A stretch of DNA of 64,000 nucleotides from Polytrichum commune (taxonomy: Eukaryota > Streptophyta > Polytrichopsida > Polytrichales > Polytrichaceae): NCBI GenBank assembly GCA_950295325.1, contig OX485809.1:19096001-19160000 (forward strand). Reading direction: 5' to 3'. This document shows positions 1-64,000 of the stretch, in pieces (the stretch's first letter is position 1; every line of letters starts with the position of its first letter). Position numbers and translations under genes: made by a program. The notes beneath the pieces were generated by a model. That model saw only the letters and a list, made by a program, of their open reading frames with translations, was not told the origin of the DNA and ran no database searches.

Positions 1-2200
1 ATCTCCAATGAAGCACATTAGAGTGTTTGGTCCCCACCTCCCATCTTTGGAAGGATTAAGTTTTGTAATATGATGTCTAAGCATCGCCTAAAGGCTGGAG
101 GAACCTGGCATGAGCGCTTGAATCATCCACTCCTTACAAAGGATGCATTGCATCCTCTTATGAGATAAGTCTGAGTCCTCCTAATTTCTTCAAGAGGGTT
201 TAGTCATCCAAGAATCCACCCACATTGCAATGAAATACCAAATTGAATACATAAGAACTTCATTGACAACGAGAGTCCTCCCAACCAAAGAAAGATGAAT
301 GGATCTCAATAGGTTTTGTAAGTTTGCCTTCACCCCTTTAAACGAAAAGTCATCCACATCTTGAATCGCCATTCCCAAACCAAAAGGTGAATCGGGCAGT
401 TTGGAGAGGTCATCTTTGTTATCCCATGTCCAATGATAAATATCTTGCCATTGAGGTTTATCCCCATGCTTGCACCAATAACCAACATTATTATTCTAGT
501 TGATTTGTAAGCTAGATGCAACATGAAATGAGTTAAGGATTAAAAATCATATGATCAACATAAGGTTGCGCAACCCGCACTAAGAAGGAAGTATCATCAA
601 CGTTTTGCTTAATGATATGGTATGTAGTGCCGACTATGTAGGGAGATTTGATAAATAATTTTAGAGGGCTTACCTACCATGAGCTAGGCAATAGACTCTA
701 ACATGTATCAAGGGAACTCTTGAATAGAATAGGGATAACATGCTCAAAGTCACGTTGAAAGTATTGACAATAGTTTTATATATTTGTTTATTCTTGTGAA
801 TATGTGACCTCAGTGAAAGGCACAATTTGGATATTAGAAATTGCAAGCATCACGCAAGTACCAAATGACAATCGATTGTGAAGATATTGTGAAACACCCA
901 ATACTTAAAACATGGAGACACCCTCACTTAACACATCAATGTTCCGAAGTATGACACTTGAACAACCATATAAAGTGTATGGTCTTACTACAAATATTAC
1001 AAAAACCACTTCATTGCTTTCCTCCATCCCCCCCCCCCCTTTCCCAATCCCCCCAACACATTCTTTGTCTTAAACACACAAAAAACAATGGATCTCACCA
1101 ATTCGGTATACATCCTTAAATGTTCATATTTCCATGTTTGCTATCCTACACTATTTGAATTTGTGCACTCAACTATTTTGTGCCTTCATGGTTGTGAGAG
1201 CATAATGCTAGACAACAATTGATGCTCCCGATTCAATTATGAATTGTTAAAAGGACAACTTGAGAGGATCATATAGGACCCCTCTTACCGCCGAACAATA
1301 GGTTGATGGTGGCTCCCACCTCTCTCTAACTACGAGCAACGTGACTATGTAAACAACAACTTGTACTTTTGAATGCTTCCCTAAGCCAACACAAAACCTA
1401 CAAGTGTGTTGAGTCAAAACTTGTGAGTGTGGCGCAATCAACCAACTTTATTGGCAATTGCCGAAATCCAAGTGCTTCGAGCATATTGGTTCAAACAACA
1501 CAAATTTTAACCATATGGAACCTACTTAACCCTTAAAGGACAATGCTGCCCCACGAGCTTGGTATTATTTTGGGAGAATCTTGTTCAAAATTTCTACTCC
1601 ATTGCACCAAATGGGGTTTTTAGAATGCCAAATCGAGCACCTTATGTAGTTAGTTTTTGCTATGGCTTAAAACAACAAAACCCAGGGAACAAAGTCTCCA
1701 GGAAGACTGAGCTAGTGTCTATAAGGGTTATTGTCACATTGGATTAAGGATTTTATTAACAACTTAAGACTTTGCCTTTTTCGTTCCTTCCTTATTCCAC
1801 TTATCCCACCCTCTTATGATTCTTTTGTGCACTTTCAGTAGTGAGTGATTCCGTCCTTTCATAAGGTAATTTTCTATCACTCTATGGTTGTGACCTATAT
1901 CAGTCGTGAAGCTCAAAAGCTTGGCAAGTTGGCAAGGCAATTTGTCAGGACCGAAGTCCGGGTAATGTCTTTTAGTAACCACATCGTCTTGAGTATGCCA
2001 AAGATAAAACTTGCAAATTCCTTAATTAACTCCTTGTTATTAACTTACCAACCTCATACGTGTCTTCATGTGCTCAAGTCACCACCTTAATCTTCAACCA
2101 TCTGGTGACTCATCTCAACCACCATTCACTTGTTAATACAAAAGTCATGCATTCACAGCTAGGCTATGTTCTTCCTTAAGGCTTTAGTCCTCCATAGACT
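1..2200. other. No gene or repeat resolved
   Basis: AT-rich sequence without a long open frame, repeat partner in the window, or RNA gene that I can support. It contains a C homopolymer near 1029-1040. I see nothing else. Confidence 0.5.
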
Positions 2201-2219
2201 AATCAATCAACATACAAAG

Positions 2220-3370
2220 GGTAGAGTCTTACTCCAGTAAGATATTCTTTCCTTCAGGGGAAGGTACAGCTTTGACAGCCTATAGCCTGCCTCTAGCCCT
2301 TCCATCTTTTCAGCTGACACTTTGCTTAACTCTTCTCTTCTTTCCCTCTCTGACACACTAGCTAATAGCTATGAATTTGAGGCGCTAGCCCAGGCGATGG
2401 CCTCACTCTAGCCTCCCTGTCTTTCTCTCTTCCTAAGACTATTGCCCTTCTCGGCTGGCTACTAAGCAGTCTCTGGGACCTCTCAGTTATCTCCATAGAC
2501 TATGGCTATCATCCTTCTTGAGGGGCCCATTGCCTGTTCTCCCTGTTCCGGGCTACTAGCCTTTAGTTAAGCCTATTGCCTATCTTGCTTCTCGTCAAGC
2601 TTTTTCTTACTTGCCTTCTTCACGACAGGCGGTATGTATCCGTCAAACTCTCTCTGACCAGTTGCCTTGCCACTCTCTGGCCTTTTATCAGACTATTGCC
2701 TGTCTTAGCCTTGCTCTCGGCCACTTCTTGATCTTTCAGACCATTGCCTCACCTCAGTCACACTCCATATCTCTCAACCTCTTTCCGTCTCATCTTTGAT
2801 CACTCACTCTGAACCAATCTCTACTCTTCCGAATGCAGATTTCCTCTCAGACTACTTGCCTGATTTTGTCATTACAATGCTATGTCAGACTACTTGCCCA
2901 ACCTTACTTCCAAATATCACTCACAACATTTCACATAACTTACTTCAACAATCCTCTTCACTCATAAGACAAACAATTTCACATAATACTTCACTCATAA
3001 TCATCTCATTAACACAAAAGAGATAAGTCCACTTCAGGGTCCAAGTTTTTCGGCCCTTTAACTTCCTAACATTGTCATTCCAAGCTTCCTGCTTGTTCAA
3101 GACTATTGCCTGGCTCAATCACTGAGCTACAGACTTCTACGCCTATTGCTAATATGAGACTATGTAAGATCTTGCTGCTTGCAAATAGCCTGTCTTCCTA
3201 CTTGCCTGGCTCCTTCTTAATGTCGAGAGAGAAGACCAGGTGGTTAGCCGTCGTAACCACTTCTTAACGGCTATTGCCTGTTTTCATCCCTTTGGATGGC
3301 TACTGACTGCCTATAGCCGAATGAAAGACGTTAAATTTCAAGAATTGTCCTTTTCAGACAGGCGATAGCC
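2220..3370. repeat. Pyrimidine-rich block with recurring ATTGCC motif
   Basis: The top strand here is markedly C/T-rich and carries a loosely repeated word of the form GACTATTGCCTG. Variants occur near 2436, 2527, 2572, 2692, 2738, 2849, 2888, 3102, 3141, 3197 and 3271. Related forms such as CTATAGCC and the inverse GGCGATAGCC lie near 2281, 3310 and 3357. Spacing is irregular, so this is not a clean tandem array. The short open frames across it follow from low A/G content and look non-coding. It may be a degraded satellite or a transposon subterminal region; I do not recognise the family. Confidence 0.45.
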
Positions 3371-3764
3371 AAAAAATCAGTTCTACACCTTAGCAAGATC
3401 TATACTTCTTTAGAATAGAGCCTATGTAAATTAATTGGTTAATCATGCTTAAAACGAATTTTAAAAGATATTTTGGGTGTGGTATCGGGAAAGCATATGT
3501 CCTTTAAGAGTTAAAACATGGGTTGGTGAACTAAGTTCTTGGTCTTTCCAAGCAACATCACGACACATTCCCATCCACGTTTACGAGTTCAATCAACATT
3601 GATAGAGGTTTCCGAAACTAGTGCAGGTGTTGATCGAGGTTGTGACAACATGGCCCTCGAGAGCCGCTCCCTCGCCTCATTGGAGTTGAAGTTGGAGTTG
3701 CCTTTGAGCATCTTCTTCACATTGGTCTCCGAGGCCGAGATCTCCCCCACACTCCGGCATCTAT

Positions 3765-3995
3765 GATTGGGGGGAGAACCGGCGGTTAGTTACAAATGAA
3801 CCGGTTGAGTTTGAGAAATAACCGGTTGAAATTCAAGACTTTAGGAGAATTACCAATCATTTAAGAAGAATCTATAGAATATATTCCAATTTAATAAAGG
3901 AAAACCGAAGGATGTCAACATGTGACTGGTTGGACTTGCAAACACTAAGATCTCAACCGATTGTGTCCAAAAATCTTCCCAATCACTGTTCTGCA
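3765..3995 (+). repeat. Interspersed repeat R3, copy 1
   Basis: About 230 bases match the segment at 12300-12515 in the same orientation. The reverse complements of 53200-53400, 55640-55870 and 59184-59860 also match. Shared landmarks are AGTTACARATGAACYGGTTG, AATAACCGGTTGAA and a GGACTTG..AACACTA stretch. No coding capacity is visible. A 499-bp MITE starts about 40 bases downstream. Confidence 0.75.
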
Positions 3996-4032
3996 TCTCT
4001 CTCACTCCTCACGCGGCAACTACGTACGTGAA

Positions 4033-4531
4033 GGGCCACTTCACACAAGAGCCTAAGAGCCGTGACCATGAAATTGTGAGAGCCCAAAAGAAAGTGTCCA
4101 AAGGCCGTGTCAACACACCTCCAAAATCATGTAGTGTGGTCACGGACTCTCAAGTGTAGTGTGAAGTCACATGTGATCGGGCCCTCAACCAAATGCTATT
4201 TCAATGAATTTCTATTCATGTGGGTCCTCATACATGATAAAATAGAATAAATGAACGGTTGGGAGTGTTCGGAGTGCCATGGTCTCCTGGTTTGTGTTAG
4301 GTCTACCTCCAAGAGGTGGTGTTTGAAAATAGTCCAAGTGACCATGGAACATGATCCATTTGATGCCATGTACAAATCCATGTAGACTTTACATCCATCT
4401 TGCATTTACATACTCCGTTGGTCCCTCAAGTGTAGTGTGAAGCGAACTTGGACTGGTTCCGCATTTTCCACCAATGAGAGTGCTTCAAGTGTAATGGTCG
4501 TGGGCTCCCAGTCTCATGTGTGAAGGGGCCC
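4033..4531 (+). mobile_element. PIF/Harbinger-like MITE F1, copy 1 (499 bp)
   Basis: Non-autonomous DNA element with ends GGGCCACTTCACAC and GTGTGAAGGGGCCC. It is one of four F1 copies (others at 12519, 23055 and 58676), and three of the four are exactly 499 bp. Flanks here are GAA on the left and TAA on the right, so one side of the expected 3-bp target duplication has changed. Each end carries a second, inverted copy of the terminal motif roughly 110-130 bases inside, so each end could fold as its own hairpin. No protein is encoded. The superfamily call rests on the TTA/TAA duplications of copies 2 and 3. Confidence 0.85.
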
Positions 4532-4546
4532 TAAATCTTTATCCTC

Positions 4547-4894
4547 GACTACACTAAATAGGTAGATTAGTGTTGGAAACACTAATAGTCGACAAAAACG
4601 CTAAATGTAAATTGTCTCTATAGTGTTAGAACACTAAATGTCAACTCTAACACTATTTGTACCAAGTAGTAACTTTAAATATTTACATGAGCGCATTTAG
4701 TGTTAGTTGATATTTTGTAAATCTTGGAATGAAGAATGGAAGGAAGAAGAATATGAGAACCTCGTAAAAGGTATAATTTGTTCAAACCCTATTCAAACAC
4801 TAATTGTAATATCAATTGAAAATTAATGTTTTAGGTAACTATTGCATCTAACACTAATCTTCATCTAACACTAACCTACCTATTTAGTGTCGCT
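4547..4894. mobile_element. CACTA-like MITE with TAGTGTT repeats
   Basis: Terminal inverted repeats of about 27 bases begin ACACTAAATAGGTAG at 4551 and end with the complementary CTACCTATTTAGTGT at 4890, with about two mismatches. The interior repeats TAGTGTTAGA-type words in both orientations, as subterminal arrays of En/Spm (CACTA) elements do. The outermost bases read gACTA on the left, so the canonical CACTA end is slightly eroded. No 3-bp target duplication is convincing. No coding sequence. Confidence 0.6.
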
Positions 4895-4899
4895 ACCCG

Positions 4900-7800
4900 G
4901 TCATGTGACTTTGGTGTGAGCCGGACTTGGCTCTTCATCATAGTAAGTTGCCATGACTCTCTACTAATTGGTTGAAGACACCTTTATGAAAAATGAACCT
5001 AATCAACTTAATCCTCTTTGTGACTTGCAGCTTGATTATGGTAGGCCATTTCTCTTCCCAAATTTGGTGTGGAATGACTTGCAATTTGAGCACAAATTGT
5101 GGTAGTGTTACGTCTTGCAAACAACTATGAACTGTTGGATTTTGGCTCCCAAATTAGAGTCCTCCATCGCCAAATATAGCACATGTAGCATCCGATGAGA
5201 GCGGTCGGTTGGCATGGAGGTCGGTTGAAAAAATTATGTCATCGCAACAATTGGCTATTGCAAGGTGTCTCCAATGAGTGCATGTGGCTTGAGGTTGGGC
5301 TAATAGGGAGCCTAAATGACCATGTTAGGGCATTGCCTGCATTTTACACACAACTTTGATTAACTTAGACACCGTAATAGGTGATTGATTTGGAAATTGG
5401 TTGCATGAGGCATGCATAAGCTCAACCACAATTTTCTCATGAAAATTTGTAATATATATATGTCCATAGTCGTGTACATATTGTTTTTTTTCTTGTTGCT
5501 CATTGCTCACAATCTAGCATTCATGATGTTTGTCCTCCCCAATCTTCTTATTATTGAACCCTAAAATCATATTTCTTCATGCCACAGTTATAGGATAATA
5601 GTGGTCCTATTACCAAATATTTTGCCTTCTTCACCGCTCACAAGTTACCACTCACTGTTGACTGCTCACTAGATAACACTTCATGCAAAAAGGCTCCTCT
5701 ACAATGCTATTGGATGTAAGACTTCAAATTTGAAGTCAAAAATGTTAAATTTGAACTACATTGTGCTTAAATTCATATTTAATGAATTTGTATGATATAA
5801 AATTTCCTAATTATAAATAAGTTGATTTTGCAACACGTGGCTCATCCTGCCACATAAAATGTGACACCTTCGTCTAAGATGTGGGGCCTATGTGGTTAGT
5901 CATACCTATTTAAGTGGCATACGACAAAGCTTGCACTTAAGAATGGACATAAAAAAAAGACACGCGTTATGATTGACAGTGGCTTATATGCTCACAATAT
6001 ACACTATTCTAAGTTCAATAACCAATACACTTAGGAGGACATATGTGATTGTTCGGAAATAAACAAACAACATGTATATATCATTTCAAACCTCTTTATA
6101 ACTTTTGCATCTCAACTCCGAATCTAGAGCGTGAAATGACAATCTATAAGATCCAGTCAAATGCCAACTGCACAACACAATTCTCAATGCAATGCAACGG
6201 TCAAAACTAGATATGGAGTTGAAAGTGCCCACAATAAAAACCACCTTGAATAGTACCTTGAAGGGTGTCAACCCACGACAAAGGTGACATGATGTCTCGG
6301 CTAACTTACCTTGCGATCGTCACTCATCACAAGCACTAAAGACAATTTAAATAACTAGACAACAAGTGACCTCATGCAATTAGTTTACATAGTGAGATTT
6401 ACATAGTAGGACAAATTTATTACATGGTTAACAACAATAACTAGAGCGATGGAAGGAGTTTTTCTTTTTTTCTTTTTTTCTTTTATTTTTCTTTGTCAAA
6501 GATGACCCACCTCGGTAAGATATTTAGGTGTACATCGATTGACACCAACCCATAGGGACGTTCCTTTGTTTGAGCCATGCCCATGACTATGGCATCATTT
6601 TGGGTCCCATGCACGTGGTTGGTGACAACCTCAACCTAAAAGTGCTTGGCCCAACTTATATTGCGGTACCAAAAAGCGACGTCTCCATTTCAATTGGGCT
6701 TGGGATTAAGGTCGGGCCCTAATGTAAAGCATACCTCGTGTAGTGTGCCTACGTAAAGTGTTGGTCTATAAGGGATGTAGAGCCCACACCAATATGGGCC
6801 CTAAGTTAGAATGAATGTATTCTGGAGACACCTGCATCAATATTCTACCCACCTCGGCTCAAAATTAAGATACCTGGCCCTTATTGTTGGCACTTCCAAC
6901 TCTACGAACAATCTTGACCGTTGGATTAGATTGTGAATTGTGTCCTCCAATTATCACTCACGAAATATTGACACTCCAAATTTTAGAATCGGAGTTGGGA
7001 TGCACAACTTATCATAGTGAAAGACTTGTTTTCACTTTGAATGATTAGATACCCTTCTGGTCGTGTTCACTGTTAAGTCTACAATAGTTTCCATAATCTA
7101 AGCCCAAGGTCTAATATCATTGCAACATGTCTCATTATGGTGTTTGTTCAAGTTAACAACAAGTTGTGCCATATACCACTATATGTATAGGTGTTTGATT
7201 AAGAAGAGTGACCATGTAAAGCTCACATGGAGAATGAGAAATCATTCTTTCCAATTTGGCGATTTGCAAGTCATTTGGAACATATGTTAGTGGTTCACTA
7301 TCCATTTATTGTCCCTAGTGACCCAAGGGGTCACCTCTTGCTGGGAGAGTGTTCTAAATCACCACCTCACATCATTTATGGAGTTTCACACTTGGCATAG
7401 CGATTCTTACATATTTCAATAAGAGATAGGCGCAAGTCTTGTTAGATTTTGATTTGGTGTGAAGGAGAACAATGCTCCAAGGTGAATTTGATCCTCATGG
7501 AAGGTCACTAAGACTAGCGCGAGGAGGCAAGTTTTCTTGCATGTGGGTGTTGCCCCTTGTCAGAATCAACTATCTCTATTAGTTTGGGCAACAACTCAAA
7601 GCAAACATGCTCCAAAGATGGCATGCAAGCTTAATATGTGAGACACCCATCATCCAGTCTATGAACTTCGACTTTGAAAATTCAAATCTCAAATGTATGT
7701 TTCCCAATTTTGTACATGTGTGTATACTTGAATTGGGAGTCTCCATCCAGCATGTCATCCAAATTTAGAGACAAGACGTTCACTTGATGCCCCAACTTGA

Positions 7801-8290
7801 TAAATTCAACTTTGCAACTATTAGATCTTCTCAAATCTTGTTGGGATGATGATATTTTTGTTCCCACATCTTCATTATGAAGCTAGCTTCTACAAGCAAG
7901 TGGCTGATGGAAAAATATTGATGACTTTGAGCTCAAATGCCCTCGACACAAGGGTGGTATGGATATTCCAAGTGCATTGGAATGCACCTCAGGGCAATAA
8001 AGGCTAAGTTAGGTAACATTTTTTAGCCCCTCTCAAGTTGGGAAAAAATTGAACCCCCCCCCCAACACACACACATGCCCCCCAACCAATGGAAGTGTGC
8101 TTGATTTATATATAGAGAATAAAAATCAGTCATTGGCACCAATCTTGGAAGAAATTGAAGTTTTGGGGGGGGGGGTGCAAAATGGGGTTGCCTCTTTATT
8201 TCAAAAGTAGAAAGTGACTTTGATCAATTTGTTTCGTAGAAACATGTTGGTGTGGGTATGATAATGTCATGTGTTACGCATGGTGCTTTT
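4900..8290. other. No feature resolved
   Basis: AT-rich sequence with T-rich tracts near 6460-6495 and a C-run/G-run pair near 8048 and 8166. I see no coding region or recognisable element. Confidence 0.45.
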
Positions 8291-8299
8291 ATGGTGGCA

Positions 8300-8425
8300 T
8301 ACACAATCCATTTCATCAAATTCACATATTGTCAATGCCATGACCAATACCTATACACAATCATCCAAGAGAAGCATGACAAATATGACCCGCTCAACAA
8401 TAAACTTAAGAATGAATTGATGGAA
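8300..8425 (+). pseudogene. LINE C-terminal fragment
   Basis: A plus-strand open stretch reads FIKFTYCQCHDQYLYT followed by KYDPLNNKLKN. The same block occurs in the better preserved LINE at 53780-55625, which reads FEFTFTHDRYTTQAI then KYNPLINEIRAQGW. In that element it lies downstream of the RNase H and zinc-knuckle parts, close to the protein's C-terminus. Nothing upstream of about 8300 is recognisable as reverse transcriptase, so this is a short relic. The enclosing 105-codon frame continues into unrelated repeat sequence and is not a gene. Confidence 0.55.
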
Positions 8426-8479
8426 CATCACCCACCAGGGTTAGAATCACCATCCACAACCACACCATGTAAAAAGCTT

Positions 8480-8720
8480 GGAAAATTCATTAGACTACGT
8501 GCTCATGATCTGTTAATTGTTCTAGGTTCAATAATCAACATAATTGAGGGGCCCTACATGATCATTTAGTAAGGAAGAGAAATATTCACTTTGATATTGA
8601 ATCGACTATTCATGTGAGTTCCAAAAAATATGAGAAAAATTGCTATGAGCATGATTTGAATTCTCTAATAATCTGCACTAATTTTGTGTTTTATACTGTA
8701 TGAGAAGTGGGTGCAAAGCT
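8480..8720 (+). repeat. Interspersed repeat R6, copy a
   Basis: Shares an ordered series of landmarks with at least seven other places in the window: GTGCTCA, TTCACTTTGAT, ATGTGAGTTCC and a terminal TATNNTATGAGAAGTGGGTGC. The best preserved version is at 24985-25215. No open frame is conserved among copies, and the family is unclassified. Confidence 0.55.
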
Positions 8721-9469
8721 TTGAAATATTTGTGTAAGGTTGGTTAAACTATTGGAACACCTATAAGCCAAGGTTTACTTGGATTGTCCCTATATTCAAT
8801 ATTCATGAAAATGAGGCAACACATGCACTAGCCAACTTACATGGCAATTGTTACACAAAATGGTTAAAACAACCACAATCAACATGTAAGGTGTCAACTA
8901 ACCTCTGACTTGTCATGCAATTTGGCCAAGTTTAGCAATTCTAAGAAAAATTGATGCCTTGCTCCTCTTTATATGTGATGAAAAATCAAAATTGATAGCT
9001 TATGTGACTGCGCGATGCGTCTTTGTGGTCATTTTAACAAACTAAGTGATTGATTTAACAATTCCCTAAAATAAGTTTGGTTCCAACCAAATGCTAAAGG
9101 ACTAGAATGGTATCACCTCTCTTGATCAAGGAAACAATATGCCTAAAAACATAGTTTTGGGCCCCATAGTTTGGTGGGATACTAGGTATGTTTGCTGAGT
9201 ACATAGGTGATAAGCATGTTTGGCTATGGGATGCTAAATTGCTAAAATTTAAGGTAACACATGAGAACATATGACATGTGGTTTCAACTAATAGAAAAAT
9301 GACATGTGGCACTTTGCTCAAGTCTTGAATTGAGTGTGTTGAACTTGCAAACCCCTTGCTAATCACCTATGGAAAGGTATATGGGTGCTATTTGGTTACT
9401 TTTTTTGAATTGGACCCCTATAATCAATTGGTATTTGGTTAGGTGATGATCAAAGAATAAACACAAAAA

Positions 9470-9590
9470 ATGTGTGTGAGAGAGAGAGATTTCTTGAGCA
9501 ATTCTATGATGATTTTCAAGCTTAATATCTTCTTAGCACATCCTCTTGTTCAAAGGCCATCCCATTCTCCTGGATATATGTATATTGTTC
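9470..9590 (+). repeat. Interspersed repeat R9, copy 1
   Basis: Matches 17640-17800 in the same orientation, including TTTCTTGA, CTAAGCTTA/CAAGCTTAATATC, and CATCYTCTTRTTCAAAGGCC. The similarity is old and ends near the GGGTGGGG run at 9600. No coding role is apparent. Confidence 0.5.
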
Positions 9591-10949
9591 GAAACCCGGG
9601 GGGTGGGGGGGATGGGACCATCCTGCAAGGAAATTATTCGTCCAACTATCTTTCCTAACTTGATGCTTTATCATGTAAGCTTTCTCATAAAAGTAAAAAA
9701 ATACAATCTCAATCATTAGCCTATTAGGATTTTACCGACTTTACAATTAGGTAAAGTTATTGTGCAAAATATCTAGAGTTTACATGCTCAAGTTCAAAAA
9801 ATGTGCAAAACAAAATCAATAGCGTTTAAAGTGTCTACATTAAATCCATATGCTTAGTATTCTAGATTAACTTGTGTAATATCCAAGCAACATATGAAAA
9901 CAATTGAAGAAAGATGAGATACAAAACATAAGAGTGTTGTCAAATTTGTGAAGGGTTTCCCTCACTTGTGTCCATGCCACCAACTAAATCCACAAAGAGG
10001 GTTAGTAATGTACATGAGGTAATTACAAACATAACCCAATTGTTATCTATGTCACACAATCATGTCCATAATAAAACTATCATTTTGTATCGATGAATAA
10101 ATATACCGCCATTGAATAAACTACTAATTATTTAACCATTCAACCATGTAAGACTGAACTTTGTGGCAGGTTACACATTCTTTCCACCTTACTAATTCTC
10201 ACTACTTAACCTTATCTCAAAATTTACTTAGGGTCAACAACAATTGCTACTTAAACTATGAATCTTGAAAGCTCTTATGGTTTTTCCTTTACATCTCATA
10301 TCATTAGGTAAGTTCCCTTGACCGTAGATTCATAGATGCAAATCTATGGTGGACGTTTGTCAATTAATCTTTACCGAACCCTATAGTATTGGCATGAATG
10401 AGGGACGCTTCCCCTTGATAATAGTTGCAAGCTCATAAGTGAACATGGAACATGGTTACCTAAGTACAGGTATGCCACAAGTGCTATTGCCTTCGGAGGT
10501 GGTCTCTAACCAATGACAAGGGGTGCATTGTAGGCCCATTTGGGGGAATGTGAGTTTTGTTTATTAATGTTGCGTATCTCAAGAGTGAGTGTTATGGGGG
10601 CATGGTGTCTTGACTCATTGCAACCGTATTGGGCTTGATTCTCAAAGGTTTAACACTGGGAGGTTGTCTATTCCTTTATATGACCTAATTGAGTGGGTTT
10701 AGGCACCATGTTGTAGAGTTCATTCTTGAGGTTTTATTGTTTGTATGTGGTAGTTTCGGTGCATACTTAGGTGGGGAACATTGGCAGTTGGTGGTTTTCC
10801 GGTTTCTCGCTTGGTGAGCATGAATAGGGCATGGTATTTGATAGCTATCAAGTGGATTTGTTGCATGCATGGGGCATTAAAGGGATAGTGTCATCTAAAG
10901 AGGTTGGTGATGTTGTTCGTGTGGAAGCTCCTCAAATGCATGTTTTGAG

Positions 10950-11400
10950 GATAGTGAGTGTTATGTACCATCGGGCATCTTCTAGGGTGTCCACCAATGG
11001 TTGGTAATTTTGTGCTTTAGTTGGGTTGTTGTGGTGGGGTCACGTTCCTAGCAGAATGTGTACATTGAAGTGAAATGTACGCTCAAGTTTTGGGTAGTAT
11101 AGTATGTGGCTTTCTCCACGGAGGTTGTGGTGATGATAAGGACGTCAAGTTGGAGTTTGGCAAGGCATTGGCATGGTCTTGTGGTGCAAAGGCATGGGTA
11201 TAGCCTGTACGGATTATGTTTTCAAGGGGACCTCCTGAATAGATGCACGCGTTCAATAGGAACGTGTACCTTGTTACAGAGTTGGAGAGGAGTAGTTTGT
11301 GTATATGCCATACCACTTTTTTTGTGTATGGTTCTTTGGATGTTGTTGAGGGTGACATTCGTACACATTGAGAGGAGGTAAAAACATGTGTTGAGTTTTG
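10950..11400 (-). pseudogene. Degenerate LINE 3' end (zinc-knuckle/C-terminal part)
   Basis: On the minus strand, pieces in shifting frames match the C-terminal part of the LINE at 53780-55625. CLCTTRPCQCLAKL near 11190 parallels CTCNTSNCACLAKL there, and YQPLVDTLEDARW near 11010 parallels YNPLINEIRAQGW. Their order is the same as in that element. Frameshifts and stops interrupt it throughout, so it cannot be functional. T/G-rich sequence down to about 10400 may be more of the same element, but I cannot align it. Family assignment is inferred from the paired Cys pattern and shared order. Confidence 0.55.
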
Positions 11401-12069
11401 TATATTCATTTAAGAAATCAACAGATTTGCACTTTCAATAACCATAACTAAACTAGAGTAGGTCCGATTTTCGATCCGATTTTTGCTGATGCATTATTGT
11501 AGATTTGGACATGCAACACAAGTTTCTTAGTGTAAGTCTAATCCGCAGACGTTGGAGAACATTAAAGCGAACCAAACAGCACCCACATACCTTACCTTAT
11601 GGTGCGAAGCATGCCTCCAAGTCGAATGACACGCGTGTTTATCATATTGCTTCCGGTTGCTGGAAAATCTCATGTGGCATGAAATAATATGATATGGGAG
11701 TGATGGATATGAATGCCAATGTACCCAGGGAGGTGGTGACACAAAAAGGGGCTAACAATATCTATCTCATCTCGGTGCAAAAGGGTCCATGCGTGGGCTC
11801 CAATTGCATGTGCTTGGTGACTTGGCGGTTGTCAAATCTCAAGATACTTTGCAAAATGCCGATCCCCACCACGAGATATTGGCTTATCCACAGTGCATTC
11901 ATCACAGAACGCATACTGTATCTCACTCGAGAGAAAGGGTAAGTTAAGTTTGCAAAGGAATCGGGAAGATACGATCACCCTTCCAAAAGTGAAAGAAATC
12001 ATGAAGTGGCACCCCCCCCCCTCTTACGTGGAACTATCTTGTCTTATGAGCTCCTTCCAGTTGTGCACG

Positions 12070-12515
12070 AGATTTTTGATCCTAGATATCTATCTCTTTA
12101 TGAGTTTGAGGAATATTCTGTAAATTACTCTAAATGGATTGGCTAGTTTTTCTGATGTCTTGAGTGAATTTGAACTGGTTTTTTTTTTGTTTTCAAACTG
12201 AACAGGTTCATCTGTAACTAGCAATCAGGTATCAGCCATTCATTGACTCCTTATGGTTATTAACTTCATGTAGTCGTGCCTTGGATGCAATTAACGGGCA
12301 GAGCTGACTCCTAGTTACAGATGAACTGGTTGATTTTGAGGAATAACCGGTTGAAGTTCACGGCTTCCGAAAAATTACCGATCTATTTAGAAGAATCTAT
12401 GGAATGTACTTCAAATTAATCGATAACAAACTGAAGGATCACAACATGTAACCGGTTGGACTTGGAAACACTAGAATTTTGACCGATTATGCTCCAAAAT
12501 CTCCCCGGACATGGG
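12070..12515. repeat. R3 repeat, copy 2, as an inverted pair
   Basis: The right arm (12300-12515) is R3 in the same orientation as copy 1. The left arm (about 12075-12230) is the diverged reverse complement: GAACAGGTTCATCTGTAACT at about 12203 mirrors AGTTACAGATGAACTGGTT at about 12312. This suggests that a full R3 element may be a long inverted repeat of which other sites hold one arm. A TTA target site and an F1 MITE follow directly on the right. Confidence 0.6.
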
Positions 12516-12518
12516 TTA

Positions 12519-13017
12519 GGGCCACTTCACACTCGAGACTGAGAGCTCGTGACTATTACACTTCAACCACTTTCATTGGTGGAAAAGGCGGAGCCGGTCC
12601 AAGTTTGCTTCAAACTATGCTTGAGGGACCAACGGAGTATGTGAATGCAAGATGGATTTAAAGTCTACATGGATTCCTACATGGCATCGAATGGATCATG
12701 TTTCATGGTTACTTGGCCTATTTTCAAAAACCACCTCTTGGAGGTAGGTCTAACACAAAACTGGGAGACCATGGCATTCCAAACGCTCACAACCATTGAT
12801 TTATTCTATTTTATCATGTGTGAAGATTTGCATGAATAAACGTTCATTGAAATAGCATTTGATTGAAGGCCCGGTCACATATGGTTTCCCATTACACTTG
12901 AGGGTCCGTGATCACACTACATGATTTTGGAGGTGTCTTGAAACGGCCTTTGGACACTTTCTTTTGGGCTCTCATGATTTCATGGTCACGGCTCTTGGCT
13001 CATTTGTGAAGTGGCCC
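12519..13017 (-). mobile_element. PIF/Harbinger-like MITE F1, copy 2 (499 bp)
   Basis: Opposite orientation to copy 1. The ends are GGGCCACTTCACAC and GTGAAGTGGCCC, and a perfect 3-bp duplication TTA lies at 12516-12518 and 13018-13020. TTA/TAA duplication is the hallmark of PIF/Harbinger transposition. The element is exactly as long as copies 1 and 3. No open frame is conserved between copies; the listed 64-codon reading here is chance. Confidence 0.9.
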
Positions 13018-13039
13018 TTAGATGGGCACTTTTCCCTCT

Positions 13040-13195
13040 GCATCCACTTCTAGTAGGATGTGAAACATGCAACTACTGCAATATGATCACCAACTCCAAA
13101 ATGCGCACATGGTCATTTGCCTCGTAATTTTCAAAGCTCATCTAATTAATTTACTGATTATCAAAGTGAAGATTCTTGTGCTCATTAGGTGGTTG
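13040..13195 (-). repeat. Interspersed repeat R6, copy b
   Basis: Reverse-complement copy of R6. ACTTCTAGTAGGATGTGAAAC at the left and ATCAAAGTGAAGATTCTTGTG at the right match copies at 34655 and 44355. No coding content. Confidence 0.5.
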
Positions 13196-13639
13196 TATAA
13201 GTCACCCGAGTCCCTAATCCGGTTCTCTTGAGGACTTCGATGTTGAGCCACCTATGGCTGGAATATTGCTAGCATGGGTGACCCTGTGAGCCCAAAATGG
13301 TGCCCACATGTGGTGATTAACTCTTCGAAACCAATTTTAGTTTGACTTTGATGTGTTATGATTATTCACAAAACATAAAAAGAGTGAAGTGTGGTTTGGA
13401 TTTAAGTTTAGGCTTTAGAATGTGTTGGGTGGTTATTTCAAGGGTTAAGTTCAATAGGATAATGCCTTGATTATGTGAGTAGGGGGTAAGGTGAGGCAAG
13501 GTGAGCTCCACGGGTTAAATGCCCACTTTTGGATCCACCTTGGTGGTTTAGGAAGAAGGAAGCTTGGTGGAAGGGGATTAGTCCCTACTTTGAAGGTGAA
13601 GGTTAAGGGATTGTGATTGGAGGTGCTAATCCTCTCACC

Positions 13640-13690
13640 CTATCCTCACCTCTCTCTCCCTCTCTCCCTCTCTCCCTCTTTACTACTTAA
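13640..13690. repeat. CT-rich simple repeat
   Basis: Short runs of CTCTCCCTCT units, a low-complexity tract without further signal. Confidence 0.6.
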
Positions 13691-14003
13691 GGTGGTTTTT
13701 CTCTTATTTTTCTCTCTCTCCATCAAGCGCTCTCAAGGGAGCAAGTCCTTAAGAGCTTGAGCCACGTGTGTAGGTTATTAGTTTTAGTGGAGTTAATTAG
13801 TTAAGCTCTCTCTCTCATTGTTTCTAAAGGGGGTGAGCTCTTAGAGCTTGAGACAAGGTGTGTGAAGTAAGTAGCTCTTAGAGTAGTGTGTGTTAGATTA
13901 GTTTAGTTCATTAGCGGTGTAGGTTAGCTCATTTAGCCAAAGTGCAAGGAAGAAGGAATTAGTGGATGGTTGATTAGCACCTAAGGTGGTGTCATTTAAG
14001 GGG

Positions 14004-14290
14004 GGCAACTAGCTGACTTGCTACCAGATACAACTCTGCTGGCCGAAGCCCAACTGGGGCAGCTAGCTTACTTGCTACCAGATACAACTCTGCTAGCCGA
14101 AGCCCAACTAGGCAGCTAGCTGACTGGGCTACCAGATACAACTCTGCTGGCCGAAGCCCAACTGGGGCAACTAGCTTACTTGCTACCAGATACAACTCTG
14201 CTGGCCGAAGCCCAACTGGGGCAGCTAGCTTACTGGCTACCAGATACAACTCTGCTGGCCGAAGCCCAACTGGGGCAACTAGCTAACTCT
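14004..14290. repeat. 54-bp tandem repeat, five units
   Basis: Five units of 54 bases share GCTACCAGATACAACTCTGC and GCCGAAGCCCAACT. Because 54 is a multiple of three, the minus strand stays open for 85 codons as an 18-residue peptide repeat (VGLRPAELYLVAS). Units differ at a few positions; the third has LVAQSAS instead of LVASKLA. No start context, flanking exon or signal supports translation, so I call it a minisatellite whose open frame follows from its period. Confidence 0.85.
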
Positions 14291-14299
14291 ACTGGGCCG

Positions 14300-15795
14300 G
14301 GGCAAATCTTGGATTAAGCTCGGGCTAAGCCTTGTTAGGCCTTCACTTAACGAATCAATACATAGTAACCTTAGCGGCCTCACCACAAATTAACCTTAGA
14401 CCACAATAGATTATTTTAGAATATCTTAGGCCTTAGGTAAGTATTGGATTCATTAGGTTAGGTAGGGCATGTGTGATTTTTGAATGTATTGGTGCTTGAA
14501 CCATTGATAAAAGTGTTTTTCAACACTTGAACCTATTGGTCAAAATAAATCACTTGGATTACTAATGGAGAAGGTGGAGGACATCCGCGGTGGCGAGACG
14601 AAGGAGGTTAGGCCGATGGAGAAAGTGGAAGACTCTAGCAATGGAAAAGTGAAGGAGAGGATAATCAAAGGCCAAAGGGGAATATCTTTGAGAGCTTGTG
14701 TTGCCAAGGCCGCCGGTTGGACCCTTGAGAAGGCCAATTCGGCCATAAGTCAAGAGGCTACCATTAATAAACAAAGTGATTCAAAATGACATAAATGCCT
14801 TGGGGTGTGAAGGGAGCATTTTCAATACACAAACAATACATGTGATTCTCAAAACCATCACCCGGACTAGGACGCTTAAGGGTGGTGGGTTTGGCCTCAC
14901 AGACCCTCCCTAATGTTCGATGTCCAATGCGTGACCATTATGGTTGATTCAAGATCATAGTGGTGATGTTTGAATGATCCGCATGTCTTCAATCAACTAT
15001 CCACAACCTAAGGGTTTGTCACTACATGTAAATAGGTGTGGGTTCGTTTGTATGTGGCCATGCAAGGTGTTCACCTTGAGAAGAGGCAATTTTCTTCAAT
15101 GCCCCTCCTAGGTCCCCTTAATTCTTGTGACCTCCGTTCTAGGATTACATATAGGATCACGCAAAATGTATATTAAAAATAGTTGGTAAGTAAATGTATT
15201 CTTAGTGAAATGTGTTATAGCACCACATAGCTTCGAATGATAATGCAGAATAGTTACACATTTTAGTGTAGTATGATTTATGACACAATTTATGACTATG
15301 CAATTTATGATGCAAAATGACTATGGATGTATGTGATAGAACAATATTTTACTATTTGGTTGATATAATTAGGCAATATGCTATATAAGGTAATATACAT
15401 AGGACTTTTCAACCTAATATCATGAACCTACATATCAAAATCTCCTTGCTTTTAGGCAAAGAGACCCTATAATAATATCTTGAATAGCATCACCACTTCA
15501 AAAGTTGAATATGTATGAGTACGTCGCCGGGGTTTATTGAGATGCACACCGCTTTAAGCTGGGCCCTAACACTATCACCCAAGGTGACAATGCAAACGAT
15601 TTATTATATAATGCATGTTTCTTAGTTGAACAATTTGACTTCTAAATTGGCACAAGAGGCCCCATATTATTCTAGAGGGATTCACTTGAGATGACTAAAC
15701 CACAAACATGTGAACGTCATGTTTTTACTAGACCCCTTTGACCTTGGTCATAATGGGGGGCCCTAGGTCAAAGAGGTGAGCATCTAGCCTTGCCC
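14300..15795. other. No feature resolved
   Basis: Moderately AT-rich. A 74-codon plus-strand frame at 14565-14789 (rich in Lys, Glu, Gly and Val) has no recognisable domain and no repeat partner. I do not call it a gene. Confidence 0.4.
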
Positions 15796-15802
15796 ACGAA
15801 TA

Positions 15803-16192
15803 CACTACTTTGATAACCACAATTAGTAAGTGTGGGAAGTTAGTGAAGGTGGTACTATATCTCCTTACACCATGGAAATTAGTGTGATGAATAGATCCAA
15901 GAAGCACATGTTATCTCGGCATTATTCACTGAAAATAATACTCATAGCAACACTATTCATCATGGCATTATTCACTGACAATCGTGTGTTTGCATTTTTA
16001 TATATTTTTTCATCACTCTACAAGCACGTTAGGGCACTCACTAATTGTCTAGAAATGTATGGTAAATGAGCATGTATTCATGAATTTAGTATCACTAGAT
16101 GAAAATATATAAACTCACTAATTTTGAGACTTGACAAAATAGTGCATGTTTCGGGAAATAGTACCCATACGCACTAATTTGGATAATGAGTG
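15803..16192 (+). mobile_element. TA-flanked element R11, copy 1
   Basis: About 390 bases match 59254-59677 in the same orientation. The ends read CACTACTTTGATAACC and, complemented, CACTCATTATCCAAATTAGTG, with TA on both sides. A TA target fits Tc1/mariner-like (Stowaway-type) insertion, although 2-bp palindromic duplications are weak evidence alone. Both copies contain repeated CACTATTCA words. The 79-codon open frame inside is not conserved in the second copy. Confidence 0.6.
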
Positions 16193-16306
16193 TAGTTACT
16201 TGCAAAAAGAAGCATATTTGGTCATTATTGTAGCATGTGACCTTATTTGGCATGCTTCTAATGACATGTTCCACCAAATTTAGGTTCAAGTCACATACAA
16301 ATTACA

Positions 16307-16659
16307 ACCCTGGGCTAAATCACATCTTCATTTGGCTGGGCCCCACCCCTCCCACGCCTCCTTCACACCTGGTCTTCCTGCCCGCACTTGCGTGAGAACT
16401 CTTCCCCGTTGGGAACCAATTTGACAATACCCATTCACTTAAGCCATTAAGCTCCTTTGGCGTGTGAAGGAACTCCATCAATTAACTTGGGAATAATGGA
16501 AGTGATCTCAATTTGAATATTTATAATTCTAACCAGGTACTATCACATTGGTTCCCAACAAGGAAGAGTTCCCATGCAGGTGTGGGCAGAAAGTCCGGGC
16601 AGTGAAGGAGGCATGGGAGGGGTGGGCCCAACTGAATGAAAATGTGATTTAACCTCAAG
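16307..16659. mobile_element. Fold-back element M1, copy 1
   Basis: Long inverted-repeat element related to 20310-20656 and 62386-62742. The left arm runs CCTGGGCTAAATCACATCTTC and continues through GGGAACTCTTCC; the right arm is its diverged complement. The ends have decayed and no target duplication is visible. Copies 2 and 3 indicate a 9-bp duplication, as made by Mutator-like transposases. No coding capacity. Confidence 0.75.
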
Positions 16660-17639
16660 CCATGGAATGCGGGATTGTCCACATCACAAGCGTGATACAA
16701 ATTTTGACTATAAAACATGCTCTATTTTGGTGTACAAATGGGTTGTATTATCGGAACACTCACTAAATCCTTGATTGCCTGTCAAGCTCATTTTGGGTCT
16801 CGAAATATCGTAGAAAGGTGTTCAAACTTTAAGTGGGTAGTTCAAGGCTTCATGTATCAATTGCTTACTTCCAATTGGATGAAGGAACAACAACTTTCCA
16901 TTGAAAGATGGCAGTAGAATCACGGCTGTGGACTTAGGAAGCCGAGATTTATATATCATTTGGATTAAGGATGTGTTGGTTAATCCAAATTCAAATACGC
17001 AAGTTGGGTCAAATGAATATATTCGGACATCTTCGCCAAACATGATCATATTGAATTATTATTGTTATTATATTGGATCACTTATGACATTTGAACTCAA
17101 ATCTTGAAACATGCCAGCTTCAACTCCTTTACTTTGCACACAACTCTATTCATACACCTAGGGTGCATAAAGTTTGAGAGATGATTAACCATGTGTACTT
17201 ATGATTGAGAGTGATCCTCCAATCTTTAAGGCTCAAGCTCTTTCCACATAATATCATAAATTGTTGCTTTGCTATATGTTGAAGGTTCAAAGGTTACGAT
17301 GTCAAGAAGTTTTGGAAGAAAACTTGGTTAATATTTGATTATGGATGAAAAAAATTCAATTATTATTCTTACATATTTAGTTGTAATTTTTATGCTTACT
17401 TTATAATAAATTTGGGTTGAAACTTTCTATGTAGAGTAAGCAGATGCATGCTTAACTTTTTCTAGACCCGGCATGTATGAATGACTATTTAAGAATGCTA
17501 TGTAAAATAAGTAAATAAGTAAATAAAAATTAATGAGTTGATTGCAAATTGGTAGTAATATATAAAAATAAGTATGTGGATGATTCAATGACACACATAA
17601 TGATAATAACTATTTATGTGCCAAAAGTTACATTGTTAT

Positions 17640-17822
17640 ATGAATGAGAGAGTTGGGCATTTCTTGAATAGATCTAAGCTTATTTTCAAGCATAAACCTT
17701 TCATATTACATCTTCTTATTCAAAGGCCAAATCAATCTTCTACATATCCATGTACCTTTGCATATTACATCCTCTTATTCAAAGGTCAAATCATTCTTCT
17801 ACATATTCATGTACCTTTGCAT
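17640..17822 (+). repeat. R9 copy 2 with internal ~59-bp duplication
   Basis: The unit CATATTACATCYTCTTATTC through CATGTACCTTTG occurs twice in tandem (from 17702 and 17761). The segment as a whole matches 9470-9590. The 96-codon frame spanning it only reflects the duplication. Confidence 0.6.
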
Positions 17823-17829
17823 ACAATTG

Positions 17830-19130
17830 TGAAATACTTGTTCACAATGTCCAATTTTAGAGAAATATATTATTCAATTTTGATTACAGTATCTCATTTT
17901 ATCTAATCATAACAAAACAATAAATGGTACGGGCCACCAAATTATAATGTATCATAATTAATGTTATGTTCGAAACTTGGGCAAGTTGAGCAAAACTTTG
18001 GTCGATCAACATTAATTCCTCTTTGAAATTGGTCAACCTTTGGTCAATGATAACTGAAATGCATGGATAGGCAATCCGTTAGTTGACAAAAGTTAATTTA
18101 TTTCACTAACTCATATTGTTAACGAATTCTCCTAACTTCAAGGTGATGCAGCCATGGTTTTTGTTAGCTTATCTTCTCTTCCTTGTAAGTTAGCTATTCC
18201 TCCTAACTTGGTCGTGTGGTTGGACCCTAGGACGTTAAGTATAAAGGGCTTTATGGTTTGAAACGTAGGTCCTAGGAACCCTTGCTTCCCATAAGCCGTT
18301 TGGAACCATCATCAAAAGTGCATGCATGTACATGTTCTTTATGTAACAAGGCCTACAAACTTGTAGTACAATGACATTTCAAAAGTGTCGTATGAAATCC
18401 CCTAAAGCCTAACTAATAAGTGAAGTATCGGGAGACGGAGCCGTATATTCCTTCACCCCTTGTACCAAAACCTTTTCATAGTTTAAGCTACCTTGAACCT
18501 CCCATCTTCCCCCCCGGCCAAGGAGAAGCACCCCATGTATTTGCACCTTTCAACTTTATGGGTGTGGCCTCATACTACGCGACTATTGTTCAAAGCAAGG
18601 ATATTTTGGTATTATAGTAGAAACAAAAAGGCAAATAAGCAATACATTTGGAATTGCTACATTATAGCTTTACTCATGTCAATGTAGGAAGAAGAAGATT
18701 TCTGTAAAGCCAAGGCAGTTTATACAATTTCTTTGTCAAATAATTAGTTTGCTTTTATGATTTTTCATCTTGGTAGATAAAACATTATGTTAGAATCCCA
18801 TTTTTGAATTAAACAAAAGTTTATGACAAATTAAAAATTAGGAATATCAACAATTCTCAATTTATTTTAGTTAATGCCAAAACCCCCTTGGGACTATGGT
18901 ATACAAGGAACTTGTAAAAAGACCTTGCCATCATAGCATCTAAACCCATGGTACCTATATAAACTCACGACTAACTAATATACAACTATTGACCACCAGA
19001 GGGGCCCCTAGGGCCATTCTTGACATGTCTACCAAAAGGATCACCTTTGGCAAGAGACGATATCATTTGCCCCATAGCCAAGTAACATACTTTGGGTTCA
19101 CAAATGAGCTTGTGATTATAATCAAGGGTG
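17830..19130. other. No feature resolved
   Basis: AT-rich sequence with no recognisable gene, element or repeat partner in the window. Confidence 0.45.

Positions 19131-19133
<3 letters not shown>

Positions 19134-19169
<36 letters not shown>
19134..19169. repeat. (CT)n microsatellite
   Basis: Uninterrupted CT dinucleotides over about 36 bases. Confidence 0.95.
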
Positions 19170-19170
<1 letters not shown>

Positions 19171-19394
19171 GTCCATATTACATAATCTACAAACAAGGTA
19201 AGCGCCAAGTAGACCTATTATATATACCTATCTTTACTAATCGCCTAAATTAGAGTGGTGTATGATTAAGTGTGGATATTAGAACAAACACAAAAAAAAC
19301 ATTTGTTTAAAAGAGATTGAAATACATGCTCAAGATTTGTATACCATTCTAGGGTCAATGGTAAGCATATCAAGGGAAGGGAAAAGTATACAAT

Positions 19395-19560
19395 CATTTA
19401 AGAAAAAGGAATATCTTCACTATAATATAATATATGATATTTATATGAGCTCTAAAATTTATGAGAAAATTAGTTATGAACAAAATTTGGATTTGCTAGA
19501 TAATTGTCTTCTACTATGTGCATGTTTTATACCCTACAAAAGTGGGAACAAAACCAAAAA
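19395..19560 (+). repeat. Interspersed repeat R6, copy c
   Basis: Diverged R6: ATCTTCACT, TATGAGCTCTAAAATTTATG and a terminal AAAGTGGGAACA align in order with the copy at 24985-25215. The surrounding 101-codon frame is not shared by other copies. Confidence 0.45.
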
Positions 19561-19569
19561 TGTCCATTT

Positions 19570-20300
19570 AAGGCCCACTTGCCTTATATACACACATGTC
19601 AAAATCTTCATGGCCCTCGATGTTTCTAACATCGACATATGAGTGTCATGTCCTTAAGGTTTAAAACTCACCTTAGCAAAATGGTACACTCCAAACTTGT
19701 TAACATTGACCACCACCATCACTTCACAAACTTGTTGGCAATGATGATACCTCTTATACGTATTGGGCATATGTATGCCGAATGGGTGTCACATGCAAGG
19801 GACATGCCAAGCAAGTGTTTCAATGCAACCACCCATGGATAGTGCTTGAATTTAGTGCTTATAACTTACTCCTTGAGTCAATTGAACATTACCTACTCAC
19901 ATTTTCTTCAAGTTAAATGTATGTGAGCAAATCACTTGTTCAAAAACAATAAAGAATGTGCACTTGTGGGGACAAAATATCAAACGACAACAACAAAGCA
20001 ACCACACAACAAGCACAACTTTGAATGTTTATATTTCATGTTTGTCAACCAACATCATTTTATGTAATTTTGTGATATAGTGTACGTCATAATGACGGTT
20101 GGAATTCATACATAAATCCAAATATACTTAAATCCTAGTTGTGAAGATCTTGTCTAGCAAACACACTTCCAATGTCCATACTACTACATTGTTTGTGGTA
20201 TTCAAAATCACCGGCTCAATACTCTCATTTACCATGTATTGAAACCTTTGTTTAGGTTACACTTACTACCAGCATGTGTCCTTTAAAATGAGTATCACAA
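19570..20300. other. No feature resolved
   Basis: I see no coding sequence or element. Short open frames here have no recognisable motif. Confidence 0.4.
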
Positions 20301-20309
20301 CAAAGACAC

Positions 20310-20656
20310 GCCCCGGGCTAGATCATATCTCCATTCGGTTGGGCCCCGCCCCTCCTTCACTGCCTGGTCTTCCTACCCGCACTTGCGTGGGAACTCTTTC
20401 TCGTTGGGAACTAATGTGACAATACCCGGTCAAAATTACAAATATTCAAGTTGACATCACTTTCATTATTCTCAAGTTAATTGATGGAGTTCCTTCACAT
20501 GCCAAAGGAGCTTAATGACTTAAGTGACCAGGTATTGTCACATTGGTTCCCAACATGGAAGAGTTCCCATGCAGGTGCGGGTAGGATGATTGGATAGTGA
20601 AGGAGACATGGGAGAGACGGGGTCCAGTAGAATGAAGATGTGATCTAGCCCGCTGC
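20310..20656. mobile_element. Fold-back element M1, copy 2, 9-bp target duplication
   Basis: The 347-bp element starts GCCCCGGGCTAG and ends CTAGCCCGCTGC, with long complementary arms. A perfect 9-bp direct repeat CAAAGACAC flanks it (20301-20309 and 20657-20665). Nine-base duplications are characteristic of Mutator-like (MULE) transposition, and the near-total palindrome is a fold-back MITE layout. It encodes nothing. Confidence 0.9.
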
Positions 20657-21477
20657 CAAAGACACAAGTAAACTGAACCGACAATGAACTTGGAGATACT
20701 ATCGGTATGAGTTGCATGGATGGAACCGCTAAAAGTTCTACATTATATTACGGTCATGACAATATTTTAAACATCACTAGCTTGGTTTATGATTTATGCA
20801 CCTAGAATGATTGAAGTACATGTAACAGTGTTTTAATATTAAATAAAACATGATGATACACTGAATGTCATGATGTATAACTAGGTTATTTGCAACAAAA
20901 CAGAATTGTGGACAATTTAGTGTCACCCTTACAAAAATATTTTGTGACAGCAAATACCATAAACAATGTAATATACACCAACTCTCCATTGTCAAAATCG
21001 ATAATAAAATTCAATATGTAATGTATATCATGCTACATGCTATCATGTGGCTTTTGATTATTAAAAAATAGGGGATGTCGGTTAGGTTCTCACTTCACAT
21101 GTAGAAAACCAAAGATGTGTACAATTAACTCCCCTCTTCCCGGCATCTAGTAACAATGTTGAATGGTGTTATCTCAAATGCACCGAAATCTCTTGAAATA
21201 AAAATTCCATTCTTTATTCTCTCACTTTTTCTCCCTTTCTAAACTAGGATATCCAATATTATTCTTAAAAAAACATTTATTCTAACTGCAAAAGCCTAAA
21301 CTTGAAAGTGGACACTGCAACATGCTTTTAAAATACAATCTAACCATCGAAGAGGTCCAATGCGAGCCTCAACATGCACAACAATATGTTTGTGAGCTAT
21401 ATACTCCCAATTTTAGTCAATTGTGTCAAAATGACTCAATTTAGATTCAATTGCTTCCTACTTTAGTGTTCCTGACG

Positions 21478-22257
21478 CTCGGGGAGTTCACTGCGAAAAT
21501 ATTAGAAAACAACGTGCGGGAAAATATAGGATAATTTATATTCACAAAAGGAAAAACTTAGAATTTTCTTAGAAGTAATATAGGTGAGTATGTATGATAA
21601 AATTTGTATTATAAATACTATAGGCTTGATACAAATAACGCATGTTTTTAAAATATTTGTAAAAATATACCGTAGGATTTAAGGATCCTAGGTTTTTTTT
21701 GAAATAGGGTGTCCATTGTGTTCAGAGGCGGGAAGATTTTGGATGAAAAACTAGGAGTTTTGGTTGGTCTTGTGTCTATCTGCTTCAAGCAGAATGTTGT
21801 AGTATTAACTCTATACCCTTCTACATTATTGCATGGACCCTATTTTTGCTTGCTTTGTTGTTGGTGTTTTAATTGTTTTTTTTGACACTCAATACCGTTG
21901 TGTTTAATTGTGCGTGTAACTTGATTGAGGAACATGGGCTGATTTTGTTGTTTGAAAGTGTTTATGAACACTCTTAATGTAAAACCTTGTTGTGCCTTGG
22001 ATTTTGGTGACTTAGTACTTTGAATGCTCTTAAACCCTTTGGAGCAAAATCAAATAATTATAATGAACATACCTAGCTTAAAATTAGAGCTTCATCAAAT
22101 TTAAAAGTAATTATAGGGTCATTTAAAAAACAAGAAATTAGCAAATTATATAATAATATGGTACAAAAACTTAAGGATGGATAATTAAATACCCCTTGAA
22201 TAAATACCCTTGTCACGCACGTGTATACATATATACATGTCTAGTGAACTCCCCGAG
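21478..22257. mobile_element. 8-bp-TSD element H1, copy 1 (780 bp)
   Basis: Inverted ends CTCGGGGAGTTCACT are identical on both sides. The perfect 8-bp duplication TCCTGACG lies at 21470-21477 and 22258-22265. The left end matches the complemented right end of the copy at 48341 well beyond the terminal repeat, including AACAACGTGCG. Eight-base duplication fits the hAT superfamily, but CTCGGGG ends are not the usual CAG/YAG hAT start, so the superfamily is inferred. No transposase frame. Confidence 0.9.
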
Positions 22258-22296
22258 TCCTGACGAAGAATTATAATTTCTATGTGGGAACTCTAA

Positions 22297-22852
22297 GGGT
22301 GGGTTCAAGACCAAAGAAATTCCAAAACCGAGAGACCCTATTGGTTAAGAGAAAAAGTTTAGGCCGAAGGGGTCTACAAAAGAGTTTGGGTTGAAGGTAT
22401 GAAACATTGAAGTGGTGTTAACGTGGCATCACTTTCCCACCAAATCTTAGTGGTCCTCACTCAGGAAAGAGAACGCCTCCTAGTTTGACGGTCTGTTTAC
22501 ATTTTGGGGTCCGAAAAACTTGAACTCAATATTAAACCCAAGGTCGAACATTGGCTTCTCAACCTGGGAGGAGTATATTCTTGAGTTGGGACCATAAAGA
22601 TTTGAAAGGAAAGTGATGCCACAATAACACCACTTTGTATTTTCATACCTTGGACCTAGACCCTAGTGTAAAGTCTTACAGTGTAGACTTTTGCTCTCAA
22701 CCAATAGGATCGCTCAATTTTGAAGTTTTTTTGGTCTTGGACCCTAGTGTAACCCGCCCGCTTAGAATCCAATCTTGACTTTGAAAGTAAGCTCCGTTTA
22801 GAGTTGTTTTTTTGGACCCCAAGTTTCTTGAGCCCGGATCCAATGTAAACCC
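22297..22852. mobile_element. PIF-like element with repeated terminal modules
   Basis: It begins GGGTGGGTTCAAGACCAAAG after TAA (22294-22296). It ends with the inverted module AATGTAAACCC before TAA (22853-22855), giving a 3-bp TAA duplication. Further inverted copies of the end module occur inside, at about 22495-22530 and 22718-22759. The last of these ends GGTCTTGGACCCTAGTGTAA and carries CCAATAGGATCGCTC, a word shared with the element at 42230. It is related in reverse to 60644-60890. Confidence 0.65.
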
Positions 22853-23054
22853 TAAACCCTAAGATAGCAATTTCATTTATTCCCATCAACTCATGCAACA
22901 CTAGTAAAGGAACATGTGTAGGTTTCAAGAACACATTTGTGGACTTGTTGTGTTTTGGACCTGAGTAGAAAACTAACCAAGGTTTATCACTCTTGAATAG
23001 TGAAATGACAAGCCACATTCATGTTTCAAGGTTCAAACAAATTATCATTATTAA

Positions 23055-23553
23055 GGGTCACTTCACACATGAGCCAAGAGCCATGACCATGAAATTGTGA
23101 GAGCCCAAATGAAAGTGTCCAAAGGCCGTCCCAACACACCTCCAAAATCATGTAGTGTGGTCACAAACCCTCAAGTATAGTGTGAAGCCATATGTGACCG
23201 GGCCCTCAACTAATTGCTTTTTCAACGATTGTCTATTCATGCAGGTTCTCATACATGATTAAATAGAATAAATCAACGGTTGTGAGCGTTCAGAGTGCAT
23301 TGTCTCCTGGTTTTATGTTTGGCTTACCTCCAAGAGGTGATTTTTGAAAATAGTCCAAGTGACCATCAAACACGACCCATTCGATGCCATGTAGGAATCC
23401 ATGTAGACTTTACATCCATCTTGCATTCACATACTCCGTTGGTCCCTCAAGCGTAGTGTGAAGCGAACTTGGACCGGCTCCGCCTATTCCCACCAATAAG
23501 AGTGCTTGAAGTGTGATGGTCATGGGCTCTCAGTCTCGTGTGTGGTGTGGCCC
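23055..23553 (+). mobile_element. PIF/Harbinger-like MITE F1, copy 3 (499 bp)
   Basis: Same family and orientation as copy 1, with ends GGGTCACTTCACAC and GTGTGGTGTGGCCC. The 3-bp duplication TAA is at 23052-23054 and 23554-23556. The length is again 499 bp. Confidence 0.9.
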
Positions 23554-23559
23554 TAACAT

Positions 23560-24730
23560 ATCGACTGTAACGTTAGAAGCTATGTTTGCTAAAGGGCGCT
23601 GGGGGGAATTTAAAAGCTCATGTGAAGTGCAATTAATTTTGATGTTCTTCAATTGGAAATGCATGTGACGACTGCACCCTTGAACATCGATCTCTGGTGC
23701 ATTCTTATTATACTCTCATTCAAACTCACAGCAAATGATCAAAACCCTCACATATTGATCTTCTAAAAAAAGGCCAAATTTATCCTCAAATGAGACTTCA
23801 TTTTCCCTCAAACTTGTAGACAATTCTTATTCAACCATGTAATGAGGAAACGGCATTGTAAGAAATATAGTGTGATCGGCCATGAAACATTAGGAGCCCC
23901 AAAGCCGCTCCAACCCTAATCGTCTATAATTTTGTCGGGATGGGGTCACATGGGGAATACTCTTTTCCATCTCCCCAAACGATTCGGGAATCCCAAAACT
24001 CTTGGAAACGGTATGAGTGCCAATATTCTTTTTTTGGGAGATGGTCCTTGGAGGAGCTTTCAAACACACTCTCACACTACCAACAATGCGACTTAAAGGG
24101 GGCCTTCTCAATGGCCAACACAAGCAAGTTGCATCCACATTAGGTACCCCCAAATGACAAAGGAATAACTTTGATAAGTAAGTTGGTGCTTTATAGGTTT
24201 AGGCCTTGGTTGGGACCTTATGTGGCAAAAGCGCAAGTGACATGGCAAAAAGGAGACACTTTTCTTTTCGCTTTTGGGGACGATTGGCTAGACATCCTCG
24301 ATTTAGGAAAAAAGAAAAAGGGTATTGTCCACGTTGAAAACACATAATCCAAACTTTTTTTTTTTTTTTTTACTACCGGAGTTAGGCTTCTTTGCTATCC
24401 TAGCGGCGATGCCTCTCCCATGCAACATACTCCACTAAGTTCGCCTAAGTTCCAAAATATGAGGCGGATGTTGATATACATCTTGTGGCGGAGATGGAAG
24501 CAATCCAATTCGCCAAGGATTGCGATAGGTAATCTATACCTAGTGCAAAAGAATGTCTTAACCACATTGTTCTCAAGTCTTTTGAATAATAAAAGTGAGC
24601 ACAAACTTGAAAAACATCAAGCATCGATGATGATGCTTAATTTAGGATCTCCTCTTAATTTGTATAGTCCATTGGGCCCGTTTACTGAAAGATATGCATT
24701 ATACCAATACCTTCTTGCAAACCTTATTAA
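23560..24730. other. No feature resolved
   Basis: Contains a T homopolymer near 24354-24371. Overlapping open frames on both strands (87 and 106 codons) show no motif I recognise. Confidence 0.4.
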
Positions 24731-24984
24731 AATTGGATGACTTTCATTGAATGTGGAGGTGATGCTTGGACACGTTTGGCGCCTATGTGCCCTCCCCACT
24801 TGTTAAAGGATTTAAAAATGTAGTGCCCCACGGCATTGTGGCGACATCAAACCTTTTAAAGAGAGACAACCCTTGTTCAATTACTTTACTTAGTAGGACA
24901 TCAATTTTTTATTATGGTATGTGTGATTTGGTGCAGGTCCAAAAACGGACAAAAAAAAAGAGGCACGTGTTTGAAAGAGATTGG

Positions 24985-25215
24985 ATTGTGTTCTCAAAAT
25001 ATGAAAACCACTCTAAGTTCATTAGTCAACATAATTGGGGGACCTTATATGAACATTTAGCGAGCATGAGAATCTTCACTTTGATCAAGAGATTGATATG
25101 AGCTCTAGAAATTATGGGGATAATGGTGAGGCCTCAACTTAGATGTGCTAACCATCTTGTACTAATCACATGTTTCATATCCTAGGAGAAGTGGGCTAGT
25201 TGGGAACAATAACCA
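24985..25215 (+). repeat. Interspersed repeat R6, copy d (best preserved)
   Basis: Ordered landmarks are TGTGTTCTCAAAATATG, AGTCAACATAATTG, ATCTTCACTTTGATCA, TATGAGCTC, GTACTAATCACATGTTTC and ATATCCTAGGAGAAGTGGGC. They recur in the other R6 copies on both strands. Confidence 0.6.
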
Positions 25216-25730
25216 TTTTAGAGCCATCTACCTTACACCAAATGTGTGGATGTAGTCTATGACTCTGTGTAAACTACACTGATTATCCTGACTAGCGCGT
25301 GTTGCTATTCGGAGTTATGCAGTGCAATAACGTCTTATTCATGAGTTCAATTCTTATTAACGAAAGTTCAATACATTGTTCGGACATCATAAAACATAGA
25401 GGTCTTTGCTTGGTAAAATATTGTATTCTCAATACATAGTTATACCACTAAGGTTGCAGTTTGGATAATGTTGAAAATGTAGAATGTCCGTTGGACAATA
25501 GGAAAGGGGTAATAAAAGAATAAAATAAAATTGTATGGCTTTCAATGAATGCGGAGATGATGCTTGGACAAGTCCGATGCTTGTGAGCCTTGCTCCCTCG
25601 TAAAAGGAGAAACAACGTGGTAAGTTAGTGCCACGGACACCGCGCCTTTGCAAACCAATTGTATGGATGTTTTCTATGACTTTGTGCCGACAAATCTATC
25701 ACAAATGTTTCGGAGTCTAAGATTGCAACT

Positions 25731-26019
25731 TTAGATTAAGGTCAATCGAGGCACCCATAGTCAACCGAGTCCATTTAACCACTCACTAAGGTACTTGTAA
25801 TGTCAGCATGGAAGAGACCTATATTTTCTAGGTGAATGGAGTTAAGTTTTATGTGATGACAACTTGTGATTGGTTTACTCTTATAAGAGTTTTGACAACT
25901 GTCGTAGCCAAGAATTAGCATTTAGATGAGCAGTTATGAATTAACCTATAAATTGACTATGTGTTCGGTAAACTTTTACCACTTCAAAATTTGTAACAAT
26001 TTCCATATTCATGACAATA
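25731..26019 (-). repeat. Interspersed repeat R5, copy 3, inside the R7 array
   Basis: Reverse complement of 29690-29975: CTTGTGATTGGTTTACTC, TAGCATTTAGATGAGCAGTTA and AACAATTTCCATATTCATGA all match. It interrupts an R7 unit, so it arrived after the array formed. Confidence 0.65.
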
Positions 26020-27239
26020 GTGTCTTGAAAATGGAGAATGGTTGATGGACAATTGACAGGAAGAGATTAATGAATTGATCAGAGTGGCATTAAAAAATGA
26101 TGATCGGACAACACCGGTGCCCATGTGGCTTGCCCTCTCAGCATATAGAGAAAATGTGCATGGCCACATGGTATGGATACAGTCTAATAAGGCATTGTGT
26201 CACAGGGACTCTGCTTCACAAATGGTTTATAATTAATTCCAACTTGCAACTTGGGACTATCTTGAAAATGGAAAATGTTTGTTGGACTAGAGGTAAGGTT
26301 AATCGAATGACATTCCATAGCTTTTTATTGAGCGTAGAGAAGATGATTGAATAAGCTTGGTGCCCATGTGGCATGCCACCTCAAAATTAGAGAAAAGGTG
26401 CACTGCCACATGACACTCCTAGACCTTTCTTACACCAACTGCATGGATATGCTATGACTTTTGTATCAACACATTCACTTCGCCGATGTTTCAGAAAACG
26501 GGCTTGCAATTTGGATAATCTTGAAAATGTGGGTAAGGGTTAGTTGTTTGGAGTTTTGAGGCTTTGGTTGAATGTGGAGATGATGCTTGGACAAGTCCGG
26601 TGCCCATGTGGCATACCTCGTCAAAGAAAAAGAAAAAGAAAAAGAAAAAGGTGCATTGTCACGCGACATCACGCCTTTTAACACCAACTGTATTGATGCG
26701 ATCTATGACTTTGTTTCAACAAGTTTCTTTCACGAATGTTTCGGAAATTAACTTGCAACCTGGATAATGAAAATGTAGAAGATGCTCTAGACACTAGGTA
26801 AGGGTCAATCGATTAGAATTGCATGGCTTTTGTTGAATGCGGAGAAGATGATGCTTGGACAAGTCCAGTGCCCATGTGGCCTGCCCTCACAAAAAAGAAG
26901 AGAAAAAGTGCAGTGACATGCAACATTATGCCTTTTCACACCGATTGTATTGATGCGATCTACGACATTGTTTTAACAAGTTTCCTTCATGAATGTTTCG
27001 AAAATTAACTCGCAGCCTGGATAATGAAAAATGTAGAATATTCTTTAGACAATAGGGAAGGGTCAATCGATTAGAATTGCATGACTTTTGTTGAATGCGA
27101 AGAAGATGATGCTTGGACAAGTCCAGTGCCCATGTGGCCTGCCCACTCAGAAAAGAGGAGAAAAAGTGCAATGCCACGCGACATCACGCCTTTTCACACC
27201 AAGTTGGCGGATCACTTGGACTACAGACACGCTTATCCC

Positions 27240-27510
27240 CAATCCCTAGCTTTGTCGGTCTTCTCTCTCTCTCTCCCCCTTCCCCTCCCCCTCCCACAAA
27301 ACCCCCCTATTGCAAGAAAGCCTGCAAAACCCTAAGGCTACTCCCGCAACTTTGCGGTTATGTAGCACTGGCTCCTCCATCACTGAATTGTCAACCTGTG
27401 GCCAAAAGCCCAAAAGGAGTCCCTCTCCTCCACATCCAGTTACCTAGGAATCAAAAGCCGGGCTAACCCTAACCCTAACCTAACCTAACCTAAGCTAAGC
27501 TACTGGAAAT
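27240..27510. other. CT-rich tract and short telomere-like CCCTAA run
   Basis: A CT/CCT-rich stretch (27260-27300) is followed at about 27465 by CTAACCCTAACCCTAACC and then CTAAC repeats. Plant promoters can carry pyrimidine patches and telo-box words (AACCCTAA), but no coding sequence follows. I record the composition only. Confidence 0.5.
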
Positions 27511-27685
27511 CAAACGATTTTACAGTTGGGTTCCCATCAATATACACCACATTCATGTTTGTGGCAGCTGCATCATGAGAATCCACACAAAACACAATGT
27601 GCTCGTGCAATCGTTACTTTTGTATGGGATAGACCGATATGGGGAAGAATTTATGCAGCGGCTCTGATGGATCTAGTCGACCTAA

Positions 27686-28110
27686 GGGCCACTTTACACT
27701 AGAGCTTGAGGGCCCGTGACCGGTTATATACAAATTATGTGGTGGGTCGAGAAGTTGGAGACGGTTCAAGTTCACTATGCACTAGACTCTAAGGGCTTGA
27801 GGGACTGGAGACATTCGAATGAATGAGAAATCTACGTGGTGTACTACACGGCACCAAGTGGATACTTACATGTCTTATATTTGTTTATTGGGTGTTGTGT
27901 TTAGGTATGTCAAATAGAATTGGGTCTAATGCAAAAACTAGGGGCCGTGAGAATCAATTTAAATTCCCATGGGCTTTTAGAAATATTATGTTGTCATGAT
28001 AGGGTCACGGACTACCTATTGTAATGGGGTTCTCCATAAATATGTTGCGATCACTCAACATGGTCTTCGTTCACTTTACACTAAGCTTGAGGGCCCATCA
28101 ATTTCAAAAT
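27686..28110 (+). mobile_element. Partial PIF-like element
   Basis: TAA then GGGCCACTTTACACTAGAGC at 27686 is a typical end of the GGGCC families. It is closest to 59887, which shares CTAGAGCTTGAGGGCCC. A second copy of the end module, CACTTTACACTAAGCTTGAGG, lies at about 28072 in the same orientation, so the right end is missing or rearranged. No coding sequence. Confidence 0.5.
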
Positions 28111-28149
28111 TAGATTTCTATTTCCCATGGTACTCCGTAATATCACGCT

Positions 28150-28465
28150 TGTGGCAACCAAAGTACATGTGATATTAAGGAGTTCAGTAGTGTTGACATG
28201 GGTGTGTGATATAAGAGAACTAGTGTAGCATGTGACATTATGGAATAACACAAAGTCAGCATTGCAATAATGACAATACTTACTATGATGACAACGTGAT
28301 GTGTGCGAGTGTGTAGTTTGAATTCTTTAGTATCAAAACTTGTGAAATGTGACAATAAGGAGCAAGACTTAAATTGAGAACATCTGTTCCCTAGGGTTTC
28401 GGGATATAAAAGAAGGAGTGGCATCAAGGAAGTTGATTTTAGAAAGTTTAGAGTGTATCTCAATA
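28150..28465 (+). repeat. Interspersed repeat R13, copy 1
   Basis: Matches 34830-35145 in the same orientation over about 310 bases. Shared words are ATGGAATAACACAAAGTCA, GATGACAACGTGA, GTTTGAATTCTTT and TTAAATTGAGAACATC. Unclassified, non-coding. Confidence 0.65.
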
Positions 28466-29439
28466 GAATTCACAAGTGGGAGGAACGAGGTTTGAAAGTA
28501 TGTAGGCTTATTTCTTTCCATATCTTTTGGTGTAGAGTCTTTTTTCCATTTTCCTTTCTCACTCTCTTTCTCTCTCTTACCAATGCGTGCAAGCTCATCG
28601 TGGGGAGAGCATTTGTACATTTTAGTATGGACGTGTGTGTCATAAGCTTACATCACGTTCCAAAGCAGTTGACACCTCTTTTGGCATTAGTGTTGAATCA
28701 AAATTTTTGAGGCTGTAGCAGTAGGAATGAATGATAATTTTGAATCCACTCTACTAGTCAAGCCCGGTCCACACTAACTTAATGTGGAGGCCATGGATCC
28801 ATTATGCTACCATTGGTAGTTTGGATGCTTTTTTTGTTTGTTCCGGCGACAAACTCTAGGTGATTTGAGCCATGCATGTTGTAATTCTTAGCAATACTTG
28901 AGAACACACGAGCCCCCATTCCTCCGGACCAACCGAGTCTTCCTCCTAGTTTTATCACCCTAGTCCCACCTATTGAAAGCTACCCATTAAGGTGGGTGCG
29001 CATGCCTAATTCGGTGCCTCACCTTGAACAAAACGCCTATATGTGACTGGTGAATGCTTGGTTGTCGATCTAAGAATGGACACCAACAACACGTGTGTTG
29101 AAAAGGAGAATGGACTACGTGCTCAAAATTTATTTGGCAATAGAGGTATCCTACAATGCAACTGGAGTTGTGGTCGGGAGTTGGTGGTTTTGTGTGCAAA
29201 ACTCTCTGTGTTTGGTAGGTTTTTGGTGCATGCTTAGAGTCGGTGTGTCGATTTTTTGAAGGTCAAACTCAAATTTGGCATGCCAATACGTGCTAAAACG
29301 AGCTTGATCCCCCAATGAACCAATGTAGAATCTTTTTCGTTCAGACATCCACACCGAGTTCAAGCATGCACCGATAACTTTCTAGACATAAAAAACAACC
29401 AACACCTAGCCAAAATTCCCATTGAAGTAATGAAGGACC

Positions 29440-30055
29440 CTATGCTAGATGCATTAGTCAACACAATCAAGGTGCCTATATGATCATTAAATAGTAGTCT
29501 CGGAGGATCTTCACTTTGACAATGAATGAGACAGTCTCACGAGCTCCATAATCAAGGTTGAGGCATCCATAACCGATCAAATAAGAGAGTTTGCATTTGT
29601 TTAGGAGGAGTAATAGCGGGGAGTTATGTTTTCTTGCGAAGACAAACAAGTTCTAAGAAGATTGCAAAAATAAATAAATGAATTCTTCATGAATATGGAA
29701 ATTGCTACAAAATTGAAGCAATCAAGTTTACTAGAACATAGAGTCAATTCATAGGTTAACCCATAATTGCTCATCTAAATGTTAATTCTTGGCTACAATA
29801 GATGTCAAAACTCTTGTGAGGGTTATCAATCACAAGCCATCATCACAAAAGAACTTTAACTCTATTTGCCTAAAAAATATAGATCTCATCCATGTCTGGG
29901 TTATATGACCCTAGTGAGCAATGAAATGGACTTGGTCGACTATGGAAGCCTTAACCTTATGGGTATAGTGGCTACGGGTGCAATTTTGATTTGCTAATCA
30001 TCTCACACTAATTGCATGTTTCATATCCTTTGAGAAGTGGGTGCAGTGTGTAGTG
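29440..30055 (+). repeat. Interspersed repeat R6, copy e, interrupted by R5
   Basis: The first part (29440-29578) and second part (29979-30055) together give the R6 order: ATCTTCACTTTGACAATGA, CGAGCTCCATAATC, then TTGCATGTTTCATATCC and GAGAAGTGGGTGCAG. About 400 bases of R5 lie between the parts. Confidence 0.6.
29579..29978 (+). repeat. Interspersed repeat R5, copy 1
   Basis: Direct partner of 30682-31455: AATAAGAGAGTTTG, TTTGTTTAGGAGG, ATGGAAATTGCTACAAA, GCTCATCTAAATG, CAATCACAAGCC, GATCTCATCCATGTC and GGTCGACTAT occur in the same order. It is inserted in R6. Confidence 0.7.
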
Positions 30056-30681
30056 TGTCCACCCGCTTACCTCAACCCATAATCTCTCTCTCTAAAATGG
30101 ATCAAGCCCCAATCTAAAATTACAACATGTCAATTTTTATGGTAGGATCCTCCAATAGATATACAAAGATGATTATGATACTCTCACCATCTCTATTTTA
30201 AACTAAATTGAATCCTAATTTTGGGTCAGAGACCTTGAGTTAGTCTACTAAGACCCAGTTGAAATGATTTCAACAACAAACATACAAAGGACATGTTTTC
30301 ACTACCATCCGTCCTTCGATAGGTGGTGTGAACTGAAATCTAGTTCCTGCCATCCGGATATGGAATCTTGTTCACATATAACACGCTTCCTTTGCAAGGT
30401 AACTTGCTTTTTTAGATTACAAAACGGTTTGGTTTCCTAACATCTACCAAAGGGGTAATAGTAAAACCCAACCTTCTACAAATTGGTTGTTGATTCATGC
30501 CAAATTAAGCTCACTATACTAATTCATGATATCTAACCATGATTTAGGAAATAAGTTTAGCTTAAAATGGAAACATACATTACTCTAACAATAATCAATG
30601 TTTTCACCCTCCCCTTCCCCTTAGTATGTGTTGTGAACATTCACCCATTATGAAGAGCTAAGGTTGGGGTTTCTGTAATCA

Positions 30682-31455
30682 ATAAAATAAGAGAGTTTGT
30701 ATTTGTTTAGGAGGTGTATTACTGGGGATTTTTTTTTCTCGCGAAGAAAACACAAATTCTAAGGAGATTTCATTTTTATTTTTATTTTTTAAAATATCAT
30801 GAACATGGAAATTGCTACAAATTTCGAAGCAATAAAGTTAGGGTAACACATAGTCAATTTATAGGTTTACCCATAAGCGCTCATCTAAATGCTAATGCTT
30901 GGTTATGACAATTGTCAAATCTCTTATGAGGGTAATCAATCACAAGCCGTGGACACATATAATAGAGGCGTCTATTCTTAATCAAGACCCCATCGGTAAT
31001 CTATAGGGTACCAAAATTTTGATAAGGTTGGGACTGAATTTCAATCATGTCGGAACCAATAACGCCATGACACATGTCATCATTTTGAGTGCTAAAGTAA
31101 GGAGGAATGAGAAGTTTAAAATAGGCATGTATGGCAAACTCTAGACATTAGTAATATATTTAGACCAACTTTTGGCTTTAAATATTCATAGTAATTTCAA
31201 TTTAAAGAATAAAACTACCAAAAAATTTGCAGCCCTCTTGATTTCTATCTTCCTACATGGGAAAGATTTGCACCGCCTTCTATTTCTCCAGATCATGCGT
31301 GGAGTCTCTTAAGTGATTGGTTATGGGTGCCTCTACTCTAAACCTTAACTTCATCCACCTGAAAATATGGATCTCATCCATGTCGGCCTTACATGACTCA
31401 AGTAGGCAGTTAAATGGACACGGTCGACTATCGATGCCTTGATCTTACATGGTTC
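30682..31455 (+). repeat. Interspersed repeat R5, copy 2, interrupted by R4
   Basis: Same landmarks as copy 1, but split. Everything up to CAATCACAAGCCG ends near 30950, and the GATCTCATCCATGTC part resumes at about 31368. The inserted DNA is the TA-flanked element at 30960-31338. Confidence 0.7.
30960..31338 (-). mobile_element. TA-flanked element R4, copy 1
   Basis: Ends read ATAGAGGCGTCTATTC on the left and GGTGCCTCTACTCTA on the right, roughly inverted, with TA beside each. It is the reverse complement of 55905-56269. Interior words such as GACACATGTCATCATTTTGAG and TCTATCTTCCTACATGG are shared. Insertion inside R5 is clear by comparison with 29579-29978. A Tc1/mariner-like origin is inferred from the TA target. 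Confidence 0.7.
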
Positions 31456-31459
31456 AATA

Positions 31460-33850
31460 GGGTTGACTGCCGAAACATAATTCTCCACATGGAAAATGGT
31501 AGGGCTCAACGTACAAGATTATGACATATGGCAACGCTATGTCAATTATTTTATGTGGAACCAACTTAACAACTATGAGCAAGTAAGAAGTGTGCCATGC
31601 ATCTACAATATCTTGGACTAAGCGATGCTCTTGAAATTGTTACTTAGCTCATCTTTTTATTTTGATTTTGGAACTAGATAATGGTAAGCATTTCATGATC
31701 TGGAGAATTAAACATGACAACCGCAAAACTTGATAAAATGAATGAAACATGACAAACTTTGGGTCGAGTGTGGACACGCTTCTAATTGAGACTTTGATCA
31801 TTCATAGTTCATTCATAGAGATACTTGTTAATTTTTGATGTTCTTTAAAACAAAATCCATTATTTAAGAGAATCCACACATTTGTGGTTGACGTGTATTA
31901 TGACCCTATAAAACATCTTTATGCAAGGGAATGGCCTTGAGGGTTGTGCATTATGATATTTAAGGACACTTGGCTCCCGTCTTCAAGGTAAATTTCGTGA
32001 AGCATACTCTTTGGGGCGTTCCCCTATACATAGATTAGTTGAAACTACTACTTCAATGGGTTGACAATGCTCTTTCAAGTTTCAATCACCAACAAGACCC
32101 AACCAAATATGGTAATCTACTAAAACATTGTGTGCATATATGCTTAAGAGGACAATTGGAGGTTAAGTTACCATAGCAATGTATCACCATTTTTGTAGTT
32201 TGTGGACATGCTTTAAGTTTCGTGATAGCTACCATGGGGAATGTGAAAATGTAGAGAAATATTGTATCATTGGAGGATCCCTATATTTAGCCTAATTGAC
32301 CCTTAATTGGGATCCCATGGTTGGTTATGTTATGGTGGAACACATTTGGATTGATTCATTAACAAACTTGGAGAGGGCAGTTTGTAACTGTAGCCCACCA
32401 TTGGTTATTAAATATCATATCTAGTGTCATATGGTATTTTATGTCACTATGGTAACTTTTTGGATGACACTTCTTATGAATAAGTGAACAAATACTGCTA
32501 TGGATGATGGATGAGGTCATCCATTGGCCAAAACCCTACTTTCTATCGTCATCAACTTGCGATGAAATATTGTCATGGATGATTGAAATTTGGATGAAAA
32601 ATCACTCGGTAAGTGACAGTAGTTGCAACACTTTAAATGCATAATCCCCCAGAAAATTTACAAGGAATGACAAATAATGTTGGGTTAACATTTGGTGTTG
32701 GTGACACTACACCATGGTTTACAATTAGTATTGAGCAAGACAATTAGAATCCGTGACACTAAATATCATAATTAGTGTACTTATGTCATTTGGATCAAAA
32801 AAATGATACTCTCAGTAAATGTTATAGCAACAAGTAATACCAAAATGGTATCCCACACTAATTAGACAAGATAGTAGTTGGTGCATGCCACATATTTGCA
32901 TACAACATGGCATGTTCTATTTCCATCGACTAAAGACTTAAGTTGCACCATAGAATTGTTGGCTACATCTCTTGGGTGAAACACTTACACTTGTTAGGCT
33001 AGAAATGGCATCGTAGAGGATTTTTGTTACATTTTAGAATAATGTACATTAGAGAACATGGCTTTGTGTTGTACAACCGCGTTCATTTTGGAAAGATTTT
33101 CCTTGTGATTTCTCTATAACATGTTGGAATTCCATTCTCACTTTCTAAAGATGCTTGCACAATAAAGAAGCCTATTGAGATGTCTTTAAATATATTATCT
33201 CAAGGAATGATTGGCCTCCTTCCCGAAAATGCCCAACCGAGCATTTCTAGTGTTTGGTGAGGTTGAGTTTTGGAAACTTTGGTCATTTCATATCATTTTA
33301 AACCCTTTACTCAAAAGGATAAGTTCCCAACTCCTTCTAATAATCATGCAAGATGTTGAGATCATAATTATTGTGGAGACTTGAATGTGACTAAAAGGAG
33401 AGCCTAGTTTGTAAACATTCGAATGTTGAATATGCATACCTTAATCCAACACCTGTGTGAGGAGATTTTCAACAATAGTACCAACTTACTTTCTTTGCCA
33501 AGCAATGTCCAAATATGCCACGTTTACGATGTGTTTAGACGGAAGGTCACGTGAACCACTATTCGTGTACATATCAATCAAATGCTAGATGTTGCTCTTT
33601 GGCAAGGTGGGTGTGCAACGAGAATCACATCATCCTTTGATGTGCTACCATTTGTGAGCCTTCCATTCTGTCAAACTTCAGCTATATTGCCATGTGTCCC
33701 ATGAAGGAGGTGGAGGGAGTACAAAAAGGGAAGTTAGGGTTTCGTCACAAACCATTTGCAGCCAAGCGTCGAACTCCAATACATCATAATCTCGAAAAAC
33801 TTAACTTACATGAAACCTAAACCCCCCCCCCCTCCACTGACAACATAACT
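31460..33850. other. No feature resolved
   Basis: AT-rich, with several TAGTGTCA/TGACACTA words around 32400-32870 that resemble CACTA-type subterminal repeats but no clear element boundaries. No coding sequence. Confidence 0.4.
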
Positions 33851-34479
33851 TATCAATAGGGTGTCCAAATCACAAAACCCAACATCTCAATTTGACGGGC
33901 TCGGGACGAATGCGGCTAATAAGTGCCACGTCCACTTGGGCCCCCCAAAAAACACATACACACACACAACCGAAGTGGGTTCTAATTGCCACACGACATG
34001 TTTTTGCTACACCTTGTCTTCAACCCCACCTTGGCCGTGTAAAGCACGGACGAGCTTATCTTAAAAGAGCCTTTTGCGATGACTGGATATATTTCGCTGG
34101 CGCCTCCGGCCAGCCATAATAATAACAAGAAAGATACACTTTCCACGTCACACACGGAGTTCCATTTGTTATCGACAACCTCATCAGAAAAGCAAGAAGC
34201 AGGAGGCGTCCAAGTGTGTACATTGCATCATCTTCATGGAACCTAATGAAACCGAAACGACAACCTAATAACTGGAACCCATTCTAGAACCACCAGTTTC
34301 AAAGTACCCACGTTTTGATCGGCACCACAACTCCGCCGACCTCACATCGATCTTCCCGATTCCATGATAAAAACAACAAAAATGCAAGCAAAAGGAGAGG
34401 AAAAAATCCATACAAACAAACAAACGAACGAACGCACAAAGAAAGTGATCTGCTACCTTGCAATCGTGTTGAAGATGCA

Positions 34480-34610
34480 CCACCAGATGTGCTCTCGGAA
34501 ATTTGTGAGCGAGAATGCAGCACTGACACCCAAAATGTTCATGTGGAGATGACAATGGAGATCGGCCTGCGCACGTGTCCAAAAAGTCGTATCTCATGTG
34601 GTGAATGGAT
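34480..34610 (-). repeat. Duplicated segment, copy 1
   Basis: Matches 35250-35385: GCACTGA..CCAAAA.TTTCATGTG and GTGTCCAAAAAGTCGT are shared. On the minus strand both copies can read RLFGHV, but this copy hits a stop soon after. Possibly a broken duplicate of the exon-like segment at 35249-35454. Confidence 0.4.
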
Positions 34611-34654
34611 CTCGAATGTTTACTTTAAAACTAAAAAATAATAGTTTGGTTTTC

Positions 34655-34810
34655 CGAGTACCCAACTCCTAGGATACAAAACAAGTGATTAGAACAAGAT
34701 CGTTAGCACATTCCACATCGAACCCGTAGCCACTTGCCTCATGATTTATGGAGTTCGTATGAATATCTTATGCATTATCAAAGTGAAGAATCTTGTGCTC
34801 ATTGATGGTC
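34655..34810 (-). repeat. Interspersed repeat R6, copy f
   Basis: Reverse-complement R6: ACTCCTAGGATACAAAACA, GATTTATGGAGTTCGTATGA and ATCAAAGTGAAGAATCTTG align in order with other copies. Confidence 0.55.
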
Positions 34811-34829
34811 GTACATGCCTCCCAACTAT

Positions 34830-35145
34830 GCACATGACATTAAGAAGGTATGTAGTGTTAACATGGATGGGTGATAACAGAGTGTAACATGTGACTGTAT
34901 GGAATAACACAAAGTCAACATTGCCATCAACGACAGTCGTTACAATGGTGACAACGTGACGCGTGCAAGCTTGTGGTTTGAATTCTTTGGTAGATTACTT
35001 TGATGTCAGAACCTGTGATAAGTGAGAAGGAAATGTGAGAACAAGGAGGGAGATTTAAATTGAGAACATCAGTTCCCTAGGATTTCAAGGTAAAAAAGAA
35101 AGAGCGACATTAAGGAAGTTAGAGTGTATGTGTAAAGACGAGATT
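34830..35145 (+). repeat. Interspersed repeat R13, copy 2
   Basis: Partner of 28150-28465, adjoining an R6 copy on its left. Confidence 0.65.
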
Positions 35146-35248
35146 GGACTATGTGCTCAAAACACAGATAACCACATACCATTCAAACATAAGGTGTCCG
35201 ACTAAGAGAAGTGATTGGAACTAGGCATGTGTCAACCTCAAAGCGCAC

Positions 35249-35454
35249 TCACTTAACCTTCCCAGGAATATTGAGCAAGAAGGGAGCACTGAAGCCAAAA
35301 CTTTCATGTGATCGAAAATGACATTGGATGTCCGTTTCCTTGACGTGCCCAAAAAGTCGTTGTGTCTGTACATGGTAGTAATCGAAGCCAACGTCGGAGT
35401 GAGCCGGTTCTTTGTACTTGCAAAGTGGAGTGTGGATAACGGCAGGATATGAGG
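35249..35454 (-). other. Possible terminal exon of an unrecognised gene (weak)
   Basis: On the minus strand an open stretch of about 68 codons ends with a stop at 35249-35251. It includes FDYYHVQTQRLFGHVKE and ESFGFSAPFLLNIPGK. Just upstream lies a plausible 3' splice site: CTAAC, then a pyrimidine tract, then CAG ending at 35455. Against a gene, all three minus-strand frames are open here, the duplicate at 34480-34610 is broken, and I recognise no domain or upstream exon. I list it so it can be tested, not as a gene call. Confidence 0.2.
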
Positions 35455-35977
35455 CTGAGGGTAGAGTTAGAGTAAGCTTTCAAAAGAGTAATGGGAGAAA
35501 CCACCACGTGTTTGGAGGTGCATCTTGTCTTTGGTGTAGTATCTCGAAACTCTCGAGTTTCAACAAACACGTACTCGGGATGTAGACATGCTTGGTCGAA
35601 GAGCAATCTTTGTGGCACCCTCACGGCTCCTCACAAGTTTCGAAGCTCAAGTTATGTGTTTGCAGGAGATAACGATCAAACTTGGGACCAAAGTATGGTA
35701 AGACTCAAAATAGGAGGAATTTTGATTTAGAATTATGTTGTATTTTATAAGCCTTGACATGGGAGAGGCAAGCTACACAAGAGTGGAACTCACTGTGAAG
35801 CTTGAGGTTTGTTTTTTTGTGTGTCACCTTTCTAATCGACTTTTTCATGATGACTCTAATGTGGTGTCAAAATTGACAATGTGCAATCCATCGGTGAGTT
35901 GTATCTTGATGAAGGGATGGTCATTGGGTTAGTAAGGTCAATGAGCCCAAGAACGACGCTTTTAGCTCTGCACCTAC

Positions 35978-36105
35978 TTCTCCTAGGATTTTAATCCCAT
36001 GATTAGGAGAGATGATTAGCAAATTCAAATTGGGCCCATAACCATTCCCAACCACTTTCCACATGAATCTCAAAACTCATATGAACATCAGTAGCTTGTG
36101 GAGGC
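35978..36105 (-). repeat. Interspersed repeat R6, copy g
   Basis: Begins GCACCTACTTCTCCTAGGAT and continues with GATGATTAGCAAATTCAAAT and CACATGAATCTC, the reverse-complement R6 order. Confidence 0.5.
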
Positions 36106-36109
36106 TTAT

Positions 36110-37310
36110 TTATTCAGTACAAATATGAAATAACATTTTAAATTCAAAATTTATGTCATAATAATCACATTGTTTTTTTTGTTCTCCTTTATTATGTGTC
36201 ACATTATACTACTACAAAGAAAATTGTAATAATTCAACCACTACAATCTCCAAACAAATGATAACTACACTCAATCAAGGATTCAATTTAATTCTTTGAG
36301 ACAATGTTCACTTGTATCAAAATTTCTATTAAAGTTAATCATTTAAACCCTCAGACTCTCGACAAACTCATATTAATCTCTCGAATACATTTTGTATATT
36401 TTAGATTTGTGTGTAATGGGGGGGGGGGGGACTTAGTCAATGTACGGTATGACGTGGGTGTAGAATGATACAAAATGACATTTTAAGAAAACTTTGGCTT
36501 ACAAAATATAAATACAAGGTGGGTTTTTGTTCCACCTAGACTCTATTTTGTAGCTAAAAATAAGGTTTTTTTTGTTTTGAGGATTGGTGAGTGTACCCTA
36601 AGGCCCCTTTAATTTTTCTCGCTGGAGGGATGCATTTCATCCCAATTTACCTTATACCACCCCCAAAACTTCATATGTACTTATTTATGAAGCAATGCTT
36701 ATCATCTCCCATGTCAAACTTCAATGACTTTGGTAATCATGGGGGTTTTTATAGGAAGTCCCAGACGCATATTGCTCTCACTCTCAAAGAAAAATGCGCC
36801 CCTAGTTTTTACACCTACCTATTGTCTATTATGTCTAACTATGACCTAATTTAAATGAAAATTTTATTTATTGTCCTATTCCAAATGGTGTAATACACTA
36901 CCATCGAAATTTATTCTATTTTTACAAAGAAAGAAAAAAAGAAAGAAAGGATCATAATCTATACAAATATGGTAGTGGTTACAATAATCTTACTATTTAG
37001 AATATATGTTATTGCTATTGTGACATGAAATCGTACCTTTGCTTGATTATTCCAACCTTGTGTGGTAAATATCAAAATAATCACAAATAAAAGATGCATA
37101 GTATTTCACATCACTTGAAAATGTTGAATGCATTTTGAAACTTATAATCATGATCAACGGATTTTGCCAAAACATTTTTCTTGGCAAATCTTATGTTTGT
37201 GTTTATTTACATCTCAATCATATAAAATTCATATGCATCAATAAATTTTCATTGCCTATTGAAAAAGAGAAAGGGAAAGAAGTATTGGTTAAGACTTTTG
37301 ATCTTGAATC
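36110..37310. other. No feature resolved
   Basis: Strongly AT-rich, with a G homopolymer near 36418-36430. An 87-codon plus-strand frame at 36591 has no recognisable motif. Confidence 0.45.
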
Positions 37311-37350
37311 CTTAGGGGGTTCCAACCAGTGTTGGACCAATATCAAAATT

Positions 37351-37552
37351 TTGCGATACCAACCTAGTACCAATATCAGATATTTATGAAATTTCAGCCG
37401 GGTTGGATCCCAAGTATCACAAGAATCGTATTTTTATAGATATGGTATGAGTATGAGTATGAGTATCAATCTTGTGAAAATAAAGCGTATAGGTATCAAT
37501 ATTGAGTATCATGATAGTGATACCAGTGGAGTATGCACAATGGTATGGTATT
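37351..37552. promoter_or_regulatory. Left subterminal GTATC/GGTAT motif cluster of the hAT element
   Basis: Many copies of GATACC, GTATC and GGTATGAG occur between 37354 and 37547, including GGTATGAGTATGAGTATG at 37445. Short motifs repeated near both ends are typical hAT transposase binding sites. The role is inferred from the family. Confidence 0.6.
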
Positions 37553-37849
37553 GTATTGTTTTACCTTTTTACCTTTTTCCTTTTAGAGACCTATTTTCCA
37601 CTTCAAAATCAAGGTGTCGAATAAAACAAAAATCACTTGAATGTACTTGCAGTCAAGTAGAAAATACAAAAAATCACGAAGATTGCAAGGAAGAATCGAA
37701 TGAAAACATGATGGTTGATTAAGAATGAATTGCATGGTTATGAAAATATATAGTATGATGGTTTACAAAAAATTGCCTTTGGTGGTAGATTGTGATGCAC
37801 ATCATGATAGACCAAAGAGGAAATCATAACACAACAATCACCATGCACT

Positions 37850-40507
37850 CTAATTCTCAAAATATCCTGCCTCCTCTAGCTCATCCTCATGGTCATCAAG
37901 GATCTCATGCGTTTTGTTGAGAAATTCCACCACATTTGTAGAAGCCACCTCACATTCACTTCTCGCATCTGTAGGCCAATTCTTATAAATCATGATAAGA
38001 CCATTCACATTCGAAAGACCAAGGCGGCAACGGCGCAAACTTGTGAGAACTCCGGCAACACTGAAGATCCTCTCCGTCTCAATTTGAGAACCAGGGATAC
38101 CAAGAAATTGCCGTGCCAAATATGCAAGAGTTGGAAACCGAGTAGCATTTGCCTTCCACCATGCCAATGGTGAGGCTGCCTCAACCGGAATTTGTAGCCG
38201 TCGAAATAAAGAAACTTCAGCGACAAGGGTGCCCTCACAAGCTTCCTCCGGAGAAGCTGCATCTCCAAACAAAATAGAAGACAGAGGGGGTTCTTCAACA
38301 CGTGTAGCTATTCCACCAGGATGCAACAATTTGTGCACCTACAAAAAAAATTAAGCACAATTTTATTAGCTAGCACATATGAATCATGGAAACCTATTAA
38401 TAAACATTTATAAAACATTCACAATATCCTGAACCAATTGAGTCAACTCATAAAACCAATAATAAATTACAACTGTCATGCAATCAGCTCCCATAGAAGC
38501 CAAGAATGGCACAAAATCCACCCTTATCCTCACCATTCACCCACAACATCAAATGGCCGAACATCTACCTACACAAACAGTCAACTATAGTGAACTACAC
38601 AAGATTGCAAAAGAATTGCACAAAATTGCAAAAGAATTTGGACATCGTACCTTCACTAAATAAGGAATGAGCACCTTCTGATCGTACTCGCGTACAATTG
38701 CCCGAGCTTTCTCAACTCCTGTGTATGCAATCACACATTCCAGGCCCTTGAAGCGGGGATCTACCATCAACACAATCATGTTGTGAGCATTTTCTGATGT
38801 GAATGTGTGGGTGAATGACAGAAAAGGCTTCATGACAAGCATCGCCTCCAAAGACATCTTCGCCCTCAAAATCTCGAGCTCGGCATCAAAATCGCCGTGT
38901 TGAAGCGGAGGGTTCATGTTGCTGACATGGTCGATATGGGCACGAAGCTCCACTGAAATCGCCAATGCTGCTGCCAGGGCATCCGACAACAACCAGTAGC
39001 CCCTTGTCTGATTCAGAACACATTGCTTCACAACCGGATTCAGAGTTTCGGTGACTGTTCGAGCCACTGCCCAAGTTACCCCAGTTGGCACTCGTGCTTG
39101 CAGTTTCAGAGACTGAGCTGCATAGCAAATATTGATTGCATCAGCGTACTCTAAGGTTTCTTGGAAGAGAATAACCTTCGAAGCAAAACGAGTTTTCACC
39201 GGCGTTCTCAACTTCCTCGCTGGTAATCCAGCCTTGATGTAGGCTTTCCTCCATTCCGCCCCTCCCTTTCCTGATTTCTTTGTCCACGTAATACACGACT
39301 GCAATGCACTTTGAGCAGATCTCAATGACAATTCTGTCATATCCCTACAAACTTTGTCATCATCTGTAGCATATTGACAGGCTTTGGACATGACATGTCC
39401 GAAACAAGCTCCAGCATAAGGTTGCTCAATGTCCAGTACATCGCATGAGACCGTGAGCTGCAATGCGCGCTCAAGTGTAGTCAAATTAGAACCCTCATCC
39501 TTGACCCAAGCAATTATTTTTTTTGTCAACTGGAATTCATCTAGCAGAGGTTTAACTATTTCAGCAATAGCAAGACCAGAAGTATCATGGGCCTCAAATA
39601 AACCAACTGTCACATGCCGCGGTTCCCAACAATCATCGATAAAGTTAACAACCAACGCAAAAGTGTCGAAGCCAGCTCTCGACATCCACAAATCAAAAGT
39701 AATCGACGCCGTCGCACAGCTCGCGATTGCAGGAAGCACATATCGCTCCATGGTCTTCGAAAGCAGTGCAGGGATGTGCTCATGCACAAGCGCCTTCCGA
39801 GTTGGAAACTTCACCTTTGGATCTCGCCGCATCACCAATCGGCGCAGCCAAGGGCTCTCCACCACCGCCAATGTCTCATAACCCTTAGCAATGAAAAGCA
39901 CAAGGTCCTCAAGAAAGTGTTTTTGTTGAACATCACCTTTATGATACGATTTCTGTCCGGCGAAAAATTCTGTGATGGCCGAAGGCTGCACAGCTTTCCT
40001 CTTCTTCGTCTTTTGGCGCGCTGCCTCCGACTCCTCCAACACTGTTACCTTATACCTCTGAAATTCCGTTGAGTGCTCATTCATCACGTGATTCTTCATG
40101 CTTGTCAACCCGTGCAGAGGATTATATTGCAAGACACCCTTTCGCTGGCGTGTCGCACTCCGCGAACTAGAAGAAGACGTCGCATTGGTAGGGTGACAGA
40201 TTGTGCACTTCATCACCTGGATTGCTTTGACGTCAACTTCTGCACCTGGCTCATTCAGTTTGAAGAAGGCCCACACCAAAGATTGTCGGTGATAAGGTGC
40301 CCAAAAATTCCGGTTGGTTGTCAATGCGATGAGAAGAACCTGCCACGCAGCCTCGAACTCTGAAGCCACTTCATTTGACAATGTTGGCACTGCATTCACA
40401 GTCTCTGTGCAATCTGAATCAATCAGATTCACTGTGTTATTAGAGAACCCAACATCCATACATTGATTCACAGCAACTTCCATTGACGCACGTTGTGAAC
40501 CAGACAT
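37850..40507 (-). CDS. hAT transposase with BED zinc finger (two exons)
   Basis: Exon 1 covers 40507-38651 (619 codons) and exon 2 covers 38338-37850 (162 codons plus stop), joined in phase 0 for 781 residues. Visible parts in order: a BED-type zinc finger with C101, C104, H140 and H145; a Ser-rich linker and basic KTKKRK patch; an RNase H-fold catalytic core with D272 in TFDLWMS and D337 in WVKDEGSN; the family's CxxH pair at 368-371; VDPRFKGLE at 582-590; and a C-terminal hAT dimerisation domain, roughly 675-741, with PLAWWKANATRFPTLAYLA and GSQIETERIFSVAG. The third catalytic acidic residue (Glu) should lie in the helical insertion, but I cannot assign it. The ATG at 40507 has A at -3. The protein would act in the nucleus on the element's own ends. 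Length fits autonomous plant hAT transposases. Confidence 0.93.
38339..38650 (-). other. Intron of the hAT transposase
   Basis: A 312-base intron with donor AAG|GTACGA at 38651/38650 and acceptor TTTTTTTTGTAG|GTGCAC at 38339/38338. Without splicing, exon 1 runs 20 codons into the intron and stops at 38585, losing the dimerisation domain. Splicing joins VLIPYLVK to VHKLLHPG in frame. Confidence 0.85.
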
Positions 40508-40735
40508 TTTGCAACCCTAAATGAAGCTTGAAATGCACATAAAAACACAAGCAACAATCCAACAGAATTGCATAAGGAGTGTAAGACATCAAACAAAATG
40601 CATGCCTGCCTCATTGAAGCCAAGAATCTGGAGTTGTTGAACTGAAATTTGGAATCATAAAGTGCAATGCCGCCGATTTGAAGAGCATTCAAGCAGACAG
40701 GTTTCAGGCTTCTCGACAGACGCGAAGGCGGGGGT

Positions 40736-40910
40736 GAGTATCGGCCGCCACCTCCGACCTCGGGTATCGAAGGCGGGTATCGAAGGCGGGTACCTTGCAG
40801 TACAGGTACGACACAGGTATCGCCCCATCTACATACTGCGGGCAATCTGGTACTTAATACCATACTCATACCAATACTCTATACCAGGCAAATGGTGCTA
40901 TACCGGTCCA
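40736..40910. promoter_or_regulatory. Right subterminal GTATC/GGTAT motif cluster of the hAT element
   Basis: Repeats include GGGTATCGAAGGC twice in tandem at about 40763, CAGGTATCGCC at 40816 and ATACC words up to 40903. They mirror the left end. The region is also the upstream side of the transposase gene, so it probably overlaps its promoter and 5' leader. No TATA box could be fixed. Confidence 0.6.
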
Positions 40911-40924
40911 ACACTGGTTCCAAC

Positions 40925-41630
40925 CTCTCTCTCCCATATTAACCTAGTGGACAACATGGATTTGGAGAAATGTTTTGATTCTATAGCTTGTGGGTGGAAT
41001 GCATTCTTGACTCCCCAAAACCTAGAGAGCCGCTTATTGAGAGAATCGTTTTCCATTGACCATACATGTTTCTCTAGGTGTTTGTGATCAATTCGAAACA
41101 TTGATATGTGCACAAGAGAAAGATTCGTTGACATTTTGATACCAACAATGATTTGGGAGAGAGAGATACGACACTTCATTGTTGATCATTTAAAGAATAA
41201 CAAAATTCATGGGTAAGTCTAGATTTACTTGAAACCTACTTGTATGTGGATGAGGATGTAACAGTAGAGTTATGTGTTAAGTCCCTTAAAGATGGACAAG
41301 ACCCGTGGCTTTGATCCTTCTTAGAAAAAACTTTCTATTAAGAGTTTGTTTGCTCATCGTGTATCAAAACCTATCTTTTTGGGAAGTTGGGTGAAAATTT
41401 TGGGATCTCCTCTTTCCACCTCTCAAACTTTGAGAGAATTTTAAATCTAAAATAAGGTATTCATTTGGGACATGCTGTCCTAAATTTTGGATTAGCCTAT
41501 CCAAGGCTAGCTTGATCCACCCATTCTAGTAGGAAAAGTTAGAAATCCAATTTTAATAGCCCAACACCACTCTTTGTATATGGTAATTTAAGAATTAGAA
41601 AAACTTGAGTTACTTTTTGTAATCCTTATA
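40925..41630. other. No feature resolved
   Basis: Flank of the hAT insertion; no gene or element recognised. Confidence 0.4.
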
Positions 41631-41636
41631 AACTTA

Positions 41637-42211
41637 GGGGTTGTTTACACCCTGAAGCATGAAGTCATCCCAAGGCCCTGTAAAATCCATGATTGGATGT
41701 CGAACTCGTCCTGGGACCACTTCGGTTTACACCAAGCAAAATGTGCATTTTGGGGACCTCAAACTTCAGCCCAAATGTCAGAGTGATCATGAAGTTCAAG
41801 GTCCCCAAAAGACATATTATAAAGTCTCAATTTTCCACTAACATGGTCCAACGGGTTTAGTGGTGGGAGAGGCTAAGAGGTGCTCTCATAAAAAAAGATA
41901 GGGGCCCATGGCTGAGAAATATTGTTTTAAAAAATATTTAATGGAAATTTTTTTGGGGAAGAGAAGATGAAGACAAGAGAAGCTTAGAGAACGATCACAC
42001 TTGAATTTTTTTTCAAAACTGCCCTTTTTGGGCATGTATTAAAAACAATCAACACATTCACTCCTCTGGATCCACATTCGGTATACACCCAGTGAAGGAC
42101 CCAAAGGCTTTGTAAATTGATTTTTTTAAGAAATCAGACCATGAAAGTTGGACCATGGGAAAAGGCCATCTTCCATGATCCGACTTCATGGTCCATAGTG
42201 TAAACCAACCC
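41637..42211. mobile_element. PIF-like MITE F2, copy 1 (575 bp)
   Basis: Left end GGGGTTGTTTACACC, right end GTGTAAACCAACCC, with a 3-bp TTA duplication at 41634-41636 and 42212-42214. CATGAAGTC and GACTTCATGGTCC form an extension of the inverted repeat. A second copy at 45394-45847 shares GATTGG.TGTCGAACTC and CAAAGGCTTT. Non-coding. Confidence 0.85.
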
Positions 42212-42566
42212 TTAGGGTTTTGGGACTAAGGGCCACTTTATACTTGGGGCTGGATTGAGGGCCGGCCGGAACTCTCAAAATTTGAACCAATAGGATCGCT
42301 CGATTTCATCAAATCGGGCCCAAGGGCTTTATACTTGGGGCCGGCCCGAACACTCACCTATCCCATGTGGCGTCTTAGGTGGCACGATTTTGGCGCCAAA
42401 CCATCGGGCCCTAGATGAGATTTCGGGACGAGCTTTACCTCGTCCCGAACTCCCATCTAGGGCCGGATGGGGCTCCTCCGTTGGATTGTTCCAATCTTGT
42501 CCGTCAATCAATAGGAGGGGTAAAAGGATTTCCTCTCCTCCTTACTACTCTCCCCTCCACCTTCCC

Positions 42567-42601
42567 CTTCTCTTCTCTTCTCTTCTCTTCTCTTCTCTTC
42601 C
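42567..42601. repeat. (TCTTC)n microsatellite
   Basis: Seven TCTTC-type units inside the F3 element. Confidence 0.9.
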
Positions 42602-42638
42602 CCTAAATGCGCCACCACCTTCCCTACTACCATGTCCC

Positions 42639-43144
42639 CCCGGGTACGCAACTCCCGTATTATATGGTCATGATTATAATCACTTATAATGCGTTTTAGT
42701 CCAATATTGAGTGATACAATTTGTTTTAATGTAGGAAACCCTTGTAGCCCTTCTAACAAGGAATCCAAAAATGTAATTATATATAGGAAATGAATATATT
42801 TTGAAGCATATAATTGCATTAAAAACCTAATTATATGATTTTTTTAATACATGTACCATAGGTCAAACTACCCAACTTTTTGGACTTTTTAATAAAATTT
42901 TAACATTGTGAATGAATCATAATTTTAATGGGAGGCAACTATTCGTGGCTTATAATTTTAATGGGAGGCTTAATAAATATGCAACCCAACTTTTTTTTCA
43001 TCTCATTTTATTTAATTTGGTCTTCACCCAACTTTTTGATCATTTTAATTTGATATAATTTGATATAATTTTTACAAAAGCCGTCCTCTAAGCCGTTTTA
43101 AGTACGATGCCCCCTGCGTATAATATGGGAGTTGCGTACCCGGG
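42639..43144. mobile_element. Nested 506-bp element with perfect 8-bp target duplication
   Basis: Inverted ends CCCGGGTACGCAACTCCC continue to CGTATTATA with one mismatch over 26 bases. The perfect 8-bp direct repeat CATGTCCC lies at 42631-42638 and 43145-43152. It lies wholly inside F3 and is therefore younger. The interior is AT-rich and non-coding. The 8-bp duplication suggests hAT-type transposition, but the CCCGGG ends differ from both the intact hAT and the CTCGG family. Confidence 0.92.
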
Positions 43145-44354
43145 CATGTCCCTTCTCTTTTTCTCATTGTTGATTTTTTTTCATATCCTTCCTAACACTA
43201 AATTCGTGCATGTAACTTTCACATATTACCATGGATGATATTTAGTGTTTGATTTTACATTTAATGTTACTTACTTTCATAGGGTTAGTGATATTTAGTC
43301 TAGTGATCGTATTTATAGTATCTCACACTAAAATCATGTTTAGTGTAGTGACTCCACAATTTTAACCATAACAAACACATTCCAAAAATAAGCCAAAGAT
43401 AGTTTCCAAGTGGAGCCATGCTCAAAAGTTTACACGCACTTAGATCCAACAATAATGTAAACTTCTACTATGGTTAGAATTATTATTTTTAAATAAAATC
43501 TCTTATCTATAAAGAGAAAGTTAATTGAGGCTTTAGAAAGGTTGATATGGTTTTATAAATTTACGGAGCTTGAAAAATAAAAAGCATGACAACAATGTTG
43601 GCGCAATGCCTACTTACAATCAGTAACCCACACGAAAATATATGCTCAATGTCGTCATGTTCCCGAACGGAACGAAGCCAATTAATATCTACAAACATAG
43701 ATTACTCTATAATGAATATTGTATCATTGCAACTCTGGTTTTTTTTTTGTAACCGGGTACATCAGTTATTCCATTGTACATGGTAGGTGAATTTATATGA
43801 GCATTTTGACACCGGAATTAGATTCAAAGGGCTCGATATAGTCTAATGGGACCCAAGGTTGACCCCCTAACCATAAGCCTATAGAGATCATCCCCCATAG
43901 TAAAAGCCGTGTAACTAATGCTCAAGAGCACCGGGCATTGACCACGGTAAGTTCCATGAAACTTAACCCTCAAGACCATCGGGCCCTAGAATCGGGCCTC
44001 ACCACTTTACATGCGACAAGGTTGGGCCGGAAATAAGTTCATAAAGTGCGTCCCGATTGAGGCCTCAATCGGGCCGGTGCTCCGGCCAGCCCCAGGCCGT
44101 GTATAAAGTGGCCCTAAACCCATGGTTTCAAGATTTTACGTATAACTGTCTTGGCCCCCCGAAACTTTGAAAGTCGATGACTGAAGAATCATTTTAAAGT
44201 GACCATGGGAGTTCCTATAAGGCCAAGCAGGGGTCAACCTTGCACTTGCCAATAGGTACAACACCATCATATATACATATAATCCACCTAGAGAACGCCA
44301 GTTATTAAAGCTACAATCATTGAAGGTGGATCCAAGGTCGTAACGGTCAAGGTT

Positions 44355-44515
44355 ATTTTTTCCAACTAGCTCACTTCTCCTAGGATATGAAACACATTAT
44401 GAGCACAAGGTAGTTATAGCAAACTTAAATCAATGCCGTAACCACTCCCCTTATTAATTGGGGAGCTCACATGAATCTCTTATTCATTACCAAATTGGAG
44501 ATTCCTCTAAAACAA
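44355..44515 (-). repeat. Interspersed repeat R6, copy h
   Basis: Starts CTCACTTCTCCTAGGATATG and continues with GAGCTCACATGAATCTC and CAAATTGGAGATTCC, the reverse-complement R6 order. Confidence 0.6.
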
Positions 44516-44553
44516 TTGGTATATTCCCCCCAAAGTCTTGAACTTGAACCTGT

Positions 44554-44577
44554 TTTTTTTTTTTTTTTTTTTTTTTT
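44554..44577. repeat. Poly-T run
   Basis: About 24 consecutive T; a low-complexity tract. Confidence 0.9.
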
Positions 44578-44789
44578 AGATGAAAGGTCTTGACTTTCGG
44601 GCATAGTATAAGAACACTTTCTGCAGTGACCAAAAGTTTTGGTTCCAGATGTAGAATCTACACCAACTTCATCAACACCCAAACACATCCCGCTCAAGGA
44701 TCGATCGTAATTGTCATTGAAAAGTTCGTCGTTCACATCAAGTCAATGAAGGCCTGTTCGACTCACCGACTCACTGGGATCTAGATGTT

Positions 44790-45214
44790 GATTCCCTCGG
44801 AATGCTATCGACCTGTCTGTATGGAGTTGCATAGAACTTAACTGATTCAAGATGATCACTCAAATCATCACGAGACGCAAATGATTCAGGTGCTTCAAAT
44901 GATTGATAGGTAGGTGAAGTTATGTCAATGTAATTGCTCGTGCCGCGCAGTGTCGGATTCGGTCAAACGTGTTCTTGGTTGTCAGGAAGATCGATCTTGC
45001 TGATTCCCTCGGAATGCTATTGACCTGTCTGTATGGAGTTGCATAGAACTTAACTGATTCAAGATGATCACTCAAATCATCACGAGACGCAATTGATTCA
45101 GTTGCTTCAAATGATTGACAGGTAGGTGAAGTTATGTCAATGGAATTGCTCGTGCCGCGCAGTGTCGTGTCGGATTCATTCAAACGCGTTCTTGGTTGTC
45201 AGGAAGATCGATCT
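44790..45214 (-). pseudogene. Tandemly duplicated coding-like segment, gene unknown
   Basis: Two units of 208 and 213 bases (44790-44997 and 45002-45214) are nearly identical. On the minus strand both read SRDDLSDHLESVKFYATPYR followed by a short variable residue and SIPRES. A 5-bp length difference shifts the frame after ..LRGTS upstream. The five substitutions I could place within the shared reading frame all change the amino acid. Local base composition is less AT-rich than the flanks. I recognise no domain. It could be a fragment of a host gene or of an old element's protein; frames are not continuous across both units, so it is not an intact gene. Confidence 0.4.
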
Positions 45215-45393
45215 CTGCCCGATCGATCGCTGCGCCATCCCTGTGTGATGATCAAGTGGTAAATGATCTGGAATTGAAGTGCATCATATCTACATGATTT
45301 TCGAAAGAGAGAGTTTCGAACTTCATGTTGAGATCTATATGTATTCATGTCAGTTGCGGTTTGCAGTCTGAATCTCCGCCACCTGGAAGCTTA

Positions 45394-45847
45394 GGGGCTG
45401 TTCCCATCATGGACCACGAAGTCGTCTCTTGCTCTTCGTAAATATGTGATTGGCCATCGAACTCATCCTCGGATCACTTGGGCTTACATCAAGAAAAAAA
45501 AAATGTAAGAGTGATTATGGATTTTGAGGTCTTCAAAAGGCCTATTTTTAGGCCTTTTGTCATAGCCCAATAGATTTTGCAGTGGGAGAGGCAAAAGAGG
45601 TTCTCTCGTTGCAAATGTCAAGGGACCATGGCAAAGAAATGTCATTTTAATTTTTATATATATATACACATCAACTTTTTGGAGCATGGTCACTTCTCTT
45701 AGTCCATGTTCAGTTTACACCTAGACCTAGTCAAGGGCCCAAAGGCTTTAAGAATGCATTTTTCATAAACCAGACCATGGAAGTGTGACCATGAAAAAAT
45801 GCCATCTAACATGGGACAACGTCATGGTCCATGACATAAACATGCAC
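45394..45847. mobile_element. PIF-like MITE F2, copy 2 (454 bp)
   Basis: The left end GGGGCTGTTCCCATCATGG and right end CATGACATAAACATGCAC are a diverged form of copy 1. The 3-bp TTA duplication lies at 45391-45393 and 45848-45850. Shared interior words include CGAACTCATCCTCGGATCACTTGG and AAAGGCTTTAAGAATGCATTT. Non-coding. Confidence 0.8.
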
Positions 45848-46471
45848 TTATGACCATTGTAAAATGATCATGATTCTATCGGTCACTAAGCTTACAACCA
45901 TGTGAATGCTAGGCAACATGTCTTGTGTCAGTGAAAAGCATCATGCATCATTGAAAATTCTAAAGATTTATCACTATAGTAGATTTGCAAGGAAAATCAA
46001 TTGATGAAAGATGAGTTGCCTAGGTCTCATATGCTCGTAGTGGATTTTCAAAGTTTTTTTGTTTTATTTGGTTTTATTTGGTTTGCATCAATGCTATATA
46101 GTCTTCTTAGCCTAGCTCGTTAAATTCATGCATATATCACAACTCTTCATTACCCAACGATTGTTGAGAGATAGAGACGATTTTTTACAATCCTCTAACC
46201 CTCAAATGTTTGGAGTGGAAAGGGGGTTTAGAGGGTTACTTCTCTCTTAATAAACGGTGGACAGATTAAAACACGGTTTGGAAAAGCATGTGGGGCATGT
46301 GGGCTTGCTCCCAAAAATTTATTAAGCCGACTATTGAGAGAATGATTTCCCAATCATGACCATAAGACTTGCTACTCATCTCATGCACCACATTTGGGGT
46401 CGCTTCATCATCAAGCCAAAGTGTCATACCAGAGCCTGCCATGTGGCCCCTTTTTTTTTTTATAGCTTTTG

Positions 46472-46681
46472 TACTACACAAAATATGATATTTAGTGTTA
46501 CTTACTGTTTGGAGTTACATGTTCCTATATCTTGCTATTATTAATATACTTTTTTACCAAGTTAAGATGTTAGTGTTCTGTAGTGTCCAAACAACCAATT
46601 CGACCATGCTTGATAAAAAACCAGATGTACAGTAGACACTAATAATAATAAGTCACACTAAATATCATATTTTGTGTAGTG
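46472..46681. mobile_element. CACTA-like MITE (210 bp)
   Basis: The right end, complemented, reads CACTACACAAAATATGATAT; the left end is identical except for T in place of the first C. The inverted repeat continues through TTTAGTGT, for about 27 bases in all. The CACTA end is diagnostic of the En/Spm superfamily. The 3-bp flanks (TTG and TTT) do not match cleanly. Non-coding. Confidence 0.75.
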
Positions 46682-46689
46682 TTTCAACT

Positions 46690-47745
46690 TTATATTTAGG
46701 TTGTAGTATTTAGTTTCATGTCTATTCTACTATTTGGGCTTTTGACTCTTCAAATTCTCAAATACTTGACTTTGTATGATAAATTGTGCTCAACCATGAC
46801 ACTTCCGAGTGCATTCAATGTTAGAATATGTTTGTCTGCATAGTCTCATTTTATTTCTACTTTTTAAATTGAACATTTTGAAGGAAGTTTGAAAATACCA
46901 AGGCTCAAGTGAAAGTATTATGTTAAGTTTGCATGAAGGTCAAATTGTTGGCATGAACAATAGGCATAGATAGGACGTGAGGAGGCCTTTTATTTAATGA
47001 GATTGGAATCTACTTTGACCATTTACAAGTGCAAGTGGACTTCTCATATGCATAGAATGGTATGGGGCCGTGGACTATGTGTAAAACCAACTTGAATAGG
47101 AAGCCTATTTCTCTATGCCAATCATAACTTCAAGAGGTCAAGTTTTCCCTCTCTTATGTTTTGGTGCAAACCACCCTTAAGGTTTCCAAATTGATTCTTC
47201 TTGTACACTAATGAGGATTAATACACACCCCTTGAATTGTGATATTGGACATTCTATTAATATAGTGCACTCCTTGGTAAATGTTTTAGGAAAGAAAAAC
47301 TCCACATACAAACACGTCACCAACATTAAGTACTAAGTTGTCACAAAAAGCTGCAAGTAACAAGTAAGGCAAAGTCATTGTCACCAAGAGCAAGCCTCAA
47401 CCCACTACTTTGTTTGGAAAGAGGCCCGGGGTTGGACTCTTCATTGGAAACCTAAATAACGCGCGTGAGTCACTATGAAATAAAACCTCCTACATACAAG
47501 AAGTTTATTGAGAAAATGACATGTATACATACTAATGGCAAGCTTAAAAATGGACTCTTGCATTTATATTAATGTTTTGCTATTTAATGTGATAAATGCC
47601 TCCATTACATATAAAATTTATAAATCATGAATTAAATATGCCTTTCTTACATATAAAATTCATGATTACTTTATAATGAGAAAGTCATTGAACTTTTTCA
47701 TCTATAGCATTTAACTCAATGATTGTATCAAAAATCAAAGACAAG
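46690..47745. other. No feature resolved
   Basis: AT-rich sequence without recognisable gene or element. Confidence 0.45.
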
Positions 47746-47756
47746 AGCATAATAAC

Positions 47757-48100
47757 CTCGGTGGGGGGGGATAGTGTGTTAAAAAGTTAAGGATATAGGT
47801 GCGAACAACCACTATTTTATAGGGGGGTATTACTTTCAATTCTCTTCTTTTTTTCACATGCTATCATTATGTAAATTTCTACTTTAGGTTAATAGAAAAA
47901 TGGCTTGCATTACTTATACTTCCAAATTACTTATTATTCCATACCCTATAGTACTTTAAAGATGTCCAGTGCCATTTTTTATACCCTATATTACTCTTAA
48001 GTCCATTTATAATTTTTTGCCCCCATGTTTTTAAAATACCCTATCATTTGTTCGCACGTATATTGCTACTCCAACCAATGACTACCCCCCCCCCCCCGAG
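47757..48100. mobile_element. 8-bp-TSD element H1, copy 2 (344 bp)
   Basis: Ends CTCGGTGGGGGGGGATAGT and, complemented, CTCGGGG followed by a G-run and TAGTCATTGG. The perfect 8-bp duplication ATAATAAC lies at 47749-47756 and 48101-48108. GTGCGAACAA occurs near both ends, like the ACGTGCG word in copies 1 and 3. Non-coding. Family membership rests on the end sequence, motif placement and 8-bp duplication. Confidence 0.85.
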
Positions 48101-48340
48101 ATAATAACTTTGCCACAATCCGAAAAGCAAAACTCAAGAGAGCCCATGAGTACTCCAAGAACCCCTAGTTTGTTCTATAACCCAAATGCGAATCCTAAAA
48201 AGAATGGACAAGGGAGTCATTGAGAGTTCTTATTATATGACAACAATGGATGAAAATGTGAATTGGCTAAAACCAACACATCTATTGTTAAAAAAATCTC
48301 TAAACCTTAAAGCCTCATTTTGTACATCTACCCTTACATT

Positions 48341-48627
48341 CTCGGGGGGTTCACTCCCTCTTATATTTTGCATACACATGGGTTCATGACCTATTTATTA
48401 GGGGGCTATTTACCTTGCAGAAAAGATTATAAGGTATGGTATTTTTCTAAATAAAGGTGTGATGGTATTTTACATGTGATGTTATTTTACATGTAATCCT
48501 TTTTCTTTATTTAAAAACCCCCTATATTATATGTAAGTTTTTTACAAAATTTATTTACAATGAATATAGTAGACCCTATTTTTTATCGCACGTTGTTCTA
48601 CGATTTTTCGCCAGTGAACCCCCCGAG
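48341..48627. mobile_element. 8-bp-TSD element H1, copy 3 (287 bp)
   Basis: Inverted ends CTCGGGGGGTTCACT and AGTGAACCCCCCGAG are exact complements. The perfect 8-bp duplication CTTACATT lies at 48333-48340 and 48628-48635. The complemented right end aligns with the left end of copy 1 through AACAACGTGCG and beyond. Non-coding. Confidence 0.92.
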
Positions 48628-48639
48628 CTTACATTAGAA

Positions 48640-49350
48640 TTCTTGATAGCCTACTTAAATGTACACAATGAAGAATACCTCTCCCTTATGTACAATATGT
48701 ATGCTTATGCCTCAAATAACCCCTTCTTACACTCACGTTAGTTTGTACATGGTATGGAGAGTCTACCCCTGGGGAAAGAGGTCCCACCTATTTGTTGTTT
48801 GCAAAGTAAATCTCTTTAGAATGGATCACCACATAAATATTGCAACTACTGGATCTGAAAATAATGCATGATGATAATTGAGCACATTAAGAATACCATG
48901 AGATTCAAACATAATTCATGATACAAATAAGCAATCAAGCAATCTTCAATTGTCAATGAAGCTCCTAAATATACGTCTTAATTATTACAAACTTTATCAA
49001 GTACTTTCCTCTTTCACATTGCACACAATCTCTTTAAGCTTGTGGCTCAATTCAACAAACTTGCAACGTGTTGAATTAGGGTTGAGATTTCTAGCCAAAA
49101 AGTCATGACTCCTCCATAGGCAACCTTGAATTCCTTGACGATAGGAGACACTTCTACTTCCACTACCACAATCCTCATAAATTATTATCAAAAAGTGCAT
49201 GACATTTGAAATTAGCTTAGGATTTGAAGAAAGAGTTTCCAAACAGAAGTCATGAAGCAATGGTGATCAAACAACCTTCAATTGACATCAATAAATTTCA
49301 TTGTCCCTTTGCCTCAATGATTATAGACTTTACAAAATACAATAGTTGCA
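48640..49350. other. No feature resolved
   Basis: An 87-codon minus-strand frame (48997-49260) is open but has no recognisable domain, splice partner or repeat partner; it is within chance expectation for this much sequence. Confidence 0.35.

Positions 49351-49352
<2 letters not shown>

Positions 49353-49383
<31 letters not shown>
49353..49383. repeat. (AC)n microsatellite
   Basis: About 15 AC dinucleotides. Confidence 0.95.
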
Positions 49384-49384
<1 letters not shown>

Positions 49385-49797
49385 GATTGTACCATAATTC
49401 AACAAGAATTTTGACGATGAGAGTAAAAATATGTGAAGATTGTGGCAATCATTGGCGCTCGCAATTTTAATTTATTAAGAACTACTCCTCCCACTCAAGG
49501 AACTCTTTCATCAATCGCCATCTAAATTTGGTCACACTGGGGAGCCCTCAGGGTAAATCATTGGCACACTCTCTCGTGCGCAATTCCTCTCTCTATCTTT
49601 CAACTCCTTGGACATATTCCCCACACACACTTTAAAGATTGTACCACTATTCAACAAGAATTTTGAAAATGGGGGTAAAAACATGTGAAGACTGTGGCAA
49701 TCATTGACGCTCACAATTTTATTTTATTAAGAACTACTCATCATGCTTATCATAATCTAAATTCGCTCACACCGAGGAGTCTTGAGGGTAAATCATT

Positions 49798-49800
<3 letters not shown>
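49384..49800 (+). repeat. Two-unit tandem duplication, ~245-bp period
   Basis: AGATTGTACCAYWATTCAACAAG..TTTTGA, TGTGGCAATCATTG and GAGGGTAAATCATTGGC occur in both units, starting near 49385 and 49633. The second unit runs into a CT microsatellite where the first has only short CT runs. Confidence 0.75.

Positions 49801-49836
<36 letters not shown>
49800..49836. repeat. (CT)n microsatellite, left
   Basis: Pure CT repeat immediately left of the unclassified 2.4-kb block. Confidence 0.95.
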
Positions 49837-49837
<1 letters not shown>

Positions 49838-49839
<2 letters not shown>

Positions 49840-52257
49840 CTTGAAATCCTGAAAAAATAAAGCGCCTAAAAATATACCCTTATGGGCTGCCCACATAAAA
49901 AAATGTGGCAGAAATAGCAATATAAAAAGGCAACGAGGACTGGCACAACCCAGAGCCAGATTTTCCGAGACTAGAAGGTAGAGCTGTCTGTCAGTTTTTC
50001 TGAGAACAGAGCCAGGAGACTGGTAGTATCTGCCCATAGTTGTTCTTCGAAGAGGAGGGTGGTCTGAGAAAGGTTGATGTGAAGAAAAGACTCTGCTCAA
50101 CAGGGATTCATAGCTATACAGGGATTCAGAGCTAAGGCCGCGGGTTACCTGTTAAAGTAGATACCACGAACTCACAGTCTGTTGCGGAGTGGAAGGATAG
50201 AAAGAATAGATCTCCTGAGAGAGAATCTGTTTCTTTCAAAGGAATTTTCTGTCTGAACAGTGAAGTGGGTCACAAGACCAAGAAACTGCTATTGCTGCAA
50301 AGATGAGCAAGAATAATGCTTCCAAGGATGATTATAAGGTTTTATCCCATGTATAAGTATAATTGTATGAATTATACTCTTGAGGAAAACTACACATGAA
50401 TTCTTGATATATATTTGAGATTATACATATTTTGATAAAGCTACATGGATATATGTTGATCTTTCTAAATCAAGATATATAGAGAGTTGAATTCTACCTA
50501 TTTCCAAGGAAATAGTACAGCCTTGTTGACATCGATAACAAGTAAGAAGGTCCGCCTACACCTGTTGTACGCTCTACTAACTTATGTTTTGGTAATGTTG
50601 GGGAGCATGGGCACAGGTGAGGACCTCTTCTACAAGTGTTGTGCACCATCCGAAGAAATGTCCATTCATAGCTATTCCACAAGAAAAATCTTCTTGAAAT
50701 TTGGAGCAACGACTATGAGACTATCTTTCTTGATTGAAACAACATTTTATACTCTCTATACTCTGATTCAAATAATACCTGCTATATGGGTAATATGAAA
50801 ATACTACGGGGGCTATTACATTGCAGTGATATTGTGAGGGTATTTCCTGCTTGTAATTAGTTACCAATAAATCTTTGTTAGCAGTAAAATAGATTTTCGA
50901 ATAAGCATACAAGTCTGTATGATCAATAGATTTCTGTGACTATGACCAGATGAGAAGTGGTCAGGTAGAAATTACGGTAGATCACACCCTAAGTACCTCT
51001 GTACTGACCACTTGAGAAGATAGCTTCAGAGTATGCTACTGAAGCCATACTCATCCGTGCTCTTCTGTTCGGACACAAATTAACAGAATAAAGTCCCTCA
51101 TGAATAATGAGAACTAAGAGACACACATGTATACAGAAGTTCACTGAGAAAGAAGGTCTGTTACACTGAAAGAGGGTTGACTCCGTACTACTGATGCTTG
51201 ATGATGTAATGTTGAAGCAGAAATTTCGACTTAAACGTGTTCCGTGACTATGGTAACATATCAAATTGGTCTCAAGAAAATCATGGAATTATAGACAGAG
51301 AGTATTATCCTTAAACTGGGTGATCAGTACACCACGAGAATACTTAATGAACCTCTGTCAAATGACGGGTGTCTCATACCAGGTGTATGAGTGACCATCT
51401 GAGAGTAGGGGAGTCTTATACACCCTTAGTCTGAAAAGAGTTCCATTATGTTGTAAGGGTTTCATCAGCTCTTTTGTGATATCTACATGTGCTTGCATAT
51501 CTGCTCTCTGATTCAGGGGCTGTATCTGAAGATTACACCCTAAGTAATGTAATAAACAACCATTTGAGAGTTAGCTACAGAATCTGTTACTGAAGCTAAA
51601 TTTGAGATAATACTCATATGTACTTTACTGATGATACAAATCTTCATGAGTAATGAGACGTAGAAAATATGCTAAGCTAGCTGTGAGTGCTGGATTCACT
51701 GGGTAACAATTGAAAAGGATCCTGCATGATTCCTGTCACCTGATGTTTAATCTACTAGTTGGAGAAGTTGTGAAGCAGAAACCATGACCATAACATACTA
51801 AGTGATTATGGCAACCTACTAAGTGGGTTTCTCTAAAAATCTTGATTTAGAGAGACAGAAAGGATACTCTTAAACTGGGTACAAATAAGAACAATCACCG
51901 GACCGCAGTCAAATGGTGTGTGTCGCAGTCCTGGTATATATATATTTTTTTTGACCATTTGAGAATAAGGGTTGTAAAGGCTCCTTTCATCTCAGATTAA
52001 GTTCCATTTGCTCAAGGGTGTCTTTAGATATATGTGAGTGATTCCTATATCTGCTATGAGGCCAGAAATGTTACACAGATAAAAATCCTATTCATACAGG
52101 ACCAAGCAAGAGAGAAATGTATAATAAAATACCCATTGATTATCAAGACCCTGTTCTAACAGGGATGTATGTTGTCTTTACATTACTTAACTTAACTCTA
52201 CAAGAGGGATGTAATACCCTAACTTGACAAGAGTATAATCCAGACAAGATTAGTCAG
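49838..52257. mobile_element. Unclassified 2.4-kb block between two CT microsatellites
   Basis: The block starts ACTTCTTGAAATCCTG and ends GATTAGTCAG, and CT repeats abut both sides. That is what an insertion into a pre-existing CT microsatellite would leave. Its composition is purine-richer than the surroundings. Inside are two ~550-bp tandem units (50980-52070) and near-repeats such as ACAGGGATTCATAGC / ACAGGGATTCAGAGC at 50100-50130. I found no long open frame, reverse transcriptase or primer-binding site, and no inverted or long direct terminal repeats. Insertion is an inference; a rearranged local region is the alternative. Confidence 0.4.
50980..52070 (+). repeat. Two ~550-bp tandem units
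   Basis: Unit 1 starts GATCACACCCTAAGTA at 50980 and unit 2 starts GATTACACCCTAAGTA at 51531. Order is preserved throughout: GAGAGTTAGCTACAGA, GTTACTGAAGC, CATGAGTAATGAGA, TTAAACTGGGT, GTCAAATG and TCTGAGAGTAGGG-type words recur. Units have diverged by many substitutions and small gaps, so the duplication is old. No protein is readable in both. Confidence 0.75.
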
Positions 52258-52276
52258 CTCTCTCTCTCTCTCTCTC
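52258..52276. repeat. (CT)n microsatellite, right
   Basis: Short pure CT repeat at the right edge of the 2.4-kb block. Confidence 0.9.
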
Positions 52277-52778
52277 AATGGGAGGCAAAGAGGCAATCCG
52301 GATATTGGTTATCCTCATCACCTTATAATTTCAAGAATTACAAGCCCAAAGCAATTGCCACCATGCCTTTGCATGTCACTTGGCGCAAGTACACTGCCCC
52401 ACCCTTGAAAACCAACTAGCCCCCCCCCCCTCCCCACACTAATGCATACAAAGAGGTCCCACCTATTGAGTACCGTACGAATAATTCTAACCTTCTAAAA
52501 GAAGAGGGGGGGGGGGAAGAGGGTAAAAGGACGGACATGCAACATTGAAACCCTAAAATGATCATTACACATATAGTTGAATTAGGATGTGTGACAACCA
52601 TGTTAGGGAGTCTGATAATACACACCCCACTATAAGTTTAAGATTGAGTTATCTCAACTTCATCGCATTCAACTATTCCAAGGTCACTGATGTGAATTCC
52701 GGAATCAATTGTGCTAAATGAAAAACACTCCACAATGTAAGTTCCCAACGTTTTCACCTTCACCTTATACGGCTACTA

Positions 52779-53169
52779 AGGTAGGGGTGGCAATTTCCGT
52801 GCGGGTCCTAAAGTCGACCCCTATGTCGGAAGCACCTTTTTAGGTGCTTTTACCTGGGTTTACAAAAGCACCTATGAAGGTGTTTTTACCGTTCACAGCG
52901 CTGCCAACATTTCATTGGCTGCCAGCGGTCGGTTTTAGAAATCCACTTTGTGGATATACCACGTACCCTATGTGCGATTGTTGGTCACTCTACAAGGTTT
53001 CCTTTAAAAATTTGTAGGAAATCATAAACATGCTGGAAATTTTTGATTTTTTCATAGTTGCTCTTGCACCAGCTTTGCGGAGCGCTCAAAATTTATAAAA
53101 AAAAAAAAAAACTTTCAGCATCCCAACTAGGCACATCTGAAATTTGGACGGAAATAGCCACCCCTACCT
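52779..53169. mobile_element. TA-flanked element (391 bp)
   Basis: Ends AGGTAGGGGTGGCAATTTCC and the complement of GGAAATAGCCACCCCTACCT differ at one position over about 20 bases, with TA on both sides (52777-52778, 53170-53171). This fits a Tc1/mariner-like MITE. The interior has a local inverted repeat (AAGCACCTTTTTAGGTGCTTT) and is non-coding. No second copy in the window. Confidence 0.75.
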
Positions 53170-53199
53170 TATGAATCCTTGGCAGTGTCTTGGGAGACT

Positions 53200-53590
53200 T
53201 TTAGGCATAATCGGTCAAGATCCTAGTGTTTACAAGTCCAACCAGTTACATGCTGACATCTTCTGCTGGTTTTTCTTTATTAGTTCGAGGTGTATTCTCT
53301 CGAATTCCTCTAAAATAAAATGATCGGTAATTTTCCTGAAGTCTTGAACTTCAAGCAGTTCATCTGTAACTAGCGGCTGGTTCTCCGCATTCATGGGTCC
53401 TTGTTATCAAATTTGCAACCTCTTTTCTGTATATAAGTTAGGAGACCAACATATTGATGTACACAAGGAAAGCTCGGTACCAATGACAGTTCAAGTACAA
53501 CATAAAGCATGTGTAATATAAAAATGTTTGTATATATCACATAGTACTGGTGGATTTGGACGGTTACCAGTTTCTGATATGTGATTAAAT
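53200..53590 (-). repeat. R3 repeat, copy 3 (uninterrupted)
   Basis: Reverse complement of copies 1 and 2 for the first 200 bases. It then extends through ATAAGTTAGGAGACCAAC, GATGTACACAAGGAAAGC and CGGTTACCAGTTTCTGATAT, which are also present at 56270-56425. This copy supplies the empty-site version for the R4 insertion at 55905. Confidence 0.75.
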
Positions 53591-53779
53591 TGAGACTAGC
53601 ATCAGTATTATTACTAGTGTGAATTTGAGCCTATTGGCCCTCTTTTGTTCAAGAGTCTTCTTGGTGCAAGAGAGGTTTTACAGCCTGGTTTACTATCTAC
53701 CTTGTAGTAGGTGAGCTCTAGTTTGTTGTTTGTGAGTTGAGTGACAAGAGGGTATTATCCCAGAGGAGGGGGTAGTTTA

Positions 53780-55625
53780 GAAGCTTGTTAATTGTTTCTT
53801 TACGTTTGTTTAGGACCATATAGGTGATGTACTTAATGGCTAGCATGTGTATATTTTTCATTGATTTTTTTGATGTATGTCATGGGTATGTGTCGACTAT
53901 GGAGTTCTTCTAGGCAGTTTGTGTGGATGGCTCCTTGGACACTTGTAGTGATTACTTTGAGGGGGTTGACTATCCATCCTTGTGCACGGATTTCATTGAT
54001 TAGTGGATTGTATTTGTTTGTTCTGGCTTGGATGGCTTGGGTGGTGTATCTATCATGGGTAAATGTGAATTCAAATATTTGTATGGAGAGGTCAGGTTTG
54101 GGCATGTTTGTTTTGTTGTTGCTCCTTGTATTTATATGATGTGTAGACGTAATTTGGCGAGGCATGCACAATTTGAAGTGTTGCATGTACAGCATGTTAT
54201 CCATGGTGGGATGGTGTTACCTTGAGGTGTTCTATTTATTGTTCAAGCGTTGGTGAGTGTGAAGTGTCGTGTGTGTATGCATGACTTCAGTAGATTGGTT
54301 ACTTGGTGGACGGCAATGTTGTGTCTTGCTATTCAGAGTCCTTTGAGGAATTTGTTTTCGCATAGGGAGAGGAGGTGTGGCCATGTGTCTTTGTCATGTA
54401 GGGCATAGGGTACAATTGGGATTCGTGTATATGTGAGGCCAAAATAAGTTTTTTCCTATGATTTCCCATGTATGGTGAGGAATGGAATTTGAGAATTTGT
54501 GTATTTGGGCATCTATAGCTTGTGTGTTTTCCCAGTAGTGGTTTGAAAGATTTGATCATTGTTTATCCATTTTTCCGTGTAGAGGAATATGTGGGTGTGT
54601 GTGATTGTGAGCCTAGTGTACTCTTTTTGTACGTAGGATTGTAGATATCTATTGACGCTTGTGAGGTTTGTGGTTGAGGGAGTTTTGGCTAGTCTGTATG
54701 GATGGTGTGCACGACATGTATGTGTGGTAATGTGGTTATGGTGCTTTTGAGAGCGCCCTCATTTGCTAGTGCATCTGCCAATTCATTGCCTTGAATGTAT
54801 GTGTGTGCTTAGACCTTGTGTTTGGTGATTTTATGTTGGGACCACATGATCTAGACAAACAATTGATGCTATCAAGAGTTTGTCTAGGTGGTTGTGTTGG
54901 GAAGATGGGTGTTTGATGTGGTTATTTATGAGGTATATATTGTTGAGGCTATTAGTAAATAATGTGTATGTCGTGCGGGGTTGTTTGGGTGTTGGCTAAT
55001 GTTAGCCATATAGTGTATAGAAAGCCCCACTAGTTTGGTTTCAATATTTTGAAGTGGTGAGACATTGGTATATTGTTCCTAATTGGCCTTGGTCATTGAG
55101 GGCTTGGATGAGTTGTTTGCTTATGCATTTTAAGTAGTCTGGAAGGATGGATGTGATGTTTATGCCAAAGTCTTCCGTATTGAGGTGGGTAAGGATGTTG
55201 GTTGTGCTAATTTGGGATTTTAAATATGGTTTTAGTAAGTTTTCTTAGGATTATGTCAATTTTTCTTATGTTAGGCTTTGAAATGGCAATCCATAGTATG
55301 CGTATGCAAGTCTTGATTTGATGATGGTGTTCAAGATTTTTATTTCCTGTTGAATAGTGGCATGTAAGGCTATTAGAAGTTTGCTTTGTTCGTTGGCTTT
55401 GTTTATGATAATGTCTTTTTGGATATGCCACTTCACTGATGGTACTAGTTGTATACCTAAGTAGGTATATGGTTTGTGTTGAGATTGGGAATCCTTTTTG
55501 CATTGTATATGATTCTTTGGGCTTCTATGTATGCTTTAAAGATGGTAGATTTGAGTTTGGCTTTGTCGGGGCTTTTGTGATAGCACATTTGGGAATATTC
55601 AGGTTCATGTGTGCCCATTCATAGC
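53780..55625 (-). pseudogene. 5'-truncated LINE: RT C-terminus, RNase H, zinc knuckle
   Basis: On the minus strand, reading from high to low coordinates, I find NIPKCAITKAPTKPNS (reverse transcriptase palm/thumb, ~55560), WIAISKPNIRKID (~55270), FGINITSILPDYLK and KQLIQALNDQGQ (~55090-55170), and HTYIQGNELADALANEGAL, the C-terminal part of an RNase H domain (~54735-54795). Then come a Cys/His knuckle with DTWPHLLSLCENKFLKGL (~54370), RHNIAVHQV, CTCNTSNCACLAKL (~54165) and YNPLINEIRAQGW (~53970). In-frame stops and frameshifts separate these blocks (for example TGA after FLKGL and TAA before HTYIQ), so it is dead. The catalytic YADD and any endonuclease are missing, as expected for 5' truncation. 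The order RT-RNase H-CCHC indicates an RNase H-bearing LINE clade. Confidence 0.85.
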
Positions 55626-55639
55626 TAATATAAATTCTT

Positions 55640-56430
55640 GGTAGCGTCTCGAGAGTTCTTTTGGGCATTATCTGTTGAGAACTCGGTGTTTCCAAGTCTA
55701 ACTTGATACATGTTGACATCTTCTAGTTTTTCTTAATTAGTTCAAGGTGTATTCTCTAGATTCCTCTAAAATGATTGGTTATTTTCTTGAAGTCCTGAAC
55801 TTCAACCAATTATTTCTAAAACTCAGCTGGTTCATTTGTAACTACCGGTTGGTTCTCCTTGTTCAATGGTCCTTGTTGTCAAATATGCAACCCATTTTTC
55901 TTTAGAGTAGAGTCACCCAAAACCAATCACTTACTTTTACACAAGATTTGGAGATGTATAAGGCAGTGCAAATTTAACCCGTCTAGGAAGATAGAAATCA
56001 AAGAGGATTGCTGAAAATTGGTAATTTTGTTCCTTAAATCAAAATTACTATATTTTTTTGAAGGAAAAAATTGGCCCGAACATATTACCAATGTTTAGCG
56101 TCTGTTATAACCGCTCATTGCTTTGCTTCTCACTTTAGCACTCAAAACTAAGACATGTGTCATGACATTATTAGTTCCAACCTTATTGAAATTTAGTCTC
56201 AGCCTGATCGAAATCCTGGTACCCTATAGATTGCTAATGGGTCTTGGTCGGGAATAGGTGCCTCTACTATACATAAGTTAGGACACCAACAGATTGATGT
56301 ACACAAGCAAAAGCTTGGTACGAATGGCGGTTCAAGTACAACATAAAGCCTGTTGAATATAATATTATGTATAGGCCACATAGTACTGGTGGGTTTGGGC
56401 GGTTACCAGTTTCTGATATCTAACATATGG
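55640..56430 (-). repeat. R3 repeat, copy 4, interrupted by R4
   Basis: Same order as copy 3, split after AAATATGCAACCCATTTTTC and resuming at ATAAGTTAGGACACCAAC. The 365-bp element between them is R4. Confidence 0.75.
55905..56269 (+). mobile_element. TA-flanked element R4, copy 2, with empty-site support
   Basis: It starts GAGTAGAGTCACCCAAAACC and ends GGAATAGGTGCCTCTACTA, flanked by TA (55903-55904, 56270-56271). The uninterrupted R3 copy at 53411-53450 reads TTTTCTGTATATAAGTTAGG where this one reads TTTTCTT-TA-[element]-TA-CATAAGTTAGG. This directly shows insertion at a TA site and fixes both ends. Related in reverse orientation to 30960-31338. Non-coding. Confidence 0.85.
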
Positions 56431-56434
56431 CCCA

Positions 56435-57680
56435 ATGCGAGTCACCAAGTCAACTGAAGCATGTTCAACTCAGCAATGTGGCATAAGGTAGAGGGCCCTG
56501 CTGAAATCCACCACATTAAGCAGTGTGTGTATTTAACATTTTTAGAATGCTTAATTTTGGAGCTTCATTTTTGCTAGCGATTAAAAGGCGATTCCAACGC
56601 ACCATAGTATGTCTTATTTGAATTTTCCTTGCAAAAGTTCAAGGGTCCAAAGTTTTTTTTAGTAGATGACCCAAAACCAACACTAAAAGCTTGATGTTAA
56701 GGTGGTGCATATTGGAGTGTTGGTTTTGGGTTTAGGGTGTTGATTTCAACACCTCTGCCTCAAGTTGGATTGAAAACAACTTTGCGTATTTATCACAAAT
56801 TGGTGAGATGCAAGGAAAGCCTCAAAGTTTCATTCTATGATTACATCCTGCATTACCTACAATTGCATTCAGATGCATGAGTGTTTATTTAAGACGTTTT
56901 TGTGTCTAAAAAGGGCTCAATTGTAGAGTGGTCGCGATCTTTCAAAATGTAGAAACCGTTTTGATTTTTGGATGCGAATTCAAGGAAATGTTTACATTGG
57001 TAACCCTTCAGGAGAAAAAGAAGTTTTAGGCTCATATACCTTAGCGTGATTTGTGAAGGCATGGCCACACTAGCAAGTGTCAAGGTCTTATGATTCCATT
57101 CCACATTGATCAGGTTTGGTGGCGTCAGTTTTGGTTTGTCAAAACCAACTTGTGTGTAAAATGTAAATGTCATTGTGTTCTCCCCTTCAAGATCCAAGAA
57201 CCTTGTCATTGGTGGGAAGCCTCTTACACATGTTTGTTCACTCAAATCCACTTCACATATGAGCTCTCAACTTGAAAACTTAAACTTTTTACCGGGCTTA
57301 CCACACTTATATGGCACCTTGATGGATCCCATGCAGAATGACTACAACAAACTCTTGGTCACCTTTGACACGCTCTCATTTAAAATCCTAACCTACCTTC
57401 ACGATGTGGTAGCTTAAGAATTGTCAAGAACTCAATCCTCTTGTTTTTGGACTCCCAAACCATGGGCTTTTAAGCATTCTTTGGTTTGTCATGAACATTT
57501 CTTTGGTTAATATCCCTCCCCCCCCCTTGATATCTCACTTTGAACATGGCCACGAGTTTACACTTGCTCAAGTTGTTGACGGCTAAAAACTTGGTGAAGC
57601 TCTCAATAGTCTGATATTTGGACGAAACCTTGTCAACTCCAAGCACCAAACTTCCGAAAAATCGCAAGCTCGAGCTCTCA
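56435..57680. other. No feature resolved
   Basis: A 120-codon minus-strand frame (56889-57251) overlaps an 80-codon plus-strand frame; neither shows a motif I recognise. At 57690, GTGTATAAAGGGGGCCGG resembles the right end of GGGCC-type PIF-like elements, but no left end was found. Confidence 0.35.
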
Positions 57681-57975
57681 ACGCAAGCTCGTGTATAAAG
57701 GGGGCCGGACTCATTTTGTTTTGATTGACGTAACTAAGTAGATTTGCATGACACAATTATGAATGAGTCAGAGGTCCAAGATGACCCTAAACTACAATTT
57801 GGGCAAACCAACCCATACATTCGTTCCTTGTTGGATGCCTAAACCCTTGCCTCCAAGGAACCAATGTACAGGTCGGTTCGCCCCAACCCTAAACTACCGG
57901 GCGACAGTGGAGAGGAAACTTAACACTTTGAATGGAGTGGTTGGCCAACAGGCTCAAAGTGACGTCGGATTGCCC

Positions 57976-58029
57976 GACGTTGGTTATTTATTTATTGGCT
58001 CTGTCTGTAGGCAATAAATAACCAACGTC
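57976..58029. repeat. Perfect 17-bp inverted repeat (hairpin)
   Basis: GACGTTGGTTATTTATT at 57976-57992 and its exact complement at 58013-58029 are separated by 20 bases. Not followed by a T-run and not next to a gene. Possibly the core of a small MITE. Confidence 0.7.
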
Positions 58030-58039
58030 TAACCCTAAC

Positions 58040-58590
58040 CACTTTGTGTTCACACTTGGACGTTACTTGTTCTTGTTATTTTTGGTCCACTTTATTTAAT
58101 GTGGATGTTAACTATAGTTTATATATAAGTGCTCCCTAAAATGCATTGAAAGAAATCTAGTTAACTATTGTTATTTCGGCAGTTCTTGATTATTTATTTA
58201 AAGAATTTCAAGTTATAAATGAGTAGCGTCAATCCTTGACCCGTATTTGAGAAGAAGGTGCACAAAATCCAAGAAAAGGTTTGGTATAGTGAATAGCCAT
58301 GAATTGGCATGAGCAAAGTGGACAACTACAATTGTAGTCTTTCATAATAAAGGACAGAGCCTCACGGTTCTACCGTTTTCTTGTTTATTTATTTATGAAT
58401 GAGTCATCCAACCTCATGGCCTACCCACTCACATCCGGTAGGCTGCCACATCATCACCTTAATACAATATCCAAACTTATTATTAATTTATCAACTTCCC
58501 ATACTTATCCCCACACCCCTACCCTTGTGACTGGACATTGCAGGGCTGCCACCTCATTATGGCATGCAGTCAGAGGCATGGAGTCCATGA
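58040..58590. other. No feature resolved
   Basis: AT-rich sequence; no element or gene recognised. Confidence 0.4.
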
Positions 58591-58675
58591 TAAAGTAACC
58601 CACCTTACATGCTTGCATGAAAGAGCAGTGTCTGGGGAGATTTTTGGCCACACTCGGCCAAAATCCTACAAAGAG

Positions 58676-59180
58676 GGGCCACTTCACACACGAGCCAAGA
58701 GCCGTGACCATGAAATTGTGAGAGCCCAAAAGAAAGTGTCCAAAGGCCACCGTCCCAACACACCTCCAAAATCATCATGTAGTGTGGTCACGGATCTTCG
58801 AGTGTAGTGTGAAGTCATATGTGACCGCGTCCTCAACCAAATGCTATTTCAATGAACTTCTATCCACGCGCGTTCTCACACATGATAAAATAGAATAAAT
58901 CAACAGTTGTGAGCATTTGGAGTGAAATGGTCTCCTGGTTTTGTGTTAGGCTTACCTCCAAGAGGCGGTTTTTGAAAATAATTCAAGTGACCATGAACAT
59001 GATCCATTCAATGCCATGTAGGAATCCATGTACACTTTTACATCCATCTTGTATTCGCATACTCCGTTGGCCCCTCAAGCGTAGTGTGAAGTGAACTTGG
59101 ACCGGCTCTGCCTTTTCCACCAATGAGAGTGCTTGAAGTGTAATGGTCACGGGCATACAGTCTCGTGTGTGAAGTGGCCC
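58676..59180 (+). mobile_element. PIF/Harbinger-like MITE F1, copy 4 (505 bp)
   Basis: Ends GGGCCACTTCACAC and GTGTGAAGTGGCCC are intact complements. The body has a few small insertions relative to the 499-bp copies. Flanks are GAG and TAA, so no clean 3-bp duplication. Instead, a ~75-bp stretch (ACCTTACATNCTTGCATGAAA...AAAATCYTACA) occurs on both sides, at 58600-58672 and 59186-59256. It matches the edge of R3. The overlapping open frames on both strands are shared features of the repeat, not genes. Confidence 0.85.
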
Positions 59181-59183
59181 TAA

Positions 59184-59860
59184 CTCACCTTACATTCTTG
59201 CATGAAAAAACAGTGTCCAGGGAAAATTTCGGGCAAAATCGGTCAAAATCTTACACTCATTATCCTACTTAGTGAGGGAGGGCTAGTAGTGCATTTGGGA
59301 AATTAGTCGAGGTGGTACTAAATTTCTTTACGTTATGAATTTAGTGTCACCAAATGATCTAGGAAGCATTGTTCATCTTGGCACTATTCACTGAAAATAC
59401 TATTCATAAAATTGTTATCCACTGAAAGTATTGGCACTATTCATCCTGACACTATTCTGTAACAAATATGTGTTTATATTTTTTAAATCACTCTACAAAC
59501 ACCTTAGAGCATATACTATTGTTTTTTTGTTTTTTTTAAATTTATGGTGAAATGAGCATGTATTCTTGAATTTAATATCACTCCACAAAAATTCCAACCC
59601 TCACTAAATTTAAGACTTTGCAATAGAATGTATGTTTTGAGAGTTAGTGCCACATGCACTAATTGGGATAATCAGTGTAGGACAACTAGTTACATGTTGT
59701 GATCTTTCAGTTTTTCTTTACTTATTTGTGGTATATTTCATACATTCCTAAAAAATGGTCAGTAATTTTCTTGAAGTCTTGAACTTCAACCAATTATTTC
59801 TCAAACGCAATTGGTTCACATGTAACTAGTGGTTGGTTCTCCCGTTCATTATGGAGAAGG
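59184..59860 (-). repeat. R3 repeat, copy 5, interrupted by R11
   Basis: GTGTCCAGGG..AAAATCGGTCAAAATC (59210-59250) and TAGTTACATG..GAAGTCTTGAACTTCAAC (59690-59800) are consecutive in uninterrupted R3 (53210-53350). The intervening 424 bases are R11. Confidence 0.65.
59254..59677 (+). mobile_element. TA-flanked element R11, copy 2
   Basis: Ends CACTCATTATCCTACTTAGTG and the complement of CACTAATTGGGATAATCAGTG, with TA on both sides (59252-59253, 59678-59679). It is inserted in R3 at a place where uninterrupted R3 has TA-rich sequence. Direct partner of 15803-16192. Confidence 0.7.
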
Positions 59861-59886
59861 GCCAAAAGAGCCTCACGTCATTGAAA

Positions 59887-60554
59887 GGGAGCTTTATACT
59901 AGAGCTTGAGGGCCCATGACTATTGAAATTTTAAACCTCTTATCAGTGTAAAAAGATTCCATTTCACAACACCAATTATGGTGAGGAGGTTTGCATGGAA
60001 TTTGTTTGTTGTTGATTCATTTGAATTGGGACCCCTTAGACTAATTCGGGGTCTCTAACCTTGACTTTGGAGTCATTTCAACTTTATATAGAAACCATAG
60101 GGTCTCTCCATGTTTTCAATCCACCTCCCCTAAGGAGGTGTTACAAAATAGATGAAGGTTGAGAGACTGGAGCTTGAGTGCCAAGGGATCAAAGAAATAT
60201 GAATGGATGAAAAACTTATTTGTGTACTTGCAAGCCATGAAGAGGACAATTTTTTATGCCTGCTAGGGCATTCCATAACACAAGATCGGTTGCACAAAAA
60301 ATCAAGAGACCGTGACTCTTTAAATCTTTACAACCCTTGATTTAAATTAATTTTCATGTGAAAGAGCCTACACGAACATGATGATGTTGAAATAACATTT
60401 GGTTGAGAGCCCGGTTCCATGTCTTCGCACTACACTTAAAGGCTTGTAATGACACAAATTAAACATCCACTTACCATGGTACGGCCTTTTGATGAGTTTC
60501 ACGGGCCCTCATAGTTGCATGGTTATGACCCTTAGCCATAGTCTAAAGTGGCCC
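59887..60554. mobile_element. PIF-like element (668 bp)
   Basis: Left end GGGAGCTTTATACTAGAGC and right end GTCTAAAGTGGCCC followed by TAA. GAGCTTGAGGGCCCATGACT near the left and GGGCCCTCATAGTTGC..GGTTATGACC near the right extend the inverted repeat. An additional end-like module CACTACACTTAAAGGC lies at about 60430. The left flank is AAA rather than TAA. Related to 27686. Non-coding. Confidence 0.65.
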
Positions 60555-60643
60555 TAACCTTAAACGGGAAGCAAGGAAGATGGTCAAGTGCATTAATTCA
60601 TACCTATTCAACTGCAAAGGAGATGGTCCAACAACCTAACTTA

Positions 60644-60895
60644 GGGTGGGTTAACACTATGGACTAAGTCCAAAGAAACTCCAAGATTGAGCAATCTTTG
60701 AATAGTTGAGAGCAAAAAATTGGACTCAAGAAGTTTACTAGGGTCTAGGTCCATGGTATGAAAAAAATGAAGTGGTACTATTGTGCCATTGCTTTCTGGC
60801 CAAATCTCAATCGTCCCACTCAATAAGATATTCCTCTTCGTTTTGAGACAATGATCTTGAAGCTTAGGTCGAATCTTGAATACAAAAGTAAGATT
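60644..60895. mobile_element. Partial PIF-like element related to 22297
   Basis: After TTA (60641-60643) comes GGGTGGGTTAACACTATGG. The next ~200 bases match the reverse complement of about 22590-22770, sharing CTAGGGTCTAGGTCCATGGTATGA and GAGCAATCTTTG-type words. The right end could not be found. Confidence 0.5.
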
Positions 60896-60899
60896 CATT

Positions 60900-61400
60900 A
60901 ACTTCTAATTTCCTATGAGGATGTTTGTGTCCTCATGGGAAATTTTTGAAAGGTGGACGGGGATGCAAATGATATCATATTGCTCGGATCCTTTCGTGCA
61001 AAGCATAGTATCTCTGCTTATGACCACAAAATATGTCAAATTTTACTTAAGAAGCTCTTTTCAAAAATTAAATGCAATGATAATCAGTGTGCAATTGATG
61101 AATTTTTTTCACCGGTTGAATGTACTGAAATCACAAAATCCTTGATAGAAGGAGGTTCCTATTACCAAATTTTACTTATGAAAAAACAAAAAGTTGTGAG
61201 TATATTTTTCTAGAAGGCATTCATGCAATTTTCACATGAAATGGGCCCTATGGTGTTCCAAAATCGATTTAAACACATCTACACGGTCATAGTTCATAAG
61301 AATTGCACACCAAATCATAAGTGCATGGAAATTGACACCCATACCCTAATGTTAACCCATCCTCGACCCTTAACACAAAACTCCAAACAATATCACAATT
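60900..61400. other. No feature resolved
   Basis: Overlapping 76- and 86-codon plus-strand frames have no recognisable motif. Confidence 0.35.
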
Positions 61401-61402
61401 AA

Positions 61403-61704
61403 GGGCTGGTTCAAAACGGGGTGCCAAGTCCTAAGTCCTAAGTATGACATGGATGCCTACATGACAACATTTTTAAGAGACAAGGCTTGGGACTTGTGTT
61501 GCAAGTTGGGTCGAGCAAAAAGCTAGACCCAACTCTCAACACAAGTCCCTGGAATATTTCTCCAAATAATAATCAAGATCCGACTTCAATGATGAGTAGA
61601 AGTATTTCAATGGTGTCTTAAGGCTCAAAAATTTGGACTTTTGCCTCGGTGTTGGGACTTGCCTAACATGACTGGGACTTGGGACTCCATATAAGAGTGG
61701 CCCC
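61403..61704. mobile_element. Possible PIF-like remnant
   Basis: TAA followed by GGGCTGGTTC..GTGCCAAGTCC at the left, and GGGACTTGGGACTCCATATAAG..GTGGCCCC at the right, form an imperfect inverted repeat in the style of neighbouring families. No matching 3-bp duplication. Confidence 0.35.
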
Positions 61705-62370
61705 AAGTAGCTGCATTCAAAATAAAACACTATGCTCTACATTATACTAGACTTTAAATTTGCAGTACGGAAGCGTAGACATGATGTAGCCCAGTTTGTC
61801 AACATGTTGAATAAGTTAGTGTATTCGTAACACAGCCATCGTACTACTACATATTCTCCGGAGCAAATGCTTTATATTAGTTTCCCTATCCCCCAAAGTC
61901 CAATTTCTCTATAAATTCATTGGTGTCACATATGCCACGAGGTTGACTCAAGTAACACATAATATGAGGGTGGAAAGAAACTTAGTATGTGGTTCGACAC
62001 CTCATTTGTACATCTTATCTAGTATCATGCTCCTTTAATATATATGTTTTCCATATTACACTAGATAGTCCTATCCATGTGGGTGGAAAATTAGCATGGA
62101 AATAATTAGGGTGGGGAACGTTGATTTTCTCATCAAGGTGGAAATAACGTTGGGTCCAAGACTTTGAGTCTTCCCCTGTGCCATCATGAAGACTTCCAAC
62201 CACCACGTTGGATATTACTCGTAGGACAAAAGGAGCACAAAAGAAAACAACCACCCACATTAATTTTGTAGGAAAACAAGTATTGTGAATCCACTTCAAT
62301 ACTCATTTTGAGTATTAGCGTTGGCTCTTGAAAATCATTGTGGCCCACAGTAAGAAAAATATTTAGTGCG
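61705..62370. other. No feature resolved
   Basis: No gene or element recognised. Confidence 0.4.
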
Positions 62371-62385
62371 GTAGTGGGAAGTTGG

Positions 62386-62742
62386 GCCCTGGGCTAGATC
62401 ACATCTTCATTCGGCTAGGCCCTGCCCCTCCCACGCCTCCTTCACTACCCAATCTTCCCCATGCTCCCTGCCTGCACCTGCGTGGGAACTCTTCCTTGTT
62501 GGGAACAAATATGACAATAAAATTACATCAAAATTACAAATATCTTGATACAACTCCATCAATTAACTTGGAGTTGTATAAAGATATTTGTAATTTTGAT
62601 GTAATTTTATTGTCATATTTGTTCCCAACAAGGAAGAGTTCCCACGCAGGTGCAGGCAGGGAGCATGGGGAAGACTGGGTAGTGAAGGAGGCGTGGGAGG
62701 AGCGGGACCCAGCCGAATGAAGATGTGATCTAGCCCAGGGCA
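62386..62742. mobile_element. Fold-back element M1, copy 3, near-perfect palindrome
   Basis: A 357-bp element starting GCCCTGGGCTAG and ending CTAGCCCAGGGCA, whose arms of about 175 bases are almost exact complements. Flanked by GGAAGTTGG (62377-62385) and GGAAGTTCG (62743-62751), a 9-bp duplication with one mismatch. This is the best preserved M1 copy. The identical-looking peptides readable on the two strands are a by-product of the palindrome. Confidence 0.9.
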
Positions 62743-63047
62743 GGAAGTTCGAACTCGATTTGCTTGGTGGAAACCATGACTTGATTTAGAAAGTTGTGCC
62801 GTCGGCAGTGACGTATGTGTTATGTAATGTAATGTACTACAATGGGGCAATTTTCCTTATTATAAACTTTGCTTGGTTTTGTCTTCATCATGCTCTTAGC
62901 CAATTTTATTTATTTTTCTTGTCGGCTAGTCTACGTACTGATGAACCCAGTGCAACTTGGTGCATTGAAAATTTGAAGTTGTCTGTTTGTTGCAGGAATT
63001 GAGGTGTATGGCCCTATTTGTGGGCACTTTTAATTCCACAGGCAACT

Positions 63048-63390
63048 TGGGCCATTGGGTTGGATGGGGAGTTGTCTCATCCGGTCATCAATTGTTGTCA
63101 TTTTATTAGTTCAAAATTGCAGTGAGATCTCAGCGAGAAACAAAAGTTATGAGAAGTTCAATCATGCAAAGATTTCATTTCTTTTAATTGTGGTATCTAT
63201 TATAATTAGAATAGGTCATGTATTTGGAGCACATAGCCTAACTTTGGCCATTGGATTGGATTGGGAATTATCTCATCCAGTCATTAATTGTTAACAATCA
63301 TAATAATTGTTATTTTAAGTTTCAAAACTGCAATGAGATCCCAAAAAAGGTATAGAAGTTATAAGAAGTCAAATCATGCGAAGACTATTA
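63048..63390 (+). repeat. Two-unit direct duplication, ~190-bp period
   Basis: GGCCATTGGRTTGGATKGGGA, CTCATCCRGTCATYAATTGTT, AAACTGCAATGAGATC and CAAATCATGC.AAGA recur in order in two units starting near 63051 and 63245. Diverged, non-coding. Confidence 0.65.
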
Positions 63391-63394
63391 AATA

Positions 63395-64000
63395 ATGATA
63401 TATTACAAATTGACCTCATTCGTTGGATCTACCTTGAAGCCGAGCTTTTGGTTTCATTAGCATTTTTTGCACATAACTTTGTCTTCAAAGAATGTTCTTA
63501 CATGAGTGGAGGAGACTCAGGAGAGTCTTATGAGTAGATGAACTTGTCTTGCATAAGTGGCCTTAGGATTGGAATATTGTCATTTTAATTCATTTTTAAA
63601 AATATGTTTGGAAATAGATACCCTAGAGGGAAGATTGGACATTGACAAAGTCTATTATACAATGGAGATTTTGTGGAAGTATTGTTGGACAACACTTATT
63701 TGACAACAACAATTCCAATGGGCCAAAGCATGGTATAATGAAAAACAGTTGTACCATGTCAGTTTAGAGGCGCAAGTAGCCACTTTCCCTAGTTATATAA
63801 CTCAAAACAATAGTAATGTTTCATATCAAAGTTATTAATAAAGTGGCTCATGATGTTTTCATAAATTTGTTCACAAATTACATGATTTACATCCATAGAA
63901 GTAGATTCTACAAACTTTAGATTCTAAATTTTGTAGAATCTACTTTCATAATTGTCAGTTTTCGGAAAGTGAGGGTGAAGTAGACCTTAAGAAAATGTAT
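63395..64000. other. No feature resolved
   Basis: AT-rich sequence. A short inverted pair (TAGATTCTACAAACTTTAGA / AAATTTTGTAGAATCTA) lies near 63900-63945. Confidence 0.4.

Follow-up and report, generated by a model that had tools for sequence, protein, structure and literature searches.

The 64-kb window, by which we mean the whole stretch of DNA analyzed, very probably contains a complete cut-and-paste (class II) hAT transposon of a moss nuclear genome whose insertion dates back no more than about a few hundred thousand years. As an element it adds a new member to the hAT superfamily, and the more interesting part is its introns and those of its relatives, which are specific to single branches; on sequence comparison, repeated intron gain in this hAT clade appears well supported.

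Structure of the element and assignment to the hAT superfamily

The element and its parts were placed in the window as follows.

37327..40916, minus strand (the transposase strand): hAT element, 3,590 bp
37319..37326, unstranded: left target-site duplication GTTCCAAC, read from the sequence
40917..40924, unstranded: right target-site duplication GTTCCAAC, read from the sequence
37327..37338, unstranded: terminal inverted repeat CAGTGTTGGACC, at the 3' end of the transposase gene
40905..40916, unstranded: terminal inverted repeat GGTCCAACACTG, at the 5' end of the transposase gene
37327..37566, unstranded: subterminal region rich in GTATC/GGTAT, candidate transposase-binding repeats, from motif enrichment
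40677..40916, unstranded: second subterminal region with GTATC and GGTAT repeats, from motif enrichment
38651..40507, minus strand: transposase exon 1, 619 codons, from the joined frame and spliced alignment
37850..38338, minus strand: transposase exon 2, 162 codons and the stop, from the joined frame and spliced alignment
38339..38650, minus strand: 312-bp GT-AG intron, phase 0, between residues 619 and 620, present only in the window family
37979..38209, minus strand: hAT C-terminal dimerization domain PF05699, exon 2 residues 44-120 (Pfam E 1.8e-14; Hermes E 1e-8)
38072..38074, minus strand: Glu708 of TERIFS, by motif, codon read directly
39497..39499, minus strand: Asp337 of VKDEGSN, by motif, codon read directly
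39692..39694, minus strand: Asp272 of TFDLWMS, by motif, codon read directly
39395..39406, minus strand: CFGH motif, residues 368-371, kept in 8 of the 8 relatives listed
40073..40207, minus strand: C-x2-C...H-x4-H, residues 101-145, divergent BED-like zinc finger by motif, without a Pfam match

The perfect 8-bp duplication GTTCCAAC and the 12/12 terminal repeats described in the initial annotation were both seen, at 37319-37326 and 40917-40924 and at the element ends, where all 12 bases were identical between the two inverted repeats. On the transposase strand, GT lies at 38650-38649 and AG at 38340-38339, and the joined exons form 781 codons in which the sole stop is the last codon. A spliced aligner given the same protein returned one 312-bp intron at the same place, bearing out the proposed 619- and 162-codon exons with a clean GT-AG intron and no stops or frameshifts. 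Exon 1 was the only stop-to-stop open reading frame of at least 180 amino acids in the 64 kb, and the insertion does stand out from its surroundings, as had been noted. No tRNA was found in the window by ARAGORN (bacterial code). The window is part of C7 of the 408-Mb genome; C1 to C7 sum to about 406 of the 408 Mb, giving a haploid number of probably seven, and C8 carries the plastid genes psaA/psaB. The closest PDB entries were 4bhk for the LEAFY homolog and 8htu and 6l35 for PsaA, all from Physcomitrella, so that the host is almost certainly a moss; n = 7 is compatible with Polytrichaceae.

The subterminal 240 bp of the two ends together contained 10 GTATC and 13 GGTAT, against 1.4 and 1.9 expected, and neither count was reached in any of 2,000 simulations, the two motifs having been picked post hoc, after the ends had been read. 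Three further subterminal motifs, GAGTATC, GGTAC, and TATCAA, reached their counts in 0, 38, and 34 of 2,000 simulations, respectively. Ac also has subterminal repeats close to its ends.

Exon 2 matched the Pfam family Dimer_Tnp_hAT, PF05699 (E 1.8e-14, 53.7 bits against a cutoff of 21.4), and its residues 50-117 aligned to the transposase of Hermes, the house fly hAT element (PDB 6dww, 4d1q, 2bw3, and 8edg), with E 1e-8. Neither exon 1 nor its relatives had a credible Pfam or PDB match. Asp272, Asp337, and Glu708 are, by motif, what we take to be the first, second, and third catalytic acids; among the FDLW, VKDEG, and TERIFS motifs, both Asp residues were present in all eight relatives, and seven of these also had the Glu, which is Lys in L036. 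All four residues of C-x2-C...H-x4-H were present in six of the eight, L011 lacking one Cys and L035 having no residue aligned to the Cys motif. Of the BED finger, catalytic core, and dimerization motifs listed in the initial annotation, the last was recognized through Pfam and Hermes matches; exon 1 has no credible Pfam or PDB match, and the putative "BED finger" and "catalytic core" are therefore supported by conserved motifs only.

The ends, the length and pattern of the duplication, and the dimerization domain all fit the hAT superfamily, to which the element is assigned on these sequence features. Its likeness to Hermes lies in the C-terminal dimerization domain and presumably in the target duplication, which we take to follow the same 8-bp pattern; unlike that domain, exon 1 has no sequence match in Hermes, and the moss protein is longer, at 781 versus 612 residues (8edg). 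With the plant hAT Ac/Ds and the domesticated plant hAT DAYSLEEPER, the element has by description a BED-like C2H2 motif and an hATC domain in common, the two features that the available part of one report gives for all SLEEPERs (PMC3499209). The same partial text reports that no SLEEPER gene was found in moss (PMC3499209), and the moss element, being mobile, is set apart by description from domesticated DAYSLEEPER.

From these parts a transposition cycle may be proposed. The two-exon gene, if spliced as predicted, would encode a 781-residue transposase. If this protein acts as those of Hermes and Ac do, it would recognize both the GGTAT/GTATC repeats in the subterminal regions and the 12-bp ends. 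The putative catalytic triad would excise the element, and the excised element would be joined to a staggered cut, giving the 8-bp duplication with a pattern of approximately nTnnnnAn.

Age, coding integrity, and selection

Nine copies of the family, the window copy included, were found in the genome, and copies are named here by locus number. Comparison of the window copy with L002 gave 9 substitutions over 3,571 sites (0.25%), and comparison with L001 gave 16 over 3,584 sites (0.45%); the pairwise counts among the three young copies were 9, 15, and 16 over about 3.57 kb. With two full copies only 0.25% and 0.45% away, the window insertion is young, and the earlier proposal of a recent insertion was upheld by L001 and L002, near-identical copies of the kind that it suggested looking for elsewhere in the genome. 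Plant substitution rates are 7-9e-9 per site per year, and at these rates the divergence of the window copy dates to roughly 0.14-0.32 million years ago.

In only one of the nine copies, that in the window, is the frame unbroken. Three stops interrupt L001, two of which are CGA-to-TGA changes, L002 has one frameshift, and the older copies have at least two defects each. Stop counts were taken from frame reading and tblastn; the spliced aligner may step over stops as inserted codons, and its counts are too low for some copies, such as L013, which has one stop by tblastn. The ratio dN/dS was 0.16, 0.17, and 0.11 between the window copy and L003, L004, and L005, respectively, 0.23 and 0.28 between it and L007 and L008, and 0.74 between the decayed copies L007 and L008. 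The transposase lineage was thus under purifying selection in the past. Among the three young copies, dN/dS ranged from 0.60 to 2.09, on too few changes to judge. The window copy had a dS of 0.23-0.26 against L003 to L006, versus an overall divergence of 0.07; a chimeric origin was considered as the cause of the high dS and rejected, with no breakpoint seen along the element.

The window copy may still be able to make a working protein. It may also be impaired, because it carries the substitutions C423Y and E762T, which affect residues conserved in 92% and 90%, respectively, of the rows compared, and because a Glu codon retained in the seven other aligned copies is missing from it.

A structurally complete yet nonautonomous copy, whose transposase was weakened by recent changes and which was, or would be, moved in trans by another copy, is thus a serious possibility, although we incline against it. 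The lost Glu is missing from no other aligned copy; C423Y and E762T are rare in relatives and occur in neither L001 nor L002, both of which are themselves broken. Furthermore, a related family, whose ends are almost identical, is younger and has open copies. Against this, the frame is fully open and the splice sites are correct, none of the changed residues lies within the TFDLW, VKDEG, CFGH, TERIFS, or zinc finger motifs, and both substitutions recur elsewhere, with Tyr423 present in L004, an old copy, and Thr762 present in L043.

That related family comprises at least six copies of a 5.8-kb element (L028 to L031, L020, and L021), with 71 of 279 protein-search candidates scored. It shows 56-71% identity to the window family by exon and 65% protein identity in four aligned copies, and it differs from that family in length (5,814 bp) and in its introns, which lie at residues 151 and 376 and not at 620. 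Four copies were read to their ends: the terminal inverted repeat, CAGTGTTGGACTG, has the same first 11 bases as that of the window element, and the four are flanked by the 8-bp duplications GTTAGCTC, GTGTATAC, GTGTAAAC, and GTAGTAAC. Matched exons were free of stops in five of the six copies. Two of them, at 33.13 and 33.18 Mb on C5, lie about 47 kb apart in opposite directions and are identical over 5,814 bp; because their duplications and flanks differ, the pair reflects transposition, and the move was probably local and very recent. This sister family has moved more recently than the window family.

Intron positions across the hAT clade

Spliced alignment of 30 copies placed the intron of the window family at residue 620, a position covered by 20 aligned relatives from outside the family, all of which have no intron there (L045 ends before it). 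The predicted splice gives GTGAAG|GTGCACAA, and the same 14 bases, GTGAAGGTGCACAA, are uninterrupted in L012, L013, L037, L038, L030, and L028. These six relatives are good evidence for the predicted exon junction, and the junction at 38650/38339 that had been put forward for checking is supported at the level of sequence. In total, ten intron positions were found, each confined to one branch of the clade.

Residue 620: window family
Residues 151 and 376: L028 to L031; L038 has only 376, in a short altered form
Residue 537: L012, L013, L037, and L052
Residues 57 and 453: L039 to L041
Residue 450: L042 to L044 and L047
Residue 386: L034
Residues 196 and 331: L035

L011 and L036 have none of the ten, and eight of the positions, all except 57 and 450, are AG|GT sites. 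In scoring these positions, the calls at 617 in L003 and 612 in L008 were taken as 620 because the acceptor is mutated, and L005 was scored as having the 620 intron because the intron begins there, the rest lying in L006. L038 was scored as present at 376, though its short insert has no AG. Aligner calls at 438 in L036, 187 in L042, and 372 and 525 in L046 were not counted as introns, and neither was the 2,147-bp insert at 229 in L004, which has no end repeats.

On an IQ-TREE phylogeny of 24 rows, which left out L001, L002, L009, L028, L029, and L031 as near-copies or fragments and L045 as below the length limit and to which L052 was added, nine positions change once each and 450 needs two changes. 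If all of the introns had been present at the root, 42 losses would be needed, five to seven each for 620, 376, 151, and 537 and four each for 57, 450, and 453. For these seven of the ten positions, gain is the clearly simpler account; 386, 196, and 331 lie on deep single branches, where the tree does not separate gain from loss and support is weak.

It is accordingly rather unlikely that the introns are old ones, inherited from a hAT ancestor and lost in different branches. Loss did prevail in CACTA transposases, as described in the part of PMC4158355 available; for the introns of single deep lineages (386 in L034; 196 and 331 in L035), one or two losses per intron would suffice on the chosen rooting, and 450 needs its two changes even when presence at the root is not assumed. 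On the other side are the single changes at nine positions, the 42 losses in all, and the 23-bp exon copies at both ends of two of the introns, which loss does not produce. Repeated gain remains the reading that we favor.

Possible origin of the introns

The introns at 537 (in L012 and L013) and 196 have perfect 23-bp copies of exon sequence at both ends. Shorter end repeats were found at 537 of L037 (13 bp), 453 (9-10 bp), 376 (7 bp), and 151 (9 bp with one mismatch); those of 620, 386, and 331 consist only of AGGT(T), AGGT in the window intron, and 57 and 450 have no end repeat beyond the splice signals. Weaker end similarity in the window intron was no better than chance (152 of 1,000 shuffles). 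Internal direct repeats were more widespread: the 14-bp repeat in the window intron was reached by 4 of 500 shuffles, and those of six of the eight introns tested were reached by at most 7 of 500, the 134- and 655-bp introns being not unusual.

The interiors of some introns match other loci. At 537, the ends and a 57-bp core are common to L012/L013 and L037/L052, and the interiors differ; that of L012 matches C2 at 18.996 Mb (84%) and C1 at 22.528 Mb (86%). The interior of intron 196 matches, among others, C5 at 12.078 Mb (91%) and C1 at 56.13 Mb (88-94%). The interior of intron 151 had no match beyond its six copies, and the search for a donor of the window intron gave no match outside the family. 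As for filler copied out of the transposase gene itself, neither seven introns nor the L038 insert contained a match longer than the best of 30 shuffles. The L038 insert has a 12-base match to L011, recorded without a control.

Taken together, the 23-bp exon duplications and patchwork interiors suggest intron gain by break repair; for the window intron, which has no end repeats, this mechanism is extrapolated from its relatives. L035 is represented by one locus only, and its insert of 1,741 bp may therefore be an insertion that is not spliced. At least four copies have the 537 intron, with open flanking exons in L012, one stop in L013, one frameshift in L037, and three stops in L052.

In the available part of PMC4202315, new introns of Daphnia are described as having direct repeats of 4-12 bp at their ends and mostly unknown sources, and they are ascribed to the repair of staggered breaks (PMC4202315). 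The moss introns resemble them in the exon direct repeats at the ends of some and the internal direct repeats in many, and differ in that two have 23-bp repeats, their interiors are partly matched to other loci, and they lie in transposases and come from one genome.

We tentatively put forward, as a speculation that may well prove wrong, that this hAT clade makes spliceosomal introns through faulty repair of its own excision gaps and that inserts able to be spliced then spread. When the element is cut out, the gap would be repaired by copying, and faulty repair could paste foreign DNA into the transposase gene. Only insertions that splice out would leave a working element that spreads, and each branch would come to carry introns of its own. 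Attributing the gains to excision repair of the element itself is guesswork.

Past transposition of the family

Eight of the nine copies have both ends, each flanked by a perfect 8-bp duplication, and the eight duplications are all different; the ninth (L009/L010) yielded a single end. The pattern nTnnnnAn holds for seven of the eight duplications, with GAAGTGAC as the exception. L002, the copy on C1, lies inside a high-copy repeat, and 37 of the 44 joined-flank matches listed cross the joint. All six of the repeats fetched have one uninterrupted GCCCTAAC, and at the filled site GTCCTAAC occurs twice, which shows that the duplication of L002 was generated from a single copy. With near-identical copies at different sites and empty sites for L002, the family has transposed in the past.

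Empty sites were thus found for L002, with single GCCCTAAC in six of six repeats; for the window copy, where the initial annotation suggested looking for them, none appeared among the 40 of 2,144 candidates scored. The latter search was swamped by the L002 repeat and failed to list even the L001 flanks where they are known to lie, and its outcome is uninformative either way. A search for short nonautonomous derivatives with the same ends, in which very common words were skipped, brought up only the nine copies (8 and 9 matches).

It is highly improbable that the open frame and past purifying selection mark a hAT transposase that has been domesticated as a host gene, since the perfect ends and target duplication, the several copies at different sites, and the broken near-identical copies at 0.25-0.45% divergence are those of a mobile family, unlike a conserved locus. 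Segmental duplication or assembly error, in place of transposition, is an equally implausible source of the near-identical copies, given that each of the eight complete copies has a target duplication and flanks of its own and that the C1 copy has paralogous empty sites.

Implications for moss hAT elements and new introns

At least 150 hAT dimerization domains were scored in this moss genome. According to the portion of PMC6027215 available, no hAT sequence came to light in the moss Physcomitrella despite extensive searching. The present genome, almost certainly that of a moss, has many hAT elements and at least two recently moved families, against none reported in that portion for Physcomitrella (PMC6027215). 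If one moss hAT element proves active, it may become a tool for mutagenesis in mosses.

As regards introns in transposases, the accessible text of PMC4158355 reports mostly loss and one putative gain in CACTA elements and cites intron gain in Mariner-like elements of grasses. Neither repeated intron gain in hAT elements nor hAT activity in mosses was found in the titles and abstract openings searched, which formed a limited library. How new introns originate is still debated, and for this question a young multicopy family with repeated position-specific gains is a good test case, one that also offers relatives showing the site before insertion and filler DNA that can be partly traced.

Distribution of hAT elements and the window family

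hAT elements are common in the P. commune genome, since at least 150 hAT dimerisation domains were found genome-wide (150 scored of 1,060 first-look candidates), several of them contained in open frames that are 800-1,084 aa long. The window family has nine copies, six of which lie on contig C4, a contig that makes up about 14% of the genome; four of these six fall within 45-55.1 Mb. In the coding region of the window family, synonymous divergence between the window copy and the copies L003, L004, and L005 was 0.23-0.26, more than 3 times the whole-element divergence of 0.07, and no breakpoint was found along the element. The near-identical copy L002 (C1, 39.487 Mb) had used as its target a short repeat, SINE-like by eye, which was also sampled at six further loci (L022 to L027); this repeat has a very high copy number (2,144 first-look candidates), and all seven large contigs were represented among the matches listed.

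Related transposase genes and a candidate active pair

In five related hAT loci, L012 (1645-2801), L013, L037, L052, and L035 (260-2000), the transposase introns were flanked by exon duplications; in L012, L013, and L035, the duplication at the intron ends was 23 bp, and the intron interiors partially matched other loci. A diverged relative, L034 (C6:13742300-13746300; 46% identity), contained a 655-bp intron, with matched parts free of stop codons on either side and IEDEDSK in place of VKDEGSN at the putative second catalytic aspartate; L034 is possibly a domesticated transposase gene.

The sister-family copies L029 and L030 (C5, 33.13 and 33.18 Mb) represent a 5,814-bp hAT related to the window copy. 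Because they are identical in sequence, with zero base differences, yet lie about 47 kb apart in opposite orientations with different 8-bp duplications, this pair is a stronger candidate for an element that is still active than is the window copy, which the initial annotation had considered possibly active.
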